DNA from: Streptomyces cucumeris
GTDB taxonomy: Bacteria; Actinomycetota; Actinomycetes; Streptomycetales; Streptomycetaceae
Length of the DNA stretch: 64,000 nucleotides
Direction of reading: 5' to 3'
Assembly: GCF_024295805.1 (NCBI RefSeq)
Contig: NZ_JANCLX010000027.1
Coordinates: forward strand, 34,573 to 98,572
Below the pieces are notes generated by a model. That model had not been told where the DNA came from and did no database searches. It saw only the letters and a list, made by a program, of their open reading frames with translations. A program made the translations under genes and the position numbers. This document shows positions 1 through 64,000 of the stretch, piece by piece. Positions within the stretch are counted from its first letter, which is position 1, and the number at the start of each line of letters is the position of its first letter.

Positions 1-46
1 TCAGGTACAAGCGCCCGCGGGAATCCACCCCCCGCTCCCGGGGGAA

Positions 47-88
47 GCCGGGTGTGCCGTCGCCGGTGGTGGCGACGGCACACCCGGC
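47..88 (-). terminator. Hairpin terminator downstream of the DUF2268 gene
   Basis: A perfect 18-bp stem (positions 47-64 and 71-88) with a 6-base loop lies just past the stop of the minus-strand gene ending at 97. There is no U-tract, as is usual in streptomycetes. Positions 1-46 show nothing else. Confidence 0.7.
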
Positions 89-96
89 CACGGCGG

Positions 97-984
97 TCAG
101 GCGCTCGTCCGCACTCCCGCGTTGACGAGGATCTCGCGCGCGGGCAGGGCGGTGCTCTCGGCAGCGGTCAGACCGGAAGCGGCCAGGTGCGCGTCCACGA
201 TCCGCAGCCCGACCGCGTACCCGGCGAAGTCCGGCAGCCCCACCGTGGGCTGCCCCATCCGCCGCGCCGTGGCGTCGCCGAGGACGTAGGCGGTGAGGTT
301 CTGCATCCCGGCCACATCGATATCGTTGGTGATCCGGTCATAAGCGCTGTCCAGTCCGGCGCCGGTCAGGGCCCTGGACCACGGCCCCAGAGCCCCCTCA
401 CCGGCCAGCTCCCGTACGAACGCCTCCGCGAGCCCCTCCGCCACGACGTGTTCGCCGACGGTGACGGTCGCCGGGTTCCAGACCACGTTCGCGTAGCGCA
501 CGTTGTGGTGCAGTTCGTGTGCGGCGGCGTGGCCGATCTTCGCGAGGCTGGTCTCGGTGGGCCACATCAGCAGATGGATCGCACCGGGGATGCCGCCCGA
601 TCCGAAGTATCCGGCGCTGCGCACCGTCAGGTGGTCATCGTCCGGGTCCCCGAGCACCAGGACGACATGTACGGTCTCTGCGTGCCCGATCTCCGGCACC
701 GCACCGCTGATCCGTTCCCACGCGGCGGTGAGGAACTCCTCGATCCGCCGCCACACCCCCGCCTCCACCATCTGCCGCAGGGCGGGCAGATACCGCGGGT
801 CCTCACGGTCGAGCCGGAAGCCGCTGCCCATCCGGTGCAGTTGGACCAGATCCATGTCCCCCATCACGGACATCGCGCTCCGCAGCGGCTCGAGCATCTC
901 GCGCAGCGCGTCGGCCCGCTCTGCCAGCGGCCGCCCGAGGAGCTCGAGCATGGCGGACGCCGTGTCATGAACAATGATCTTCAT
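97..984 (-). CDS. DUF2268-family putative zinc protease
   Basis: A 295-aa soluble protein resembling the DUF2268 (predicted Zn-dependent protease) family. The middle carries a zincin motif, AAHELHHNVRY, where the HExxH-type His residues would bind zinc and Glu would act as base. About 30 residues later VAEGLAEAF could give the third ligand. I see no signal peptide or membrane segment, so it is probably cytoplasmic. The start is the ATG at 982-984. A strong hairpin follows the gene. It faces away from the YceI gene and lies downstream of the DUF1772 gene on the same strand, about 100 bases away. The substrate is unknown. The family call rests on the motif and overall pattern. Confidence 0.75.
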   Translation of the reverse strand: MKIIVHDTASAMLELLGRPLAERADALREMLEPLRSAMSVMGDMDLVQLHRMGSGFRLDREDPRYLPALRQMVEAGVWRRIEEFLTAAWERISGAVPEIGHAETVHVVLVLGDPDDDHLTVRSAGYFGSGGIPGAIHLLMWPTETSLAKIGHAAAHELHHNVRYANVVWNPATVTVGEHVVAEGLAEAFVRELAGEGALGPWSRALTGAGLDSAYDRITNDIDVAGMQNLTAYVLGDATARRMGQPTVGLPDFAGYAVGLRIVDAHLAASGLTAAESTALPAREILVNAGVRTSA

Positions 985-1087
985 GCCCGGTGACGGTAGG
1001 TCCTCACGTCACGTGAGGTGCAAGCGCTCCGCCACGTCCCCGAGCGCCCTGCGCCACGTTCCTGAGCGCACGGGGACGGCCGTCCCA

Positions 1088-1606
1088 TCAGGCGCCGCCG
1101 CGGGGCAGTCCGCGGCCGGTCGTGGCCAGGGCACAGACCAGCAGACCGAAGGCGGCGGTGGAGGTGACCGCGCGGACGATGTTCCAGCGCACCCACCGCG
1201 CCTCGAACTGCTCGCGGACCGCGGACAGATCGGTGATCCGGTCGGGATGTCCGGCGTCGGCCAGGACGTTGTTGAGGGGTACGTTGACCCGGATCGTGAT
1301 GACCAGCATCACCAGGTAGAGCACGACCGCGGCCACGATCCACGGCAGTGCCGGACGCCCCGCGCCCCGCAGATGCAGTGCCCCGGCCAGGACGGCCAGC
1401 AGCAGGGCTCCCGCGAAGACCAGGGCGAACCAGCCGTTGAGGATGGCCACGTTGATGCGCTGCATCGCGTCGATGAAGGTGCGGTCCTCGGCCCGGGCCA
1501 GGCCGGGCATCACGGAGCAGGCGTATCCGTAGAACAGGCCCGCGCTCAGGCCGGTGGCGACGGTCGCGGCGATCAGGACGGGGGTCTGCAGGGTGTGGTG
1601 GTTCAT
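1088..1606 (-). CDS. DUF1772 (anthrone-oxygenase-like) membrane protein
   Basis: A 172-aa integral membrane protein starting MNHHTLQTP with four hydrophobic segments: about residues 8-28, 50-75, 82-102 and 150-168. This layout matches DUF1772 proteins, a group that includes anthrone oxygenase-type enzymes. The conserved RINVAILNGWF and IRVNVPLNN stretches fit the family. The reading frame stays open upstream to 1798. I chose the ATG at 1604-1606 because a GGAGG Shine-Dalgarno sequence sits five bases before it; the ATG at 1607-1609 is too close. In vivo substrate unknown; many members are annotated only by domain. Confidence 0.75.
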   Translation of the reverse strand: MNHHTLQTPVLIAATVATGLSAGLFYGYACSVMPGLARAEDRTFIDAMQRINVAILNGWFALVFAGALLLAVLAGALHLRGAGRPALPWIVAAVVLYLVMLVITIRVNVPLNNVLADAGHPDRITDLSAVREQFEARWVRWNIVRAVTSTAAFGLLVCALATTGRGLPRGGA

Positions 1607-2117
1607 CATGTCCTCCAACCAACACCGGCAACGGTGGGGCGGGCCATGGCCGAAAGGCTCAGCCTCATACGCGAGCGTCCAGGCGCGGACGACGGCGTGC
1701 CCACACGTACTGCGGTCACCTTCACTGAATATCCCGTCGCTTGCATATGGAAATTGCAACGGCCCATGCCGAGATTTCCTGGTGATGACGGCGTCCATCA
1801 GGTCGGTGAATATCCGACATCATGCTCCATACAGTGCCACGACACGGTGTCGGCGGGAACGTGTGAAGTCGCGCGGTGTTTCGACCATTGATTCCCGCTG
1901 ACTAGTGATTAACCCAGGTCCTGTGTGCCTCGCCGCTTCAGGCGGTTTTTCGATCAGAGCGAATTGGATCACCACTTCTGACTGGTGGAGGCGTATTTTG
2001 CCCGGTGGTAGCCCTGCGGCGGCGGGGTGGGTGGACATCCCGGGCAGAGTTCTCGGAGGACATTGGATATCGGCAAAGACTTGCGGCAATAGATGCCTTC
2101 TGCCAATTATTTGATTC
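1607..2117. other. Intergenic region, less GC-rich than its surroundings
   Basis: No convincing gene. This divergent region between the DUF1772 and YceI genes is visibly AT-richer than the rest of the window. It holds two copies of TGAATATCC (near 1728 and 1807) and a TTGCA/TGCAA inverted repeat near 1739-1757. These could be regulator sites, but I cannot assign them. Confidence 0.4.
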
Positions 2118-2777
2118 ATGAAGTTGTTCAACCGCATCTCGTCGCATCGCCGCACGCTGGCCCATGCCGCTCCCGCGGCGCACGGCGGTCCGCCGGCCTA
2201 CGATCCCGTCGTCGCGCCGGATCCCGCCCTCGCGGGTCTGACCGGGGAGTGGATAATCGATCCGGCGCACAGCAGGATCGGGTTCTCCGTCCGGCACGCC
2301 ATGGTGACCACGGTGCGAGGCTCCTTCACGGAGTTCGAAAGCCGCCTCTACTTCGACGGCAGCGATCCGGCCCGCTCCCGGGCAGAGGTCGTGATGTCCA
2401 CCGCAAGTGTCCAGACCGGTGTGGAGCAGCGGGACGCCCACTTGATGAGCCGTGACTTCCTGGACGCGGACACCTACCCGCGTATGAGCTTCCGCAGCAC
2501 CGCGGCGCAGCTCGTGGGGAAGGACGTCTACCGCATGAACGGCGACCTCACCATCAGGGACACCACCCGCCCCGTCGTCCTGGAGCTCACCTACATCGGA
2601 CACGTCACGGATCCGTTCGGCTACCAGCGGGTCGGCTTCGACGGCACCACCACCATCAACCGGTCCGAGTGGGGGCTGACCTACAGCGCCCGACTGGCCG
2701 AGGGCGGTGCGATGGTGAGTGAGAAGGTGCGCCTGCAGTTCGACATCGCCGCCATCCGCACACCTCCTCTGGACTGA
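2118..2777 (+). CDS. YceI-family protein
   Basis: A 219-aa protein with a YceI-like lipid-binding (lipocalin-like) barrel. The family opens with a W-x-(I/L)-D-P-x-H-S-x-(I/V)-x-F-x-V-x-H pattern, seen here as WIIDPAHSRIGFSVRH near residue 45. Later family landmarks also fit: HLMSRDFLDADTYPRMSF and the NRSEWGL block before the last strand. YceI proteins bind polyisoprenoid or other lipids. The first 40 residues are variable and basic and do not form a clear signal peptide, so the protein is probably cytoplasmic as in many actinobacteria. No clear ribosome binding site precedes the ATG. A strong hairpin follows at 2876-2912, shared with the convergent gene. Confidence 0.85.
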   Translation: MKLFNRISSHRRTLAHAAPAAHGGPPAYDPVVAPDPALAGLTGEWIIDPAHSRIGFSVRHAMVTTVRGSFTEFESRLYFDGSDPARSRAEVVMSTASVQTGVEQRDAHLMSRDFLDADTYPRMSFRSTAAQLVGKDVYRMNGDLTIRDTTRPVVLELTYIGHVTDPFGYQRVGFDGTTTINRSEWGLTYSARLAEGGAMVSEKVRLQFDIAAIRTPPLD

Positions 2778-2875
2778 GCCCTGCTGTCCGCCGCTCAGCC
2801 GGTGATGGCACATCAGGTGGCGGAGAGCAGGCACATACGCACCGCGCCGGCATCCGGACCTGATACCACGCGACA

Positions 2876-2912
2876 GTGCCGGTCCCCGGGAACACCTCCC
2901 GGGGACCGGCAC
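2876..2912. terminator. Bidirectional hairpin terminator
   Basis: A perfect 15-bp stem (2876-2890 with 2898-2912) and 7-base loop lie between the convergent YceI and IPT/TIG genes. They could end transcription from both sides. Confidence 0.75.
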
Positions 2913-2949
2913 CCACCGCTGGCCCGTACGGGGCAACGGCGTCAGCGGA

Positions 2950-3846
2950 TCACACGTAGGTGAAGCCGCCCGGGACGGTCGCCGTGCCGTTCGCGGTGGT
3001 GACCTGAACGGTCTTGTTGCCCACGGTGTTGGCCGGAGTGGTGCCGACCAGCAGGGTCCCGGTGGGGTCGACGGTGATCCCGGTGGCCGGGACACCGCCG
3101 AAGGTCACGGTGCCACCGGTCAGGTTGGTGCCGGTGATGACGAACGGGGTGCCGCCCGCCACCGGGCCGGAGACCGGCGTGATGCCGGCCGCGGTCGGGG
3201 GCGGTCCGGTGTAGGTGAAGCCGCCCGGAACCGTGACGGTACCCGCCGGTGTCACCACCTGGACCGTGACGTTTCCGGGTGCGAGCCCCGGCGGGGTGGT
3301 GCCGGTCAGCGAGGTACCGGCCGGGTTGACGGTCACGCCGACGGCGGGCACGCCGTTGAACAGGACCACCGCGTTGGCCAGGTTGGTCCCGGTGAGCGTG
3401 AAGGGGGTGCCGCCGGCGACCGGGCCGGTGGCCGGGACGATCGTGGCGGCGGTCGGCGGGAGGGCGAGCGCGCCGTACGTGTAGTTCACGCCGTTGCTGG
3501 CGCCGCTGAGCGTGGTCACCGTCACGGACACGGTGCCCGCGGCGTGGGGCGGCGCGGTGACGGCGATCGCCATACCGAAGGGATCCCGCGCCAGGATGGT
3601 CGCCGGGGTGCCCCCGAAGGAGACACCGGTGGCGTTGCTCAGGCCGAGGCCGACCACCAGGACGACGTTGCCTCCGGTCGTCGGACCGGAGGTGGGTGTG
3701 ACGGAGAGCAGCAGCGGCGTCGACGGCGGTGTGCCCCCGCCGGGGCCCGGCCATCCCGGGCCCGGGTCCCCCGGTCCGGGCCAGCCCCCACCGGGGCCGG
3801 TCTGGTTGGGGCGACCGCCGTCGTTCGCGAGCATCTGCTGGGACAT
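2950..3846 (-). CDS. Triple IPT/TIG-domain protein
   Basis: A 298-aa protein made of three immunoglobulin-like IPT/TIG repeats after a glycine/proline-rich leader of about 40 residues with repeated PGPG units. Each repeat carries the family hallmark P.SGP..GG.P..(I/L)TGTNL followed by F.G.PA. Repeats start near residues 49, 133 and 217. Repeats 2 and 3 are closest to each other, and each ends in VPGGFTY. I chose the ATG at 3844-3846 because an AGGAGG site lies about six bases upstream, although the frame is open to 4116. No signal peptide or anchor is visible, so export would need another route. Partner and function unknown. Confidence 0.8.
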   Translation of the reverse strand: MSQQMLANDGGRPNQTGPGGGWPGPGDPGPGWPGPGGGTPPSTPLLLSVTPTSGPTTGGNVVLVVGLGLSNATGVSFGGTPATILARDPFGMAIAVTAPPHAAGTVSVTVTTLSGASNGVNYTYGALALPPTAATIVPATGPVAGGTPFTLTGTNLANAVVLFNGVPAVGVTVNPAGTSLTGTTPPGLAPGNVTVQVVTPAGTVTVPGGFTYTGPPPTAAGITPVSGPVAGGTPFVITGTNLTGGTVTFGGVPATGITVDPTGTLLVGTTPANTVGNKTVQVTTANGTATVPGGFTYV

Positions 3847-4469
3847 GGACGTCCTCCTGTCGGACTGTCCCGGGCGACGACGGCTGCGGATGGTCGCACG
3901 GCCGGTACGAAGGCGTGTCGGCCGCCGGTGCGTGCCGCCGCCTGGGACAGGAGTGATGGGGCCCTGGGGTCGCTGTCGGAAGGGGCGGGACGGACTCTCC
4001 GTGCCACCCCGGAAGATGAGGCGTCTGCGCCTCGCCGACACCGGAGTCGGGCGTGATGTGGGGCCCGGCCCCTTCCGGGGGAACTCGCCGCGGGGCAGGG
4101 ACCGTCGCCGCCGCACGGAGACGCGCGAAGTGCAACGGGTGGGTCGACTGCCGAGCTCCCGGGAAGGGATGGGCGACCCACCGGTTGGATGCGTTCAGTA
4201 ACCCATAGGGGCGACAAGACAGCAATGGTGTTGACGCACAGTCACCCGGTCGGCGTAGTGCGGTTCGTGGGCCGCCCGGTGTGTTTGCGCCTTTGCTGGC
4301 CTGCCGGAACGCATGATGTGGGCTGATCGGGCGGAAGGTGGCACGGCGGTCGTCACGGGGACGGCCGCGGGGGAAGAGGCGATGCATGTGCCACACCCCA
4401 TGTGCCGGACCATCCGGTGTGCCTGTTGCTCTCCCCTCGTCACCCGCGCCGAGGGTGGGGTGATTCCGG
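3847..4469. other. Intergenic region without a recognisable gene
   Basis: About 620 bases between the divergent IPT/TIG and alcohol dehydrogenase genes. Open frames here lack start signals and resemble no family. It probably contains both promoters. I see no long inverted repeat. Confidence 0.4.
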
Positions 4470-5567
4470 GTGAGGGCCTTCGTCCTCCGGAGGGTCGGCG
4501 AGGTCGGGATCATGGAGAAGCCGGTCCCCGAGCCCGGCCCCTGTGACGCGGTGGTGCGCACCACCGCGGCCATGGTGTGCACCACCGATGTGCACACCAT
4601 GCGGGGTGCGATGCCGGTCGCCCCGGATGTGACGTTGGGGCATGAGGCGGTCGGTGTCGTCCACGCGCTCGGCTCCGCCGTCGAGGGCCTGGAAGTGGGC
4701 CGGCGGGTCGCGGCCGCCGGGATCACGCCGTGCTTCCAGTGTGATTCCTGCCAGCGCGGTTTCTCCTCGCAGTGCGGGGGACGGATGCTCGGCGGTGCCA
4801 GGTTCACCCAGCAGCGGGACGGGAATCTGGCCGAGTACTTCCTGGTGAACAACGCCCAGGCCAATCTGGCGCCGATCCCCGACGGGCTCTGTGACCACCG
4901 GGCCCTCTATGCCACCGACATGCTGTCCACGGGGTTCGTCGCCGCCGAACATGCCGAGCTCGCACTGGGGGAGACCGTCGCGGTCTTCGCCCAGGGGGCG
5001 GTGGGTCTGTCCGCCACGATCGGCTGCCGACTGCTCGGCGCGGGCCTCATCATCGCCGTCGAGTCGGTTCCCGCTCGCCAGGAGCTGGCCCGCCGGTTCG
5101 GCGCCGATGTGATCGTCGACCACACCCGCTGCGACCCGGTCCGGCGGATCCTGGAGCTGACCGACGGCCAGGGGGTGGACGCCGCCATCGAGGCCCTCGG
5201 CACGCCCCAGACATGGGAGGCGACGTTCCGGGCCACCAAACCCGGAGGACGGATCTCCAATGTCGGGTATCACGGCGAGGTGGCCGAACCACTGCGGATC
5301 CCGCTGGAACCGTTCGGCTACGGGATGTCCGACAAGCAGGTCTACGCGGCTTTCAACCGCGGCGGGCGCGGATGGCTCCGGCGGATCTTCCGGCTGCTGG
5401 AGTCCGGAAAGGTCGACCCCACGCCGATGACCACGCACGAGTTCGGCTTCGACGAGATCGGTCGGGCCTTCCGGATGATGGCGTCGAAGGACGACGGGAT
5501 CATCAAGCCGCTGATTCACTTCGACGCGGACCATGCCGTAGAGGTGGGTCAGTGGAAGAGCCACTGA
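4470..5567 (+). CDS. Zinc-dependent secondary alcohol dehydrogenase (TbADH-like)
   Basis: A 365-aa medium-chain dehydrogenase resembling the Thermoanaerobacter brockii isopropanol dehydrogenase group. It should interconvert secondary alcohols and ketones with NAD(P). Catalytic zinc ligands fit that group: C37 in MVCTTDVHT, H58 in LGHEAVG, and the Asp of YATDMLSTGF. A cysteine cluster near residue 92 (CFQCDSCQ, then SSQC) resembles a structural zinc site. The Rossmann motif is AQGAVGLSATIG. The start is a GTG at 4470 behind a GGGTGGGG stretch; the N-terminus MRAFVLRRVGEVG is typical of the family. It is a single gene ending inside a strong hairpin. Physiological substrate unknown. Confidence 0.88.
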   Translation: MRAFVLRRVGEVGIMEKPVPEPGPCDAVVRTTAAMVCTTDVHTMRGAMPVAPDVTLGHEAVGVVHALGSAVEGLEVGRRVAAAGITPCFQCDSCQRGFSSQCGGRMLGGARFTQQRDGNLAEYFLVNNAQANLAPIPDGLCDHRALYATDMLSTGFVAAEHAELALGETVAVFAQGAVGLSATIGCRLLGAGLIIAVESVPARQELARRFGADVIVDHTRCDPVRRILELTDGQGVDAAIEALGTPQTWEATFRATKPGGRISNVGYHGEVAEPLRIPLEPFGYGMSDKQVYAAFNRGGRGWLRRIFRLLESGKVDPTPMTTHEFGFDEIGRAFRMMASKDDGIIKPLIHFDADHAVEVGQWKSH

Positions 5568-5576
5568 CCCACCTCT
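5540..5576 (+). terminator. Hairpin terminator spanning the alcohol dehydrogenase stop codon
   Basis: A perfect 16-bp stem (5540-5555 with 5561-5576) with a 5-base loop is followed by TTTA. The left arm encodes the last sense codons and the right arm contains the TGA stop, so the terminator is built into the coding end. Confidence 0.8.
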
Positions 5577-5838
5577 TTACTGGCTGGTAGTCATGCTCCA
5601 CTCTGTGGGGGTGCGGGCCGTCCGAAGGGCCGGCCCGGACACCCTCCGTGTGCCCGCGTTGCCCGCGTGCCTGCGGTCGTTGCTGCCCTCGTCCCGTCCG
5701 CACCCCGCTTCGCTGTCCGTCCGCGCCCCGCCCCGACGCGAGTCCGTGCCGCGCCGCGGAGCCACCACCCACCACCCCCGAGTGCGAAGCGGACCCCATC
5801 CGGGCCCGCACCGCTCTTCGAGGAAGGCAGGAACCATC

Positions 5839-6483
5839 GTGTCCCGTTCGACCCGTAGATCTGTCATGTCCCTGGCGATTGTGGCCGGAGTGTGCACCGC
5901 CACCCTCACCCCCGTGGCCGCCTCCGCCACCCCTGGCCCGGGAGCCACCCGCACCACCGCCGGATCCCAGTCCGCCACCGCCACCCGGACGCCGGGCCCG
6001 TTCACCGAGCCCGGCTTCGCCGCCACCTGCGAGTGGCACCGCTTCGGTGAGGGCGAGGTCCCGCCGTGGCAGCTGATGTTCCGCGATCCGCTGTGCGTCG
6101 AGTACAGCAAGCGCGACATCACCTTCGACAACGGCGGTGCCCTGCGCTTCCTGGTCGCCGAACCCTCCCGCTTCGCCCTCGCGATGGTCACCTGCCACTA
6201 CTACCAGCAGGACCACTGGAGCGTGCAGACCACCACCGGCTCAACGCCCTGGGTGACCTGGGACGGCCAGTACTGGTGGGACAAGACCAGGCAGCGGGCC
6301 GGAGCCCGGCTCACCCACTTCAAGATCCACGGCACCAGCGTCGGGATCGGCGACGCCGTGGCCGCGCTGCGCCCCACCCATCCCGAACTGGCCGATGTCC
6401 TTGACGAGTACGGCAGTGAAGCCGGAGAGACCGGCCTGACCACGACCCTCCCGTACGACCTGCGCTGCGATCTGGCCGGATGA
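5839..6483 (+). CDS. Exported protein of unknown function (GMC cluster, first gene)
   Basis: A 214-aa protein with a Sec-type signal peptide: a basic start (MSRSTRRS), a hydrophobic core around residues 10-25 and a likely cut after AASA near 30. The mature part begins with a Thr/Ala/Pro-rich linker, then a compact domain with a few Cys (TCEWHRF, DPLCVEY, VTCHYY, LRCDLAG) and many aromatic residues such as QYWWDK. No CxxCH haem motif is present, so it is not a cytochrome. I do not recognise the family. The start is a GTG with AGGA about seven bases upstream. Its stop overlaps the next ATG by four bases, so the three genes to 8779 should be translated together. Confidence 0.7.
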   Translation: MSRSTRRSVMSLAIVAGVCTATLTPVAASATPGPGATRTTAGSQSATATRTPGPFTEPGFAATCEWHRFGEGEVPPWQLMFRDPLCVEYSKRDITFDNGGALRFLVAEPSRFALAMVTCHYYQQDHWSVQTTTGSTPWVTWDGQYWWDKTRQRAGARLTHFKIHGTSVGIGDAVAALRPTHPELADVLDEYGSEAGETGLTTTLPYDLRCDLAG

Positions 6484-7190
6484 CCACCATGCCCCCGCAC
6501 CCAGAGCACCCGGAGCACCCCGGCACCTCAGCGCCACCCGCTCGCCGGACGATCCTCAGCGCCCTCACCGCCACCGTCGCACTCCTGGCCGCCGGTCAAC
6601 TCCCTCCTGCCGTCTCCGGGGCGGTCGCCGCCGAGACCGGGGCCACGGGATGGACCGTCCAGACGATGGAGGCGTTCGCGGACACCCTGATCCCCGGTGA
6701 ACGCCGCTCCAGCGGTGACCGCGCCATCGCCGGGGCCGTCACCGGCCCCGGCGCCGTACAGGCCGGGGTGATCCAGACACTCACCTCGCCCGAACTGCCC
6801 CTGGCTCCGCTTCTGCCGGAGATCGCGGCCCTGCTCAACGCCCGGGCACTCGCCTATGCCACGCTCCACCTGATCCTGCTGCCACCCACCCTCCCGTCCT
6901 TCGTCGGCCTGCCGTTCCGCCACCGCACCACGCTCCTCGGCACCCTCTTCGACCCCGGGGAGCCCGACCGCGCCATCTGGCAGGTGCTGAGCCTGCTGAC
7001 CGGTCTCGCCTTCGACAGCGCAGCCCATCTGGACACCCGCCAGGCCCTGGACGCCCACCACCCCGGACTGGACTGGCTGGACTTCCCACCGCCCGGAGCG
7101 GACGGGCTGTGGCGCTTCCCCCACTATTCCTACGGCAAGGCCCTGGCCACCCCGCACCCCGCCACCACCCCGTCGGGGAGCCCCGCATGA
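6480..7190 (+). CDS. DUF5987-like protein, likely GMC oxidoreductase partner
   Basis: A 236-aa protein with an N-terminal export signal containing an Arg pair and hydrophobic stretch (PARRTILSALTATVALLAAG), possibly a Tat signal. The body resembles DUF5987 and, more loosely, the small subunit 3 of gluconate 2-dehydrogenase: TVQTMEAFADTLIPGE early, and a tryptophan-rich end (GLDWLDFPPPGADGLW). In known sugar dehydrogenases of this type the small subunit is needed to export or mature the FAD-binding GMC subunit. It overlaps both neighbours by ATGA junctions (6480-6483 and 7187-7190), which fits such a partnership. The role is inferred from context; the family call is moderate. Confidence 0.7.
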   Translation: MTTMPPHPEHPEHPGTSAPPARRTILSALTATVALLAAGQLPPAVSGAVAAETGATGWTVQTMEAFADTLIPGERRSSGDRAIAGAVTGPGAVQAGVIQTLTSPELPLAPLLPEIAALLNARALAYATLHLILLPPTLPSFVGLPFRHRTTLLGTLFDPGEPDRAIWQVLSLLTGLAFDSAAHLDTRQALDAHHPGLDWLDFPPPGADGLWRFPHYSYGKALATPHPATTPSGSPA

Positions 7191-8779
7191 GCGCGCAGAC
7201 CACCGACGTACTCGTCATCGGCAGCGGCTTCGGCGGCGCCATCCCCGCGTACTACCTGGCCGCCGGAGGCGCCCGCGTCACCATCCTGGAACGCGGACCG
7301 CGGCTGGCCGCGGACGACTTCGCCCACTCCCTGCAACTGGGCACCTACAACCGCATCGTCGACGTCGTACGCGGTGAGGGCATCGCCGTGGTCACGGGCA
7401 ACTGCGTCGGCGGCGGCAGCGTCGTGTACTTCGCGGCCTCCCTGCGCGCTCCCGCGTTCGTCTTCGAACGCCGCGGCGGCACCGGCCGCCGCATCTGGCC
7501 CGCCGCACTCACCCGCGCCGCACTCGACCCCTGGTACGACCGCGTCGAAGAAGCCCTGCCCGTCACCCGCACCGACTGGTCCGACGTCTCCTACGCGGGC
7601 GGGATCCTGGCCGCCGCGTGCCGGCGCACCGGGCACACCTGCAATCCCGTGCCCGTCGCCGTCGACACCGACCGCTGCACCAACTGCAACTGGATGCTGT
7701 CCGGCTGCCGGTTCGACGCCAAACGGTCCATGCTCCTCAACTACCTGCCCGCGGCCGAGGCCCACGGCGCCACCATCCACCCCCTGCACGAAGTCCAGAG
7801 CATCAGCCCCTCACCCGTGTCCGGCCACCGCTACGCCGTCAGCTACACCGTCCTCGACCCCGATGACTACACCTGCACCGCCACCACGGGCACCATCCAC
7901 GCCAAGGTCGTCGTCCTCGCGGCGGGAGCCGTCGGCACCCCCGTCATCCTCCAGCGCTCCGCACTGCTCCTCGGCGGTATCCCGGCCGCTGTGGGACGGT
8001 ACTTCTCCGGCAACGGCGACCGCGTCAGCGTGGCCGACGTGAACGAGGACAAGGTACGCACACTGCTCGGCCTGTCCCGCCCGGACGGCGTCCCCTACCA
8101 GGGGCTGCCGATCGGCCGCCCCATCACAGCGGCCACCTACGACTATCTGGACGCCGAGGCACCCGAGTACAGCCGCTTCAGCCTCCAGCAGATCTACTTC
8201 CCGTCGCTGACCAATGTGCTCGCCCAGGCCGCCGATCCGCCCCACTGGTTCGGCATACCGGCACGCGCGCTGCGCTCCCGGTGGAAGTCCTGGCTCACCC
8301 TGCTGGCGATGACCGAGGACGACAACGAAGGCACCTTCTCCGCCGTCCCGCCGCTGACCGGCAGTTTCACCCGCCTCGCTCCCGGTCTCGGCCTCGGCAC
8401 CATGACCTACCGTCCCACCACCCGGACCCGCGACGGCTGGCGCACGGCGGACCAGGCCCTGCGCGGCATCCTCGAAAGGGACGGACTGGCCCAGGTGCGG
8501 CCCTGGAGCGAAGACGTGGCCGGAGCCGTGACCGCCCATCCGCTCGGCTCCGCCCGCATGGGCGACACCGCCGCCACCAGCGCCCTCACCGACACCGGAG
8601 AACTCCGCGGCCACCAGGGCCTGTTCATCACCGACGGCTCCGCCGTCCCCACCTCCCTGACCGTCAACCCCTCCCTCACCATCGCCGCCCTCGCCGAACG
8701 CGCCGCCCCCGCCATCACCCGGCGCGCCACCCAGACGGGTGCCGAGGTCCGCTACGGAGCGCCCGTGCCCTCCCCATGA
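7187..8779 (+). CDS. GMC-family FAD-dependent oxidoreductase
   Basis: A 530-aa flavoprotein. The dinucleotide-binding motif VIGSGFGGAIPAYYLA is at the N-terminus, followed by the ILERG end of the second strand and NCVGGGSVV. A cysteine set (CTNCN...SGCRF) near residue 165 recalls actinobacterial cholesterol-oxidase-like GMC enzymes. The C-terminus has the GMC blocks HPLGSARMG and NPSLTIAALAER. It should oxidise an alcohol group on a sterol, sugar or similar substrate. It has no signal peptide of its own but is translationally coupled to two exported proteins, so it may be carried out with the DUF5987-like protein. The ATG at 7187 overlaps the preceding stop. A hairpin follows at 8809. Confidence 0.88.
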   Translation: MSAQTTDVLVIGSGFGGAIPAYYLAAGGARVTILERGPRLAADDFAHSLQLGTYNRIVDVVRGEGIAVVTGNCVGGGSVVYFAASLRAPAFVFERRGGTGRRIWPAALTRAALDPWYDRVEEALPVTRTDWSDVSYAGGILAAACRRTGHTCNPVPVAVDTDRCTNCNWMLSGCRFDAKRSMLLNYLPAAEAHGATIHPLHEVQSISPSPVSGHRYAVSYTVLDPDDYTCTATTGTIHAKVVVLAAGAVGTPVILQRSALLLGGIPAAVGRYFSGNGDRVSVADVNEDKVRTLLGLSRPDGVPYQGLPIGRPITAATYDYLDAEAPEYSRFSLQQIYFPSLTNVLAQAADPPHWFGIPARALRSRWKSWLTLLAMTEDDNEGTFSAVPPLTGSFTRLAPGLGLGTMTYRPTTRTRDGWRTADQALRGILERDGLAQVRPWSEDVAGAVTAHPLGSARMGDTAATSALTDTGELRGHQGLFITDGSAVPTSLTVNPSLTIAALAERAAPAITRRATQTGAEVRYGAPVPSP

Positions 8780-8808
8780 GATGATGTCCACCTCACCCAA
8801 CCGGCCAT

Positions 8809-8838
8809 GTACCCCGGTGCGGACCCGCACCGGGGTAC
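8809..8838 (+). terminator. Hairpin terminator after the GMC operon
   Basis: A perfect 12-bp stem (8809-8820 with 8827-8838) and 6-base loop lie 30 bases after the GMC stop and just before the promoter of the kinase gene. Confidence 0.65.
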
Positions 8839-8862
8839 ACCGCCGCCGGTAGCGTGCCGACC

Positions 8863-9399
8863 ATGAGGGTGGGCACCGAGGAAACCAGGCTGGTCGTGCT
8901 GCGCGGCAACAGCGCTTCCGGCAAGTCGTCCGTCGCGGCCGGGCTCCGCGACACCTTCGGCCGCGGCCTCGCCCTGGTCGGACAGGACACCATCCGCCGC
9001 GTCGTGCTGCGCGAACGCGACCGCCCGGGCGCCGTGAACATCGGCCTGATCGATGTCGTCGCCCGTCACGCCCTGGACGCCGGGTACCACGTCGTCGTCG
9101 AGGGCATCCTGTACGCCGAGCACTACGGCGAGATGCTCGCCCGGCTGCGTGCCGACCACCGGGGCCCGACCCACGGCTACTACCTTCATGTGCCGTTCGC
9201 CGAAACGCTGGTCCGGCACGCCACCAAACCCCAGGCGGACGAGTACGGCGAGGCGGAGATGCGCGAGTGGTATCGCGACCTCGATCTGCTGCCCGGCGGC
9301 GCCGAAACGGTCATCGGCGCCGACAGCACCCTGTCCGGCACCGTCGACCGCATCATGCGCGACACCGGGCTGGCCCATCTCCCGGCGCTGGAGCACTGA
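8863..9399 (+). CDS. P-loop kinase-like protein
   Basis: A 178-aa AAA_33/zeta-toxin-like small kinase. The Walker A loop LRGNSASGKSS is near residue 15; a likely lid and helix region follows, with ATKPQADEYGEAEMREWY. Such proteins phosphorylate small molecules or nucleotides; substrate unknown. A -10-like box TAGCGT (8850-8855) lies seven bases before the ATG at 8863, suggesting a leaderless message starting there. A GTG at 8854 overlaps that box and is the less likely start. It is a single gene. Confidence 0.75.
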   Translation: MRVGTEETRLVVLRGNSASGKSSVAAGLRDTFGRGLALVGQDTIRRVVLRERDRPGAVNIGLIDVVARHALDAGYHVVVEGILYAEHYGEMLARLRADHRGPTHGYYLHVPFAETLVRHATKPQADEYGEAEMREWYRDLDLLPGGAETVIGADSTLSGTVDRIMRDTGLAHLPALEH

Positions 9400-9579
9400 C
9401 CCGAGGAAACACGCACGCGCGCCACGCCGCACCGCAGCAGGACGCCGCCACGCGGAACTTCTCCACCGGGGGCTACTTCTGCGCGCTTCCCCGACTCGGT
9501 ACAGTCCGTGATCCACACCGGAACGTTTTCCCCATACAACGGTCCGGTGACACACGTGCCCCAACGCCCAGGAGACCCC

Positions 9580-10893
9580 ATGCTTCGTCAGCAGGCTCTC
9601 AGGCCCGCGATGACGTGTCTGGCGCTCGCGCTCGCCGCCACCGTCAGCGCTCCGGTGACCGCCACCGCCCGGGAGACCACCGCACACCGCACGCCGCGCG
9701 CCGAGTGTCCGCAGCTGAACAAGGACCTGCACTGGTACGGCGACAACCGGGCCAGACTCCAGCGCATGATCGACGAACGCGGAACCTGCGGTCAGGGCTC
9801 CCGTCCCGGATCGCCGAAGCCCGTGGCGGCGTTCGACTGGGACAACACCATCGTCAAGAACGACATCTCCGACGCCACGCTCGCGTGGATGCTCAAGCAC
9901 GACAAGATCCTCCAGCCCACCAGCTGGCGCGCCACCAACAAGTGGATGACCGAGGCGGCCCATCGCGCGCTCACCCGCGCCTGCGGTACCTCCGTTCCCG
10001 TGGGACGGCCCCTGCCGACCTCGACGGACACCGACTGCACCGACGAGATCCTCGACATCTACGCGGACGAGGAGACATCGACCGGGAAGACCGCCTTCAG
10101 CGGGGTGTGGAACCACCGCAGGACCGTGCCCTCCTACGTCTGGATCACCCAGCTCTTCGCCGGGCACACCCCGGCCCAGCTCACCTCCTTCGCCCGCAAG
10201 GCGCGTGCCGAGAACCTCGCCGCGCCGATCGGCACACAGCAGACGGTCGGCACCCACAGCTGGGCCGGTTATGTGCGCTACTACGAGCAGCAACTCGACC
10301 TCATCCGCACCCTCCGCAAGGCCGGATTCGATGTCTGGGTGGTGTCCGCCTCCGCCGAGCCGATCGTCCGGGCATGGGCCCCGGGCGCGGGATTCCCGGA
10401 CGACCGTGTCGTCGGCATCCGCAACCTCGTCAAGAACGGCCGGCTCACCACGGGTGTCCAGGGATGCGGTGACGTCGGGGACAACACCGGCGGTGACGTC
10501 CTGACCTACATGGACGGCAAGCGCTGCTGGATCAACAAGAGCATCTACGGCATCAAGGGCGCCGAGGCATGGCGTCAGCAGGACCCCGCACACCGCATCG
10601 CGTTCGGCGCGGGCGACGCCGAGACCGACGTCACCTTCGTCAATGACGCCACTGCCGGGCACCTGGCCATCAACCGCAACAAGACCGAGCTGATGTGCCG
10701 GGCGTATGACAACGCCGACCGGCGGTGGGTCATCAACCCGATGTTCATCGAGCCGAATCCGCGCCAGAAGACGCCCTACCCCTGCGCCACCAAGGGACAT
10801 ATGAACACCGATGGTGTCGAGGCCCCGCTGCGGCGCCCCGACGGATCCGTCGTCCCGGACCAGGAGGACCGGGTGTATCCGCACACCTCCTGA
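9580..10893 (+). CDS. Secreted HAD-superfamily phosphatase
   Basis: A 437-aa protein with a signal peptide: RQQALRPAMTCLALALAATVSAPVTATA, cleaved near residue 30. The mature domain is HAD-like. Motif I is VAAFDWDNTIVKND (nucleophile Asp in DWD), a Ser/Thr motif II is WVVSASAEP, and the last acidic motif is GAGDAETDVTF. This layout is like phosphoserine-phosphatase-type enzymes acting outside the cell. A cap region of about 150 residues with several Cys sits between motifs I and II. The ATG at 9580 has GGAG about six bases upstream; the frame opens at 9508 but that start has no ribosome site. It may release phosphate from organic substrates; this is inferred. Confidence 0.82.
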   Translation: MLRQQALRPAMTCLALALAATVSAPVTATARETTAHRTPRAECPQLNKDLHWYGDNRARLQRMIDERGTCGQGSRPGSPKPVAAFDWDNTIVKNDISDATLAWMLKHDKILQPTSWRATNKWMTEAAHRALTRACGTSVPVGRPLPTSTDTDCTDEILDIYADEETSTGKTAFSGVWNHRRTVPSYVWITQLFAGHTPAQLTSFARKARAENLAAPIGTQQTVGTHSWAGYVRYYEQQLDLIRTLRKAGFDVWVVSASAEPIVRAWAPGAGFPDDRVVGIRNLVKNGRLTTGVQGCGDVGDNTGGDVLTYMDGKRCWINKSIYGIKGAEAWRQQDPAHRIAFGAGDAETDVTFVNDATAGHLAINRNKTELMCRAYDNADRRWVINPMFIEPNPRQKTPYPCATKGHMNTDGVEAPLRRPDGSVVPDQEDRVYPHTS

Positions 10894-10906
10894 CGGACCT
10901 CACCGG

Positions 10907-10928
10907 GCCCGGCCGCCCACGGCCGGGC
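10907..10928 (+). terminator. Hairpin terminator after the HAD phosphatase
   Basis: A 9-bp GC stem (10907-10915 with 10920-10928) with a 4-base loop lies 14 bases after the stop codon. Confidence 0.6.
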
Positions 10929-11031
10929 GGGGTGAAACGGGCGTTGGAGGGGCGGGTCCTGTCACCGGGCCCGCCCCACACCCCGCGCCGTTCGGACCGA
11001 CCGGACCCGCCGCCCTCGTACCCTGGTCCCC

Positions 11032-11988
11032 GTGCCATCCTCCCGACTCCACCGTGTCGCCGTCCTCGTGCTCGAAGGCGCGAAGCCACTCGACGTCGGC
11101 ATTCCCGCCCAGGTGTTCACGACCCGCGCGAGCATGCCCTACGAAGTGCGGGTATGCGGTGCGTCGCCCGGTCTCGTCACCGGTGGCGACGGCCTCTCGT
11201 ACCACGTGGCCCACGGTCTCGACGCGCTCGAGTGGGCCGACATCGTCTTCGTCCCCGGCTACCGGCACCCGGACCGCGAGGATCCGCCGGGGGCCGTCGT
11301 GGCCGGGCTGATCGCGGCCCACCGGCGGGGCGCGCGGCTCGCCGCCATCTCCACGGGCGCCTTCGCGCTCGCCGCCACCGGTCTGCTCGACGGCAAGCGC
11401 GCCACGACCCACTGGCACTACGCGCGGGCCCTCGCGGTGAAACACCCGCTCATCGATGTCGACGAGAACGTCCTGTTCGTCGACGAGGGCAGTGTGCTCA
11501 CCTCCGCGGGCGCCGCCTCCGGTATCGATCTGTGTCTGCACATCCTCCGTGCCGACCTCGGGGTGGCCGCCTCCAACCATGCCGCCCGCCGCCTGGTCGC
11601 GGCCCCCTACCGCAGCGGCGGTCAGGCGCAGTACGTACCGCGCAGCGTGCCCGAGGCGCTCGGTGAGCGTTTCGCCGCCACCCGGGAGTGGGCGCTGCAG
11701 CGCCTCGGCGAACCCCTCACCCTCAAGGCGCTCGCGCGGCATGCGGCGGTGTCGCCGCGCACCCTGTCGCGGCGCTTCGTCGACGACACCGGCTACACCC
11801 CCATGCAGTGGGTGATGCGCGCCCGTATCGACGTGGCCCGTGAGCTGCTGGAGCGGTCCGAGCGGAGCGTGGAGCAGATCGCCACCGATGTCGGCCTGGG
11901 CACCGGGGCGAATCTGCGGCTGCACTTCCAGCACATCCTCGGCACCACCCCGACCGAGTACCGGCGCACCTTCACCCAGGGCGAGTAG
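11032..11988 (+). CDS. GlxA-family (DJ-1/PfpI + AraC) transcriptional regulator
   Basis: A 318-aa regulator with two domains. Residues about 8-170 form a DJ-1/PfpI class I glutamine amidotransferase-like domain (VAVLVLEGAKPLDVGIPAQVF; the elbow reads AISTGAFALAATGLLDG, with Thr where catalytic members carry Cys, so it should be a non-enzymatic ligand sensor). Residues about 220-315 are an AraC-type double helix-turn-helix ending LGTTPTEYRRTF. The start GTG at 11032 is seven bases after TACCCT (11019-11024), suggesting a leaderless transcript. It lies 106 bases upstream of the GAPDH gene on the same strand and probably regulates it; that link is inferred from position. Confidence 0.88.
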   Translation: MPSSRLHRVAVLVLEGAKPLDVGIPAQVFTTRASMPYEVRVCGASPGLVTGGDGLSYHVAHGLDALEWADIVFVPGYRHPDREDPPGAVVAGLIAAHRRGARLAAISTGAFALAATGLLDGKRATTHWHYARALAVKHPLIDVDENVLFVDEGSVLTSAGAASGIDLCLHILRADLGVAASNHAARRLVAAPYRSGGQAQYVPRSVPEALGERFAATREWALQRLGEPLTLKALARHAAVSPRTLSRRFVDDTGYTPMQWVMRARIDVARELLERSERSVEQIATDVGLGTGANLRLHFQHILGTTPTEYRRTFTQGE

Positions 11989-12094
11989 CCGTTGGCGCGA
12001 GCTGGCGCGATCCTTTCGAACCGTGGCGCTCTCGCCGCGGTCACGGACGGGCATCCGCGCGCGACGCTGGTGGCGAACGGAAGGGACACCATTC

Positions 12095-13093
12095 ATGACT
12101 CGCATCGCCATCAACGGGTTCGGCCGCATCGGACGCAATGTGCTGCGCGCACTGCTCGAGCGCGACAGTGACCTCGAGATCGTCGCCATCAACGACCTCT
12201 CGGAGCCCGCGACCCTCGCACGGCTGCTCGCCTTCGACACGACGGCGGGCCGTCTCGGCCGCCCGGTGACGGTCGACGGGGACACCCTCGTCGTCGACGG
12301 CCGTCGCATCAAGGTGCTGGCCGAGCGCGAACCGGAGCGGCTGCCCTGGGCCGACCTCGGGGTGGAGATCGTGCTGGAGGCCACCGGCCGCTTCACCTCG
12401 GCCAAGGCCGCCCGCGCGCACCTCGACGCGGGCGCGAAGCGGGTCCTCGTCGGTGCGCCGTCGGACGGTGCCGATGTCACGCTCGCCTTCGGCGTCAACA
12501 CCGACGCGTACGACCCGGACGTGCACACGATCGTCTCGAACGCCTCGTGCACGACCAACGCGCTCGCGCCGCTGGCCGCGGTGCTCGATGAACTCGCGGG
12601 CATCGAGCACGGCTTCATGACCACGGTGCACGCCTACACCCAGGAGCAGAACCTCCAGGACGGTCCGCACCGCGACGCCCGCCGCGCCCGCGCCGCCGGC
12701 GTCAACATCGTGCCGACCACGACGGGCGCCGCCAAGGCGATCGGTCTGGTGCTGCCGAACCTCGACGGCAAGCTGTCCGGCGACTCGATCCGCGTACCGG
12801 TTCCGGTGGGCTCGATCGTCGAGCTCAACACGACCGTCGCGCGTGACGTCACCCGCGAGGACGTGCTGGCGGCGTACCGGTCCGCTGCGGACGGGGCGCT
12901 GAAGGGCGTCCTGGAGTACTCCGACGACCCGCTCGTGTCGTCCGACATCACCGGCAACCCGGCGTCGTCGATCTTCGACTCCGAGCTGACCCGTGTCGAA
13001 GGCCGTCACGTCAAGGTGGTCGCCTGGTACGACAACGAGTGGGGCTTCTCGAACCGGGTGATCGACTCGCTCGAGCTCCTCGCCGCGCGCTGA
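12095..13093 (+). CDS. gap: Glyceraldehyde-3-phosphate dehydrogenase paralogue
   Basis: A 332-aa type I GAPDH, which converts glyceraldehyde 3-phosphate to 1,3-bisphosphoglycerate with NAD. The start MTRIAINGFGRIGRNVLRA is the NAD-binding motif. D34 after strand 2 (AINDL) suggests NAD preference. The catalytic loop is SNASCTTN with C152; the general base His lies in TVHAYTQEQ, and WYDNEWGFSNR ends the chain. The usual second cysteine of the CTTNC loop is alanine here (CTTNA). It sits behind a GlxA regulator and not with pgk/tpi, so it is probably an accessory copy. Streptomycetes are known to carry an antibiotic-insensitive GAPDH (pentalenolactone); whether this is one cannot be read from sequence. 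Confidence 0.93.
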   Translation: MTRIAINGFGRIGRNVLRALLERDSDLEIVAINDLSEPATLARLLAFDTTAGRLGRPVTVDGDTLVVDGRRIKVLAEREPERLPWADLGVEIVLEATGRFTSAKAARAHLDAGAKRVLVGAPSDGADVTLAFGVNTDAYDPDVHTIVSNASCTTNALAPLAAVLDELAGIEHGFMTTVHAYTQEQNLQDGPHRDARRARAAGVNIVPTTTGAAKAIGLVLPNLDGKLSGDSIRVPVPVGSIVELNTTVARDVTREDVLAAYRSAADGALKGVLEYSDDPLVSSDITGNPASSIFDSELTRVEGRHVKVVAWYDNEWGFSNRVIDSLELLAAR

Positions 13094-13098
13094 CCCGC

Positions 13099-13172
13099 GC
13101 CACGGGCGCCCCCATCGGGCCGCCACCCCGATACGGCACCGCCGGGGTGGTCACGGTGGGGGCGCCCGTGGC
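13099..13172 (+). terminator. Long hairpin terminator after GAPDH
   Basis: A 16-bp outer stem (13099-13114 with 13157-13172) encloses a second smaller stem of about 8 bp (CCACCCCG with CGGGGTGG). It lies 6 bases after the stop codon. Confidence 0.7.
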
Positions 13173-13207
13173 GCTTGTGCGCTGATTGGCGCAAGAGGGG
13201 GTCCGGG

Positions 13208-14224
13208 ATGGCTGATGCCTGCGAGGCTGTCTCAATGAGGACCCTTTACAGAAGCCTGCTCCGTATGCTTCCCCGGTTCGGGGTACAGGTGCTCGATCTC
13301 GGCGCCGGTACGGCGGTGCTGTCCCGGCGGGGTGAACGCACCCGTGTCCGCGTGGGCCGGGAGGCCGATCTGGTGATCCGCGGCGAGGGCCCGTACACCG
13401 CGGCGCGGATGCGCCAGGGTGTGTGGGTGGTCGCCCGCGGCCGTGGCGATCCGGCCGCCACCTGGAAGTCCGTCCCGCTCGGCAACACCGGGGCCCAGCT
13501 CCTCCTCGACGGGAGCGGCACGTCCGACGAACGCTCGCTCCAGCTGGCGGCGGCCACCTTCCTGTGCGCCCACCACGTGGCCGGGCTGCTGGAGCACTAC
13601 GGGGTGAACTGCGTCTTCGACGTCGGGGCCAACGCCGGTCAGTACGCGAAGCGGCTGCGCGGGCTCGGCTATACGGGCAGAATCGTTTCCTTCGAGCCCA
13701 CCGAGGACGCGTTCGCCAAACTGCGGCAGGCCGCGGATCCCGATCCCGAATGGTGGGTGTACCCGTTCGGCCTCGGGCGCGAGGACGCCACGCACTCCAT
13801 CCACGTGGACTGGAACACCATGAACTCGCTGCTCCCGCCCAGCGAGTACGGCAAGGGCCGCTACCGCCGGTTCGCCAGGACCCGCACCGAGGAGATCGAG
13901 CTCCGCAGGCTGGACGGTGTGATGGACAAGGCGCTGGCCGGTCTGGCCGAGCCCCGGCCCTATCTGAAGATGGACACCCAGGGGTACGACCTGGAGGTGT
14001 TCGCGGGCGCCGGGGACCGGGCGGGTGAGTTCGTGGGGATGCAGTCCGAGGTGGCGGCGCTGCCGCTGTACGAGGGGAGCCCCCGGATGGCCGAGGCGAT
14101 CGCCGTGTACGAGGAGAGCGGTTTCGAGATCACCGGTATGTATCCGGTGACCCGGGAGGCGACGACGGGCCGGGTGGTGGAGTTCGACTGCGTGATGATG
14201 CGCGCGGCCGCCGCCCCGAGCTGA
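13208..14224 (+). CDS. FkbM-family methyltransferase
   Basis: A 338-aa SAM-dependent methyltransferase of the FkbM type. The SAM motif I is CVFDVGANAGQYAKRLRGLG near residue 140, followed by GRIVSFEPTEDAF with the acidic residue that binds the ribose. YLKMDTQGYDLEVFAGAG is the characteristic FkbM block. The first 120 residues are a separate, less conserved part. FkbM enzymes methylate hydroxyl groups on sugars or natural products; the substrate here is unknown and no biosynthetic cluster surrounds it. The ATG at 13208 has GAGGGGG upstream; the frame is open to 13175. A strong hairpin follows. Confidence 0.85.
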   Translation: MADACEAVSMRTLYRSLLRMLPRFGVQVLDLGAGTAVLSRRGERTRVRVGREADLVIRGEGPYTAARMRQGVWVVARGRGDPAATWKSVPLGNTGAQLLLDGSGTSDERSLQLAAATFLCAHHVAGLLEHYGVNCVFDVGANAGQYAKRLRGLGYTGRIVSFEPTEDAFAKLRQAADPDPEWWVYPFGLGREDATHSIHVDWNTMNSLLPPSEYGKGRYRRFARTRTEEIELRRLDGVMDKALAGLAEPRPYLKMDTQGYDLEVFAGAGDRAGEFVGMQSEVAALPLYEGSPRMAEAIAVYEESGFEITGMYPVTREATTGRVVEFDCVMMRAAAAPS

Positions 14225-14283
14225 TCCACAAGACACGGCCTGGGGCGGCGGCGCCTCCCCGCATCCTGAGGACGACGGCTGAC

Positions 14284-14316
14284 AGGGCCCCGGACCGGCG
14301 GACGGTCCGGGGCCCT
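14284..14316 (+). terminator. Hairpin terminator after the FkbM gene
   Basis: A perfect 14-bp stem (14284-14297 with 14303-14316) with a 5-base loop. Confidence 0.7.
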
Positions 14317-14374
14317 CTGCGTTCCCGCGGCCGCCCGGCGAGGGTGAACCATGCCTCACTCCGGAGGGCGTCCT

Positions 14375-14398
14375 TGCTATGCATCGAGTTGCATAGCA
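14375..14398. promoter_or_regulatory. Putative PadR operator
   Basis: A perfect 9-bp inverted repeat, TGCTATGCA and TGCATAGCA, separated by 6 bases. It lies 11 bases before the PadR start codon. PadR regulators bind ATGCA-type palindromes of this spacing, so it is very likely the autoregulatory site. Confidence 0.75.
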
Positions 14399-14409
14399 GG
14401 ATCATGGCC

Positions 14410-14967
14410 ATGGCGCTCGAACACGCGATCCTCGTTTCCCTGCTCGAGAAGGCCGGATCCGGCTATGAGCTGGCCCGGCGGTTCGAGCGGTCCATCGGCT
14501 ACTTCTGGACCGCCAGCCACCAGCAGATCTACCGCGTGCTCAAGCGCATGGAGAGCGACGGCTGGATCGAGGCCCGCGAGGTGCAGCAGCAGGCCCGGCC
14601 GGACAAGAAGGAGTACTCCGTCGCCGGGCCCGGCCGTGCCGCCCTGTCCGAGTGGCTGCACGAACCGGTCGAACCCGAGAGCGTGCGGCATGACCTCGCC
14701 GTGAAGATCCGCGGCGCGGCCTTCGACGATCCCGCGGCGCTGATCAGCGAGGTCGAGCGGCACCGCCGGGCGCACCGCGACCGGCTCGACCGCTATCTGG
14801 CCGGTGAGGAACGGGACTTCACCGGCCCCGAGGCCCCCGTCGAGCTCAGCGACGGGGAGTCGCTCCAGCACGTCGTGCTGCGCGGCGGCATCGCCTACGA
14901 GCGGATGACGCTCGCCTGGCTGGACGACGTCCTGGACACGCTCCACCGGCTCCGACCCGAGAGCTGA
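14410..14967 (+). CDS. PadR-family transcriptional regulator
   Basis: A 185-aa repressor. The N-terminal winged helix (MALEHAILVSLLEKAGSGYELARRF...YFWTASHQQIYRVLKRME) is a classic PadR domain, and residues 90-180 form the C-terminal dimerisation helices (PadR C). I chose the ATG at 14410 because it gives the standard MALEHAIL start, with AGGA at good distance; another ATG at 14404 is too close to it. A perfect palindrome at 14375-14398 overlaps the promoter region. It is followed in the same direction, 94 bases later, by an acyl-CoA dehydrogenase gene, the likely target. Confidence 0.9.
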   Translation: MALEHAILVSLLEKAGSGYELARRFERSIGYFWTASHQQIYRVLKRMESDGWIEAREVQQQARPDKKEYSVAGPGRAALSEWLHEPVEPESVRHDLAVKIRGAAFDDPAALISEVERHRRAHRDRLDRYLAGEERDFTGPEAPVELSDGESLQHVVLRGGIAYERMTLAWLDDVLDTLHRLRPES

Positions 14968-15061
14968 ACCCCGGCGCCACGAGCGGCTCACACCGCACCC
15001 CGGCGCGCCCCCGTACCTCCACCACCCACCCCACCACTGCGAGCAGGAAAGGCGACCCTCC

Positions 15062-16786
15062 GTGGCCGACGCACTGCTGTTCAACCCGCGCACCTACGAC
15101 CCGGCGCACTTCGACCCCGAGACGCGCCGACTGCTGCGCGCCACCGTCGACTGGTTCGAGGACCGCGGCAAGCCCCAGCTGATCGAGGACTACCGCACCC
15201 GCGCCTGGCTGGCGGACTTCCTGGCGTTCTCCGCCAAGGAAGGACTCTTCGCCACCTTCCTCACCCCGGCCTCGGCCGCCACCCCCGAGGAGGGGGACAA
15301 GCGCTGGGACACCGCCCGGATAGCCGCCCTCAACGAGATCTTCGGCTTCTACGGGCTGGACTACTGGTACGCCTGGCAGGTCACCATCCTCGGACTCGGC
15401 CCCGTCTGGCAGAGCGACAACGCCACCGCCCGCGCCCGGGCCGCCGAACTCCTCGCCCAGGGCGAGGTGTTCGCCTTCGGCCTGTCCGAGAAGGCCCACG
15501 GCGCCGACATCTACTCCACCGACATGCTGCTGGAGCCGGACGGCGAGGGCGGTTTCCTGGCCAGCGGCTCCAAGTACTACATCGGCAACGGCAACGCCGC
15601 CGGACTCGTCTCCGTCTTCGGCCGGCGCACCGACGTCGAGGGCCCCGACGGCTATGTCTTCTTCGCCGCCGACAGCCGCCACCCGGCGTACCACCTGGTG
15701 AAGAACGTGGTCGACTCCTCCAAGTACGTCAGCGAGTTCCGGCTGGAGAACTACCCGGTCGGCGCCGATGACGTACTGCACACCGGCCGTGCCGCCTTCG
15801 ACGCCGCGCTCAACACCGTCAACGTCGGCAAGTTCAACCTCTGCACCGCCTCGGTCGGCATCTGCGAGCACGCGATGTACGAGGCCGTCACCCACGCCCA
15901 GAACCGCATCCTCTACGGCCGCCCCGTCACCGCCTTCCCGCACGTACGCCGGGAGCTGGCCGACGCCTACGTCCGGCTGGTCGGGATGAAGCTGTTCAGC
16001 GACCGCGCCGTCGACTACTTCCGCACCGCGGGCCCCGACGACCGCCGCTACCTTCTCTTCAACCCCATGACGAAGATGAAGGTGACCACCGAGGGCGAGA
16101 AGGTCATCGACCTGATGTGGGACGTCATCGCCGCGAAGGGCTTCGAGAAGGACACCTACTTCTCCCAGGCCGCCACCGAGATCCGCGGGCTGCCCAAGCT
16201 GGAGGGCACCGTCCATGTCAACCTCGCCCTGATCCTGAAGTTCATGGGCAACCACCTGCTGGCCCCGGCCGAGTACGAGCCCGTGCCGACCCGCCTGGAC
16301 GCGGCCGACGACGCGTTCCTCTTCCGCCAGGGACCGGCCCGCGGCCTGGGCGCCATCCGCTTCCACGACTGGCGTGCCCCCTACGACGCGTACGCCCACA
16401 TCCCCAACGTCGCCCGTTTCCGCGAGCAGGCCGACGCCCTGTGCGAGTTCGTCACCACCGCCGCGCCCGGCGAGGACCAGAGCAAGGACCTGGACTTCCT
16501 CCTCGCCGTCGGCCAGCTCTTCGCGCTGGTGGTGTACGGCCAGCTGATCCTGGAGCAGGGGCGGCTGACCGGCGTCGAGGAGAACGTGCTCGACGAGCTG
16601 TTCGCGGTCTTCGTGCGCGACTTCTCCGCCTACGCCGTGGAACTGCACGGCAAGGACTCCGCCACGGCGGAGCAGCAGAACTGGGCCCTGGGCGCGGTCC
16701 GGCGCCCGGTGGTGGACGAGGCCCGCTCGGCCCGCGTCTGGGAGCGGGTCGAGGCGTTGTCCGGGACCTACGAGATGGCTCCCTGA
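15062..16786 (+). CDS. Acyl-CoA dehydrogenase family protein
   Basis: A 574-aa flavoprotein, longer than the usual 380-aa acyl-CoA dehydrogenases and closer to the ACAD/acyl-CoA oxidase-like group of actinobacteria. The central domain shows FAFGLSEKAHGADIYSTDM, which corresponds to the substrate/FAD loop, then SGSKYYIGNGNAAGLVSVFGR. The long C-terminal half is helical (FNPMTKMKVTTEGEKVIDLMWDVIAAKGF; a flavin-binding helix). It should oxidise an acyl-CoA in lipid breakdown. The GTG at 15062 has AGGAAAGG upstream. It sits just downstream of the PadR gene and is probably repressed by it. The gene ends before a strong two-way terminator. Confidence 0.85.
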   Translation: MADALLFNPRTYDPAHFDPETRRLLRATVDWFEDRGKPQLIEDYRTRAWLADFLAFSAKEGLFATFLTPASAATPEEGDKRWDTARIAALNEIFGFYGLDYWYAWQVTILGLGPVWQSDNATARARAAELLAQGEVFAFGLSEKAHGADIYSTDMLLEPDGEGGFLASGSKYYIGNGNAAGLVSVFGRRTDVEGPDGYVFFAADSRHPAYHLVKNVVDSSKYVSEFRLENYPVGADDVLHTGRAAFDAALNTVNVGKFNLCTASVGICEHAMYEAVTHAQNRILYGRPVTAFPHVRRELADAYVRLVGMKLFSDRAVDYFRTAGPDDRRYLLFNPMTKMKVTTEGEKVIDLMWDVIAAKGFEKDTYFSQAATEIRGLPKLEGTVHVNLALILKFMGNHLLAPAEYEPVPTRLDAADDAFLFRQGPARGLGAIRFHDWRAPYDAYAHIPNVARFREQADALCEFVTTAAPGEDQSKDLDFLLAVGQLFALVVYGQLILEQGRLTGVEENVLDELFAVFVRDFSAYAVELHGKDSATAEQQNWALGAVRRPVVDEARSARVWERVEALSGTYEMAP

Positions 16787-16818
16787 CCGGGGCCATACGG
16801 CTTCCCTGACGAACGGCC

Positions 16819-16857
16819 AAGGCCGCCCGCACCGGTAGTACCGGTGCGGGCGGCCTT
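16819..16857. terminator. Bidirectional hairpin terminator
   Basis: Near-perfect arms of 19 bp (16819-16837 and 16839-16857) lie between the convergent acyl-CoA dehydrogenase and exported-protein genes. The arms start AAGGCC and end GGCCTT. Confidence 0.8.
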
Positions 16858-16885
16858 CGGCCGGACGGGGCGCGGGATCCGGGGA

Positions 16886-18427
16886 TCAGACCCGGCCCGC
16901 GGGCAGCTTCCCGCGCCCGAACAGCTTCCGTTCACCGTGGAGGGCGAACGGTGTGGTCCGCAGATCGGCGATCCGTATCCCGAAGATCTTCAACTGGAGC
17001 ATCAGCTCGGTCTTCAGGTCGTAGCCCGCGCTCAGCGCCCACGCCGGAGCGCCGCCACCGGTGCCCGCCGCGGCGCGTCCGGTGAGATACACCGACAGGT
17101 CCCCGCCCACACCGGCGGTGTCGTACAGGAACACCTCGGCGTGTGCGCCGACACGGGCCGTCGCGGTGGCCGCGCCCTGGACCCGGGGAGTACCGCCCTT
17201 GGTCCGCTGATCCGCCTCGCGCAGCGCGCGCCAGCCGTTCTCCCGGTCGTACCGGGCGCCCACGGCGAACGAGCCGGTGGTGCGCTGGTCGGCGTCGAGC
17301 ACGATGCGGCCGCCGGCGGTGAAGCGGTAGTTGAACGTCACCTCGGTGCTCACCACGACCGGAATCGGGCCCACCCAGAAGACATGACGGCCGGTCACCG
17401 CCGCCAGCGGCACCGAGGCCTTGCCGGTGTCCGCGGTGCCCCGTACCTTTCCGTGCACCTGCCAGCCGTAGCTGTAGGAGCCGCCGAGGCCGACGGCCGC
17501 CCGCTGCGGCAGCAGACTGAGCCCGCCGCGCCGGTCGTACTGGAAGATCAGCTCGGGCCGGAAGGTGATGTCCCCGGCCAGCCGGGCGGGCGACCTGTCG
17601 GTTGCCTGCACCCCCTTGGGCAGGGGCACGTTGACGCCCAGGCGCAGGGCGCCCAGCCCCTTCGCCGCGGCGGACGGAAGGGGTCCGTGCGGGGCGGTGC
17701 GGGCCGCGCGGGAACCGAGCTGGGTGTGTGCGCCGCTGTCGGAGGCCGACGGGGCCGGGGTCGGTGAGGCATCACCGGCCGGGACCTCGCTCGCACCGGC
17801 GGACGGCGTCGGGCTCGTCCCCTGCGACGGCGCCGTGGCACCGCCACCGTCCTCCGCGCCGGGGCCGCCGCCCTCGGACGGCTTGCGCACGGTGACACCG
17901 GAGGAGAGCGGTTTGACGCTGAGCTCATCGCCGCGCAACGCCGTGCGGCGGTTCACCTTCTGATCGCCGAGCAGCTCCGAGAGGGTGGCGGGCGCGGTGG
18001 TGACCCGCACCTCGCCGTCCTGCGAGCCGGTGACGGTGCGCACCTTGAACAGCGCGCCCGCCGGGGCCTTCCGGCTCGGCGCCGCGGCGATGACGTCGCC
18101 CGAGCGTACGGACTTGCCACCGGATGCCTTGAGCACCGCCCGCTTCCCGGCGGCGTCGTACGACGACAGCTTCACGGCGACCGACCGGTTCGGACCGGTG
18201 GGCGTCCCCGAGGGCTTGGCGACCACGGCACCGCCCTCCGATGCGGCGGCCGCGTCATCGGCACCGGACACGGTGTCCGGGCCGGGGGAGCCGGTGGCTC
18301 GTGTCCCGGACGCGCCGGGGCCGGAGTCCGGGGAGTCCGAGAGGAGCGAGTAACCGCCGAGGGCGGCGGGGACCAGCACGCCGAGAGCGGCGGCGGGCAC
18401 CGCGATGCGGCGCCAGGAAACAGCCAT
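16886..18427 (-). CDS. Large exported protein of unknown function
   Basis: A 513-aa protein with an N-terminal signal peptide or anchor (VSWRRIAVPAAALGVLVPAALGGYSLL). Residues 30-65 are a Gly/Ser/Ala-rich linker. Residues 65-175 form a region with an AVLKASGGKSVRSGDVIAAAPS stretch. A second low-complexity Pro/Ser/Thr linker follows (residues 175-235). The last 270 residues are rich in beta strands and Tyr/Phe/Arg and end near KLFGRGKLPAGRV. I do not recognise a family. The ATG at 18425-18427 has GGA upstream at about six bases. It is divergent from the PucR regulator. A cell-surface or extracellular role is likely. Confidence 0.6.
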   Translation of the reverse strand: MAVSWRRIAVPAAALGVLVPAALGGYSLLSDSPDSGPGASGTRATGSPGPDTVSGADDAAAASEGGAVVAKPSGTPTGPNRSVAVKLSSYDAAGKRAVLKASGGKSVRSGDVIAAAPSRKAPAGALFKVRTVTGSQDGEVRVTTAPATLSELLGDQKVNRRTALRGDELSVKPLSSGVTVRKPSEGGGPGAEDGGGATAPSQGTSPTPSAGASEVPAGDASPTPAPSASDSGAHTQLGSRAARTAPHGPLPSAAAKGLGALRLGVNVPLPKGVQATDRSPARLAGDITFRPELIFQYDRRGGLSLLPQRAAVGLGGSYSYGWQVHGKVRGTADTGKASVPLAAVTGRHVFWVGPIPVVVSTEVTFNYRFTAGGRIVLDADQRTTGSFAVGARYDRENGWRALREADQRTKGGTPRVQGAATATARVGAHAEVFLYDTAGVGGDLSVYLTGRAAAGTGGGAPAWALSAGYDLKTELMLQLKIFGIRIADLRTTPFALHGERKLFGRGKLPAGRV

Positions 18428-18610
18428 GGGAGTCCTTGGGGATGACCGATGAGGGGACGGCAGGGCCGCGGACCACACCCCCGGCGGATCCTGACAACCC
18501 GGAAGTTATCCAAGATCGAACATCTGTAGGGGTTCGGGCGGCTTCCTCGTAGCATGGCGGCGAATGATCACTTCTGCCATGGAGAAAGACACCGACTCGG
18601 GAGGGGACGG

Positions 18611-19864
18611 GTGGAGGGTTCCACAACGGTGCCGGAGGCCGTCGCCGCGCTGCACGCCCGGATCGGCGCGCTCACCGACGAGGTCATCGCCGCCCTCCGC
18701 GGCCAACTCCCCTCCTATGCCGCGCTTCCGCCGGAGGGCATCCGGCCGCGGGTGACCATGGCGATCCGCAACGGCCTGGCGGTGGTGCAGCGCTGGGCCG
18801 ACGAGGAGCAGCGGTCACCGCGGGGCGGGGTGCGCGACGGCGGCCGGTCCCACGACCTCCCCGCCGGATACCTGGACGAGGTCGCCGCCCTGGCCCGGGT
18901 GCTTCCGGTGGAGGACGTGCTCTCGGCGTACCGCATCGGATCGGACGTCGTCTGGCGGTGTTTCGGGGAGGAGATGGCGGCCCGGCACGCCACCGCCGAG
19001 GAACTGCTGCCGATCGCGGAGACATTGCGGGCCTGGGCCAGCGCCACCACACTGCGCATCGTCCGCAGCTGCCACACCGCGGCCCGGCGGGACATCACCA
19101 CCGACCGGCGGAACTCCGCCCTGGTCCGGGCCCTGCTCCTGGGCGAGGCGCGCTGGGACGATCCGGATGACCCGGACGCCGTGGACGGCCAGGGCACCGA
19201 CGGGACGACCTGTGACCGGAGCGCACTGCGCCTGCCGTTCCGCGCACGCCTGCCCGTCTCCGGCTCCGGGCGCCCCGCCCCCGCGGCCGCCTCCGAGCAC
19301 GAGGTCCTGGCCCGCGCGGTCGAACTGCTGGGTCCCTGGCTCGCGCGTGACGCAGTCGGCGGCCCCCTGGTGACGACCGTCGACGGGGACGCCGCCGGGC
19401 TGCTGACCGCGCGCCCCGACGGACTGTGCCGGGGCCTGGTGGTGGGCGTGGGCGCCCCGGCCGCCCGTACCGCCCTCGCCACCGAGTTCACCCGTGCCAC
19501 CCAGGCGCTGCGCGCCGCGGTCGACTCCGGCTTCGTGGGGACCTTCACCCGCGAGGAACTGGGCCTGCGGGCCACGGTCGTGGCGATGCCCGCGATCGGC
19601 GCCCAGCTGGTGGGACTCCGGCTGGAACCACTGGCCGAACGCGGCGAGGACGGCGCCCAGTTGGAGGAGGCGGCGGCCGCTTACCTCCGTCAGGGCATGC
19701 GCCTGGAGGCCGCCGCCCGCAGCCTCTACGTCCACCCCAACACCCTGCGCAACCGGCTCCGGCGGTTCGAGGAGCTCACCGGAACCCATCTGCGCGATCC
19801 GGCCGACCTGGCCGAGGTGTGGTGGGCGCTGGCCCACCGCCGCATCCACGGCCCGGCGGACTGA
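18611..19864 (+). CDS. PucR-family helix-turn-helix regulator
   Basis: A 417-aa regulator. The C-terminus (about 355-410) is the PucR-type HTH_30: YLRQGMRLEAAARSLYVHPNTLRNRLRRFEELTG. The middle contains a GGDEF-like/sensor region (DGLCRGLVVGVGAPAARTALATEF) typical of the group, and the N-terminal 150 residues are helical (RsbRD-like). The GTG at 18611 is preceded by GGAGGGG at good distance; an earlier ATG at 18554 lacks a site. It faces away from the exported-protein gene and lies upstream of the convergent nucleotidyltransferase gene. The regulated gene is not evident. Confidence 0.8.
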   Translation: MEGSTTVPEAVAALHARIGALTDEVIAALRGQLPSYAALPPEGIRPRVTMAIRNGLAVVQRWADEEQRSPRGGVRDGGRSHDLPAGYLDEVAALARVLPVEDVLSAYRIGSDVVWRCFGEEMAARHATAEELLPIAETLRAWASATTLRIVRSCHTAARRDITTDRRNSALVRALLLGEARWDDPDDPDAVDGQGTDGTTCDRSALRLPFRARLPVSGSGRPAPAAASEHEVLARAVELLGPWLARDAVGGPLVTTVDGDAAGLLTARPDGLCRGLVVGVGAPAARTALATEFTRATQALRAAVDSGFVGTFTREELGLRATVVAMPAIGAQLVGLRLEPLAERGEDGAQLEEAAAAYLRQGMRLEAAARSLYVHPNTLRNRLRRFEELTGTHLRDPADLAEVWWALAHRRIHGPAD

Positions 19865-19880
19865 TCCCCCGGCGCGGCGG

Positions 19881-20681
19881 TCAGGCCCCGGCCGCCCGCG
19901 CCGCCTCTTCGACGCGTTCCCGGACCCAGCCCAGAAAGGCCCGGACATCGGCGTCCGGGAGGGCGACCGCGAAGGCGCGGGGGCGTTCGAAGCTGTGCAC
20001 CGCGGCGTCGACCAGTGGCCGGAACCGCTCCTCGGCCGCGGCGATCTCCCGCGCCGCGGTGCGCTTGGCCACCCAGCGGCCGGTGCGGCAGAACACCACG
20101 GCCCGGCAGCCGTTGAGCACCCGGTTGTCCGCGAGGTGTCCCTCGCCGCCACTGTGCTCGACGACCGACGCGCGGACGGCGGCGAGCACGTCCCGGCGAT
20201 CCGGTGTGGCGACCAGGTCCCGTGCGGGGCCGCCGAGGAGGGGGAGCCCGGTGTGGTGGGCGATGGACCGGTCGATGACGTACCAGAAGGCGAGGGACCG
20301 CGCCGGGTCGGTGTCGGCCCGGTCCGGCAGCGACGGGCCGGTGTTCAGATCGAGCAGATATCCCGCCTCCCCGGAGGGCCGACGGGCGAAGTCCGCTCCG
20401 TAGACGACCAGTTCCAGTCCGGCCGCGGGACAGGGCAGCGCGGGGTGGGCGAGGGTGTCGGCCAGGTCGTGCGGGGCCGAGCCGGGCAGGGACGGCTCCA
20501 CCACGACCGTCAGATCGATGTCACTGCGTCCGTGCCGGTAGTCCCCGAGCGCCAGGGACCCGACCGCGAGGACACCGGCCAGGTGGTCCCCGCACACCGC
20601 GCGTGTGCGCCGGAGGAGCTCCTGAAGGTAGGAGTGGAGTTCGGTGGGGAGGGACCGCGGCGGTCCGGATGCCGGGGTCAT
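19881..20681 (-). CDS. Nucleotidyltransferase (aminoglycoside adenylyltransferase-like)
   Basis: A 266-aa protein with the nucleotidyltransferase motif near residue 40: VGSLALGDYRHGRSDIDLTVVV, where the two Asp of DID should bind metal. A helical C-terminal part with NRVLNGCRAVVFCRTGRW resembles the DUF4111 domain of ANT(3'')/AadA-type enzymes. It would transfer AMP to a hydroxyl, possibly on an aminoglycoside. Resistance activity cannot be inferred from sequence alone, as many such proteins are uncharacterised. Its ATG overlaps the stop of the MarR gene (20678-20681), so both form an operon under the MarR regulator. Confidence 0.75.
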   Translation of the reverse strand: MTPASGPPRSLPTELHSYLQELLRRTRAVCGDHLAGVLAVGSLALGDYRHGRSDIDLTVVVEPSLPGSAPHDLADTLAHPALPCPAAGLELVVYGADFARRPSGEAGYLLDLNTGPSLPDRADTDPARSLAFWYVIDRSIAHHTGLPLLGGPARDLVATPDRRDVLAAVRASVVEHSGGEGHLADNRVLNGCRAVVFCRTGRWVAKRTAAREIAAAEERFRPLVDAAVHSFERPRAFAVALPDADVRAFLGWVRERVEEAARAAGA

Positions 20682-21220
20682 CCGCCCGGCCGCTCCGTGT
20701 CCGGCTCGGCGGCCCGGGTGGCGGCCCGTACGAGGTTCTGCTCCAGACGTTCCAGGGTGGCGAGGGCGTCCGCGCGTTCGCCGTCCGAGAGACCGGCGGC
20801 CGAGATCTCCTCGAGTTGGCTCCAGACCCGCTCCACCTCCTGGCGCAGCGCGTGGCTGGCTGTCGTGGGCTCGATGAGCGAGGCGCGCTTGTCGGTGGGG
20901 GAGGGCCGGCGGCGCACGAAACCGGCCTGTTCCAGGCGGCGGACGGTGCGGGTCATGGTGGCGGCGTCGGAGTCCATCAGGCGCACCAGGTCGATCTGAC
21001 GCTGGGGGCCCAGTTCCCAGAGGTGCATCATGACCAGCTCCTGGCCCGGATGGAGACCGATGCGGCGCAGCAGTTGTCCCGCGAACATGCGGTGCAGCCG
21101 GGCCAGCCGGAAGATCGCGTGGCTGATCGGTCCGCCGCCGGCCGCGCCGGGAACCGGCACGGTCGCTTCCCGTTCCGTCACCCCGGAACCCTGCCCGGCG
21201 TCAGGTGTGGACTGGGCCAT
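20678..21220 (-). CDS. MarR-family transcriptional regulator
   Basis: A 180-aa winged-helix regulator. The core is LGPQRQIDLVRLMDSDAATMTRTVRRLEQAGFVRRRPSPTDKRAS, a complete MarR helix-turn-helix and wing (DKR). N-terminal helices (HAIFRLARLHRMFAGQLLRRIGLHPGQE) form the dimer. The start is the ATG at 21218-21220 with GGGGAAGAG upstream; the frame extends to 21298. An ACAG-6-CTGT inverted repeat at 21244-21257, upstream of the start, may be its operator. It is co-transcribed with the nucleotidyltransferase. Confidence 0.88.
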   Translation of the reverse strand: MAQSTPDAGQGSGVTEREATVPVPGAAGGGPISHAIFRLARLHRMFAGQLLRRIGLHPGQELVMMHLWELGPQRQIDLVRLMDSDAATMTRTVRRLEQAGFVRRRPSPTDKRASLIEPTTASHALRQEVERVWSQLEEISAAGLSDGERADALATLERLEQNLVRAATRAAEPDTERPGG

Positions 21221-21301
21221 CTCTTCCCCACTCTCCTGTCTGGACAGCCGAAACTGTACCCGTGAGCCGCCCGTGGCCGCGTCGATCGCGTGGCGCATCG
21301 G

Positions 21302-22909
21302 TCAGGCGAGGGTGACGAGGTCGCGGTAGTCCTCGCTCCACAGGTCCTCGTCCGCGTCCGGCAGGAGCAGGACGCGATCGGGCCGCAGCGCGTCGATGGC
21401 ACCCTCGTCGTGAGTGACCATCACGATGGCGCCCGGGTAGGAGCCGACCGCGGTCAGGACCTCGGCCCGGGAAGCGGGATCGAGGTTGTTGGTCGGCTCG
21501 TCCAGCAGCAGGACGTTGGCCCCGGAGTGCACCAGAGAGGCCAGCGCCAGCCGTGCCTTCTCCCCGCCGGAAAGCACCCCCGCGGGCGTGTCGGCATCGT
21601 CCCCGGAGAACAGGAACGCGCCCAGCACCTGCCGCACTTCGCCCTCGGTGAGGTGCGGGGCGGCATCGGCCAGGTTGCGCAGGACGGATCGGTCCGGGCG
21701 CAGGGTGTCGTGTTCCTGCGCGAAATAGCCCAGCCGCAGCCCGTGCCCGTGCACCACATGTCCCGCGTCCGGCCGCTGCTCGCCCGCCAGGAGGCGCAGC
21801 AGTGTGGTCTTGCCCGCCCCGTTGAGCCCGAGGACGACCAGCCGGCTGCCCCGGTCCACGGCCAGATCGACCCCGGACAGGACCTGGTGCCCGCCATAGG
21901 ATTTGGTCACACCGGCCGCGCCCAGCGGGATCCGTCCGCACGGCCGCGGTTCGGGCAGCCGGATCCTGGCGACCCGCTCCGTCCTGTGTGCCGGTTCCAG
22001 ATCGGCCAGCATGCGATCGGCGCGCCGCGTCATGCTCCGGGCCATGACCGCGGTCGCCGAGCGGGCCTTCATCTTGTCCGCCTGCGCGTGCAGGGCGGCG
22101 GCCTTGCGCTCGGCTCCGGCCCGTTCCCGGGCACGCCGCCGTTCGTCCGCCTCCCGCTGGGTGAGATAGGCGCTCCAGCCCGTGTTGTGGATATCGATCG
22201 CCGCCCGCGTGGCGTCCAGGTGGAACACCCGGTTGACGACATCGGCGAGCAGCGAGGTGTCATGGCTGATCACCACGAGACCGCCCCGGTGGTTCAGGAG
22301 GAAGGCCCGCAGCCAGCCGACGGAGTCGGCGTCGAGGTGGTTGGTCGGCTCGTCCAGGAGCAGGGTGCCGCCGTCCTGGCCGGAGAGCAGGATCCGCGCC
22401 AGCTCCACCCGGCGCCGCTGGCCGCCGGACAGTGTGCCCACCGGCTCGCCCATGACCCGGTCGGGCAGCCCGAGACCGGCCGCGACCCGGGCGGCCCCGG
22501 CCTCCGCCGCATATCCGCCACCGGCCTCGAACGCGGCCTCGGCCCGTGCGTAGTCGTTCATCGCCCGCTCCAGCGCGGCGGGATCCTCGGCCCCGGCCAT
22601 CGCGGCCTCCGCCGCGCGCAGCCGACGCAGTGCCCGGTCCAGACCCCGGGTGGACAGGATCCGGTCGGTGACGGTGACCGTCGGGTCGGCGGCCCGGGAG
22701 TCCTGGGCGAGAAGCCCGACCGGGCCGGTGTGCGTGATCGCCCCGCCAGCGGGGCGGGCCTGTCCCGCGAGGGCGGTCAGCAAGGTGGTCTTGCCCGCAC
22801 CATTGCGGCCGACCAGACCGATGCGGTCGCCGGGCGAGACGGTGAAGGAGAGGCCGGACAGCAGCAGGCGGGCGCCCGCGCGCAGCTCGACATCACGAAC
22901 GGCAATCAT
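21302..22909 (-). CDS. ABC-F ribosome-protection-type ATPase
   Basis: A 535-aa protein with two ATP-binding domains and no membrane segments, the ABC-F layout. Walker A motifs are VGRNGAGKTT (N-terminal) and LGLNGAGKTT (C-terminal); signature motifs are LSGGQRRRVELARILL and LSGGEKARLALASL; Walker B is LLLDEPTNHLD and LLLDEPTNNLD. The charged linker between domains (about residues 225-310; ERRRARERAGAERKAAALHAQADKMK) is the P-site tRNA interaction motif region. Antibiotic-resistance ABC-F proteins displace drugs from the ribosome; some act in other roles. The gene has a 7-codon upstream ORF and a putative stress promoter, which favours a drug-inducible role. The ATG at 22907-22909 has GGAG nine bases upstream. 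Confidence 0.88.
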   Translation of the reverse strand: MIAVRDVELRAGARLLLSGLSFTVSPGDRIGLVGRNGAGKTTLLTALAGQARPAGGAITHTGPVGLLAQDSRAADPTVTVTDRILSTRGLDRALRRLRAAEAAMAGAEDPAALERAMNDYARAEAAFEAGGGYAAEAGAARVAAGLGLPDRVMGEPVGTLSGGQRRRVELARILLSGQDGGTLLLDEPTNHLDADSVGWLRAFLLNHRGGLVVISHDTSLLADVVNRVFHLDATRAAIDIHNTGWSAYLTQREADERRRARERAGAERKAAALHAQADKMKARSATAVMARSMTRRADRMLADLEPAHRTERVARIRLPEPRPCGRIPLGAAGVTKSYGGHQVLSGVDLAVDRGSRLVVLGLNGAGKTTLLRLLAGEQRPDAGHVVHGHGLRLGYFAQEHDTLRPDRSVLRNLADAAPHLTEGEVRQVLGAFLFSGDDADTPAGVLSGGEKARLALASLVHSGANVLLLDEPTNNLDPASRAEVLTAVGSYPGAIVMVTHDEGAIDALRPDRVLLLPDADEDLWSEDYRDLVTLA

Positions 22910-22967
22910 GGAAGAACGCTCCGAAACAGCGAAAGGACACACTTCTGGCGTGGAAGCGGGTCCTCGG

Positions 22968-22991
22968 CTAGGAAATTCGGGGCGTCGACAT
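22968..22991 (-). CDS. Seven-codon upstream ORF of the ABC-F gene
   Basis: ATG TCG ACG CCC CGA ATT TCC TAG, giving the peptide MSTPRIS. It begins exactly where transcription should start from the -10 box at 22998-23003, so it would be leaderless, and it ends 58 bases before the ABC-F start. Leader peptides of this kind stall ribosomes in other ABC-F genes; here the role is inferred. Confidence 0.45.
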   Translation of the reverse strand: MSTPRIS

Positions 22992-22997
22992 GGGGTC

Positions 22998-23034
22998 ACC
23001 GTAACGGGCCGCCCGCGGCGACCGCATCCGATTT
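22998..23034 (-). promoter_or_regulatory. Putative WblC(WhiB7)-type promoter of the ABC-F gene
   Basis: Read on the minus strand: AAAT (23034-23031), three bases, ATGCGG as a weak -35 (23027-23022), 18 bases, then TACGGT (-10, 23003-22998). An AT-rich block three bases upstream of the -35 is the pattern reported for WhiB7/WblC-activated resistance promoters. The start point would fall at 22991, the first base of the upstream ORF. Confidence 0.45.
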
Positions 23035-23141
23035 CTGCCGGGGGCCTGCGCACAAGCCCCCCGGGGCCGGTTCGCGGCGTGCGTGTGGAGGTATGACCGC
23101 ACCGCCCCCGGCACACCGTCCGGCCGTGACATGATCGGATC

Positions 23142-23972
23142 ATGGCCGAGGACACGGGATATCTGCTGGACAACCGCCAGGTCGAGGCGGGCACCCGCTT
23201 CGAGGCGCTGTCGGCCCTCTTCGACCCCTCGACGTTCCGGCACTTCGAGACGGTCGGTGTCGACGAGGGCTGGCAGTGCTGGGAGGTCGGGGCCGGCGGC
23301 CCCACGGTCCCCGGCTGGCTCGCCGGACGCGTCGGACCCGGCGGGCGGGTGCTCGCCACTGACATCGATGTGTCCTGGATCCGAGGGGCCACCGCCGAAG
23401 GAGTCGAGGTGCTCCGCCACGATGTCGCCCTCGACCCGCCCCCGCCCGGCCCCTTCGACCTGATCCACGCCCGCCTCGTCCTGGTCCACGTCACGGACCG
23501 CGACGCCGCGCTGCGCTCCATGGCCCGGGCGCTGCGTCCCGGTGGCTGGCTGCTGATCGAGGACGCCGACCCCGCTCTCCAGCCACATATCTGCCCCGAC
23601 GAGTACGGCCCGGAGCAGGAGTTGGCCAACCGGCTGCGCCGCGGAGTCCGCCAGTTGCTCGAGGGACGGGGCGCCGACCTCGCGTACGGACGGAAACTGC
23701 CGCGCCTGCTGCGCGAGACCGGCCTCGTGGAGGTCGAGGCCGACGCCTACTTCCCGGTCGCCTCGCCCCACTTGGACGTCCTGGAGGCGGCCACCGTCCA
23801 CCAGGTACGGGACAAGCTCATCGCCGCGGGTCTCGCCACGGACGAGGAGATCGAGCGACACCTCGCCCATATCGCGACAGGGCGGCTGGACCTCGCCACC
23901 GCACCGATGATCTCGGCCTGGGGCCGCCGGCCCCTCGAAGACGGCCCCGGCCGACGGCCCTCTGAGCGCTAG
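23142..23972 (+). CDS. Class I SAM-dependent methyltransferase
   Basis: A 276-aa methyltransferase opening YLLDNRQVEAGTRFEALSALFDP, a recurrent start among streptomycete methyltransferases. Motif I is WEVGAGGPTVPGWLAGRVGP, then LATDIDVSWI and, after that, PFDLIHARLVLVHV. It should use SAM to methylate a small molecule; substrate unknown. It is divergent from the ABC-F gene across 230 bases and could share its promoter region. The -10-like CATGAT lies six bases before the start, so the message may be leaderless. Its stop overlaps the convergent neighbour's stop by a few bases (23969-23972). Confidence 0.85.
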   Translation: MAEDTGYLLDNRQVEAGTRFEALSALFDPSTFRHFETVGVDEGWQCWEVGAGGPTVPGWLAGRVGPGGRVLATDIDVSWIRGATAEGVEVLRHDVALDPPPPGPFDLIHARLVLVHVTDRDAALRSMARALRPGGWLLIEDADPALQPHICPDEYGPEQELANRLRRGVRQLLEGRGADLAYGRKLPRLLRETGLVEVEADAYFPVASPHLDVLEAATVHQVRDKLIAAGLATDEEIERHLAHIATGRLDLATAPMISAWGRRPLEDGPGRRPSER

Positions 23973-24469
23973 GGGCCGGTTGTGCCACGGATCGCCTCGG
24001 CGGCCGACCGGGCGAACCCCGCCACGGTGCGCGGGCAACGCCACCGGGACTCCGGATCGGGGTCCTCACCCTGCTCGTCGAGGTCGTCCCATGTGTACTC
24101 CGCGCCCCGGCCGAGCAGCGACAGCAGCACGGGGAAGAGCTCCAACCGCATATCCAGGTCGCCGTCGTCACAGGGATGACTCCCATGACCGCAGCCGAGG
24201 TCCGCCGCGGCCGGGTCCGAGGCGACGGCCAGCAGCGCGTCCACGGTCCGGTCCGCCACCGCGGAATCCGCCGCCCATGTCGCATGGCCGGACATCAGGA
24301 CCAGGCCCAGCGTGAAGAACGCCGTCACATCCGGATCCCGGGGCACCGCGGCCCGCGCCCGGCCGAGCCGTTCCACACACCGCGACAAGGTCTCGTCGGG
24401 CTCCCCCGGGAAGTACCCCTCCCGTATCGAGTCCCAGTCCTCGATCAGCTGTTCCGCATCGGAGATCAT
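23969..24469 (-). CDS. Conserved hypothetical protein
   Basis: A 166-aa acidic, soluble protein with helix-rich composition: MISDAEQLIEDWDSIREGYFPGEPDE early, then LGRARAAVPRDPDVTAFFTLGLVLMSGHATWAAD, suggestive of an alpha-helical repeat-like fold. An LGCGHGSHPCDDGDLDMR stretch with Cys and His is notable. No family recognised. I took the ATG at 24467-24469, although the frame extends to 24547. It is convergent with the methyltransferase and overlaps its end by four bases. Confidence 0.55.
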   Translation of the reverse strand: MISDAEQLIEDWDSIREGYFPGEPDETLSRCVERLGRARAAVPRDPDVTAFFTLGLVLMSGHATWAADSAVADRTVDALLAVASDPAAADLGCGHGSHPCDDGDLDMRLELFPVLLSLLGRGAEYTWDDLDEQGEDPDPESRWRCPRTVAGFARSAAEAIRGTTGP

Positions 24470-24537
24470 GATCCGAACGACGATGGACCGGGCGTACCGG
24501 TTCCCCGTACGCCGGATCTTGCTGACAGAGTGAGGAG

Positions 24538-24789
24538 ATGAACGCACGCATGAAGCAGAGGCAGTGCCCGGACTGCGGATCGACCGAGGTCTTCCCCATC
24601 GACCTCCACCGGAACCAGGGGGGAGCGATCTGGGTCATGCTCTGGGACACCTACGGGCGCAAGCGCATCGATCTCACCACACTCGCCTGTGCCGACTGCG
24701 GATTGATACGCCAGTACGCGGCCGACGACGCGAAGAGCCGCAATCACCTGGCACGGGCCCTGATCCGCCCCTCGGACGACCCCCGCTGA
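24538..24789 (+). CDS. Small zinc-ribbon protein
   Basis: An 83-aa protein with two CxxC pairs: CPDCGSTE near residue 10 and CADCGLIRQY near residue 51. These should bind one zinc ion as a ribbon. The middle has GAIWVMLWDTYGRKRIDL. A GAGGAG site sits directly before the ATG at 24538, so the spacing is very short; the ATG at 24550 is an alternative start. No partner is evident; it could bind nucleic acid or protein. Confidence 0.6.
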   Translation: MNARMKQRQCPDCGSTEVFPIDLHRNQGGAIWVMLWDTYGRKRIDLTTLACADCGLIRQYAADDAKSRNHLARALIRPSDDPR

Positions 24790-24799
24790 GCCGTCTTCG

Positions 24800-25270
24800 T
24801 CACAGGTCCACGCCGGACGCCAGACGCCGGCCCACGGCGTTGTAGACATTGACGGTCGCGTCCGACCTCGACTCCTTCCAGTCCGCGTACGCCCACGCCA
24901 GAGCGCTCGCCGGTGACTCGTCCACGCTCCCGTCCATGGCGTTGCCCGGCTGGGGGCTGTCGGTGAGATCCGTAGCGATATGGACGTCCCCGTCCTTACT
25001 GAAGATGATCCCGACAACGGCGGTGACATGTCGGGCGAGCTTCCTCTGCTCGGGCGTCCCCTTGGTGGCCAGACGGACACGGAACTCACGGGCCTGCTCC
25101 AGCGCCTCGTCATGATGGTCGATACGCGGCATGTCGGCTGTGGGGACCTCATCCTCGGCGGACGATCCGAAGGGCGTAAGCCCCGTTACCCCGAGGGCGA
25201 GGGCGACCGTCAACGCCACGAGCGCCGCCAGGGCAGCAGCCGTCCACGTCCGGAGTCTGTGCTGAGCCAT
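24800..25270 (-). CDS. Exported or membrane-anchored hypothetical protein
   Basis: A 156-aa protein with one N-terminal hydrophobic segment (WTAAALAALVALTVALALGVTGL), a signal peptide or anchor. The exposed part is acidic, with a REFRVRLATKGTPEQRKLARHV stretch and ending VYNAVGRRLASGVDL. No family recognised. It is convergent with the zinc-ribbon gene and starts about 160 bases from the end of the two-TM isochorismatase-like gene on the same strand. Confidence 0.55.
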   Translation of the reverse strand: MAQHRLRTWTAAALAALVALTVALALGVTGLTPFGSSAEDEVPTADMPRIDHHDEALEQAREFRVRLATKGTPEQRKLARHVTAVVGIIFSKDGDVHIATDLTDSPQPGNAMDGSVDESPASALAWAYADWKESRSDATVNVYNAVGRRLASGVDL

Positions 25271-25430
25271 TCGCGTTCCATTCCACTCATCGATGTCCGA
25301 CGCAGCGCGAGTGTAGGAACGCCCTCACGGGCCGGCCGGAGTAGGCACTACTCAGCTGCGGGAGTCGAGCGACCGGGTTGCTTCGGTTGTCCGCGCCGCG
25401 ATGAAGAGACGCTTGCGCTGGGCGCCGCCG

Positions 25431-26807
25431 CTACCCTCGCCCGGCGCGGGGCGCCACCCCCAGCCCCTTCAGCCGTTCGAAGTCGGCCGCGTCGATCTGT
25501 TCCAGAACCTTCAACTGGCGTTCCAGTGACTTGAGCTGGCGGCCGCTGTCCTCGTGGCGCCTGAGGGCGTCCGCGGTCGTGACGTGGAAGCGGGCGAGCG
25601 CGACCTTGAGGCTGCGGCTCTCCAGGATCATCCGGTAGATGGTCTCCTCCGCCAGGGCGTCCCGGACGGACCGGACCGGGCGGGTGAAGAACAGGGTGAC
25701 GATCTGCCCCGCTCCCAGGGTTCCGATGATCGCGGGGGTCTGCCAGGTGACCCGGCCCGGCCACACGACCTGGACCACCGACAGCGCGAGCGCGATCAGC
25801 AGCAGAGCCGCGCCCAGGCCCAGCAGGAACGTACTGGCGAACCGGACCGTGCGCTGCGCCCGCCGGAGCCGTTCCGAGGTCTGGATGCGGTAGTCGCGCA
25901 GCCGGGCGTCCTCGTAGGAGAGGATGCCCTCCTTGTCCTGGATATAGGAGGCGTAGCCGGTGAACTCGGCCTCCCCGCCCCTGGTCAGGCGGCGGTCGTC
26001 ATCGGGCCGGGAGCCGAGGAAACGGGCGAGCTCCGCCAGCCCGGTCATCACCTCGGCGCGCAGCACCCGTTCGCAGAAGTCCAGCGCCGACAGGTGCCGC
26101 TCCAGCGTGCGGCTCGCGGTGAGGGCGTCGGAGACGACGAGCTGGCGGACGTTGTAGCGCGAGCGGATACCGGTCAGCAGTAATTGGATCTTGATGTCGG
26201 TGAGCACACCGAGCACCACGACATGAGTCGTCTCCTCCCGGCCGTCCGCCAGCAGGCCGTCCAGCAGCGTCGCCAGGCGTGACGGCTGACGGGGCTCGGG
26301 GCGTCCGCCGGAGCTGTGCTGGAAGTCGAACAGCGTGTTGGACGTCAGGTGGTGGACGCGCAGCCTGCCGCCCCAGCCGTCCTCGCGAGGCGGCGGATCC
26401 AGCAACTCCGCGAGGCCGTCGACGTACTCGGCGCCCCAGGTGTTCGCCTCGCAGTGTGCGCCGTACTGCCTGCGTTCGAGATCGTACGCCTCACCCGGTA
26501 CGTGCCAGTCGCGGATGTTGATCAGATGGAGCACTCCGTCCCCGTGGCCGCGGGTCCGGGAGCCGACCGTGGCCTGGAGGAAGCGGGCGAGCGGGGAGTG
26601 GTGGATCTGCCCGGCGGACAGGACCCTGCGGTGTCCCTCCGTCCGGAAGCCGGTCCCGTTCTCGCTGTCCAGCAGCAGCTTGGACGCGGCGCTCTCCGGC
26701 AGACACAACTGGCAGTCCAGGTTCAGGAAGAGGTCGTTCTGCAGACACTGCGTGATCAATATGTACTGCGGTGCGCTCTCGCCCGGGCGTTGTGCGCGCG
26801 GTTCCAT
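25431..26807 (-). CDS. Degenerate isochorismatase-like protein with a two-TM C-terminal module
   Basis: A 458-aa protein. Residues about 14-265 resemble the isochorismatase/nicotinamidase (cysteine hydrolase) fold: YILITQCLQNDLF, VLHLINIRDWH, and VVVLGVLTDIKIQLLLTGIRSR. By alignment to family patterns the usual catalytic Asp falls at C21, the Cys at K206, and the Lys is missing, so the site looks inactive or reshaped. After a charged linker come two membrane segments (about 333-355 and 363-383) and a long basic helical tail. The codon for L209 is TTA (26181-26183), so translation should need the bldA tRNA. A GAGGGGGG site precedes the ATG at 26805-26807. A signalling or conflict role is possible but unproven. 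Confidence 0.6.
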   Translation of the reverse strand: MEPRAQRPGESAPQYILITQCLQNDLFLNLDCQLCLPESAASKLLLDSENGTGFRTEGHRRVLSAGQIHHSPLARFLQATVGSRTRGHGDGVLHLINIRDWHVPGEAYDLERRQYGAHCEANTWGAEYVDGLAELLDPPPREDGWGGRLRVHHLTSNTLFDFQHSSGGRPEPRQPSRLATLLDGLLADGREETTHVVVLGVLTDIKIQLLLTGIRSRYNVRQLVVSDALTASRTLERHLSALDFCERVLRAEVMTGLAELARFLGSRPDDDRRLTRGGEAEFTGYASYIQDKEGILSYEDARLRDYRIQTSERLRRAQRTVRFASTFLLGLGAALLLIALALSVVQVVWPGRVTWQTPAIIGTLGAGQIVTLFFTRPVRSVRDALAEETIYRMILESRSLKVALARFHVTTADALRRHEDSGRQLKSLERQLKVLEQIDAADFERLKGLGVAPRAGRG

Positions 26808-27076
26808 GGTCCCCCCTCGGCCGTCACACGCGCATCGGCATCCGGGGGTGCGACGGTCGTCCCCCTCGACGCGTGCTCCAGCGTCCATCATGCGACTGTT
26901 GATGAGGAGGCGGAAGCATCTGACCGCTTCTGACACCAAACGACCGGATGAGTCAACGCCACCCGCCCCGGCCTCCTTGACCCCCGTCGTCAGGCGTTGG
27001 CCCTGACCGCGTCCGGCCCGGAGGCCCGGTGAGACCATCTCCACCACGATCTACGGGTACGAGGGGTTGGACTCAT

Positions 27077-27727
27077 ATGGCACGCCGGTCCGGGGCAAAG
27101 GCCAGAGACGCTCGGCGGGCACGGGAGGCGAAGCGGGCCGAGGACGCGCGGCTCACCGCGAAGCGGGCGGCGCCCGGCGGCGAGGGCACCAAGCACCGGG
27201 GGAGACTGCGCGGCAACCTGTGGCCGGTGGTGGGCGTACTGGCCTTGCTGACGGCCATCGGCGGATCGGTGCTGCTGGCTTCCTCGCAACTGTTGGAGGA
27301 CATATGGCGTGACCTCGCCCCGCGGTGGCCCGGCGGCGGATACGGCTTCGCTGCCTCGGCCGGGTTCGTGCTCTTCCCCGCCGTGGCCGGAGTCGTCGTG
27401 GGGCTGGGCACTCTATCCGAGGACGTCAGGGGATGGCGGCGGAGCCGGAGGCCGCACCACATCGCCAGGGCGGCTGGTCACGGTGTGCTCGCGGCTGCGA
27501 GCGGCCTGCTGGGCGCCCTCGGCCTCGTGGTGGTGACGACGACGCTCAACGGGAAGGGAGGCGCCCGCTCGGACGGCCTCTCCGTCTTCCTGCGACGCGA
27601 GTACCCCTTCATCGGGTACGTGGCGCTGGGCGGCATCGTGGCCCTGCTCGCGGTCGCCGCGGTGACGGTCAAGCTCCGGGAACTGCTGCGGCGCCGGGCG
27701 AGCGGGTCCGGTACCGCGCGTCCGTAG
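27077..27727 (+). CDS. Membrane protein of unknown function, four TM segments
   Basis: A 216-aa protein. The first 45 residues are very basic and helical (RSGAKARDARRAREAKRAEDAR). Four hydrophobic segments follow near residues 50-70, 90-115, 140-160 and 178-200. The basic N-terminus should face the cytoplasm. No family recognised. I chose the ATG at 27077 with GAGGGG about ten bases before it. It is divergent from the two-TM isochorismatase-like gene; whether they work together is unknown. Confidence 0.55.
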   Translation: MARRSGAKARDARRAREAKRAEDARLTAKRAAPGGEGTKHRGRLRGNLWPVVGVLALLTAIGGSVLLASSQLLEDIWRDLAPRWPGGGYGFAASAGFVLFPAVAGVVVGLGTLSEDVRGWRRSRRPHHIARAAGHGVLAAASGLLGALGLVVVTTTLNGKGGARSDGLSVFLRREYPFIGYVALGGIVALLAVAAVTVKLRELLRRRASGSGTARP

Positions 27728-27744
27728 CCGGTTCCGCAGCCATA

Positions 27745-27926
27745 CGAAGAAGCCTCGCCCTGCGGCCGGTTCGCCACCTGACGCGGGTGCCCTCGACGCC
27801 GAGGCCGGTGTGGTGATCCGGCGGCTGCCGGACTGGGCCGGACTCCAGTTCCGCGAGCCTGACCCGTGAGGGGCCCGCCTCCTGCGCTGGGTCGACTCCC
27901 TCCAGGCTTCGGACGGAAACCACTGA
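27745..27926 (+). pseudogene. Possible gene remnant with an in-frame stop
   Basis: In this 365-base gap (27728-28092) one plus-strand frame has strong third-position GC and reads VVIRRLPDWAGLQF, a TGA at 27867, then GARLLRWVDSLQASDG to a TGA at 27924. No start codon with a ribosome site is evident. It looks like a decayed coding end; family unknown. Confidence 0.25.
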
Positions 27927-28092
27927 CCCGGCACACCGCAGCGGTGGGCCCCACACCAGGGGGATGGGCCATGGTGGGGTTAGTTCCGGTCATCCCCCGA
28001 GCTGAGGGACGAGCCGGCGTGAACCACGGAGACTCCCGTGTCAGCCTCCTGGGTGACAAAGGTCAGAACGGGGCGTGGCGAGGAGGGGCTCC

Positions 28093-29046
28093 ATGCTGGG
28101 AGCGACGGTGTTCCGGACCGGTGACGTGGACCCGGTCGACAGATTCGACTGCTGGCGGGACCTGATGTCGAAAACCCTGTGCCCCATGGATATGGACAGC
28201 GAACACGTGGCAGCGTTCCAGGCGGAGACGAAGCTGCTGGAACTGGGGGCCGTCAGCGTGTGGCCGACCGTCGTCGAACCGATGAGCTGGCGCAGAACGC
28301 CCCGTCTGATACGTCACTCCGACCCGGAGTACTACCACCTCACCTTCCCGATCACGGGGTCGGTCGGTATCACCCAGGCGGGCCGGGAAGCCGTCCACGG
28401 GCCTCGTGAGATGTACGTGGTGGATACCTCGCAGCCGTTCCACTGCGTCACCAGCGCCCTGCACGCGGTGGGTCTGGAGGTTCCCAAGAGGCTGGTGCCC
28501 CTGCGCAAGGCAAAGGCCGACCTGCTGCTGACCCGGCGGCTGCCGGCGGACGAGGGCTACGGAAGCCTGCTGGCCCAACTGCTGGAGCAGTTGGCGATGA
28601 ACAAGGGACCGTACGGCCCCGCCGACGCGCCCCGGCTGGGGGCGATCATCGTCGACCTACTGTCCTCGCTGTTGGCTCATGTCCTCGACCGGGACGCGTC
28701 CCTGTCCCAGGAGACCCGTCAGTGCACCCTGATGCTGCGCATCCGAGCCTTCATCGAGGCGAACCTGGCCGACCCCGGGCTGACGCCCCGTACTGTCGCG
28801 GAGGCGCATCACATCTCCCTGAGCTATCTGCACCGCCTGTTCGAGCAGGAGGAGGAGACGCTCGCCGCCGGAATCCGCCGCCGGCGCCTGGAACGCGCAC
28901 GGCGTGACCTCGCCGACCCGGCTCAGAATGACACCCCCATCTACGCCCTCGCCATGCGCTGGGGCTTCCCTTGCGGTGGTGAGTTCAGCAGGGCCTTCCG
29001 CAGAACATACGGAGTCTCGCCGCGCGAGTTCCGTCAGCGGTGCTGA
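28093..29046 (+). CDS. AraC-family transcriptional regulator
   Basis: A 317-aa regulator. The N-terminal 180 residues resemble the AraC-binding-like ligand domain found with streptomycete regulators (TGDVDPVDRFDCWRDLMSKTL at the start; SDPEYYHLTFPITGSVGI). Two helix-turn-helix units fill 215-315, the first LTPRTVAEAHHISLSYLHRLF and the second ALRWGFPCGGEFSRAFRRTYG-like, ending SPREFRQRC. The ATG at 28093 has GAGGAGGGG upstream. It is convergent with the TetR gene; target unknown. Confidence 0.87.
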   Translation: MLGATVFRTGDVDPVDRFDCWRDLMSKTLCPMDMDSEHVAAFQAETKLLELGAVSVWPTVVEPMSWRRTPRLIRHSDPEYYHLTFPITGSVGITQAGREAVHGPREMYVVDTSQPFHCVTSALHAVGLEVPKRLVPLRKAKADLLLTRRLPADEGYGSLLAQLLEQLAMNKGPYGPADAPRLGAIIVDLLSSLLAHVLDRDASLSQETRQCTLMLRIRAFIEANLADPGLTPRTVAEAHHISLSYLHRLFEQEEETLAAGIRRRRLERARRDLADPAQNDTPIYALAMRWGFPCGGEFSRAFRRTYGVSPREFRQRC

Positions 29047-29070
29047 CCCCGGCGCCGTGGCGCGGCGGCT

Positions 29071-29676
29071 TCATCGATGGAGGGCGATCAACCGCGCCAG
29101 ATGCTTGCCCGCGATGTTCAGCGGCTCCTTGCTGCGCGACACCTGGGCGGCCAGTTCGGCGCCTTCCATGGTGCTGATCACGGTGTGGGCCAGATCGTGC
29201 GCGTCGCGTTCGCTCATACCGCTGGCACGGAGCTTGTCGTGGACGAGTCCCCGCCAGCGGGCGAACGCCTCCGCGGCGGCCGCCTGAATGTCCGGAGCAC
29301 GGCCCGCCGTGCCGAGTGAGGTCGTGGTGATCGGGCAGCCGTCGATCCAGTCGGAGGCGCACAGGCCGTCGGCGAGGGTGCGGCACAGAGCGGTGATGGC
29401 CTGGGCCGGATCGTCCTCGTGGTCGAGAGCGGCGCGCAGCACATCGAAGAACTCCTGGTCGCCGTGGTGGATCGCGGCGACTGCCAACTCCTGTTTCCCT
29501 CCGGGGAAGAAGTGGTACACGGAGCCGAGCGTGGCCTGGGCCTCCTGGGCGATCTGTTTGATCCCTGTGCCGTCGTAGCCCTGCCGCTGCATCAGCGATG
29601 AGGCCGCCCGGACGATACGGGTGCGGGTGTCAGGTGTCGCCGCCGACTTCGTCTTCGTGCTCACGCGGATCAGCAT
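29071..29676 (-). CDS. TetR/AcrR-family transcriptional repressor
   Basis: A 201-aa repressor. The N-terminal helix-turn-helix is DTRTRIVRAASSLMQRQGYDGTGIKQIAQEAQATLGSVYHFFPGGKQEL, close to the YxF-type TetR group whose C-terminal domain follows (ALCRTLADGLCASDWIDGCPITTTSL). Start choice is uncertain between the ATG at 29674-29676 and the GTG at 29662-29664. It is divergent from an imine-reductase-like oxidoreductase across 87 bases with repeated TAGAxCG-type sites, so it very likely represses that gene and itself. Confidence 0.88.
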   Translation of the reverse strand: MLIRVSTKTKSAATPDTRTRIVRAASSLMQRQGYDGTGIKQIAQEAQATLGSVYHFFPGGKQELAVAAIHHGDQEFFDVLRAALDHEDDPAQAITALCRTLADGLCASDWIDGCPITTTSLGTAGRAPDIQAAAAEAFARWRGLVHDKLRASGMSERDAHDLAHTVISTMEGAELAAQVSRSKEPLNIAGKHLARLIALHR

Positions 29677-29679
29677 AGC

Positions 29680-29743
29680 GAATAGAACGTTCATTACAGA
29701 GCTGTGCTACGTTGCTCTTGCTCTGGATAGAGCGTTCGTTCTA
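29680..29743. promoter_or_regulatory. Putative TetR operators between divergent genes
   Basis: Two related sites sit between the TetR and reductase genes: TAGAACGTTC (with a perfect GAACGTTC palindrome) near 29682 and TAGAGCGTTCGTTCTA near 29728. Both centre on CGTTC. They are the likely binding sites of the TetR repressor. Confidence 0.55.
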
Positions 29744-29763
29744 GTTGATGCGGAGGGATCCTC

Positions 29764-30669
29764 ATGGGTGTGGGGGGACAGTCGGTGACGGTCATCGGTC
29801 TGGGGCCGATGGGACAGGCGATGGTGCGGGCATTGCTTGCGCGCGGATACGAGGTGACCGTGTGGAACCGGACCGCGCGCAGGGCGGACGGTCTCGTGGC
29901 GGAAGGTGCGGTGCTCGCACCCTCGGTCGAAGAGGCCCTGGCCGCCAATGGACTGGTGATCCTGAGCCTGACGGACTACGACGCGATGTACGCCGTTCTC
30001 GAACCGGCGACCGCCGCGCTGGCGGGGAAGGTCGTCGCCAACCTCAGTTCCGATACACCGCGGCGGGCACGCGAGGCCGCGCAGTGGGCGGCCGGACACG
30101 GGGCCGGGTATCTCACCGCCGGGGTGGCGGTGTCGCCGTCCCTCGTGGGAACGCCGGAGGGGTACGCGTACTACAGCGGACCCAAGGACCTTCTCGAGGC
30201 GCACCGGAGCACACTGGAGGTGATCAGCAGGGTGGAGTACCGGGGCGAGGACCCCGGGCTCGCGGCCCTGTACTACCAGATCCAGATGGATCTGTTCTGG
30301 ACCAGCATGACCGCCTGGTTGCACTCGGTGGCGGTGGCCGAGGCGAACGGCATCAGCGTCGAGGAGATCCTTCCGTTTTCGGAGGACGTCGCGGCTTCGC
30401 TGCCGCACTTCTTCCGCTTCTACGCACCACGGCTCGCCGCCGGGGACCACACGGGCGATGTGGATCGGCTCGCCATGGGGGTGGCCAGTATGGAACACGT
30501 GGTGGACACGGTGCGGGCCGCGGAGGTGGACGTCGCTCTGCCCGAGGCGGTGCTCGACGTCTTCCGGCGCGGTGCGGCGGCGGGGCACGCGGATGACAGC
30601 TTCACCGTGCTGCGGGAAGTCTTCACGGCGGGTGGTACTCCGGGGGAGCCGCACGCGAACGTGGGGTGA
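29764..30669 (+). CDS. Imine-reductase-like NADPH oxidoreductase
   Basis: A 301-aa protein with an N-terminal Rossmann domain and a C-terminal helical domain, the layout of imine reductases and beta-hydroxyacid dehydrogenases. The cofactor region GLGPMGQAMVRALLARG...VTVWNRTARR matches the published imine-reductase cofactor pattern (GLGxMG...WNR[TS]xx[KR]). The later YRGEDPGLAALYYQIQM is close to the family active-site pattern. Such enzymes reduce cyclic imines to amines with NADPH; the natural substrate is unknown. The ATG at 29764 follows a GGAGG at about six bases. A divergent TetR repressor controls it, probably in response to a small molecule. Confidence 0.75.
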   Translation: MGVGGQSVTVIGLGPMGQAMVRALLARGYEVTVWNRTARRADGLVAEGAVLAPSVEEALAANGLVILSLTDYDAMYAVLEPATAALAGKVVANLSSDTPRRAREAAQWAAGHGAGYLTAGVAVSPSLVGTPEGYAYYSGPKDLLEAHRSTLEVISRVEYRGEDPGLAALYYQIQMDLFWTSMTAWLHSVAVAEANGISVEEILPFSEDVAASLPHFFRFYAPRLAAGDHTGDVDRLAMGVASMEHVVDTVRAAEVDVALPEAVLDVFRRGAAAGHADDSFTVLREVFTAGGTPGEPHANVG

Positions 30670-30927
30670 TGCCGCCCGTGCCCGGAGCGGGACGCTGCCA
30701 CGTGCGTTGCAGATGACGCACGGATACGACGCAGGTTTACCCCAGGATCAATGCGTCGTTGGATGTGGTGATTTCGGGCTGCCGCATAGTCTCCTTGTCG
30801 ACCGCACGGAGTGTTCCTGGAAGGCGCACTCACCGTCATCGCACCACCGGGGGACGCGGGCGCTTCCGCGAGCCAAGGGGGAATGGCGGCGCGGTCGGTC
30901 AGGGAGAACCGCGGAAGAAGGGCGAGC

Positions 30928-31275
30928 ATGAGCACTTTGCGCAAGCGCACCAAGGTCGGCGTCGCCGCGACCGTGCTGGGGGTCGGCGCACTGTTCGGAA
31001 TCGCCGGGCCGGCCTCGGCCGCGTCGGCGAGCACCACCCGCGTGAACGCCGACGCCGGCCAGGCCAGTGCGTCGGGGACGGCGCCGGACTGTGTGCATCG
31101 ATCCGTGAACGGGCGGACGCACGAAGCCGTCGCGAGCAACAACTGCCATGGGACCATGCGACTGAAGATCGTCGTGAAGCACGGTTATGACAGTCGCTGT
31201 ACGTCCGTCGCGCGGGGAAGGTACCTCTACCACTCGTGGTCGTTCGGCTCCTATGACCGCACGGTGACCTGCTGA
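30928..31275 (+). CDS. Small secreted protein resembling tendamistat-type amylase inhibitors
   Basis: A 115-aa preprotein with a clear signal peptide (VGVAATVLGVGALFGIAGPASA, cut near residue 32). The mature part has four Cys (C55, C73, C91, C115), spaced like the two disulphides of the alpha-amylase inhibitor tendamistat, and the stretch CHGTMRLKIVVKHGYDSRC resembles the inhibitor's second strand pair. The inhibitory Trp-Arg-Tyr loop is absent, so amylase inhibition is doubtful. The ATG at 30928 has GAAGAAGGG upstream. It stands alone between the reductase and the histidine kinase. Other small two-disulphide beta proteins remain possible. Confidence 0.55.
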   Translation: MSTLRKRTKVGVAATVLGVGALFGIAGPASAASASTTRVNADAGQASASGTAPDCVHRSVNGRTHEAVASNNCHGTMRLKIVVKHGYDSRCTSVARGRYLYHSWSFGSYDRTVTC

Positions 31276-31628
31276 CCGACGGGGGAGCCCGCGTTCAGCG
31301 TCCGCGCTCCTCGCGGCAGCGGTGCGCTCACGGGGGGAGTCGAGGGTTCCGCCGGGCTCACCCGGTCCGGGGCCCGCCGGTGTGAAGCCTCGGGGGACAC
31401 CGGCTCCGTGCCGGGCGGGGCGGGATGTGCAAGCGCGGGTGCGGAGGGCCGGTCTCCTCGAGGCCGGCCCTTCCGTCTGCCGTGGCTCAGCGCGTATGGC
31501 CCACGGCGGGGGCCATCCCTGCGACCACCGCCATGCCCGCCGCGGGCGGGCGTTCACCACGTCCACAACTCCTGTGATGGACAACCATGTTGGCCTCTGT
31601 GCATATCCCCTGGGACTAGGCTGCGGCG
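31276..31628 (+). other. Intergenic region with a hairpin and promoter, no gene
   Basis: No convincing gene. It holds a hairpin at 31445-31471 and, at the end, TAGGCT (31617-31622) six bases before the kinase ATG, consistent with a leaderless start. Confidence 0.45.
31445..31471 (+). terminator. Hairpin, possible terminator
   Basis: An 8-bp AGGGCCGG/CCGGCCCT stem (31445-31452 with 31464-31471) with an 11-base loop, 170 bases past the small secreted gene. Confidence 0.4.
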
Positions 31629-32780
31629 ATGCGGATCCACACCCTCGTCGCCGACGTGCTCATCGCGTTGGCGCAGACCGGCGTCGCCGTGCTGCTCGGG
31701 CAGGAGTCCGCGGCCCAGGGCTGGCCCGCGCTCGATGCGACGGGGTACCTGATGGTCGCCTTGGTCAACGCTCCGGTGGTTCTCCGCGGCAGGGCACCCG
31801 TCGCCGTCTGCCTCATGGTCCTGGTGATGTGGGCCGTGTATGTGACGGCCGGATACTGGCCCGTGGTCAACTCCTTCGCCCCGATGCTGGCCGTGTACAC
31901 GGTCGCGGCCACGCGGTCGGTACGCACCGCGGTGGGCTGTGCCGCCTTGATGAGCGCCGTCTGGATCTACGCCGGCGCCATCAGCGAAGACGCCGTCATG
32001 GTGTCGGTCCTCGGCCAGGCCGTCGGCTTCTCCGCCGTCCTCGTCCGCTTCGGGTACACCGCCCGTCGTTCCACGGAGCTGGCCGACCGGTTGCGTGAGG
32101 AACAGCAGGAACGAGCGCGCCGCGAGGTGGCGGATGAGCGCGGACGGATCGCACGGGAACTCCATGATGTGGTCGCGCACCATATGTCGGTGATATCCGT
32201 CCAGGTGGGGCTGGCCCGCTTCGTCTGCGACACGGATCCGGCGACCGCCCGCAACGCACTCGCCACCATCGAGGAGAGCAGCAGGAACGGCCTCGAGGAA
32301 CTGCGGAGAGTCCTGCGGGTGCTGCGCGTCGACGGTGATGGGGGACCCGCCGCGCCCATGCCGGGAATCTCCCGACTGGACGAGATGGCCGACCGTGTCC
32401 GGGCGGGAGGAGTGCCGGTGGACCTCCGTGTGCACGGCAGGCCACGTCCCCTTCCGCCCGGGGTCGAGCTGTGTGCGTACCGATGTGTCCAGGAGGCCCT
32501 GACCAACGTACTGAAGCATGCGCCCGGAGCGAGGACACAGGTGCAACTGCACTACGAGTCAGACCAGTTGACGGTCTCCATCACCAACGGCGGCCAGGGC
32601 GTGAATCCGGACAAGATGCGGACCGGCAGCGGCCACGGCTTGATCGGCATGCGGGAGCGGGCCAAGCTGTACGGGGGCACGGTCACCGTCGGCCCACGGA
32701 GCGAGGGGGGATTCACCGTCCGGCTCATCCTGCCGGTCTCCGTACGGACCTCGCCGAAGAGAGACGGCACAACGGAATGA
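31629..32780 (+). CDS. NarL-type sensor histidine kinase
   Basis: A 383-aa membrane kinase. The N-terminal 140 residues carry about five membrane segments; there is no large outside domain. The dimerisation/phosphoacceptor region is ERGRIARELHDVVAHHMSVIS, with H179 as the phosphorylated His (HisKA_3). The ATPase domain ends with a G2-type GSGHGLIGMRERAKLYGG. It should phosphorylate the response regulator encoded eight bases downstream. The start ATG is six bases from TAGGCT, a likely leaderless transcript. The signal is unknown; such short-loop sensors often respond to membrane or cell-wall stress. Confidence 0.92.
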   Translation: MRIHTLVADVLIALAQTGVAVLLGQESAAQGWPALDATGYLMVALVNAPVVLRGRAPVAVCLMVLVMWAVYVTAGYWPVVNSFAPMLAVYTVAATRSVRTAVGCAALMSAVWIYAGAISEDAVMVSVLGQAVGFSAVLVRFGYTARRSTELADRLREEQQERARREVADERGRIARELHDVVAHHMSVISVQVGLARFVCDTDPATARNALATIEESSRNGLEELRRVLRVLRVDGDGGPAAPMPGISRLDEMADRVRAGGVPVDLRVHGRPRPLPPGVELCAYRCVQEALTNVLKHAPGARTQVQLHYESDQLTVSITNGGQGVNPDKMRTGSGHGLIGMRERAKLYGGTVTVGPRSEGGFTVRLILPVSVRTSPKRDGTTE

Positions 32781-32787
32781 CCGCCGT

Positions 32788-33504
32788 ATGACCAAGGTGC
32801 TTGTCGTCGACGATCAGTTCCTCATCCGGGCCGGGCTGGTGGGGCTGCTCCGCGCGGCCCCGGGGGTGGTGGTCGTGGGAGAGGCCGCTGACGGCGGGGA
32901 AGCCGTGGCCCTGGCGGCCCGCACCCGCCCCGATGTCGTGCTGATGGACATCCGGATGCCCGGCATGGGCGGTATCACGGCCACCGAGAGGATCCTCGCC
33001 CAGTCGGAGGACCCCCCTCCGCGGATCCTCGTCCTGACCACGTTCGACCTCGATGAGTACGTGTACGGGGCGCTGCGGGCCGGTGCTTCGGGCTTTTTGC
33101 TCAAGGACTCCGGCCCCGAGCGGATACTCGCTGCGGTCGCGGCCGTCGCAGGCGGCGACACGCTCTTCGCGCCCTCCGTCACCAAGCGACTGGTCGAAGC
33201 GTACGCCCAGCACAGCGGTCGGTCATCCGCCGAAGCGCCACCGGACCTGGACGTGCTGACCGGCCGCGAGACGGAGGTGCTGCGGCTGGCCGCCCGTGGT
33301 CTGAGCAATCTGGAGATCGCCGGTCAGCTCTTCATCAGTGAGGCGACGGTCAAGACTCATCTGAACCGGGCGATGACCAAACTCGCGTTGTCGAGCAGGG
33401 CACAAGCCGTGGTGCTGCCTATGAGACGGGGCTGGTGCGGCCGGGCGAAGGAGCCTGCTGAACGCGGGCGGACATGCGTAGGTCCCGCTGACCCCTCACG
33501 CTGA
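32788..33504 (+). CDS. NarL/FixJ-type response regulator, C-terminus apparently frameshifted
   Basis: As read, 238 aa. The receiver domain has the phosphorylated D54 (VVLMDIRMPG), with the early acidic pair VVDDQ and K106-type FLLKD. The C-terminal LuxR helix-turn-helix is LTGRETEVLRLAARGLSNLEIAGQLFISEATVKTHLNRAMTKLAL. After SSRAQAVVL the tail diverges from the family. One added base near 33416-33418 would restore YETGLVRPG and a TGA at 33459-33461, the usual ending. So either a one-base deletion or a sequencing error is present. Only the last residues change; the DNA-binding core is intact. It pairs with the kinase just upstream. Confidence 0.88.
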   Translation: MTKVLVVDDQFLIRAGLVGLLRAAPGVVVVGEAADGGEAVALAARTRPDVVLMDIRMPGMGGITATERILAQSEDPPPRILVLTTFDLDEYVYGALRAGASGFLLKDSGPERILAAVAAVAGGDTLFAPSVTKRLVEAYAQHSGRSSAEAPPDLDVLTGRETEVLRLAARGLSNLEIAGQLFISEATVKTHLNRAMTKLALSSRAQAVVLPMRRGWCGRAKEPAERGRTCVGPADPSR

Positions 33505-33558
33505 AGGGGTGCTTGCGCGACGATGGTGTCTCTGGACAGATTGGTTACGCTGCCCGGT

Positions 33559-34143
33559 ATGGACGAATCCATCACGCACCCGTTCCTCGCGAGGCCGGTC
33601 ACCGGGAGCAATGGTGTTGTCGCCACCCTGCGTGCCCTGACGAGCGGCGACGCCTCCAGTTTCGGGGACTTCCTCGAAGCGCTCTCGGCGGAGACAAGGG
33701 AGCGCTACAGTCCACACCCGCTCGACCGGACCGAAGCGGAGCGGATCTGTGCTGCTCTCGACGACCCGACCGCCCTGCGTTTCGTACTGGCGGATGCCCG
33801 TGACGATCGCGTAGTGGCGTATCTGCTGGCCCAGTTCGCGATCCCGGAGAGTGAGAAGGCCCGCTACCGGAATCTCGGGTGGACCATCGAGGACGGCGCG
33901 GACTGCCGTATCGCCCCTGTCGTCGCCGATCATCTGCAGGGCACCGGCCTCGGAACCGAGCTGCTCAGGGGAGCGCTCGGCGTCCTGCGCCAGCGCGGAT
34001 GCCGGCACGTCATCCTCTTCGGCGGCACCCAATCCTCCAACACCGGGGCGATCCGCGCCTACGAAAAGGCGGGATTCAAACCGGCCGGAGTCTTTCGCGA
34101 ACGGGGCATCGAGAGCGTCGATATGTGGCTCTCGCTGAAGTAG
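33559..34143 (+). CDS. GNAT-family N-acetyltransferase
   Basis: A 194-aa acetyltransferase. The acetyl-CoA loop is around DHLQGTGLGTELLRGALGVLRQRG, followed by SSNTGAIRAYEKAGFKPAGVFRERG, the C-terminal GNAT block. It should acetylate an amine on a small molecule or protein; substrate unknown. A -10-like TACGCT (33546-33551) lies seven bases upstream of the ATG at 33559, which suggests a leaderless message; the frame opens at 33523. It is convergent with the next small gene. Confidence 0.85.
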   Translation: MDESITHPFLARPVTGSNGVVATLRALTSGDASSFGDFLEALSAETRERYSPHPLDRTEAERICAALDDPTALRFVLADARDDRVVAYLLAQFAIPESEKARYRNLGWTIEDGADCRIAPVVADHLQGTGLGTELLRGALGVLRQRGCRHVILFGGTQSSNTGAIRAYEKAGFKPAGVFRERGIESVDMWLSLK

Positions 34144-34158
34144 AGGGCACCATGCTGT

Positions 34159-34680
34159 TCAGGCCGTCACATCGACGTTCCACTCCAGCGGCAGGGTCGT
34201 GTCGCAGAAGACGCAGACGAAGTGTTCGTCCCGCACGATGTTGAGCTGCTGACAGCCGGGGCAGCCACGGAAGATCACCTCGTGGCTGAAGCCGCTCGGG
34301 GAAGCAATGCCGGCGCGGTCCAATGCCTTCCCGACAGCCGCCCATGAGCCGATGTCGGGGCAGTAGCCGGTCGACTGGTTGCTGACTTCATCGACCACCC
34401 ACCGCCCGGACTCCTCGCGGAAGCTCATCTCTCCGGCGCTCAGGACCGCCTCTCCGCCCGCACACACCACATGTTCGCTGTGGCGCGGCGCGAGTCGCAG
34501 AACCCCGGTGGTATCGACCACGAAGGTGAACGGCTCGGCCAGCTCATCCGATGTCCGGGCCGAAGCCCAGCCGCGGAGGTCCGCTGCCGAGCACACCTGC
34601 CGGCCCATGGCTTCAGGCCGCACAAGACCTTTCAACTCGGCAGGCCCGACATACTGATAGCTCCGCCCCCGCATGCCCAT
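34159..34680 (-). CDS. Hypothetical protein with CxxC motifs
   Basis: A 173-aa protein. The last 50 residues contain FRGCPGCQQLN and FVCVFCDTTL, a likely zinc-binding pair of CxxC motifs. The earlier part (SFREESGRWVVDEVSNQSTGYCPD) resembles no family I know. Start choice among ATGs at 34680 and 34674 is uncertain, with no clear ribosome site. It is convergent with the acetyltransferase. Confidence 0.5.
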   Translation of the reverse strand: MGMRGRSYQYVGPAELKGLVRPEAMGRQVCSAADLRGWASARTSDELAEPFTFVVDTTGVLRLAPRHSEHVVCAGGEAVLSAGEMSFREESGRWVVDEVSNQSTGYCPDIGSWAAVGKALDRAGIASPSGFSHEVIFRGCPGCQQLNIVRDEHFVCVFCDTTLPLEWNVDVTA

Positions 34681-34722
34681 GGTGGCCAATCCAGCGGCAG
34701 GCTGGATCTCCTCACATCCCGC

Positions 34723-36018
34723 TCAGAACCCGGCGTCCGAGCGGTCGCCGGAGCCATCGGGGGTGGTGGCGATCTCGAGTGGCTCGTGCACCTCGGTGGG
34801 GCGGTGGCCGTTGGGTCGTGTCGCGCGGTCCTTCTCGGCCGCGATGGCGGAGGCGGACAGAAGCGTCGCGCCCGCGAGGCTGCCCCACAGGGCGGCCGGG
34901 CCGTGGGACGCGAGGGTGGTGATGGCTGCGGGGGAGACGGCGAGGCCGAGGCCCGTGGAGAGTTCGAAGCGGGCGAGGGTACGTCCCAGAGCGTGGGGCG
35001 GGGCGAGGGCGGCGACGAGCGCGGTGGCGCTGCCTGCGTAGATGATCTCGCCGAGGGTGCACACGACGGACACCGCGGCGACGGCCGGTGCGCCCCAGCC
35101 GTGTCCCAGCGAAGTGGCCACGAGGAAGCCGAGGTAGGACACGGTGAGGACCACACCTGCGAGAGCGAGCACGGTCCGCCGGGGGTAGCGGGAGAGCAGG
35201 ACGGTGACCGGAACCTGGAGGGTGACCACCAGCACGGTGTTGGCCACGAAGATGGCCGCCGACCACACCGCGGAGGCGTTCAGCTGTGTCACCAGGATGA
35301 GGGGGAGGGCGATTTCGGGGACGTTGAGGCAGAAGACGTAGACCACGTTGGCGGCCAGCAGCGCGCGCATCCGGGGTGCGGGTCCCTCGGCCTTGTCCTC
35401 GGCCGCGAGTGCGGCCGGACGCGCGTGCAGATGGACCGACCACGCCAGGGCTGCCGCGGCGAGATAGGCGACGCCGGTGACGGCTGCCAGCGCCTGCAAG
35501 GCCGTGGTGCCGCCCGTCAGACAGACCGTGGCGAGGAGCGCGCCCACGCCCAGACCGGCGTTGCGCAGGGCACGGCCGGCCGCGAGAGCGGCGTCGCGCT
35601 CCCGGCCGTGGGCGACCGTGGCCACCAGAGCCGCATGGGCGGGCGGCCAGGCCTGGTTGCCGATGCCGAGGAAGAGCGTCGCCACCGTGAACAGCCAGAC
35701 GTGCCCGGTCGGGGTCGCCAGCAGCAGCCCCACGCCCAGCATCCGCACGAGCATGGACGCTGCCACGACGGTGCTGCGTGCGCCCCGGTCCAGCCACCGG
35801 CCCACCGCGGGCATGCACACCAGCCCCGCGACGATGCCGCCGGTCATGGCGATTCCGGTGACCGGTGCGGACAGCTTCAGCACGGTCACCCCGTAGAGCA
35901 GCAGGAAGGGCCGCAGCAGTCCGGTCCCGAGCGAGTCCACGGCCAGGGCGACGGCGTAGCGGGGGCCGCCGGAGGCGCGGACGAGGGCGCCGGGCCGGAT
36001 CTTGGTGGTGGTTGCCAT
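34723..36018 (-). CDS. MFS transporter, putative drug exporter
   Basis: A 431-aa protein with about 12 hydrophobic segments. The first loop reads GRWLDRGARS, the MFS loop 2-3 motif, and the segment AGRALRNAGLGVGALLAT fits the fourth/fifth helix of exporters. It belongs to the large MFS drug/metabolite group; substrate unknown. I chose the ATG at 36016-36018 (MATTTKIRPG); another at 36046 is possible. It is divergent from the DUF5937/ArsR regulator, with a long palindrome between them, so it is very probably under its control. Confidence 0.85.
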   Translation of the reverse strand: MATTTKIRPGALVRASGGPRYAVALAVDSLGTGLLRPFLLLYGVTVLKLSAPVTGIAMTGGIVAGLVCMPAVGRWLDRGARSTVVAASMLVRMLGVGLLLATPTGHVWLFTVATLFLGIGNQAWPPAHAALVATVAHGRERDAALAAGRALRNAGLGVGALLATVCLTGGTTALQALAAVTGVAYLAAAALAWSVHLHARPAALAAEDKAEGPAPRMRALLAANVVYVFCLNVPEIALPLILVTQLNASAVWSAAIFVANTVLVVTLQVPVTVLLSRYPRRTVLALAGVVLTVSYLGFLVATSLGHGWGAPAVAAVSVVCTLGEIIYAGSATALVAALAPPHALGRTLARFELSTGLGLAVSPAAITTLASHGPAALWGSLAGATLLSASAIAAEKDRATRPNGHRPTEVHEPLEIATTPDGSGDRSDAGF

Positions 36019-36054
36019 GGGTCCACGGTGGGTCCTGCCGGGGGCCATGGCCGC

Positions 36055-36081
36055 GTCAGTTGACGGACACCGTCAATTGAC
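36055..36081. promoter_or_regulatory. Putative ArsR/DUF5937 regulator operator
   Basis: A 12-bp inverted repeat, GTCAGTTGACGG and CCGTCAATTGAC, with a 3-base spacer and 11 of 12 matches. It lies between the divergent MFS and regulator genes and 37 bases from both starts. Confidence 0.7.
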
Positions 36082-36117
36082 GAGGTCAGCGGCCATGGGA
36101 TCGGGGATGCTGAGGGG

Positions 36118-37203
36118 GTGACGTTGAGGATCGACATCAGTGGCCTGCCGTCCGAGCGGCTGCGGTTCGCCGCCTCCCCGCTGGCCGAGCTGACCGCGAT
36201 GTTGCACGTGCTCGCCGAACCCGGGCATCATCCGCAGTACGCCGGATGGGCGGGGGAGGTCTGGGCCGGGCTGCGCCCGGAGCTGGCCGAGCGCTTGCGG
36301 GAGGCCGAGTTCCTCTGGCGTTCCTCACAAGCCGACTTCCTGCTCCCCGCCCGGCCCCGGTCCACCCTCGCCGAGGAACTGGACGAGGTGGACCGGATCG
36401 ACGACGACACCTATGTGACCGCCGCCCTCGTCACCACATGCGGCGGGCACCGGGTCCCGCTCGCCGTGCGCTCGCCGCTCACCGACGCGGCCGCGCGCGG
36501 CCGCGCCCTGGACCTGGCCCAGGCCCGCGGCCCTCGGCAGGAAGCCTTCGCGGAACGGCTGCTCGCGGACCCGGCCGCCGTACGGGCGCGAGTGCGCCAC
36601 ACCCTCGAACAGTGCGCCGAGGCCTTCTTCGACACCGCGTGGGCGGATGTGGCGGTGCGGCTCGCCACCGACCTGCGGCTGAAGAACGACCTGCGGGAGC
36701 GCCAGGGCATCGCGGCGGCACTCGCGTCGGCCTCCGGCGCGGTCACCCTGACACCGGACGGCGACTGCATCGTCGTGGACAAGCTCCAGGACAAGGCGAC
36801 CACCGCCCGCGACACCGGTGTCACCTTCATCCCCAGTGTCTTCGGCCACCCGCACCTGGTGGTGGTCCACACACCCGGGTGGCAGCCGGTGGTGCAGTAC
36901 CCGGTGGCCGAGTCGAGTCCAGCGGAGCCGGTATCGCTGGAAACGGTCACCCTGCGGCTGGAAGCGCTCGCCCATCCGGTGCGGCTGCGGTTGCTGCGCA
37001 CCCTGGCCCGTGGCCCGCACACCACCGGTGAACTGGCCCATGTCTGGGAGCTCACGCCCCCGGAGGTCTCCCGTCATCTGGCGGTGCTGCGCCACGCGGG
37101 TCTGCTCACGGCCCGGCGGCACGGTCGTTACGTCCGGCACACCCTCAATCTGCCCGACCTGACGGCGCTGGGCGCCGACCTGCTGGCCGCGGTGCTGCGC
37201 TGA
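36118..37203 (+). CDS. DUF5937-ArsR fused transcriptional regulator
   Basis: A 361-aa regulator. Residues about 1-250 form the DUF5937 domain (SERLRFAASPLAELTAMLHVLAEPGHHP), typical of actinobacteria. The C-terminus (about 280-360) is an ArsR winged helix: LEALAHPVRLRLLRTLARGPHTTGELAHVWELTPPEVSRHLAVLRHAGLL. It probably binds a small molecule with the first domain and controls the divergent MFS gene through the palindrome at 36055-36081. The start is GTG at 36118. Confidence 0.87.
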   Translation: MTLRIDISGLPSERLRFAASPLAELTAMLHVLAEPGHHPQYAGWAGEVWAGLRPELAERLREAEFLWRSSQADFLLPARPRSTLAEELDEVDRIDDDTYVTAALVTTCGGHRVPLAVRSPLTDAAARGRALDLAQARGPRQEAFAERLLADPAAVRARVRHTLEQCAEAFFDTAWADVAVRLATDLRLKNDLRERQGIAAALASASGAVTLTPDGDCIVVDKLQDKATTARDTGVTFIPSVFGHPHLVVVHTPGWQPVVQYPVAESSPAEPVSLETVTLRLEALAHPVRLRLLRTLARGPHTTGELAHVWELTPPEVSRHLAVLRHAGLLTARRHGRYVRHTLNLPDLTALGADLLAAVLR

Positions 37204-37263
37204 GCCGGTGCAGGCCCGCCCTCATACGAGCGGCCCCGTCGTCCCGACGCGCAGCTCCCGGTT

Positions 37264-38403
37264 TCAGGGAGCGAGGACGGCGACGACCCGGTTGACCATG
37301 TCCTCCTCCGCGTTCAGGGGAGTTGGAGTGTAGGACAGTACGAAACGGGTGCTCAGGTCGCGGGTGGCGAACATGCGCGTGCGGTATCCGTAGGTCTCCC
37401 CGGTCTTTCCCCAGAAGGTCGTGCCGCGCACGGTGGCCGCTTGCAGGCCCATGCTGTAGCGGGCCGGGCTGCCGTCCAGCATGCGTACCGTGGGCGGGGG
37501 CAGGGTGAAGACCTTCTTCCGCGCTCGAGGCGGCAGGAGTGCTCCGCTGAACAAGGCGTTCTGGAAGCGGAAGAGGTCCCTGGCGGTGGAGACGAGTTCA
37601 CCTTCACCCCATGAGGAGGACTGGTCGTACCGTGTGATGTCGTGCAGGCTGCCGTCGGTCATGGTCAGATACCCGTGGACATGGGACCCGTGGATGCGGG
37701 AGTCGTCGCCCGGGATCAGGGTGCCGGTCAGATCCAGGGGGCGCACGATGCGCTCGGCGATCGCATCACCGTAGCGATGCCCGGTCAGCTTCTCCACGAG
37801 CAGCGCGAGGAGCACGTAGTTGATGCCCCGGTACTCCTGCTTCGTGCCGGGGGCGAACTTCAGGGGTGCGTGGGTCACCGTGTCGACCAGGCGCTGCGGT
37901 GTCCAGTGATCGAAGCGGTGGCGCAGGACCGCCTCCGGTGTGCTGAGGTCCGGCACCTTCCGGTGGTCGGGCAGGCCACTGGTGTGGTTGAGCAGATGGG
38001 ACACCGCGATGCGGTCGAATCCGGAGGGCATGGCGAGCTCGGGAAGACAACGAGTGACCGGGGCGTCGAGATCCAACCGGCCTTCTGCCCAGAGCTGGAG
38101 AACGACCGTCGCCACCAGAGCCTTGGTCACACTGCCCGCCCTGAAGCGGTCGCCGGCGTGCACCGGTCGCTCGCTCACCACATCGGCGACGCCCGCGCTG
38201 CCGTACCAACGCCCTCCCGGCCATGCCACCAGCAGTTGTGAGGCGGTCGCCCGCGGATGGGAGAGATCGCTGATGGCGGCATGGAGGGCCCGCGGATCGA
38301 CGGCCGATGCGGCTGAGGCCGGAGCGCCGCTGCCTCCCGTGGCGAGAGCGAGAGCACCGATGGCGGAAGCGCCCGTGAAGGCGCGTCGGGAAAGACATGT
38401 CAT
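37264..38403 (-). CDS. Serine hydrolase of the beta-lactamase/DD-peptidase type, Tat-exported
   Basis: A 379-aa penicillin-binding-like hydrolase. The start MTCLSRRAFTGASAIGALALATGG is a twin-arginine signal, cut near residue 33. Motif 1 SVTK (S91, K94) provides the nucleophile, a Tyr-containing motif is QEYRGINY, and the third motif is WGKTGETYG, where KTG would form the anion hole. HTSGL is also typical. It could act as a D-Ala-D-Ala carboxypeptidase or an esterase; substrate unknown. The ATG at 38401-38403 fits the signal; the frame extends to 38496. It is a single gene. Confidence 0.87.
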   Translation of the reverse strand: MTCLSRRAFTGASAIGALALATGGSGAPASAASAVDPRALHAAISDLSHPRATASQLLVAWPGGRWYGSAGVADVVSERPVHAGDRFRAGSVTKALVATVVLQLWAEGRLDLDAPVTRCLPELAMPSGFDRIAVSHLLNHTSGLPDHRKVPDLSTPEAVLRHRFDHWTPQRLVDTVTHAPLKFAPGTKQEYRGINYVLLALLVEKLTGHRYGDAIAERIVRPLDLTGTLIPGDDSRIHGSHVHGYLTMTDGSLHDITRYDQSSSWGEGELVSTARDLFRFQNALFSGALLPPRARKKVFTLPPPTVRMLDGSPARYSMGLQAATVRGTTFWGKTGETYGYRTRMFATRDLSTRFVLSYTPTPLNAEEDMVNRVVAVLAP

Positions 38404-38542
38404 GGTGATCGATGGTTGCGTTCGCCCCGCCCCGTGGCATCCGGGATGCCCCTGGGAGATCCCTGGCGTACCCCTGAGAGCGAGCGGGAGGGCCACACCA
38501 TGTGGCCTGCCTTACCTGGCCTGTCTATCGTTCCTTCCTGGG

Positions 38543-38980
38543 TCATCCCGAGCCCTGGAGACCGGCCGGGTCGGGGGCGGGTGGCTGGAAGCAGGCGGTG
38601 ACATCCTTTCCGCGAGGGCAGCGGTAGGTGTGCCAGTCATCGGCCAGGGCGTCGATCAGCAGAAGACCGCGGCCACCGAGAGACCCGTCGGTCGGCTGGC
38701 GCGGGTCGGGCAGCTGTGGTGAGGCATCGTGCACGGTCACGTGCAGGCACTTCTCGTCCCAGGTCAGGATCAGCTGCGCGGAGCTGCGGGCATGGATGTG
38801 AGCGTTGGTGACGAGTTCGGACACGGTCAGCAGGATGGAGTCGGCGAGATCCGGTGCTCTCTCCAGCCAGCCGATCGTCGCCAGGTGCCTACGTGTCCAG
38901 TCCCTGGCGGTCTTCACCCCGCGGCTCACCGGCAGCGAGCGTGCCCACCCCACAGCCCGCAGCGAAGAATGCTCTGTCAC
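38543..38980 (-). CDS. RsbW-like ATP-binding protein (anti-sigma factor type)
   Basis: A 145-aa GHKL-fold ATPase of the kind found in streptomycete anti-sigma factor-like proteins. Motifs: SELVTNAHIHARS (N box), LHVTVHDASPQLPD (G1) and GGRGLLLIDALADDW (G2). The usual target is an anti-sigma-factor antagonist or a sigma factor; none is encoded nearby. The GTG at 38978-38980 sits behind a perfect AAGGAGGAA site, which decides the start over the earlier ATG at 39043. Confidence 0.85.
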   Translation of the reverse strand: MTEHSSLRAVGWARSLPVSRGVKTARDWTRRHLATIGWLERAPDLADSILLTVSELVTNAHIHARSSAQLILTWDEKCLHVTVHDASPQLPDPRQPTDGSLGGRGLLLIDALADDWHTYRCPRGKDVTACFQPPAPDPAGLQGSG

Positions 38981-39371
38981 GGTTCCTCCTTGAGCCGGTC
39001 GGGCAGGTGTTTGTTGCGTCTGCCCACGGATCGGCAAACCCATCGGGTCCGGAGGCCACGAACTTCAGTCCGGATTTCCCGCGGAAGGTGAAAGCTCCGC
39101 CTGCCCCCGATGGGGATCACTCACCCGGTATGGACGACGGCTCAGGGGGCTTGTAGGGAGTCCCTTAGTTTCCCCGGTGCACCGTTTCGGCGGTCCGAGC
39201 GTGACATCAGGCCGACGCGCGGCGAAAAAACCGGCGTCCGCGCACGTCGGCCGGGACACGGAGGCGATCCGGAACGCCGTCACACGCATCTCGCACCGTG
39301 ATGCGGTGCCGCGATACTCGAAACGGAATCCGGGCATATCCGCTCGGGCCTGATCTGGGAGGGGCACCGAC
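38981..39371. other. Divergent promoter region, no gene
   Basis: No convincing gene between the RsbW-like and ATPase/HTH genes. It is less GC-biased than coding DNA and should hold both promoters; no strong palindrome seen. Confidence 0.45.
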
Positions 39372-41375
39372 GTGGCGTCCGTGGCGGAGAGACTGAGCAG
39401 AGCGCGGGAACGTGCCTTCATCGGCCGGGAGGAAGAACTCGGACGCTTCGGCGAGGCATTGGCCGGGGATCCGCAGGCGCCGTTCGCCTTCTACCTCTAC
39501 GGTCCGGGTGGAATCGGGAAGTCCTCGCTGGTGCGGTGTCTGGCGGACGAGGCCCGCGCGGGGGGCCGGCTGCTCCTCGAATTGGACGGTCGTTTCCTCA
39601 GCCGGGACCCGGCCGATTTCGAGCGTGCGGCCGGCCCCTTCCTGGATGTCGCAGGCACGGTCCTGTTCGTGGACTCCTTCGAACACTGCCAGTGGCTGGA
39701 GAGCTGGCTGTGGCAGCGATTCCTGCCCCGCGCCGCTGACGACACCCTGGTGGTCCTGGCCGGCCGGCTGGCGCCGCAGCCGCAATGGACCGCTGATCCG
39801 GCCTGGGCCGGGGTCCTGCACGTCCGTGAACTGGAGCCGTTCTCCGATGAGCAGGCCCGGAGCCTGCTGGCCGATGCGCGGATCCCGTCCGCGCTGCGGG
39901 AGCGGGTGCTCCGCTTCGCCGGGGGGAACCCGCTGGCGCTGTCCCTCGCGGCCGCCGCGGGAGCGACGGGCTGGAGCAACGAGGAGATATGGGCGCCCTC
40001 GGCCGATGTCCTGCGGACCCTGCTGGCGGGGCTCATCGGAGAGGTGCCGTCGGCGGCCCACCGCCGCGCCCTGGAGGTGGTGGCACAGGCGCATTCGACC
40101 TCCGAGGAACTGCTGGCCGCGGTTCTGCCCGAGGAGGACGCCCCTGCGCTGTTCACATGGCTGAGAGATCTGCCCTTCATCGAGTCCACGCCCCGCGGGC
40201 TCTATCCGCACGACGCCGCACGCGAGACCCTCGCCGCCGATCTGCGCTGGCGCGCGCCCAACGCCTTCACCACGATGCGCCAGCGGCTGGCCGAGGAGTA
40301 TCTGCGTCTGTTGCGCGAAGCACCCGAAGAGCGGGTCTGGGTCGTCACCGACGAAATCTTCTACCTCTTCCGCGAGTTGGAGAGCCTGGCACGACTGCGT
40401 GTGTGGTCCGGCGAGAACGAGGTGCACGAACGTCCCCTGTGCCCGGATGACATCGATGTCGTGCTGCGCATGGCCGAGGAGACCGAGGGAGCCGAGTCAG
40501 CGGAGCTGGTGCGCTACTGGATCCAGCGCCAGGCCAAGGGGTTCAGCGTCTTCCGCTGCGTCGCCACGGGCCGCCCCGTGGCGTTCACGGCCCGCATCGT
40601 CCTGCCCGCTCCGCCCGACCCCGAGGATCTGGCCACCGATCCCATCGTCGCGGCCGCTTGGGCGCACACGGAGGCCACCACGCCGGTGAGCCCCGGCGAA
40701 CACATCGGCATGACCCGATTCTCCGTCTACCCCGTGCACTACCAGACCCCCTCGCGGGTCATCGACCTGAGCAACTCCCGGGCCCAGGCGGAAGCCGCCC
40801 GTGCCCGGGGCCGTGCGCACGGCTTCGTCGTCTACCGGGACGCCGAGGTCTGGGCCGAGCGTTTCAAGGGCATCATGCACGACACCGGTGCGCGACCGCG
40901 GGTCGGTGCGCACACCTACGGGCTGTTCAGCAACGACTGGCGCCAGGTGCCCGTCGAAACCTGGCTGCGCCATCTCATCACCGCCACCGAAGTACCGGCC
41001 CCGTCCGGTCCGTCGGCCTTCTCGCGCCCGGTGTTCGACCAAGCCGTACGGGAAGCCCTCTCACACTGGCGTGACACGGGGGCCTTCGCCGCCTGTGCCC
41101 TGATGCGGGCCCGACTCGCGGCCGACCTGGGCGATCCCGCCGAAGAGCTGCGCGCCCTGCTGCGCCGGGCTGTCGACGACCTCGGGGCCGACCCGCGCGG
41201 TGTGCGCGCCCGCGAGGCCCTGACGGCGGGCTACTTCTCCGGAGCGCCCACCCAGGAAGCCGCCGCCCGGCGCCTGGGCCTGCCGTACGGCACCTACCGG
41301 CGCCATGTACGCCAGGGCCTGGATCTGCTCTGCGCGGCACTGTGGCACCGGGAACTGCACGGCGTGCCCCGATAG
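39372..41375 (+). CDS. P-loop ATPase (STAND-like) fused to a GNAT-like and sigma-region-4-like HTH part
   Basis: A 667-aa protein. Residues about 15-270 are an AAA/STAND-type ATPase: FIGREEELGRFGEAL, then Walker A YGPGGIGKSSLVRC and Walker B-like VLFVDSFEHCQ. A helical part to about 355 follows. Residues about 355-540 have a GNAT-like pattern (LCPDDIDVVLRMAEETEG, FSVFRCVATGRPVAFTAR, and a final SNDWR). The C-terminal 60 residues are helix-turn-helix-like (SGAPTQEAAARRLGLPYGTYRRHVRQGL), similar to sigma region 4. The GTG at 39372 has GGGAGGGG upstream. It lies just upstream of an MFS/SRPBCC/carotenoid-oxygenase group and may control it. The GNAT assignment is tentative. Confidence 0.65.
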   Translation: MASVAERLSRARERAFIGREEELGRFGEALAGDPQAPFAFYLYGPGGIGKSSLVRCLADEARAGGRLLLELDGRFLSRDPADFERAAGPFLDVAGTVLFVDSFEHCQWLESWLWQRFLPRAADDTLVVLAGRLAPQPQWTADPAWAGVLHVRELEPFSDEQARSLLADARIPSALRERVLRFAGGNPLALSLAAAAGATGWSNEEIWAPSADVLRTLLAGLIGEVPSAAHRRALEVVAQAHSTSEELLAAVLPEEDAPALFTWLRDLPFIESTPRGLYPHDAARETLAADLRWRAPNAFTTMRQRLAEEYLRLLREAPEERVWVVTDEIFYLFRELESLARLRVWSGENEVHERPLCPDDIDVVLRMAEETEGAESAELVRYWIQRQAKGFSVFRCVATGRPVAFTARIVLPAPPDPEDLATDPIVAAAWAHTEATTPVSPGEHIGMTRFSVYPVHYQTPSRVIDLSNSRAQAEAARARGRAHGFVVYRDAEVWAERFKGIMHDTGARPRVGAHTYGLFSNDWRQVPVETWLRHLITATEVPAPSGPSAFSRPVFDQAVREALSHWRDTGAFAACALMRARLAADLGDPAEELRALLRRAVDDLGADPRGVRAREALTAGYFSGAPTQEAAARRLGLPYGTYRRHVRQGLDLLCAALWHRELHGVPR

Positions 41376-41405
41376 GAGCGCGTTCCTCCTCGCGTGGGCC
41401 GGAGC

Positions 41406-41476
41406 GGACACTCGCGAGGACAGGTGCGGACAGGAGTGGACAGTCCTTGCGGCTGTCCGGTCTGGAAAGTGGACAG
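41406..41476 (+). promoter_or_regulatory. Phased GGACAG repeats upstream of the MFS gene
   Basis: GGACAG occurs at 41418, 41428 and 41438, exactly 10 bases apart. A GGACA at 41406, an inverted TGTCC at 41454 and another GGACAG at 41471 surround them. The repeats fall on one helix face, fitting a cooperative regulator site in the 109-base gap after the ATPase/HTH gene. Confidence 0.5.
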
Positions 41477-41484
41477 CGTCCGCC

Positions 41485-42993
41485 ATGAGTCTGTGCGACA
41501 TGAACGTTGCACACACGCAGACGGATCCGGCGGCAGCCCGGGCTCCCCGGCCGGGAGTCGCACTCGCGGCGCTGGCCGCGGCCCAGTTCACCGTCATGCT
41601 CGCCACGTCGATCGTGAATGTGGCGTTGCCTCAGATCCGCTCCGGGGTGGGGCTGTCGGACGGCGGGACCACCTGGGTGGTCAACGCCTACGGTCTGGCG
41701 TTCGGGGCGCTGCTCCTGGCCGGCGGTCGGGCGGCCGATCTCCTCGGCCGCCGCCGGGTGCTGATCTGGGGCCTCGGGCTGTTCTCGGTGTCCTCGCTGA
41801 CGGCGGGGCTGGCCGCCTCCCCGGGTCTGCTGATCGCGGCGCGTGCCGTTCAGGGCCTCGGTGCCGCGGCCATCGCCCCGGCCGCGCTGGCCCTGGCGAT
41901 GGGCCTGGTCCCGACCGCATCCGGGCGGGGCAGGGCACTGGGGGTGTGGGGAGCGGTCTCCGGCGCGGGAGGGGCGGGCGGTGTCCTGCTGGGCGGCGTC
42001 CTGACCCAGGCGTGGGGCTGGCCCTGGATCTTCCACTCCGTGGCGCTCGGGGCGGCGTTGGTCCTGGCGGCCGTGGCCGCGCTCGCCCCACGGGAGCACG
42101 GAGGGGAAGCCAGAGGGGAGGCCGGACGGTTCGACCTGCTGGGCACCGTCACCGTCACCCTCGCGCTGACCTGCCTGGTCTGGGGACTGACCACCGCACG
42201 GGGCACCGGCTGGACGGACACCGGAGTGCTGAGCGCTCTCGTCGGCGCCGTCGCACTGTTCGCGGCCTTCGCCGTGATCGAGCTTCGCCGGCCCCATGCG
42301 CTGCTGCCACCACGTCTGTTCACCACCGGCCGGGTCGCCGCGGGCAATCTGCTGATGGCACTGCTGGGCTCGGTGTGGATCGCGCTGTTCTTCTTCCTGC
42401 CGCTCTACCAGCAACAAGTCCTCGGATCAGGGCCCCTGGCGACCGGCGCGGGCCAACTCCCGCTCGCCGTGGCCAATATGTTCGGCGCGGCCGTGGCGCC
42501 CCGTCTCTCGCGGCGCATCGGCACCACCGTCACGGTGACCGCCGCACTGCTCACCGAGGCGGCGGGCCTGCTGTGGCTGTCCCGGATGAGCGCCGACGGA
42601 AGCTACCTCGCGGACATCCCCGGCCCCAGCGTCCTGGTCGGCTTCGGTCTGAGCGTAGCGTTCGTCCAGCTCACCGCTCTCGCCGTCGACGATGTCCCGC
42701 CCCAGGACGCGGGGCTGGCCGGTGGGCTGGTGAACACCACCCGCCAGGTCGGAGGCGCCATCGGCCTCGCCGCCCTGGCGACCCTGGCGGGCTCCGTCAC
42801 CGCGGACGCCGCGGCCCGTCAGCCGCACCTGGAGGCGCTCACCGCCGGCTACCGCGCCGCCTTCACGCTCTCGGCCGCGGTCCTGGCCGTCACCGCGCTC
42901 CTCGCGCTGGTCCTCACCCGCCGCACCGGCCCGCGAACCGAGACCACCGCCCCTCCCCCGACCTCCGAACCGCAGACCCCCCGAATCCCCTGA
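41485..42993 (+). CDS. DHA2-type MFS exporter
   Basis: A 502-aa transporter with about 14 hydrophobic segments, the DHA2 (EmrB/QacA) layout. The first segment ends IVNVALPQIRSGVGL, followed by GGRAADLLGRRRVL (loop 2-3 motif) and the motif C region WGAVSGAGGAGGVLLGGVL. It should export drugs or metabolites by proton antiport. The start is uncertain: ATG at 41485 or 41500, neither with a strong ribosome site. GGACAG repeats lie upstream. It begins a run of genes with the SRPBCC protein and carotenoid oxygenase, all in one direction with short gaps. Confidence 0.87.
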   Translation: MSLCDMNVAHTQTDPAAARAPRPGVALAALAAAQFTVMLATSIVNVALPQIRSGVGLSDGGTTWVVNAYGLAFGALLLAGGRAADLLGRRRVLIWGLGLFSVSSLTAGLAASPGLLIAARAVQGLGAAAIAPAALALAMGLVPTASGRGRALGVWGAVSGAGGAGGVLLGGVLTQAWGWPWIFHSVALGAALVLAAVAALAPREHGGEARGEAGRFDLLGTVTVTLALTCLVWGLTTARGTGWTDTGVLSALVGAVALFAAFAVIELRRPHALLPPRLFTTGRVAAGNLLMALLGSVWIALFFFLPLYQQQVLGSGPLATGAGQLPLAVANMFGAAVAPRLSRRIGTTVTVTAALLTEAAGLLWLSRMSADGSYLADIPGPSVLVGFGLSVAFVQLTALAVDDVPPQDAGLAGGLVNTTRQVGGAIGLAALATLAGSVTADAAARQPHLEALTAGYRAAFTLSAAVLAVTALLALVLTRRTGPRTETTAPPPTSEPQTPRIP

Positions 42994-43063
42994 ACCGGTG
43001 GGACCGGCGGAGCGGACCCGCACCACCGACACCTTCACACCTATCGAGAAATGAGACACAGCC

Positions 43064-43504
43064 ATGACCACCATCGACGAGACCGCCCCCGTCATCGTCC
43101 GCCTGGACACCGTGATCGATGCCCCTCTCACGACGGTGTGGGAACTGCACACCGACATCGCGGCCTGGCCCACCTGGAACACGGATATCGACGAGGCCGA
43201 GCTCGATGGCCCGCTGGCCCCCGGCGCCTCCTTCAGCTGGCGGACCCACGGCCTCAGCATCACCTCCACCGTGTACGAACTGGTTCCCGGTGAGCGGATC
43301 GTGTGGGGCGGAGACGCCGACGGCATCGCCGGAATCCACGTGTGGACCTTCGAGCAGAACGGCGACCAGGTCACCGTCCGCACCGAGGAGTCCTGGAGCG
43401 GCGCACCGGTCGAGGCCGCGGTCGACCAGCTGGCGAAGGCTCTCCACGACTCCCTGGAGAGCTGGCTGGGACATCTCAAGGCCCGTGCCGAACAGTCAGC
43501 CTGA
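43064..43504 (+). CDS. SRPBCC-family protein (polyketide cyclase-like)
   Basis: A 146-aa START-like protein. It opens VIVRLDTVIDAPLTTVWELHTDIAAWPTWNTDIDEAEL, the SRPBCC start, and ends in a long amphipathic helix (LAKALHDSLESWLGHLKARA). These folds bind hydrophobic ligands in a deep cavity, and may be enzymes or carriers. It sits between the MFS exporter and the carotenoid oxygenase with gaps of 70 and 36 bases, so it is probably co-transcribed. Confidence 0.82.
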   Translation: MTTIDETAPVIVRLDTVIDAPLTTVWELHTDIAAWPTWNTDIDEAELDGPLAPGASFSWRTHGLSITSTVYELVPGERIVWGGDADGIAGIHVWTFEQNGDQVTVRTEESWSGAPVEAAVDQLAKALHDSLESWLGHLKARAEQSA

Positions 43505-43540
43505 CAACTCCCCATCACACCACCGAGACGAGGTTCCGCC

Positions 43541-44902
43541 ATGACCGCTGAGAAGCCGTACCTGAACGGCCACTTCACCCCTGTCGCCGACGAGGTCACC
43601 GCCACCGGGCTGACCGTGGAGGGCACCCTTCCCCCGGAGCTGTCCGGCCGGCTGATCCGCAATGGCCACAACCCCAAGCCCGGCGTCACCCCGACGCACT
43701 GGTTCAAGGGCAGCGGCATGGTGCACGGGATCCGGCTGCGTGAGGGCCGGGCGGAGTGGTACCGCAACCGCTGGGTGCGCACGCCCGCCCTCGACGGCGC
43801 CCCCTACATGACCGAGCACGGGCCCGATCTGACCGCCAGCGCCGCCGGCACCCACGTCATCGAACACGCCGGACGCCTGCTCGCCCTCTGCGAGGCCAAC
43901 GTCCCCTTCGAACTCACCCCGGAGCTGGAGACGGTCGGCGCCTACGACTTCCGCGGCAAGCTGCGCAGCGCGATGACCGCGCACCCCAAGGAAGACCCGG
44001 CCACCGGGGAGCTGCACTTCTTCGGGTCCTCGCCCTTCCCGCCGTTCCTCACGTACTACGTCGCCGACGCCAAGGGCGAGATCGTGCACAGCGCCGAGGT
44101 CGAGGGAGCGACCGCTTCCCTCAAGCACGACTTCGCCCTGACCCGCCACCACGTGGTCTTCGTCGAGGGCAATGTCACCTTCGACCCGGCCGAGCAGTCC
44201 GGCATCCCCTACAGCTGGAGCGACCAGCAGCTCTCCCGCATCGGTGTCATGCCGCGCGGCGAGGACGGTGACCGCCACATCCGCTGGTTCTCCATCGAGC
44301 CGGGCAACATGCTGCACGTCGCCAACGCCTTCGAGGACGGCCAGGGCCGTATCGTCCTCGAAGGCCCCACCGTGGACCGCGAGGGATTCCAGCTGTCCTG
44401 GAACTGGTGGGTCGGCGCCCCCGGGCGCGGCACCGAGCCCGTCGCACGCTCCTACACCCGCCGCTGGGTGGTCGACATGGCCGCCGGTACCGTCGACGAG
44501 CAGATCACCGACGACCTCGCGGTGGAGTTCCCGACCCTGAACGAGGACTATCTGGGCGCCGAGAACCGCTACCAGTACGCCATCTCCTTCCCCGACGAGA
44601 AGGGCTTCGGCGGCTACGGCGTCGTCAAGTACGACCGCACCACCGGCGCCCGCCGTATTCACCAGGTCGGCGACGCCCGTATGCCCAGCGAAGCGGTGTT
44701 CGTGCCCGCGACCGGAGCCACCAACGAAGACGACGGCTACCTCCTGACCGTCATCTCCGACATCAAGCAGGACGCCTCGCAACTGCTGGTCCTCGACGCC
44801 TCCGGTCTCGACCGGATCGCCACCGTCCACCTGCCGCAGCGGGTGAGCTCCGGACTCCACGGCTCCTGGATCCCCGACAGCAGCCTCGACCTCGCCGACT
44901 GA
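43541..44902 (+). CDS. Carotenoid cleavage oxygenase
   Basis: A 453-aa seven-bladed propeller dioxygenase. The four iron-binding His fit the family: H148 (TAHPKED), H196 (LKHDFALT), H259 (MLHVANAFED) and H440 (GLHGSW). The N-terminus carries LIRNGHNPKPGVTPTHWFKGSGMVHGI, the conserved entry. It cleaves a double bond in a carotenoid, apocarotenoid or stilbene with O2; the substrate is unknown. It is the last gene of the MFS-SRPBCC group. The upstream ATPase/HTH regulator may control it. No carotenoid synthesis genes are present in the window. Confidence 0.9.
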   Translation: MTAEKPYLNGHFTPVADEVTATGLTVEGTLPPELSGRLIRNGHNPKPGVTPTHWFKGSGMVHGIRLREGRAEWYRNRWVRTPALDGAPYMTEHGPDLTASAAGTHVIEHAGRLLALCEANVPFELTPELETVGAYDFRGKLRSAMTAHPKEDPATGELHFFGSSPFPPFLTYYVADAKGEIVHSAEVEGATASLKHDFALTRHHVVFVEGNVTFDPAEQSGIPYSWSDQQLSRIGVMPRGEDGDRHIRWFSIEPGNMLHVANAFEDGQGRIVLEGPTVDREGFQLSWNWWVGAPGRGTEPVARSYTRRWVVDMAAGTVDEQITDDLAVEFPTLNEDYLGAENRYQYAISFPDEKGFGGYGVVKYDRTTGARRIHQVGDARMPSEAVFVPATGATNEDDGYLLTVISDIKQDASQLLVLDASGLDRIATVHLPQRVSSGLHGSWIPDSSLDLAD

Positions 44903-45253
44903 CCCGGCCGGGCCGCTTCGGCGCTCAGGTGGGGTGGGGCGACGGCGATGACCTCCCCAGGTGCAACGCTGCCGCCCCGCCCGGCTCTGACTACGCGCGA
45001 AGGCCCAGCTTTTCGTCTGGGGTGTTCCCTGGCCGTTGTTCCGGCATGATCTCACCGCTGTCGCTAGGCATTCCGCCAGTCCTCGGCGGCGGCCGCGGCT
45101 GCGGCCCGTCGGCGGAGCCGTTTCTGTGAGCCATCCGCAGCAATGCGGACCGCGCTCGCATGCGCCTGCCACCGGCTCACCCACCCCACGCTGAACAATC
45201 GGACGGTCACGATTCAAGCGCTGGCCCGAGAGCGGCACCGAGGGGAACGAGCG
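44903..45253 (+). other. Intergenic region, no gene recognised
   Basis: About 350 bases between the carotenoid oxygenase and carbonic anhydrase genes. I see no supported coding frame; it probably holds the promoter of the next gene. Confidence 0.4.
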
Positions 45254-45988
45254 ATGGACAGAGCTGGACGTCCGGACCGTAGAGCGCTGCTGGTCGCCGG
45301 ACTGGCCGGCGGCACGGTCGCGCTTGCGGGGTGTTCCTCGACGAGGCCCGTCCCCTCGGGGAACAGCGCTTCACCGACGGCGCGACCGACGACGCCCGCC
45401 ACGGCGTTCGCCAGACTGATGAAAGGCAATGAGCGCTGGGTCAGCGGAGACCTTCACCACCCCGACCGGGATCCGACCCGGCGTCAGTTCGTGGCCCAGA
45501 AGCAGGAGCCCTTCGGGGCGATCCTCGCGTGTATCGACTCCCGAGTCCCACCAGAACTGCTCTTCGACACCGGCCTCGGCGACCTGTACGTGATGCGCAC
45601 GGGCGGTGAGGCCGTCGGACCGGTGGTCACGGGTTCGGTCGAGTACGGACCCCTGACGAGTGGCACCCCACTCATCGTGGTCCTCGGACACCAGCGCTGC
45701 GGCGCCATCAAGGCGGCGTACACCTCCCTGCGCGACGGCAAGCCGCTGCCCGGCAACCTGCAGGCAATCGTCAAAGCCCTGCAACCGGCGTACGAGTACG
45801 CGGTCCGCAAACGCGGCGCCGACCCGGTGGAGACCATGGCCCGCGCCCAGGTCAGGTTGACCGCGGCCGAACTGCGCTCCAATCAGGCCCTGGCCCCGCT
45901 GGTGAAAAAGCGCGCCCTTGCCGTGGTCGGCGCCTACTACTCGCTCGATACCGGCACGGTGGAAGTCCTGGCCGGAGCGCCCTCCTGA
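45254..45988 (+). CDS. Beta-carbonic anhydrase, exported lipoprotein
   Basis: A 244-aa enzyme. The signal has a basic RPDRRALL start, a hydrophobic core and a lipobox VALAGC with C27 as the lipid-attached residue; the RR pair suggests Tat export. The zinc site fits beta-class enzymes: C93, D95 and R97 in ACIDSR, and H146/C149 in LGHQRC. It converts CO2 and water to bicarbonate at the outer face of the membrane. The ATG at 45254 has GAGGGGAA upstream. Only 17 bases separate it from the permease gene, so they are probably co-expressed. Confidence 0.88.
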   Translation: MDRAGRPDRRALLVAGLAGGTVALAGCSSTRPVPSGNSASPTARPTTPATAFARLMKGNERWVSGDLHHPDRDPTRRQFVAQKQEPFGAILACIDSRVPPELLFDTGLGDLYVMRTGGEAVGPVVTGSVEYGPLTSGTPLIVVLGHQRCGAIKAAYTSLRDGKPLPGNLQAIVKALQPAYEYAVRKRGADPVETMARAQVRLTAAELRSNQALAPLVKKRALAVVGAYYSLDTGTVEVLAGAPS

Positions 45989-46005
45989 ACGGTCGGGAGG
46001 GAGAT

Positions 46006-47493
46006 ATGAGGGAGGACGCTTCCCCGGGCTCCCCGGGCTCCCAGGGTTCCCGACTGCCGAGGACCCTGAGCACCTGGCAGGCGATCGGTCTGTCCATGGC
46101 GCTGATGGCACCGAGTATGGCCGCCAACATCAACCCGCAGGGAACCGAGCGCTCGGTCGGCCGGGCCGTGCCGCTGGCCTTCCTCCTGGCGGGAGTGACG
46201 GTACTGCTCGTGGCGTATGTGTTCGTGCGGTTGTGCCAGCACTTCCACAGCGCCGGATCGGTCTACGCCTTCGTGGGGGCGGCTCTGGGACCGCGGACCG
46301 GACTGGTCGCCGGATGGTGCCTGCTGGGCGCGTACATCCTCTTCGGCGTGGTGACGTCATCGGCAGCGGGTGTGTTCGGGATCGCGTTTCTGCAAGGCGT
46401 CGGTGTGTGGGAGCGCCCTGTCTGGTGGTCCCCGTTCCTCCTCGTCGCGGTCGTCCTGGTGGCAGCGCTGGTGCTCAGTGTGTCCCCGGCGAAGCGCGGC
46501 ACCCGTGTGCTCCTCACCGTCGAGGGTGTGACCGTAGCGCTCATCCTCGTGGTCAGTACCGTCGTGCTGGTACGACTGATCGCAGGGAGTGCGCCGGAAG
46601 GCCAGCGCTTCACTCTTGAGGTCTTCCGGCCCCAGCCGGGTACGAGCTGGTCGGAGCTGTTCCTCGGTGTGGTGTTCGGCTTCCTGTCCTTCGCGGGCTT
46701 CGAGGCCGCGGCCACCCTGGGGGAGGAGGCTGCCGAGCCCAGGCGTGCCATTCCCCGCGCCATCCTGGCCACCGCGGTCTTCGGGGGCCTGTACTTCACG
46801 TTCGTGACGGCCGTTGAGGTGATGGGGTTCGGGGTCGGGAAGGCCGGGCTGGAGGCCTTCGCGGCCTCCTCCTCACTGCTGGGCGACCTCGGCGAAACCT
46901 ATGTCGGCTCATGGGTCGGCGACTGCATCACCCTTGGTACGACGGTCAGTGCGTTCGGCTGTTGCCTGGCGTCCATGGTCGGCGCGTCGCGGGTGACGTA
47001 CACACTCTTTCGTGACGGGGCCGGCAACCGCGGCCCGGGCCGCCTCTCGGCCACCGGCACCCCAGGCGTCTCCGCCGCGCTGATCGCCGGTGTCATGGGC
47101 TTCATCATTGTCGTCTGTGCCACCGTGTTCTCCGCACGGCCGATGGACACCTTTCTGTGGAGCGGGACAGTGGGCACCCTGCTCCTGCTGGTGGCGTACG
47201 CGTTGACCACGGTCGGCGGGATCTGGTTGCTGTTCATCCGCCGCGTGATGCCGGTGGCCGCCTGGCAGATCGTGTTCCCGCTCGGTGCACTCGCGATCCT
47301 CGGATACACCCTCTACCGCAGCGTGTTCCCGTATCCGGCCTCGGGCGCGGCGCGGTGGTTTCCGGTGGTCTCGGGCACCTGGGTGCTGGTCGCGATCGTC
47401 GCTGTCCTGGCGGCGCCCGCGTGGACCCGGCGGATGGGCAGCGCGCTCGCCGAGCACGAGGGCATCACCGCGGAAAGCCCTCGGGAAACGTGA
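46006..47493 (+). CDS. APC-family permease
   Basis: A 495-aa protein with about 12-14 hydrophobic segments. The start LSTWQAIGLSMALMAPSMA and the next block (FVRLCQHFHSAGSVYAFVGAALGP) fit amino acid/polyamine permeases; the FGFLSFAGFEAAATLGEEAAEPRRAIPRAI region is the APC helix-8 consensus. Substrate unknown. It follows the exported carbonic anhydrase with a 17-base gap, an unusual pairing that suggests the two act together at the membrane. Confidence 0.88.
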   Translation: MREDASPGSPGSQGSRLPRTLSTWQAIGLSMALMAPSMAANINPQGTERSVGRAVPLAFLLAGVTVLLVAYVFVRLCQHFHSAGSVYAFVGAALGPRTGLVAGWCLLGAYILFGVVTSSAAGVFGIAFLQGVGVWERPVWWSPFLLVAVVLVAALVLSVSPAKRGTRVLLTVEGVTVALILVVSTVVLVRLIAGSAPEGQRFTLEVFRPQPGTSWSELFLGVVFGFLSFAGFEAAATLGEEAAEPRRAIPRAILATAVFGGLYFTFVTAVEVMGFGVGKAGLEAFAASSSLLGDLGETYVGSWVGDCITLGTTVSAFGCCLASMVGASRVTYTLFRDGAGNRGPGRLSATGTPGVSAALIAGVMGFIIVVCATVFSARPMDTFLWSGTVGTLLLLVAYALTTVGGIWLLFIRRVMPVAAWQIVFPLGALAILGYTLYRSVFPYPASGAARWFPVVSGTWVLVAIVAVLAAPAWTRRMGSALAEHEGITAESPRET

Positions 47494-47522
47494 CGGCACC
47501 GCCCGAGCCTGGTCCTCCGAGG

Positions 47523-47939
47523 TCACCCGAAATCGTCCCTGCCGCAAGAGCCGTGCGCGGCACCGAAGATCCCCGAAGTCTGCTTCCCGGTGAGCTCGAG
47601 TTCCCGCTTGGTCTTCTTGAACTGGTCGACGAGGTCCTGCCCATAGGAGACGCAGAACGCGTTGCCATGTGCCACCAGCACGGCATCGCTGATGCGGTCG
47701 AGATCCGGGTAGTGCTTCCGGATCGTCCTGAGGTAGAGCTTCGCCGACAGCCCTGTCAGCCCACGCACTTCAGAGGGGGCCGCCGACGGGCTCCTGGACG
47801 GGGCGGCCGAGGCGGGCTCGGCCGCGGCGGCCGGTGTCGCCGAGGCGCTCGATCCACGGTCCCCGGACGATCCGCATGCCGAGGCGCCGATGGCGGCGAG
47901 CGCAACACAGACCGTGAGCATGGGCAGACACTTGTGCAT
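47523..47939 (-). CDS. Lipoprotein, DUF732-like
   Basis: A 138-aa preprotein with a lipoprotein signal: MHKCLPMLTVCVALAAIGASAC, the lipidated Cys near residue 22. After a Ser/Ala/Pro linker the mature part (SAKLYLRTIRKHYPDLDRISDAVLVAHGNAFCVSYGQDL...GSCGRDDFG) has two Cys and resembles DUF732-type small surface proteins. The ATG at 47937-47939 has AGGAGA at close distance, which decides the start. It is convergent with the permease; function unknown. Confidence 0.6.
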   Translation of the reverse strand: MHKCLPMLTVCVALAAIGASACGSSGDRGSSASATPAAAAEPASAAPSRSPSAAPSEVRGLTGLSAKLYLRTIRKHYPDLDRISDAVLVAHGNAFCVSYGQDLVDQFKKTKRELELTGKQTSGIFGAAHGSCGRDDFG

Positions 47940-48191
47940 GACTCTCCTGGTACTTAGGTGAACCGAGGGATTCTCCCTTATACCCGGTGTGCTCCACGAC
48001 TGCATTTTTTCTCGTGGAATGGCAGGACTTGACCTATGTGGCGATGTGAGCGGAGTCGACCGCACCGCGAGCGCCGACCACACCACCGCCTACGGCGTGT
48101 CCGGACGATGCTTGCGGGCTCCTCAGGGGATCCGCGGCTCGGCGGAGCCCGGACTCTGACAGCCTGAAGGAATGACGACGAAAGGGGTCTC

Positions 48192-50336
48192 GTGAGCGAC
48201 GACGGGGAGTCCCGGCTCAGGGAGTTCGGTGCCCGCCTGGAGAGCGACGACATCGATGTCGTCCGGGGAGCGCTGGACGACTTTCAGCAGGCACAGGCGG
48301 ACACCAGGTGGGGAGTGGACAACCCGTACCGGCCCCTGACCGACGAGATACGCTCCGCCGCCCGAGACCTCCTCGAGCAACCTCCGTCCGGTCACGGCCA
48401 CGCGAGCGCTCTCACCGTGCTGTGGCATCTCGCCACGCAGGCGGACGCGGACGTGATCGCCGACGCCCTCGCGGGCGCCCCGGACGGCGAGGTGCGGGAG
48501 ATGGCGCTCCGCGCTTCCGGCACCGCCCTCGCGGCCGGGGAGGAACCGAACCAGCGGCTGTTCGCACTGATCACCGCCATGGTGCTGGACGACGGCCTCG
48601 ATGTGGAGGATCGCAAGGCCGCCCTGCGCGCCCTCGACGATGTCGATTTCCGGTGGATCGAGGACCTCATCGTCCGGGTCAGCGAGTCGCCCGAGCCGGA
48701 ACTCCAGATGTGCGCGGCGGCTCGTCTCGCGACGCCCCTGCGGCTCCGTGTCCACCGCGACCGCGTGAGCCGTCTCGCGCGGTCCTGGCCGGAGGCCGCG
48801 GGGTGGTGGGCCGAGCAGGTCCGCGAAGCGCTCGAGGGCTTCCACAGCACCTACTGGAAGGACACCGAGCTGGATGATCCGGAACTCCGGGAGGCCCACC
48901 AGGCGTTGAGGTTCCCGCTCAGCGACGAGGGATGCCTGCAGGCGTTCGCCACCATGCTCCGCAGTGAGAATCCCATCGCGGTGGGGATCGCGCTCGACCA
49001 CTACGAGTCCTCGGAGGGGCTGCGTCATGTCGTGGAGGACCAGGAACGCATCGAGGTCTACCTGCCCGAGGTACTGGCCCGAGCGCGTGAGGTGCTCAGT
49101 CGGCCCATGCCGCCCGCCGAGGTGAGTGCCCTGAACATGATCGGGGTGCGGCACGCCGAGCCCGGCGACGCCGACCTCCTGGTGGACGTTCTGGCGCGCA
49201 CGGACTCGGAGGCGGTGCGCCATGACGCCGTCTGGATGGCCTACGGCCTGCTCGACGAGGCCGAGGTACGGGACGAGAGGCTCATCGCCGCCCTGAGCGA
49301 CCTGATCTTCGACCCGTCCGTCGGCTTCTCCCTCCAGAAGGAGACAGCGATCCGTGTCCTGGCCGACAGCCTTGGCGCGGAGGCGGACGACATCCTTCTC
49401 CGGGCGCTCCATGAGGGTGAGCCGAAGGTACAGGCCCACGCGGCCTATTTCCTGGTCAGGACCGGAGGTCTGGACCGGCACCGGGCCACCTTGGAAGAGG
49501 TCGCCGAGAGCTGGGGCGACCGGCCACCCCAGCACCCCTGGGGTCAGGACCCCATCGAGCTGATCTTCGGCAAGCCGCACAGCGTCCACTGGGAAGGCCA
49601 TCGGCCGGCGGACCCGGACTTGAATCGCGCCCACAAGCGGCTGAGGGCTCCCACGGTGGACGAGTCGTACCACCAGGCGCTTCGCACACTGCTCGAGAGC
49701 GACGATCAGGCGGCCGTGGGCATCGCCCTCGACCACTGGTGGAGTCCGGACGGCGCCGTGAAGCGGGGCGGTGAGGAAGCACGTGAACCGGAGCGGACAC
49801 TCGTCCTGGACCGTGTCCGGGAGGTGCTGCGTCAGCCTCCGTCACCGGCCGAACTCAGCCGTGACTACGGGTCCGAGGCCAACCATCTCACCGCGCTGTC
49901 GGTGCTGCGCCTCGTGGCAGCGGAAGAGCCGTCCCTGCTGGCCGAGGTCGTGGCGACCGCCGCGAGCGCTTACGTTCGCGAGCGGGCTTTCGATGCGGTG
50001 GAAGAGGTGTTCCATGACGCGGAGGAGGCGGACCCACGGCTCGTCGAGGCACTCGGAGATGTCGCCTGCGATGCGAACGTGCCGTTGGACGACCGCGTCA
50101 GGGCTCTCGGACTGCTGGACGAGTCTCCCGGAGCCAACTCCGTGGTCGCGCTTGTCCGCGCGGCGCGCTGCCCCGAGGTGGAGGTTCAAGCAGCGGCGGC
50201 ATGGGGGCTGATGTACGACGAGTTCATCGAGGACCATCGCGCCCTGCTCGAGGCGCTGAGCGCGAACTGGCCCGTGGAGGACGCCCCGTGGGAGGTCACT
50301 CGGGTGCGGGACGTACTCACGGCCGGTGGGGAGTGA
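48192..50336 (+). CDS. HEAT-repeat protein with three similar blocks
   Basis: A 714-aa soluble, acidic protein of alpha-helical repeats. The text shows three related stretches of about 230 residues, beginning near residues 18, 250 and 485. Shared elements include AVGIALDH, a run ending REVL or RDLL with PP, ALSVL or ALNMI, and VQAHAAYF/VQAAAAWG-type ends. Such HEAT proteins serve as binding scaffolds; no enzyme motif is visible. The GTG at 48192 has AAAGGGG upstream. It is a single gene between two unrelated genes; partner unknown. Confidence 0.7.
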   Translation: MSDDGESRLREFGARLESDDIDVVRGALDDFQQAQADTRWGVDNPYRPLTDEIRSAARDLLEQPPSGHGHASALTVLWHLATQADADVIADALAGAPDGEVREMALRASGTALAAGEEPNQRLFALITAMVLDDGLDVEDRKAALRALDDVDFRWIEDLIVRVSESPEPELQMCAAARLATPLRLRVHRDRVSRLARSWPEAAGWWAEQVREALEGFHSTYWKDTELDDPELREAHQALRFPLSDEGCLQAFATMLRSENPIAVGIALDHYESSEGLRHVVEDQERIEVYLPEVLARAREVLSRPMPPAEVSALNMIGVRHAEPGDADLLVDVLARTDSEAVRHDAVWMAYGLLDEAEVRDERLIAALSDLIFDPSVGFSLQKETAIRVLADSLGAEADDILLRALHEGEPKVQAHAAYFLVRTGGLDRHRATLEEVAESWGDRPPQHPWGQDPIELIFGKPHSVHWEGHRPADPDLNRAHKRLRAPTVDESYHQALRTLLESDDQAAVGIALDHWWSPDGAVKRGGEEAREPERTLVLDRVREVLRQPPSPAELSRDYGSEANHLTALSVLRLVAAEEPSLLAEVVATAASAYVRERAFDAVEEVFHDAEEADPRLVEALGDVACDANVPLDDRVRALGLLDESPGANSVVALVRAARCPEVEVQAAAAWGLMYDEFIEDHRALLEALSANWPVEDAPWEVTRVRDVLTAGGE

Positions 50337-50468
50337 GACGGGCCGCGGGCGAGTGCGTGCGGGTGACGCAAGGGGCTGACGGCTCATGTGCCCGCCACCC
50401 GCTGACGCACCGCCCGTCGCCACGGGCCGTACGCCAGGGGTCCGGGAGCCGGAGGACTTCATGTCCGG

Positions 50469-51299
50469 TCAGGCGACATCGAAGTCGGTGCGGGTGACGT
50501 ATGCGGAGAAATCGCGGGGCGAGCGGCCGAGCGCCTGGTACACACCATCGGTGACCGTTGCTCCGCGCTCTTCGCGGATGTGCCGGAGCACGGTGATCAC
50601 TTCGTCGATCACGGAGTCCTCGTATCCGGCGGCGACCAGGTCGGCGCGGTAAGCCTCCTCGGTCACGGGGACGAAGCGCAGGGGCCGACCCGTGGCGCGG
50701 GCGATCTCCCCGACGGCCTCGGCGAAGCTCAGCGAACGCGGTCCCGACAGGACGTAGGTCTGCCCGCTGTGCCGGTCGTCGGTGAGTGCCTCGGCCGCGA
50801 CGTCGGCGAGGTCGTCGAGGTCGACGAAGGGCTCCCGGCCATCACCGGTGGGCAGCCGGAGCTCGCCCTGCTGGCCGAGGAGGGAGGCGAAGAAATCGAG
50901 CTCGGTGAAGTTCTGCGCGAACCAGGTGGGGCGCAAGATCGTCCACCGCAGACCGGAAGCCCTCACGGCCTCCTCGGTGGCGAGGTGGTCACCGCCCATC
51001 TCACCCCACGGCCGGGCGGAGAGCAGCACCAGTCGGCGGACCCCGGCGCGGGCGGCGACGGCGGTGAAGTCGCGGACCTTAGCCGGTGCGCCGGGGGTCT
51101 GCGAGTCGACGACGTAGACGGCGTCGATGCCGGTCAGCGCCGGCTGCCAGGTGGCGCGGTCGGCCCAGTCGAAGCGGACCGGGCCCCGCCGCGAGGCCAC
51201 GGCGGGTTCCAGACCGCGATGGCGCAGCGCGGCGGCGACGCGGCGGCCGGTCTTGCCGGTACCACCGAGGACGAGAAGGTGGGAAAGGTTTGTCGTCAT
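50469..51299 (-). CDS. NmrA-like NAD(P)-binding oxidoreductase
   Basis: A 276-aa short-chain-dehydrogenase-like protein of the NmrA group. It opens LLVLGGTGKTGRRVAAALRHRG, the Rossmann motif, and has no YxxxK active-site pair where expected; LRPTWFAQNF is typical of NmrA/quinone-reductase relatives. It may be a redox sensor or a quinone reductase. The ATG at 51297-51299 was chosen by this start; the frame extends to 51416. It is divergent from an AraC regulator across about 115 bases, the likely controller. Confidence 0.8.
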   Translation of the reverse strand: MTTNLSHLLVLGGTGKTGRRVAAALRHRGLEPAVASRRGPVRFDWADRATWQPALTGIDAVYVVDSQTPGAPAKVRDFTAVAARAGVRRLVLLSARPWGEMGGDHLATEEAVRASGLRWTILRPTWFAQNFTELDFFASLLGQQGELRLPTGDGREPFVDLDDLADVAAEALTDDRHSGQTYVLSGPRSLSFAEAVGEIARATGRPLRFVPVTEEAYRADLVAAGYEDSVIDEVITVLRHIREERGATVTDGVYQALGRSPRDFSAYVTRTDFDVA

Positions 51300-51414
51300 G
51301 CCTCCAGCACACATCCTTGGTGCGGCACAGGCGATGGCTGATCCGATCGATTCGATGTCCGTCCGTCTCATCCGGACTGGATCGCCCTCCGGGACGCTCC
51401 TACGCTGGCACGGC

Positions 51415-52389
51415 ATGGATGATGTGTTGTCCGGACTGCTTCAGGACATCCGCGCTCACGGCGCGCTCTTCGACCAGTCGGCCCTGACCCCTCCGTGGTC
51501 CGTGCGTTTCGGTGACGGGGCGCCGCTGTCCCTGCTGACGATGGTCCGCGGCGACGCCTGGCTGACATCGGGCGGCGAGGAGGCCGTGCCGCTACGACAG
51601 GGTGACGTGGCGATTCTGGTGGGGCCCCAGCCCTGCGACGTCGCGGACACGCCCGGCAGAGCGCCCATGGTCTTCCAGCACACCGGCAACCATTGCACCG
51701 CACCCGACGGGACCCCGGTCACCGCCGATGACCTGGCCATGTGCACGGACCTCGATGACCCCGAGGCCGGTGCGGTCCTGCTCAGGAGTGCCTATCCCGT
51801 TCAGGGCCAGGTCTGTGACCGTGTCCTGACCGCCCTGCCCCGGCTCGCTCTGGTGCCCGCGGCGCCGCGGCGCCCACTCCCGCTCGCGATGATCGAAGCG
51901 GAATTGCGCAAGGACGTCCCTGGGCGGCAGGTCATCCTCGACCGGCTGCTCGACCTGCTGTTGCTGTCCACGCTCCGCGACTGGTTCGACCGCCCCGAAT
52001 CCCACGCCCCTGCCTGGTACCGGGCGCATCGCGACCCCGCCGTGGGCCGGGCGCTGAAGCTCATCCACGGTGACCTCGCCCGGCCGTGGACCGTCGCATC
52101 GCTCGCCGCCGAGGCCGGCATGTCCCGTGCCCGCTTCGCGCAGCGCTTCCACAACCTCCTCGGGCAGCCGCCGATGGCGTATCTCACCGAGTGGCGGATC
52201 TGCCGCGCCGCGGACCTGCTGGCCGGCACCGACGCGACTGCCGACGCGATCTCCCGCCAGGTCGGTTACGCCAACGCCTACGCCCTCAGCGTGGCCTTCA
52301 AGCGCACCCTCGGTATCCGCCCCACCGAACATCGCGCCCTCGCCCGCGCCGGAGCCACCCCGACTACGGCTCCTGTTCATCAACCGTGA
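51415..52389 (+). CDS. AraC-family regulator with cupin domain
   Basis: A 324-aa regulator. Residues about 10-180 form a cupin-like sensor (WLTSGGEEAVPLRQGDVAILVGPQ). The two helix-turn-helix units are at about 220-310: WTVASLAAEAGMSRARFAQRFHNLLGQPPMAYL, then TADAISRQVGYANAYALSVAFKRTLGIRPTEHRA. TACGCT (51401-51406) lies eight bases before the ATG, so the transcript may be leaderless. It is divergent from the NmrA-like oxidoreductase, which it probably controls. Confidence 0.88.
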   Translation: MDDVLSGLLQDIRAHGALFDQSALTPPWSVRFGDGAPLSLLTMVRGDAWLTSGGEEAVPLRQGDVAILVGPQPCDVADTPGRAPMVFQHTGNHCTAPDGTPVTADDLAMCTDLDDPEAGAVLLRSAYPVQGQVCDRVLTALPRLALVPAAPRRPLPLAMIEAELRKDVPGRQVILDRLLDLLLLSTLRDWFDRPESHAPAWYRAHRDPAVGRALKLIHGDLARPWTVASLAAEAGMSRARFAQRFHNLLGQPPMAYLTEWRICRAADLLAGTDATADAISRQVGYANAYALSVAFKRTLGIRPTEHRALARAGATPTTAPVHQP

Positions 52390-52511
52390 CACCAGCGCTG
52401 TCGAGCGGTACCGGAGCGAGAACTGCCTTCGGCGCCACCCCGAAATGCCCGACACGCGCGATCATCTGCGGGTATCGTCGCGGCCCTGGGTGACGACTTC
52501 CGGTACGAGCC

Positions 52512-52613
52512 CGGATCGAGGACAGCAAAATCGCCGAGCACTGGGACATGTTGCAGGAGGAGGTTCCCACGGCGGCCACGAAGAGCGGCCGTTCCATGTT
52601 CACCGGCGACTGA
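52512..52613 (+). pseudogene. C-terminal remnant of a SnoaL-like protein
   Basis: This frame reads RIEDSKIAEHWDMLQEEVP to a TGA at 52611. DGKIAEHWD followed by QxVP near the C-terminus is the ending of SnoaL/NTF2-like polyketide cyclase proteins. The part upstream (GDDFRYE) continues in another frame, so the gene appears truncated and frameshifted. Confidence 0.5.
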
Positions 52614-52675
52614 GCGCGACGCGCCGCGGGACCCGCCGAGCGGTGGGGGAGTCGGCGCAGCTACTCTGACCGGCT

Positions 52676-53038
52676 ATGACTGGCATGGACAACCCCGTCG
52701 CGTCGTTCGCAGTGCACATTCCGGATGTGGAGCTCGAAGTGGAGCCCATCGCTCCCGAGCAGATCGTCTCGGGTGACCCCGTGGTCACCGGGAAGGTGCT
52801 GTGGGAATCCCCGGACGGCAAGCAACTGCGCGGCATCTGGCAGATCACCCCGGGCGTGGTGACCGACACCGAGGCCAACGAGCTGTTCGTCGTCGTGAGC
52901 GGGCGGGCGACGATCGAGATCGAGGGCGGTTCCGTCCTCGACGTGGGCCCGGGGGACGCGTGCGTGCTGCGAGAGGGGGACCGGACCACCTGGACCGTGC
53001 ACGAGACGCTCCGGAAGGCGTACCACATCAGCCTCTGA
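52676..53038 (+). CDS. Small cupin-domain protein
   Basis: A 120-aa protein with one cupin barrel. The first conserved motif is WQITPGVVTDTEANELFVVVSG, the second LDVGPGDACVLREGDRTTWTVHE. Similar cupins (Cupin_3 type) bind small acids or amines; no metal triad is certain. TACTCT (52662-52667) lies eight bases before the ATG, suggesting a leaderless message. Function unknown. Confidence 0.75.
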   Translation: MTGMDNPVASFAVHIPDVELEVEPIAPEQIVSGDPVVTGKVLWESPDGKQLRGIWQITPGVVTDTEANELFVVVSGRATIEIEGGSVLDVGPGDACVLREGDRTTWTVHETLRKAYHISL

Positions 53039-53077
53039 CGACAGTTCCGTATCGGGTGCGGCAGAGGCTGATCATCG

Positions 53078-53300
53078 GTCCAAGGGCGAGGGAGCGATGG
53101 CCGGCGGACAGGAGTGCTCGACGAGATCGTCGGTCGAGGATTCCGTCTGATGGCCACCGAGCAGGCCCTTCCCCTGCTGAAACCCCGCCTCGCTCGCCGG
53201 CCCGGACGGCACTTACCAGCGATGGCTGTCGAGCCTCGGTGCCATCGCTGCCGCCGTGCGCCCCGGCCACTACGTCTACGCGGCCGGGAGGAATGCCCAC
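53078..53300 (+). pseudogene. Remnant of an FAD-dependent monooxygenase C-terminus
   Basis: In frame, LDEIVGRGFRLMA and then, in another frame, DGTYQRWLSSLGAIAAAVRPGHYVYAAG match the C-terminal region of aromatic-ring hydroxylases of the MhpA/TetX-like group (the family ends YxRWLxxxGAxAVLVRPDxYVFG). The two pieces are in different frames and the N-terminal two thirds is absent, so this is a fragment. Confidence 0.5.
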
Positions 53301-53311
53301 GATGGAAGAAT

Positions 53312-53779
53312 GTGGAAGTGCCCGTCCTGGATCAACAATGGACCTGCTCTCCAAGGTGCCTGCCCCAGGCTCAGTGTGGCGTCGCCGCTGCGCTCTGGCA
53401 CTACACGACCGCACCGGTGGCCAGGCCGTATTACGTGCGCGGCAGTTCCCCGGCTCCGGACGACGAGGCAGCGGTGACGGTTGCCCTGTGGACCGGCCCC
53501 GCGGCGCGGGAGAAGAAGAACCTCTTCCTCCATGTCCCGCTCCTGTCCGGCGGACTGCCGGTTCCAGCGGTGCAGGTGGTTGCCGGGCTGATGCGGCTGG
53601 GCCGTGGAACGCACCTGTTCGGCTTCACCGGCCGTCACTTCGACGGCAAGTCCGTCCTCAACGGCAGCGGACTGGTCGAAGGACGGGAGGCGCCATGCCT
53701 GTGCGGCGGGGTCGGAGAGCAGGAGGGGCCAAGGGGCTTCTACTGTGAGCGGCCGGGAAGGCTGCGACACTGCACCTGA
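53312..53779 (+). CDS. Hypothetical protein
   Basis: A 155-aa frame with strong third-position GC. Its start is a GTG at 53312 with GGAAG just upstream, and the frame is open further back into the monooxygenase remnant. The body reads KKNLFLHVPLLSGGLPVPAVQVV with RGTHLFGFTGRHFDGKSV, then a Cys-containing tail (PCLCGGVGEQEG). No family recognised; it could itself be part of a decayed gene. Confidence 0.4.
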   Translation: MEVPVLDQQWTCSPRCLPQAQCGVAAALWHYTTAPVARPYYVRGSSPAPDDEAAVTVALWTGPAAREKKNLFLHVPLLSGGLPVPAVQVVAGLMRLGRGTHLFGFTGRHFDGKSVLNGSGLVEGREAPCLCGGVGEQEGPRGFYCERPGRLRHCT

Positions 53780-53781
53780 GG

Positions 53782-53801
53782 CAGGTGGCCGTTTCCACCT
53801 G
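53782..53801 (+). terminator. Hairpin terminator
   Basis: A 7-bp CAGGTGG/CCACCTG stem with a 6-base loop directly follows the stop at 53779; a second GGGCGG/CCGCCC stem is adjacent. Confidence 0.45.
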
Positions 53802-53821
53802 GGGCGGCTCCGCCCTGTGGG

Positions 53822-53855
53822 TGGCACAGTGGCCACAAATGCCGCGACTGTGCCA
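53822..53855. promoter_or_regulatory. Inverted repeat upstream of the methyltransferase
   Basis: TGGCACAGT and ACTGTGCCA, perfect 9-bp arms separated by 16 bases, lie 75 bases before the methyltransferase start. It may be an operator; the regulator is unknown. Confidence 0.4.
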
Positions 53856-53930
53856 ACCACTCGTCGTCAGACTGACTGCCCGGCCAATCTCGTGCGTGGG
53901 AACCTCCGGGGATTTGATGGACTGGACGCC

Positions 53931-54587
53931 ATGACAAGACTTCCGGATCGCATCCTGCAGGCGCTTGACCGGTTCAACGCCGCCCACCCCTGGGACCACA
54001 ACGCCCATTACCACCGGTGGATCCTGCGCCAACTTCCCCGACGCGTCGACAGTGCCCTGGACATCGGCTCCGGGAGCGGTGATCTGGCCAGACTCCTGGC
54101 CACTCGTGCCGCCACGGTACGGGGAATCGACTCCGATGCGGCGATCAGCGCTCACGCCCAGGAGCTCACCCATCCGGCAACGCCCGTCACCTTCACGGTC
54201 GCTGACGCGCTGACCGGGATTCCCGACGGCTCCTATGACGTCATCACCTGCGTCGCCACCATCCACCATCTGCCCTTCGCCGACGCGCTCACCGCCTTCC
54301 GTGACCATCTGGCACCCGGCGGAACACTGGTGGTGGTCGGCCTTGCCCGCCCGACGACTTCCGTCGACCATCTGCTCGGAGCCGTGGCCATCCCGCTCAA
54401 CCTCGCCATGGGCTGGTTCAAGAACAAGGGCCGCCACGCGCCCCGGCCGCTCTCGATGACCGCCCGGACCCGACCGGCGGAGATGAGCTTTCCCGACATC
54501 GCCCGCCAGGCTCGTGGCATCCTGCCCGGCGCCCGGCTCCGCCGACGGTTGTTCTGGCGTTACACGCTCGTATGGCAACGCCGTTAG
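53931..54587 (+). CDS. Class I SAM-dependent methyltransferase
   Basis: A 218-aa methyltransferase. Motif I is ALDIGSGSGDLARLLA, followed by RGIDSDAAISAHAQE and the later YDVITCVATIHHLPFADALTAF, the Methyltransf_11 pattern. Substrate unknown. The frame is open upstream to 53604, but that part looks like non-coding DNA; the ATG at 53931 gives the usual length. A 9-bp inverted repeat lies upstream at 53822. Confidence 0.82.
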   Translation: MTRLPDRILQALDRFNAAHPWDHNAHYHRWILRQLPRRVDSALDIGSGSGDLARLLATRAATVRGIDSDAAISAHAQELTHPATPVTFTVADALTGIPDGSYDVITCVATIHHLPFADALTAFRDHLAPGGTLVVVGLARPTTSVDHLLGAVAIPLNLAMGWFKNKGRHAPRPLSMTARTRPAEMSFPDIARQARGILPGARLRRRLFWRYTLVWQRR

Positions 54588-54620
54588 GCCGATCGCGGCG
54601 AGTGTCTCGCGGCCCGTCGT

Positions 54621-55079
54621 CTATGCGGTGCGCACGGCCGAGGCCGGCTGGCGCACCATGAACACGTCCACCGGATCCTCGGTCTCGAGGGTGAATCCGT
54701 GTCGTTCGTACAGCCGTCGGGCCGGACTGCCCTGCAGCACGTTCAGCCGGACCAGGGTGCCGTCGCGGTCGCACTGGTCCAGGAGCTCACGCAGTACGGC
54801 CGTACCGATGCCGCTTCCCTGCAGGTGCGGGGCCAGGTAGAAGTGCTCCAGCCAATGGGCGTCCTGGGCCGGGCGCAGCGACACGCAGCCCGCGAACGTG
54901 CCGTCCACCTCGATCACCCAGGTGTGCGCCGGAGCGAACCCGTTCCGCAGTCGTTGCCGCACCCGCTGCTCTTCATAGCGCCCGAGCCGCTCCAGATCCG
55001 ATCGCAGCACCACGGCTCGTAGCTCGGCCACTGCCTCAACGTCCGCCACCGAAGCCGGCCGAGTCACCCAGTCCGCCAT
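54621..55079 (-). CDS. GNAT-family N-acetyltransferase
   Basis: A 152-aa acetyltransferase. It opens TRPASVADVEAVAELRAVVLRSD, and the acetyl-CoA loop is LAPHLQGSGIGTAVLRELLDQC, followed by GSPARRLYERHGF. The substrate is unknown. It is convergent with the methyltransferase and divergent from the MarR-MFS operon, whose palindrome lies 68 bases away. Confidence 0.87.
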   Translation of the reverse strand: MADWVTRPASVADVEAVAELRAVVLRSDLERLGRYEEQRVRQRLRNGFAPAHTWVIEVDGTFAGCVSLRPAQDAHWLEHFYLAPHLQGSGIGTAVLRELLDQCDRDGTLVRLNVLQGSPARRLYERHGFTLETEDPVDVFMVRQPASAVRTA

Positions 55080-55146
55080 GATCGTCAGGCTAGCGTGCCA
55101 TGTTCGCCCGTTCGCAGTGGCCTGTGAGTCTGAGGCTTGATTGTCG

Positions 55147-55168
55147 CAGCGCTGTTATATTAGCGCTG
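55147..55168. promoter_or_regulatory. MarR autoregulatory operator overlapping the promoter
   Basis: CAGCGCT and AGCGCTG, a perfect 7-bp inverted repeat with an 8-base AT-rich spacer. The spacer contains a TATATT -10 box (55156-55161), and the right arm reaches the first base of the GTG start (55168). Confidence 0.65.
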
Positions 55169-55656
55169 TGACATCTTCGGACCCCACAGCGCTACCCGAT
55201 CCCTGGCACTCCTTGCACGAGCTTCTGGCAGTCATGGACGCCGAGATCGAGCAGGTCTACGTCGAGCGTGGCATCGAGGGGGTGCGGCCTCGCTTCGCCT
55301 ATCCGCTGATCCGGCTCGCCCACACCGGACCACTGACCATTCGCGAACTCGCGAAGTCCCTGGAGCGCTCGCACTCCGCGATCAGTCAGACCATCGCCGC
55401 CATGCGCAAGGAGGGTCTGGTCACCTCCGAGCCGGGACCTGACGCCCGCACCCGGCGCATCGACCTGACCGAGCGCGGTCGATCGCTGGTGCCGTTCCTG
55501 GAAGCGGAGTGGCGCGCTACCCACGAGACGGTCGCCGAGCTGGACAGCGAGGTCCCGTACCCGATGACCACCGTTGTCGAGGAGGTGCGACGGGCGCTGG
55601 AACGCCGGCCGATGCGGCAGCGGGTCCTCCACCACCTTGTCGAGCCACCGAGATGA
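55168..55656 (+). CDS. MarR-family transcriptional regulator
   Basis: A 162-aa winged-helix regulator: TGPLTIRELAKSLERSHSAISQTIAAMRKEGLVTSEPGPDARTRRIDLTERG, including the wing with an Arg pair. The GTG at 55168 starts six bases after the TATATT -10, so the message should be leaderless; an ATG-type start at 55141 would lie upstream of the promoter. Its end overlaps the next start by ATGA (55653-55656), making a two-gene operon with the MFS exporter it presumably represses. Confidence 0.88.
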   Translation: MTSSDPTALPDPWHSLHELLAVMDAEIEQVYVERGIEGVRPRFAYPLIRLAHTGPLTIRELAKSLERSHSAISQTIAAMRKEGLVTSEPGPDARTRRIDLTERGRSLVPFLEAEWRATHETVAELDSEVPYPMTTVVEEVRRALERRPMRQRVLHHLVEPPR

Positions 55657-56954
55657 GGGGGCGTGTTCGAGTCCGCTTCCTTGATATCCGCCCCCTGCGG
55701 AGCAGCGAGTCGTTTCGCGACCTGTGGATCGGTACCTCGGTCTCTCAACTCGGCGGACAGATAGCCAACGTGGCGGTGCTGGCCCAGGTCTGGGACCTCA
55801 CCGGCAATCCCGTGGCCACCGGTGTCATCGGGCTCGCCACCGGCCTGCCGATGGTGCTGTTCGGGCTGATCGGCGGCACGTTGGCCGATACCCTCGACCG
55901 CCGTGCGGTGGTGCGGGCCACCACCGCGGGCCAACTGCTGGCCGCCGCAGGGATGTGTACCCAGGCCCTGGCGGAGAGCCGAAACGTGCTGCTGCTGCTC
56001 GTCCTGGTTGCCATGAGTACGAGCTGCAGCGCTCTCGGAGCGCCTGCTCGGCGCACCTTTCCGGTCCGGCTGTTGCCGGGCGACCAGGTCGCGGCCGGTC
56101 TTGCGCTGACCAACGTCTCCTTCCAGGCAGCGATGCTGGCCGGTCCCGCGATGGCCGGGCTGATCATTGCCCGCTGGGACTTCCCTGCCGCATACGCAAC
56201 CCAGGCCGTGGCCATGGCGGTATCGATGCTCGCCGTGATCCGCCTGCCCGCCATGCGGCCCGAAGGCGCCGGCGCGGCAGGCGGCAGGCGTCGGCCGGAA
56301 CGCGGCGGTTGGCTGATCGTCCTGCGCCGCCCGACGCTGTGGGGCTCGATGGCCACCGACCTGTCCGCAACGCTGCTCGCCATGCCCATCGCGCTCTTCC
56401 CGCTGGTGAACGAGAACCGCTTCGGGGGAGACCCGCAGACCCTCGGCCTCTTTCTCTCGGCCGTCGCGGTCGGGGGGATCACGGCCGGTCTGCTCTCCGG
56501 TACGGTGACGCGCTGGCGTCGTGGCGGACTCGTACAACTGGCCGCAGCCGGTGTCTGGGGCCTGGCGCTGGCCTGCTTCGGCCTGGCGGGCCCGTTGTGG
56601 CTGGCGCTCGGCTGCCTGGCCGTGGCGGGCGCTGCCGACACCCTGTCCGTCATCACCCGTAGTGCCCTGGTCCAGTTGGAGACCCCGGACGCTTACCGGG
56701 GGCGGGTCTCCTCGGTGGAACACGTCATCGGTGTCGCAGGCCCCGAACTCGGCAACTTCCGCGGTGGCCTGTTGGCGTCGGCCACCTCCGCCCCCTTCTC
56801 CCTGGTCTTCGGCGGACTGTCCGCCATCCTGGCGATCGCCGTCGTGTCCGCGACCAACGCCCCCCTTCGCGCCTACCGCACGCCACCTGCCGACGCGAAG
56901 CCGACCGCCCCCGAAGCCGCCGACGCGGCGGCCGCCGCCGGCCAAGCTCGCTGA
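55653..56954 (+). CDS. MFS transporter (MFS_3/enterobactin-exporter-like)
   Basis: A 433-aa transporter with about 12 hydrophobic segments. The start FRDLWIGTSVSQLGGQIANVAVLAQVWDLTGN and TLADTLDRRAVV are typical of MFS_3, a group with macrolide and siderophore exporters. It ends in an Ala/Pro-rich tail (TPPADAKPTAPEAADAAAAA). It is translationally coupled to the MarR gene. Substrate unknown, but drug export is likely given the regulator. A fragment of a second MFS gene follows at once. Confidence 0.87.
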   Translation: MRGRVRVRFLDIRPLRSSESFRDLWIGTSVSQLGGQIANVAVLAQVWDLTGNPVATGVIGLATGLPMVLFGLIGGTLADTLDRRAVVRATTAGQLLAAAGMCTQALAESRNVLLLLVLVAMSTSCSALGAPARRTFPVRLLPGDQVAAGLALTNVSFQAAMLAGPAMAGLIIARWDFPAAYATQAVAMAVSMLAVIRLPAMRPEGAGAAGGRRRPERGGWLIVLRRPTLWGSMATDLSATLLAMPIALFPLVNENRFGGDPQTLGLFLSAVAVGGITAGLLSGTVTRWRRGGLVQLAAAGVWGLALACFGLAGPLWLALGCLAVAGAADTLSVITRSALVQLETPDAYRGRVSSVEHVIGVAGPELGNFRGGLLASATSAPFSLVFGGLSAILAIAVVSATNAPLRAYRTPPADAKPTAPEAADAAAAAGQAR

Positions 56955-56959
56955 TTCGC

Positions 56960-57231
56960 GTGCAGGGGGTGCTCACGGGGGCACTGGCCTATGGAACGGT
57001 GGCCAGCCGCTTCCGGCGGTGGCCGGTGTTCATGGTCGCGTTCCTCATCGTCGGGGTGCCTCGCTTCGTGGTCGCCGCCTTCACCGACACCGTGGCCCCG
57101 CTGGCCGTGATGATGACGATCGAGGGCCTCGCCTGCGGTGTGCTCAACCCCACCCTGGTCTCGGTGATGTACGAGAACGTGCCCGAAGAACTGCGCAGCC
57201 GCGTGCTCAGCCCGACAACTCTGGGCGAGTT
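56960..57231 (+). pseudogene. Internal fragment of a second MFS transporter
   Basis: The frame reads LTGALAYGTVASRFRRWPVF, two membrane-like stretches, and CGVLNPTLVSVMYENVPEELRSRVLS, the RARV-type region near the end of MFS_3 proteins. It lacks the first two thirds and loses resemblance after about 57231. Its similarity to the gene before it suggests a broken neighbour or duplication. Confidence 0.55.
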
Positions 57232-57317
57232 CGCGGAACTGAAGATCCTTCAGTGCCAACCCTCGGATCCACCGGTATGCGGACGAAGTGGCGGTCACGT
57301 CAGCCGCAGGCCCTCGA

Positions 57318-57869
57318 CTATGACGGGCGACCGCCGAACTGCCAGTTGTGCACCTCGATGTCGACGTACCCGGCCGGGTACAGGATGGCGCGTGCCGTGT
57401 CCGGGTCCGACGCCCGCACCAACATCGCCGTGCCGAGCCAGGCGGCGCCGTCGTCGGACAGCAGTGGCCCGTAGGCGATCAGGCCCTCCTGATCGGGCGG
57501 CACCGCGAGGTCGGCGGCCTGCCCTGTGCCGAGGCCGATGACCAGGTATCGGTTGCCGCCGGTCCGGCCGCCGGGGAAGTCCCACATGGTGCGCCCGAGT
57601 GTGTTGCGCCACCGTCGCAGCAGCACGTCCCGGTAGACGCCGGCCTGGTAGTTCGGCTCGTCGAATGCGAACGCGCGGGCCGCGGCGGGATCGGGCAGGT
57701 CGACGATGTGCACGCTTCCGGTGGGCGTCTCGCCGTCATCGGTGAGGGTCGGACCTCGGGCGATCATCTCCTTCGCGTACCGGTCCATGTATGCCCAGTG
57801 CTCTTCGAGCAGCTCGTCGCGCAGCGGCAGGGAGTCGGGCCGGTCGCGGTGGTAGCAGAGGAATTCCAT
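57318..57869 (-). CDS. Tandem YciI-domain protein
   Basis: A 183-aa protein of two similar halves. The first, MEFLCYHRDRPDSLPLRDELLEEHWAYMDRYAKEMIARGP, is a YciI start with a His that is catalytic in relatives; the second half repeats the core pattern (LIAYGPLLSDDGAAWLGTAMLVRASDPDTARAIL). Each carries the later P.A..F/AI element. YciI proteins act in various small-molecule steps, including dehalogenation. The ATG at 57867-57869 has AAGGATC about nine bases upstream; the frame extends to 58148. Confidence 0.75.
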   Translation of the reverse strand: MEFLCYHRDRPDSLPLRDELLEEHWAYMDRYAKEMIARGPTLTDDGETPTGSVHIVDLPDPAAARAFAFDEPNYQAGVYRDVLLRRWRNTLGRTMWDFPGGRTGGNRYLVIGLGTGQAADLAVPPDQEGLIAYGPLLSDDGAAWLGTAMLVRASDPDTARAILYPAGYVDIEVHNWQFGGRPS

Positions 57870-58042
57870 GCCCAATGATCCTTCAAGGCGAGAACAGTGT
57901 CGAGTGGGGTTGACTGCGATGGCTCGGCGGTTGGTGTGTTGGTCTGTTGCTCTGGCGGGACGGCTTTCCATCCGGATCCCGAGCGTGTTCGGGTGTGCCC
58001 GGATGGCGCGCGATGGGGCGATGTGTGGCTTCCCGTCAGTCA

Positions 58043-58693
58043 TCACGCCTGGCGGGTAGGCGGGGCGGCGGCCTCCAGGTCGGCGATGCTGCCAGACATG
58101 ATGGTTCGCACATGCTCGGTGATGTGCTCCGCGGGCCAGTCCCACCATGCCACCGCCAGCAGCCGGGCGATGTCCTGGTCGCTGTAGCGGGTGCGGATGA
58201 GGCGGGCCGGGTTGCCGCCGACGATGCCGTAGTCGGGTACGTCGGCGGTGACCACGGAGCCGGAGGCGATGATGGCGCCGTGTCCGATCCGTACGCCGGG
58301 CAGGACTGTCGTGCCGTGGCCGAACCAGACGTCGTTGCCGACGATGGTGTCACCTCGGTTGGGCAGATCGGTGAGCAGGTCGAAGTGTTCGGACCAGGAG
58401 CCGCCCATGGTGGGAAAGGGGAAGGTCGAGGGTCCGTCCATCCGGTGATTGGCGCCGTTCATGATGAACCGCACACCGGTGGCCAGGGCGCAGAACTTGC
58501 CGATGACCAGTTTCTCGGGTCCGTAGTGGTAGAGCACATTGCGTGTCTCGAAGGCGGTCGGGTCGTCCGGGTCGTCGTAGTAGGAGTACTCCCCGACCTC
58601 GATCAGGGGGGACTTCACCAGCGGTTTGAGCAACACCACCCGCGGCTGCTCGGGCATCGGGTGGAGAGCCGTCGGGTCGGCGGGAACAGGCAT
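58043..58693 (-). CDS. Vat-type streptogramin A acetyltransferase-like protein (CatB family)
   Basis: A 216-aa left-handed beta-helix acetyltransferase. The block FIMNGANHRMDGPSTFPFPTMGGSW is characteristic of the Vat/CatB xenobiotic acetyltransferases and includes the catalytic His (ANHRMDG). Hexapeptide repeats follow (NDVWFGHGTTVLPGVRIGHGAIIASGSVVT). Relatives acetylate streptogramin A or chloramphenicol-type drugs using acetyl-CoA. The start at 58693 (MPVPADPTALHPMPEQPRVVLLKPLV) fits Vat proteins, with GAGGAT upstream; frame is open to 58768. Drug specificity cannot be read from sequence. Confidence 0.82.
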   Translation of the reverse strand: MPVPADPTALHPMPEQPRVVLLKPLVKSPLIEVGEYSYYDDPDDPTAFETRNVLYHYGPEKLVIGKFCALATGVRFIMNGANHRMDGPSTFPFPTMGGSWSEHFDLLTDLPNRGDTIVGNDVWFGHGTTVLPGVRIGHGAIIASGSVVTADVPDYGIVGGNPARLIRTRYSDQDIARLLAVAWWDWPAEHITEHVRTIMSGSIADLEAAAPPTRQA

Positions 58694-58871
58694 GGAAGTG
58701 GGATCCTCATCGGTAGCGGCGCGTGTCCCGTCCATGATCTCGGCTCGGCGCCGCCGCGGGACATTCATTTATCGCCCGCCCGGACCACACTGATCGTCTC
58801 GTCCAGGCCGTTTCCCTCCCCTTCAGGGAGCTCCGGCCCTGAAGGGGTTATCGGAACCCGTGACCTGCGGA

Positions 58872-60065
58872 TCAGCGGTATCGAGCCCGTCCTGCCGCCG
58901 CGATGACGGTGAGCGGCAGCGTCAGCACAGCCGCCAAGAGGAACAGGGGTCGGTAGGCGTGTGCCTCCGCGGCACCAGCGGCCAGGCCGCTGGCCACCGC
59001 GCTGCCCACGTACAGGGCGACACCGAACAGCGCGACGCCGGTGGCCCGGGCGGCCGGGGACAGCACGGTGGCCCAGGACTGCACCGTGGAGTGCATGAAC
59101 GACCAGCCGCCTCCCAGCAGAAGTGCGGTGACGACCAGCGCCGGGGCGGACTGGCTGACCCCGGCAACCGCGTAGCCCACGGCCATCTGGGCGCCGCCGG
59201 CCACGATGAGAGTCACCGGCGTCCATCGTCCGACCAACCGCTTGACCATCTGGGCCGCCGCCATCGACCCCACCCCGTACAGAGCCGAGACGGCGCCGGC
59301 CAGCGTGGCAGGGACGCCGTTGGCTTCCAGCGCCGGTGCCAGATACGTCAGGAAGCCCAGCAGGACGGCGCCCTCCAGCATCGCGACGGCCATCACGAAC
59401 CACTGCCACCGGGAGCGCAGCACGACCTGGAACGGCGCCAGCAGTGCGTCGGTGCACTCCCTTTGCGGTTCGGGCAGGCGGCGCAGCGCCATCGCGAGGT
59501 ATGCGGCGAGCAAGCCGGGCAGCGCGAAGACCAGCCGCCAGCTGACGTGGTGCGCCAGCGCGCCGGCGATGAGCGTGGCGACCGCGGTGCCCAGTGCGAA
59601 CGCCGTCATCAGTTCGCTCAAGGGGCGCTGCCGTACCTCGGCCGGCACGATGTCCCCGACGTAGGTGAGCGAGGCGGCGATGGAGGCGGCGAAGAACGCT
59701 CCGGAAAGAGCTCTCGCGCCGATCAGAGCGGGGGCGTTGGGAGCGACTGCCGAGCAGAACGCCGCGAGCGCCGCGCCGGTGAGGGAGAACCGCATCACCC
59801 GCACCCGTCCCCACCGGTCGCTGGCCAGGCCCCAGACCGGTTGCATCAGACCATAGGCGAGGAAGTAGGCGCTGGCGGCGAACACCGCGGTGGCCAGTGG
59901 CACGCCGAGCTCGGTGCCGATGCCGGTCAGCATCGGCGCGATGCAGAAGCGGTCGAAGTTGCTGATGAATCCGGCGGCGCACAGCAGGCGGAGCGCGCCC
60001 GCGGGGAGGGCGGGTGCGGGGGCTGTGGCTGACGGTGTGGTCACGAGTGGGTCGGTGGCGGTCAC
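58872..60065 (-). CDS. MFS exporter
   Basis: A 397-aa protein with about 12 hydrophobic segments (segment 1: LRLLCAAGFISNFDRFCIAPMLTGIG; later SDRWGRVRVM loop). It resembles sugar- or drug-efflux MFS proteins. The start is GTG at 60063-60065 with AGGAG about ten bases before it. It is divergent from an XRE/MmyB-type regulator across 250 bases holding a palindrome. Confidence 0.85.
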   Translation of the reverse strand: MTATDPLVTTPSATAPAPALPAGALRLLCAAGFISNFDRFCIAPMLTGIGTELGVPLATAVFAASAYFLAYGLMQPVWGLASDRWGRVRVMRFSLTGAALAAFCSAVAPNAPALIGARALSGAFFAASIAASLTYVGDIVPAEVRQRPLSELMTAFALGTAVATLIAGALAHHVSWRLVFALPGLLAAYLAMALRRLPEPQRECTDALLAPFQVVLRSRWQWFVMAVAMLEGAVLLGFLTYLAPALEANGVPATLAGAVSALYGVGSMAAAQMVKRLVGRWTPVTLIVAGGAQMAVGYAVAGVSQSAPALVVTALLLGGGWSFMHSTVQSWATVLSPAARATGVALFGVALYVGSAVASGLAAGAAEAHAYRPLFLLAAVLTLPLTVIAAAGRARYR

Positions 60066-60138
60066 GAGTGGGAGGCTCCTCTCAGTTCTTCCGGCAGGAC
60101 TCCAGCCCAGCACCGGCCCGGACCGCCGTTGGGGCTCA

Positions 60139-60154
60139 AGCGATTACCATCGCT
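60139..60154. promoter_or_regulatory. Inverted repeat between the divergent MFS and MmyB-type genes
   Basis: AGCGAT and ATCGCT, a perfect 6-bp repeat with a 4-base spacer, the likely operator for this gene pair. Confidence 0.5.
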
Positions 60155-60317
60155 GACAGCCTGCCGACCGGGCCCGACCCGCGGCCCGGGACCCGGGGTC
60201 CGGGGTTCGGCAGGACTGGCGAGCGGACGTCCCACCGCCGCCACGAGGGGGGAGGCGCATCATGCACTGTGCGATGCCGCACCGTGGCCGCCGGAGCACC
60301 GGCGCGGGAGGCTTGTG

Positions 60318-61148
60318 GTGAGCGAGCGGTCCGCCGCCCGAACGCCGCGTCAGGAGCTCGGCACATTCCTGCGATCGCGCCGCGAGCGGTTGCGCCCATC
60401 GGAACTCGGCCTCCCGACGGCGCCGAGGAGGCGCACACCGGGGCTTCGGCGGGACGAGGTCGCCGAGCTGGCAGGGATCAGCAGTACCTGGTACGCGTGG
60501 CTGGAGCAGGGCCGGGTGCGTACTTCCCCGCAGGTGCTACGAGCTGTGGCACGGGCCCTGCGGCTGGACACGGCCGAGACGGCGCATGTGTTGTCCTTCG
60601 TGGAGGAGACACAGCCGGAAGCGGAGCCGCGCACCTGGGTGTCGCGCAACCTTCTGACGCTGGTGCAGTCCATGGCTCCGAATCCGGCGGTCGTGCTCGA
60701 TCCGCACTGGGACCTGCTGGCGTGGAACGCCGGATACGCCGCGCTGCTCACCGACCCCGCGCGGCTGCCCCCGAAGCGGCGCAACCTGCTGTGGCTGGTG
60801 TTCCGATGGGAGCCCGCCCGCACGCTTCTGGCCGACTGGGAGCGCGAAGCCTGCGCCCTGCTGGGGCAGTTCCGGGCGCAGGCAGCACGCCACCCGCAGG
60901 ACGCGCGGTATACCGAAGTGGTCGAGGAGGTGCTGACGGACCCGGACGCGGTGCGATGGTACGAGCGGCGGGTGACCACCGTGTTCCAGCCCGCCGTACG
61001 TTCCTTCCGGCATCCGTTGGCGGGCGAGCTGCGACTGCGCTACGTGAAGCTGGCCGCGGTCGACGAGCCGGGCCACCACTTCCTGGCCTATCTGCCCGAC
61101 GACCGGGCGACGGAGGAAGCGGTGTGCCGGCTGTCCGGCACGGGGTGA
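60318..61148 (+). CDS. XRE-family regulator with MmyB-like ligand domain
   Basis: A 276-aa regulator. The N-terminal helix-turn-helix is RRRTPGLRRDEVAELAGISSTWYAWLEQGRV, near residue 32. The rest is the MmyB-like domain (PNPAVVLDPHWDLLAWNAGYAALL; RNLLWLVF), which in relatives binds a fatty acid or similar ligand. It ends VKLAAVDEPGHHFLAYLPDD. The GTG at 60318 has GGGAGG six bases upstream. It is divergent from the MFS gene at 58872-60065, the likely target. Confidence 0.9.
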   Translation: MSERSAARTPRQELGTFLRSRRERLRPSELGLPTAPRRRTPGLRRDEVAELAGISSTWYAWLEQGRVRTSPQVLRAVARALRLDTAETAHVLSFVEETQPEAEPRTWVSRNLLTLVQSMAPNPAVVLDPHWDLLAWNAGYAALLTDPARLPPKRRNLLWLVFRWEPARTLLADWEREACALLGQFRAQAARHPQDARYTEVVEEVLTDPDAVRWYERRVTTVFQPAVRSFRHPLAGELRLRYVKLAAVDEPGHHFLAYLPDDRATEEAVCRLSGTG

Positions 61149-61237
61149 AAGGTGCGCGCCCGGCCCGGCCACGCCTTCCGCTTCGGCCGCCACGACTCGA
61201 CTCCGCTCGCGCGGAGATGCACTGGCTATGATGAGTC

Positions 61238-61687
61238 ATGACATCGAACTCCATACACTCTGGAACGCGTTGGAGCCGACAGCGCACAGCGGCTCTGGCT
61301 TCTCTGCTGAGTGCGGCGGCCCTCGGCTGGGTTGCGGTCGCACTGAGCGTGGACTCGACCGGTTCGAACCCCCTGGAACCTGGCGGTGTGACCGATGCTG
61401 ATCTGGCTCGGCTGGCCGCTGCTGTGATGGCCGGTATCGCGGCGGTGGCTGCCGGACTGTGGTGGCGCCACTGGGCGACCGTACGGGGGTCGGCGATCGG
61501 CGAAGGTTGGGCGCGGGGGGCCTTTGCCGCCTCCGCCGTCCATTCGTTGTTCGTCCTGCCGGTGATCGTGCTCGCCTCCTGGGGCTGGAAGGCACTTGCG
61601 ATCGCGTTCACCTGCGCGGTACTCGCTGGCGGTGTGCGGGAGGCCGCCGGGGTGTCGGCGTCCCGCCGGCGGGTGTGTCAGGCGTAG
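61238..61687 (+). CDS. Small membrane protein of unknown function
   Basis: A 149-aa protein with four hydrophobic segments (AALASLLSAAALGWVAVALS near 19-38; LARLAAAVMAGIAAVAAGLWW; VHSLFVLPVIVLASW; LAIAFTCAVLAGGV). No family recognised. TATGAT lies five bases upstream of the ATG, so the message may be leaderless. It is a single gene. Confidence 0.6.
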   Translation: MTSNSIHSGTRWSRQRTAALASLLSAAALGWVAVALSVDSTGSNPLEPGGVTDADLARLAAAVMAGIAAVAAGLWWRHWATVRGSAIGEGWARGAFAASAVHSLFVLPVIVLASWGWKALAIAFTCAVLAGGVREAAGVSASRRRVCQA

Positions 61688-61903
61688 GCGGGCTTGCTGG
61701 AGAGCCGTGATCGCCGTGCGACCTGCGTCGGCGTCACCGCTGCAGGTGTCATCTACGTCCGGTGCCCCCTTCGGCGGTCGGCCGAGCCGCACCTGCGCGG
61801 ATGGCGGCCCGCTGACAGCCGTGCGGATGCCGTGGTGGAGCCCATGGAGCAACCGGCCCTGGCAGAACCCGCTGCCCTGGGCAGTGCGTGGCACAGTGGT
61901 GGT

Positions 61904-62644
61904 ATGTGCGGCCGCTACGTGTCCACCCGTGGTCCGAAGGACCTGACCCGGCTCTTCGGCGTCAAGGACTGGCACTCCGAGGAGACGCTGGAGCCGAACT
62001 ACAACGTCGCCCCCACCGACGATGTGTACGCCGTCCTCGAGCGCGCCCCGCGCGACAGCGACGACCAGGAGACGGCACGCAGGGAACTGCGATCGCTGCG
62101 GTGGGGTCTGGTGCCCTCCTGGGCCAAGGACCCGAAGATCGGCTCCCGCATGATCAACGCACGGGTGGAAACCGTGCACGAAAAGCCCGCCTACCGCCGC
62201 GCCTTTGCCAGACGCCGCTGCCTGCTCCCCGCCGATGGCTTCTATGAGTGGCAGCAGCTGAAGGATGCCACGAGCGGCAAGGCGCGCAAGCAGCCGTACT
62301 TCATCCATCCTGCTGATGGGCAGGTGATGGCCCTGGCCGGTCTGTATGAGTACTGGCGCGACCCGGACGTGGAGAAGGGCGACCAGCGCGCCTGGCTGAT
62401 GACCTGCACGATCATCACGACCGAGGCCACCGACGCGGCCGGCCGCGTTCACCCCCGCATGCCGCTCGCCCTGACCCCCGACCACTACGACGCCTGGCTC
62501 GACCCTCACCGCGACAACGCGGAGGAGCTGCGCGGCCTGCTCATCCAGCCCGCAGACGGTCACCTGGACGCCCGGCCCGTCTCCACCGCGGTGAACAACA
62601 CGGGCAACAACGGCCCTCACCTCCTGGACGAGGTCACCTCTTGA
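61904..62644 (+). CDS. SRAP (YedK/HMCES) family protein
   Basis: A 246-aa protein of the SOS response-associated peptidase family. It starts MCGRYV, where C2 becomes the N-terminal residue that reacts with abasic sites in single-stranded DNA to form a stable crosslink. Other conserved parts are NYNVAPT, the LRWGLVPSWAKD block, INARVET and, near the end, HPRMPLAL, all typical. This protects replication forks at abasic sites. No LexA-type operator is evident just upstream. It is a single gene. Confidence 0.93.
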   Translation: MCGRYVSTRGPKDLTRLFGVKDWHSEETLEPNYNVAPTDDVYAVLERAPRDSDDQETARRELRSLRWGLVPSWAKDPKIGSRMINARVETVHEKPAYRRAFARRRCLLPADGFYEWQQLKDATSGKARKQPYFIHPADGQVMALAGLYEYWRDPDVEKGDQRAWLMTCTIITTEATDAAGRVHPRMPLALTPDHYDAWLDPHRDNAEELRGLLIQPADGHLDARPVSTAVNNTGNNGPHLLDEVTS

Positions 62645-62678
62645 GCAATCCGCTGACCAGGATTTCCAGGAGAGTCTC

Positions 62679-63122
62679 CTAGTCGCAGTTCTCCCAGACG
62701 AGGATCCCGGGACCGTCGGGTGTCACCACCGGTACCCATGCCTCGTCGACTTCCGAGAGGCGGGACTCGTCGAGCGCCAGCGGAGCGGGGGACGCATCGT
62801 CGCCGTCCATGGAGACCGAGATGTGGAAGGCGACCGCAATCCGCAGCCGGTCAAGCAGGTCCGCCGGCCAGTCCATGTGCCGTGATCCCTGCCCCTTCAG
62901 CTCTCGAACGAAGATCTCCTTCAGGTCATCGTCCAGGTCGCGACCGAATACGGGGACCAGATAGCCCTCCTGCTGGTATTGGGCGCAACGGAATCCTCCC
63001 GCCTGATTCTGATAGATCACACCGGTCGGCGCCGCCACGATGACGAACATCCAGCCCTGACCCGAGCCGGTGCCATCAGGGTCCAGAAAGATGTATCGCT
63101 TACCGCCGTCTGCATCAGCCAT
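62679..63122 (-). CDS. DUF6210-like conserved protein
   Basis: A 147-aa soluble protein resembling DUF6210: KRYIFLDPDGTGSGQGWMFVIV with APTGVIYQNQAGGFRC early and ALDESRLSEVDEAWVPVVTPDGPGILV at the end. The function of the family is unknown. It is convergent with the SRAP gene. No signal peptide or membrane segment. Confidence 0.7.
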   Translation of the reverse strand: MADADGGKRYIFLDPDGTGSGQGWMFVIVAAPTGVIYQNQAGGFRCAQYQQEGYLVPVFGRDLDDDLKEIFVRELKGQGSRHMDWPADLLDRLRIAVAFHISVSMDGDDASPAPLALDESRLSEVDEAWVPVVTPDGPGILVWENCD

Positions 63123-63166
63123 GGCCAGGAGGGTCGCACGCGGCAGTCCGGACAGGTGGCCGCGGC

Positions 63167-63658
63167 TCAGGTGCCGGGCGGGGCTGTGGCGTTGCGCGTC
63201 TGCTGGATCAGGACGGTGGTGGCGCGCTCCAGAAGCTCGCAGAGCGAGGCGAGCTCGGAGGGCGTGAACGCGTCGCCGAGCGCGCGCTCAAGGACGACCA
63301 CCTCTTGGTACGCACGGTCGAGTAGCGCCTGGCCCTCATCGGTGAGGGTGGCGATCTGCACCTTGGCGTGTACCGGGGAGGTCTCGCGGCGGATGAGTTC
63401 CTTGTTCTCCATGTTGGTCAGCACGCTGCTCATGCTCTGCTGCGTCACCCCGCAGGAGCGGGCCAGTTGGGCGCCGGACATGCCGCCCTCGCGCGAGAGG
63501 ATCAACAGCACGGTGTACTGCGTCATGGTCAGCCCATAGGCACGCAGCACGGCCTCGTGGTGTGCCATCAGCGCCTGTTCCGATCGCCTGATCCGGGTGC
63601 AGAGGTCGCTGTCGATCGGGGCTTCCACCGTGTACTCCCACTTCATTAGCAGGTCCAT
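63167..63658 (-). CDS. MarR-family transcriptional regulator
   Basis: A 163-aa winged-helix protein: GLTMTQYTVLLILSREGGMSGAQLARSCGVTQQSMSSVLTNMENKELIRRETSPVHAK, then the wing and dimer helices. The start is at 63658 or 63646. It is divergent from a quinone-oxidoreductase-like gene, with three TTGACT-like half sites between them, so it probably controls both genes. Confidence 0.88.
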   Translation of the reverse strand: MDLLMKWEYTVEAPIDSDLCTRIRRSEQALMAHHEAVLRAYGLTMTQYTVLLILSREGGMSGAQLARSCGVTQQSMSSVLTNMENKELIRRETSPVHAKVQIATLTDEGQALLDRAYQEVVVLERALGDAFTPSELASLCELLERATTVLIQQTRNATAPPGT

Positions 63659-63660
63659 GA

Positions 63661-63717
63661 GTTGACTCAGGAACCTTATATATCTACGCTTCTTGACTGT
63701 AAGGATACTGAGTCAAC
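63661..63717. promoter_or_regulatory. MarR operator region between divergent genes
   Basis: Perfect 10-bp arms GTTGACTCAG (63661-63670) and CTGAGTCAAC (63708-63717), plus a third TTGACT at 63693-63698 and an AT-rich TATATA between them. Several half sites in this 70-base gap fit regulation of both genes. Confidence 0.6.
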
Positions 63718-63730
63718 GCAGGGGGCTGTA

Positions 63731-64000
63731 ATGATGAAGGCTGTCGTGCTCGACACCGAGGACCAGTACCGGGTCACCGAACTGGATGAGCCCACTCCCG
63801 GTCCCGGCCAGGTGGCGATCCGTGTGGCCTACGCCGGGATCCAGTGGGGCGACACCATGGTCAGGGAGGGGCGCTTTGCCGTACCGCGTCCCTTCGTCCC
63901 GGGGTTCGAGGCAGCCGGGCACATCGTCGCGGTCGGCCCGGGCGTCGACGCACACCGTGTCGGTGAGGCCGTCACCGCGCTGACCACCTCAGGCGCCTAC
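63731..64000 (+). CDS. Zinc-independent quinone oxidoreductase / MDR-type dehydrogenase, partial
   Basis: The first 90 codons of a medium-chain dehydrogenase/reductase, cut by the window end. It reads KAVVLDTEDQYRVTELDEPTPGPGQVAIRVAYAGIQWGDTMVREGRF, with RPFVPGFEAAGHIVAVGPGV. The usual zinc Cys is missing (AGIQWGD), so it fits the quinone-reductase branch, which reduces quinones with NADPH. It is divergent from a MarR gene and probably induced by quinone- or thiol-type stress. Confidence 0.8.
   Translation, partial: MMKAVVLDTEDQYRVTELDEPTPGPGQVAIRVAYAGIQWGDTMVREGRFAVPRPFVPGFEAAGHIVAVGPGVDAHRVGEAVTALTTSGAY

Follow-up and report, generated by a model that had tools for sequence, protein, structure and literature searches.

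The window analysed here, a 64,000-nucleotide stretch of the Streptomyces cucumeris genome (assembly of 9.5 Mb in 98 contigs, 99.73% complete), encodes a nicotinamidase-like protein in which the catalytic residues appear to have been rearranged rather than lost, and which is probably fused to a two-helix membrane hairpin. The fold is known, as is the NAD-linked type of locus; the family-wide exchange of catalytic residues and the membrane fusion are apparently new, at least to us, and no description of a swapped-site nicotinamidase-like membrane protein was found in the titles and abstract openings of the open-licence papers searched. We tentatively favour, with a probability of about 0.45, a role as a membrane-anchored cytosolic sensor of nicotinamide or another NAD metabolite that would control the membrane module. 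If this is correct, an enzyme of vitamin salvage has been turned in bacteria into a sensor of NAD+ breakdown, which is an important signal in bacterial immunity and in toxin-antitoxin biology. The sensor would then serve at least two outputs, namely the membrane module and a module with kinase-like and phosphatase parts. The conserved rearrangement of catalytic residues would in that case be the mark of a new activity or a new binding function instead of decay.

The N-terminal domain

An isochorismatase-like fold had been proposed in an earlier, sequence-only reading of this DNA, and structure comparison agrees. The AF2 model of the full protein, built from 57 sequences, has a mean pLDDT of 75 and consists of an alpha/beta domain (residues 14-267) followed by long helices; 17 of 26 ten-residue blocks of the N-domain score above 80, and residues 27-60 are modelled with poor confidence. 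In VIA, the domain matches 3hb7 with a Z of 19.4 (rmsd 2.4 over 181 residues) and B. subtilis PncA with a Z of 18.5, and the best Foldseek match is the nicotinamidase 3s2s (E 1.9e-7). The matches in VIA also include 1nf8 and 1nf9, which we take to be structures of PhzD, so that the fold is shared with PhzD-type isochorismatases. When the family profile was compared with solved structures, 3hb7 was found at 2.4e-12 and 13 chains in total at E<=1; five more chains below 1e-3 are nicotinamidase/pyrazinamidase, cysteine hydrolase or isochorismatase by name. The modelled alpha/beta fold thus places the protein in the isochorismatase superfamily. The Pfam family PF00857 matches it with 16 bits, below the cut-off of 27, and the gene is missing from the genome-wide PF00857 list, which holds 11 other places at E<=0.001. 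Three of ten relatives scanned (L036, L057 and L062) exceed the same cut-off. Most homologues share the position of the start codon in the alignment. The features of the gene are collected in Table 1.

Table 1. Coordinates in the window of the gene and of the parts of its product
Feature	Residues	Position	Strand	Basis or remark
Whole gene, nicotinamidase-like domain plus two-TM helical module	458 aa	25431..26807	minus	ATG at 26807
Nicotinamidase/isochorismatase-fold domain	~14-267	26007..26768	minus	AF2, Foldseek, VIA
Cys21, at catalytic Asp position	21	26745..26747	minus	alignments; one earlier alignment differs by one residue
D100-W101-H102, matching PncA metal ligands Asp52/His54	100-102	26502..26510	minus	profile alignment
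His118, matching PncA metal ligand His71	118	26454..26456	minus	profile alignment
Ser156, at catalytic Lys position	156	26340..26342	minus	S/A/T/C in 50/50 family rows
Lys206, at catalytic Cys position	206	26190..26192	minus	K in 50/50 family rows
TM1 (predicted)	327-345	25773..25829	minus	mean KD 2.72, AF2 helix
TM2 (predicted), marginal hydropathy	357-375	25683..25739	minus	mean KD 1.34, AF2 helix
Conserved helices after TM2 (MILESRSLKVALARFH, then LERQLKVLEQID)	376-448	25464..25682	minus	alignment, AF2

The active site

According to PMC3025910, PncA of P. horikoshii uses Asp10, Lys94 and Cys133 as its catalytic triad, and Asp52, His54 and His71 hold its metal. A profile alignment with this enzyme sets C133 against K206, D52 and H54 against D100 and H102, and H71 against H118. 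For comparison we used 37 further genes of the superfamily, of which 8 come from the window's genome and 29 are the nearest standalone matches in its phylum. Opposite C21, 34 of these genes have Asp, whereas all 50 family rows have Cys; opposite S156, 36 have Lys; and opposite K206, 31 have Cys and none has Lys, the remaining residues being three G and one each of M, S and I (the I stems from the broken frame L126). The alignment upholds the earlier placement of the triad on C21, a missing Lys and K206, with Ser156 now assigned to the Lys position. An alignment with 22 canonical rows set the Asp opposite Q20 by way of a one-residue gap, and Q20 and C21 are both non-acidic. The columns of D100, H102 and H118 hold D, H and H in 48, 49 and 50 of the 50 family rows, respectively, and in 29, 29 and 29 of the 37 other superfamily genes. 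Judged from these alignments, the swapped-site family keeps the metal ligand residues of nicotinamidase, and exchanges the catalytic Asp-Lys-Cys for Cys-Ser/Ala-Lys in a fixed and reciprocal manner.

Cys21 and Lys206 are present together in all 57 aligned family members. Twenty columns of the family alignment are invariant, in blocks 17-25, 118-125, 161, 200-206 and 238-242 plus P37, where the conservation of columns 18-25 is partly forced by the peptide used for searching, ITQCLQND. H118, C119, D161, T203 and H238 do not vary in the family, and D100 and H102 nearly so. The resemblance to PncA thus covers the fold, the D-x-H ... H metal ligands and the positions of Thr203 and His238; the differences lie in the Cys-Ser/Ala-Lys arrangement, the membrane fusion and the Pfam score. 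With an invariant Cys and Lys throughout a family that spans several phyla, and with the metal ligands retained, the pocket gives the impression of having been rebuilt and not given up. The domain had been called dead; all three catalytic residues are indeed replaced, but mere loss is not supported for a site with these constraints, and the status of a dead enzyme is not shown.

A Cys, a Lys and a metal could indeed remain catalytic, and new chemistry of this kind is the main rival to the sensor reading, albeit an unlikely one. C21, which lies where strand 1 ends, or a metal-bound water would act as nucleophile and K206 as general base or Schiff-base former, on an NAD-derived substrate at the membrane. 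The invariance of C21, K206, H118, D161, T203 and H238 speaks for such an enzyme, fixed reactive side chains being typical of catalysis, and the superfamily offers a precedent in PhzD, which stays active in the absence of the catalytic Cys. PhzD, however, retains the Asp and the Lys, while the present family loses all three triad residues, with neither an acidic residue in place of the Asp nor a Lys at 156, and strict fixation would also fit ligand binding. We know of no enzyme with a Cys-Ser/Ala-Lys arrangement. The same two residues might alternatively form a redox sensor, in which a reversible C21-K206 bridge of the NOS type or a metal-thiolate switch would report oxidation to the membrane module. 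The fold leads one to expect the invariant Cys and Lys in one pocket, and C119 is invariant too, but no recurrent redox genes were seen by eye among the neighbours, and we consider this reading very improbable.

The nicotinamidase relative L119, a standalone gene from the same phylum as the window, shows yet another altered triad, distinct from the swap: the Asp is replaced by Asn and the Cys by Ser, with the Lys kept.

The membrane module

Fusion to two membrane helices, as also noted from the sequence before, is probable: TM1 is clear, whereas TM2 is marginal, and even a buried strand region of the N-domain has a higher hydropathy (1.91 against 1.34). In the AF2 model, helices span residues 283-348, 356-374, 376-416 and 421-448. 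M393, L395, S399, L400, A403, L404, A405, R406, H408, T410 and T411, in the stretch that follows TM2, are invariant in 15 rows. The putative hairpin is flanked by basic sequence, with 8 K+R and 3 D+E before it, 4 and 3 after it, and 1 and 0 in the loop; basic flanks on both sides suggest that the N-domain is cytosolic.

A likeness of the two-TM part to the membrane modules of conflict proteins, previously suggested, did not find support. Two TM helices with flanking helices are a feature of the target and of SLATT proteins, the latter predicted to answer nucleotide/ADPr signals according to PMC7159879 and PMC9503650. No sequence or profile relation to SLATT_1 was detected, however: NF033634 matched the target with an E of 0.41 (10.6 bits, cut-off 41), and hhalign of the two-TM region with shallow profiles (Neff 2.3) gave 2.2% to Streptomyces SLATT_1, the sole SLATT family compared, and 1.5% to one CyanoTRADDas_TM protein. 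CyanoTRADDas_TM (PF20712) was not listed in the Pfam scan of the target at E 10, PADLOC had no family matching at E 10, and the membrane part matched no known family in these searches. A fold search with the module returned nothing under E 0.4, the model of the isolated module being weak (pLDDT 66). An origin of the two-TM part in SLATT, CyanoTRADDas or a known fold was accordingly set aside, as sequence, profile and fold searches gave no match; a distant link to SLATT or CyanoTRADDas may nevertheless exist, given how shallow the compared profiles are.

These results bear on the proposal that the protein is a pore gated by an NAD or nucleotide signal, or a membrane-killing conflict effector, with the N-domain as receptor and the two-TM module as toxin. 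The design would be the same as that of the predicted SLATT effectors of PMC7159879 and PMC9503650, and genes for SIR2_2, patatin, a kinase, a Clp-like AAA+ protein and RES occur near relatives. The missing homology to SLATT_1 and CyanoTRADDas_TM and the missing PADLOC match count against it, as do the maintenance of the window copy as a lone gene and the failure to find any relative in phage, plasmid or viral contig sets, which also led us to reject spread by phage, plasmid or virus. We judge an effector of this kind to be distinctly unlikely. No open-licence paper was found that joins isochorismatase with SLATT or with ternary conflict systems, and the words 'isochorismatase' and 'TCAD' are both absent from the available text of the eLife 2020 paper on conflict systems.

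Family distribution and architectures

A scan of the species-genome collection with the peptide pattern ITQCLQND gave 65 relatives. Fifteen match over nearly the full length (12 from Streptomyces, one from Streptosporangiaceae and two from Anaerolineales), and 50 match over the N-domain only. Hosts of this soluble type include Spirochaetes, Bacteroidetes, Proteobacteria, Planctomycetes, Chloroflexi, Verrucomicrobia, Acidobacteria, Elusimicrobia and others. The family thus has two architectures, a membrane type and a soluble type with TCAD9 and often a phosphatase. TCAD9 (PF19974, kinase-like), which is named once each in PMC10910872 and PMC11195610, was found in all seven large soluble-type relatives scanned. 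A DSP-type phosphatase is above the Pfam cut-off in L036, L030 and L039 and weak in L062, which is cut by a contig end, and tblastn places a phosphatase fused or nearby at 42 of the 50 soluble-type loci. The TCAD9 and DSP-phosphatase proteins share the N-domain and the residue swap with the target, and differ in that kinase-like TCAD9, often with the phosphatase, replaces the two-TM module and in that they lie on a separate branch.

Because the search peptide biases residue 21, retrieval was repeated with a profile (E 1e-15). This gave members in 1 of 301 genomes of one phylum (centre G780, Anaerolineales) and in 23 of 198 genomes of a second (centre G787, Spirochaetaceae). All 24 scored below 1e-95 and all have the Cys and the Lys, including the variants MTQCLQND and ITQCLQRD; at least three of them were already in the peptide scan (L156, L161 and L170). 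Among 396 genomes of its own phylum, the window gene (3.1e-69) was the only strong match, the next being at 9.2e-15, and the top weaker matches used from those genomes are short canonical relatives.

The first alignment covered 62 of the 65 loci plus the query, with L020, L066 and L067 left out for broken or mis-started frames; alignment A1 covered 56 loci plus the query and alignment A5 49 loci plus the window. In a tree that carried warnings about long branches and an unsettled bootstrap, the family is split by a 100/100 branch from 22 canonical rows, which were chosen by a pattern requiring the Cys, and the membrane type forms one group (99/98). Within Streptomyces, the target gene occurs in 9 of 392 genomes, counting the window's genome and one remnant.

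Gene neighbourhoods

In the Streptomyces loci L009-L020, the target ends a gene block. Directly upstream, ~15-69 bases apart, lie geneA and geneB in 12 of 12 loci; as with other lipoprotein, secreted and membrane labels of neighbours, their classes were assigned by eye. GeneA encodes a lipoprotein with a vWA-like DGSGS motif and no meaningful Pfam match, and geneB a membrane protein of 508 aa. A further gene, gene0, is present in all 12 loci (partial in L013), a radical-SAM/Fer4_12 gene in 11 and a Macro-domain gene in 10 (partial in L017), and where radical-SAM or Macro genes are missing, at a few loci, this is because their positions fall beyond short contig ends. All eight Macro proteins scanned match at E<0.01, two of them above the cut-off. 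A Ser/Thr kinase gene of opposite orientation, which was scanned in L010 and L019, follows beyond the Macro block. Conservation of the cluster is largely among close relatives; the sole more distant locus is L019 (S. inusitatus), where the block is kept at 62-71% identity and is visible only up to the kinase.

In six close genomes (G165, the source of the queries, and five others), the cluster continues with Clp-like AAA+, FHA-like, RES and weakly CHAT-like genes, the FHA-like label being given by eye and the CHAT-like one resting on an E of 0.0077. The RES gene, about 12.6 kb upstream of the target with strand switches in between, was identified through annotated homologues: its product is 38-42% identical to the products of plasmid genes annotated 'RES domain-containing' or 'RES family NAD+ phosphorylase', and phmmer against solved structures gave no match. 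The chemistry of RES NAD+ phosphorylases is treated in PMC11535050. In G165 (L184:3729-15739), the CHAT-like (weak), RES, FHA-like, Clp-like AAA+ and Ser/Thr kinase genes lie upstream of the Macro/radical SAM/vWA-like block, in what looks like an undescribed NAD-linked conflict-type locus.

Elsewhere in the membrane type, two SIR2_2 genes and a C39-like peptidase gene adjoin the target in L022 and a patatin gene adjoins it in L023; by eye, no NAD gene is among the neighbours of L021 and L023. A link of the family to conflict-type loci, for which analysis of homologue neighbourhoods had been proposed, thus comes from the gene neighbours of relatives, e.g. SIR2_2 and the RES cluster, instead of from homology of the two-TM part.

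Among soluble-type members, NAD-related genes were found in the fetched flanks of 8 of 50 loci (6 strong, 2 weak), a raw count without a random-gene control. Band_7 was counted seven times at these loci, an NADK-like gene seven times, NAMPT four times and NrtR four times. Six of the eight carry NAMPT, NAPRTase, NAD synthase or NrtR, and in L043 and L067 the context is a Band_7 and an NADK-like gene only. Pfam support for the NADK-like gene is weak (17.3 bits vs 25.5 in one case, no match in the other tested), and some of the NAD-related genes lie kilobases off and in opposite orientation. None of the NAD genes searched was found at the other 42 soluble-type loci, nor were those sought at soluble-type loci found at the 15 membrane-type loci. 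The row at L057:234-9623 comprises NUDIX, NrtR, NadD-like, PncA-like, NAPRTase, NAD synthase, Band_7 and a gene that resembles the weak NAD-kinase matches, and ends in a RAMA-DSP phosphatase and the swapped-site/TCAD9 protein. Some neighbours thus point to an NAD context of the family in three settings, namely these soluble-type loci, L022 with its SIR2_2 genes and the Streptomyces Macro/RES cluster.

Two gene arrangements recur beside TCAD9-type genes. A pair of Band_7/SPFH and divergent NAD-kinase-like genes is near the TCAD9-type gene in L033, L035, L043, L053, L057, L067 and L071. Upstream of it in L053 (4962-7951) and L063 (5132-7989), both from Bacteroidota, is a trio of J-domain-like, vWA-like (both labels by eye) and adenylosuccinate-synthetase-like genes, the last label coming from Pfam in L063.

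A model for function

Genes that cleave or make NAD lie near relatives in the three settings, which makes sensing of NAD+ breakdown the most economical reading and lends support to the ligand sensor already named as a plausible role. A pocket that keeps the metal ligands and loses the cutting residues is expected to bind a ligand but not to carry out the usual acyl-enzyme amidase reaction, and the N-domain would accordingly hold a nicotinamide-like or other NAD-derived ligand and leave it uncleaved by that route. The ligand signal may travel along the long helix to the two-TM hairpin and to the C-terminal helices, which would then change the state of the membrane or of a partner. The Streptomyces block would supply a Macro protein, of the ADP-ribose-binding class, and the RES NAD+ phosphorylase from further upstream. 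A narrower version, which we regard as doubtful, makes the domain a receptor devoted to free nicotinamide, or to a close product of NAD+ breakdown, that arose from a nicotinamidase through the swap of Cys and Lys; its membrane form would answer NAD+ destruction by RES or SIR2 proteins, and the Macro protein would read the ADP-ribose half.

The window copy

The genes near the target in the window encode a small secreted protein, a zinc-ribbon protein, an AraC regulator and what looks by eye like a membrane protein. None of geneA, geneB, gene0, Macro and radical SAM was found within the window, and geneB was not found in the genome. The gene is nevertheless under purifying selection, with a dN/dS of 0.19-0.28 vs the six nearest homologues; values against farther homologues are 0.38 (L019) and 0.55 (L021, near saturation), and two cluster-borne copies give 0.19 between them. 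This purifying selection on the window gene, together with the fixation of the replacing Cys and Lys, led us to reject simple decay of an enzyme.

GeneB is otherwise a close companion of the target, present in 7 of 7 Streptomyces genomes with the full-length gene (the window's excluded), in 0 of 12 without it and in 0 of 1 with a remnant. This pattern is what would be expected if the domain were a ligand-free pseudoenzyme scaffold, conserved for its fold and for contacts with partners such as geneB. A scaffold would not need fixed pocket residues across some twelve phyla (by record titles), though, and the low dN/dS of the window copy in a genome that lacks geneB suggests that the protein is useful on its own. 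We give pure scaffolding very little credence and, together with membrane toxicity and redox sensing, rank it as less supported than the sensor and new-catalysis readings.

The genome with the remnant (L082, G297) has it beside a transposase-like gene, recognized by eye. In the window itself, the zinc-ribbon-like protein encoded near the target (24538-24789) is small, with 83 aa, and matches Zn_Ribbon_TF only weakly.
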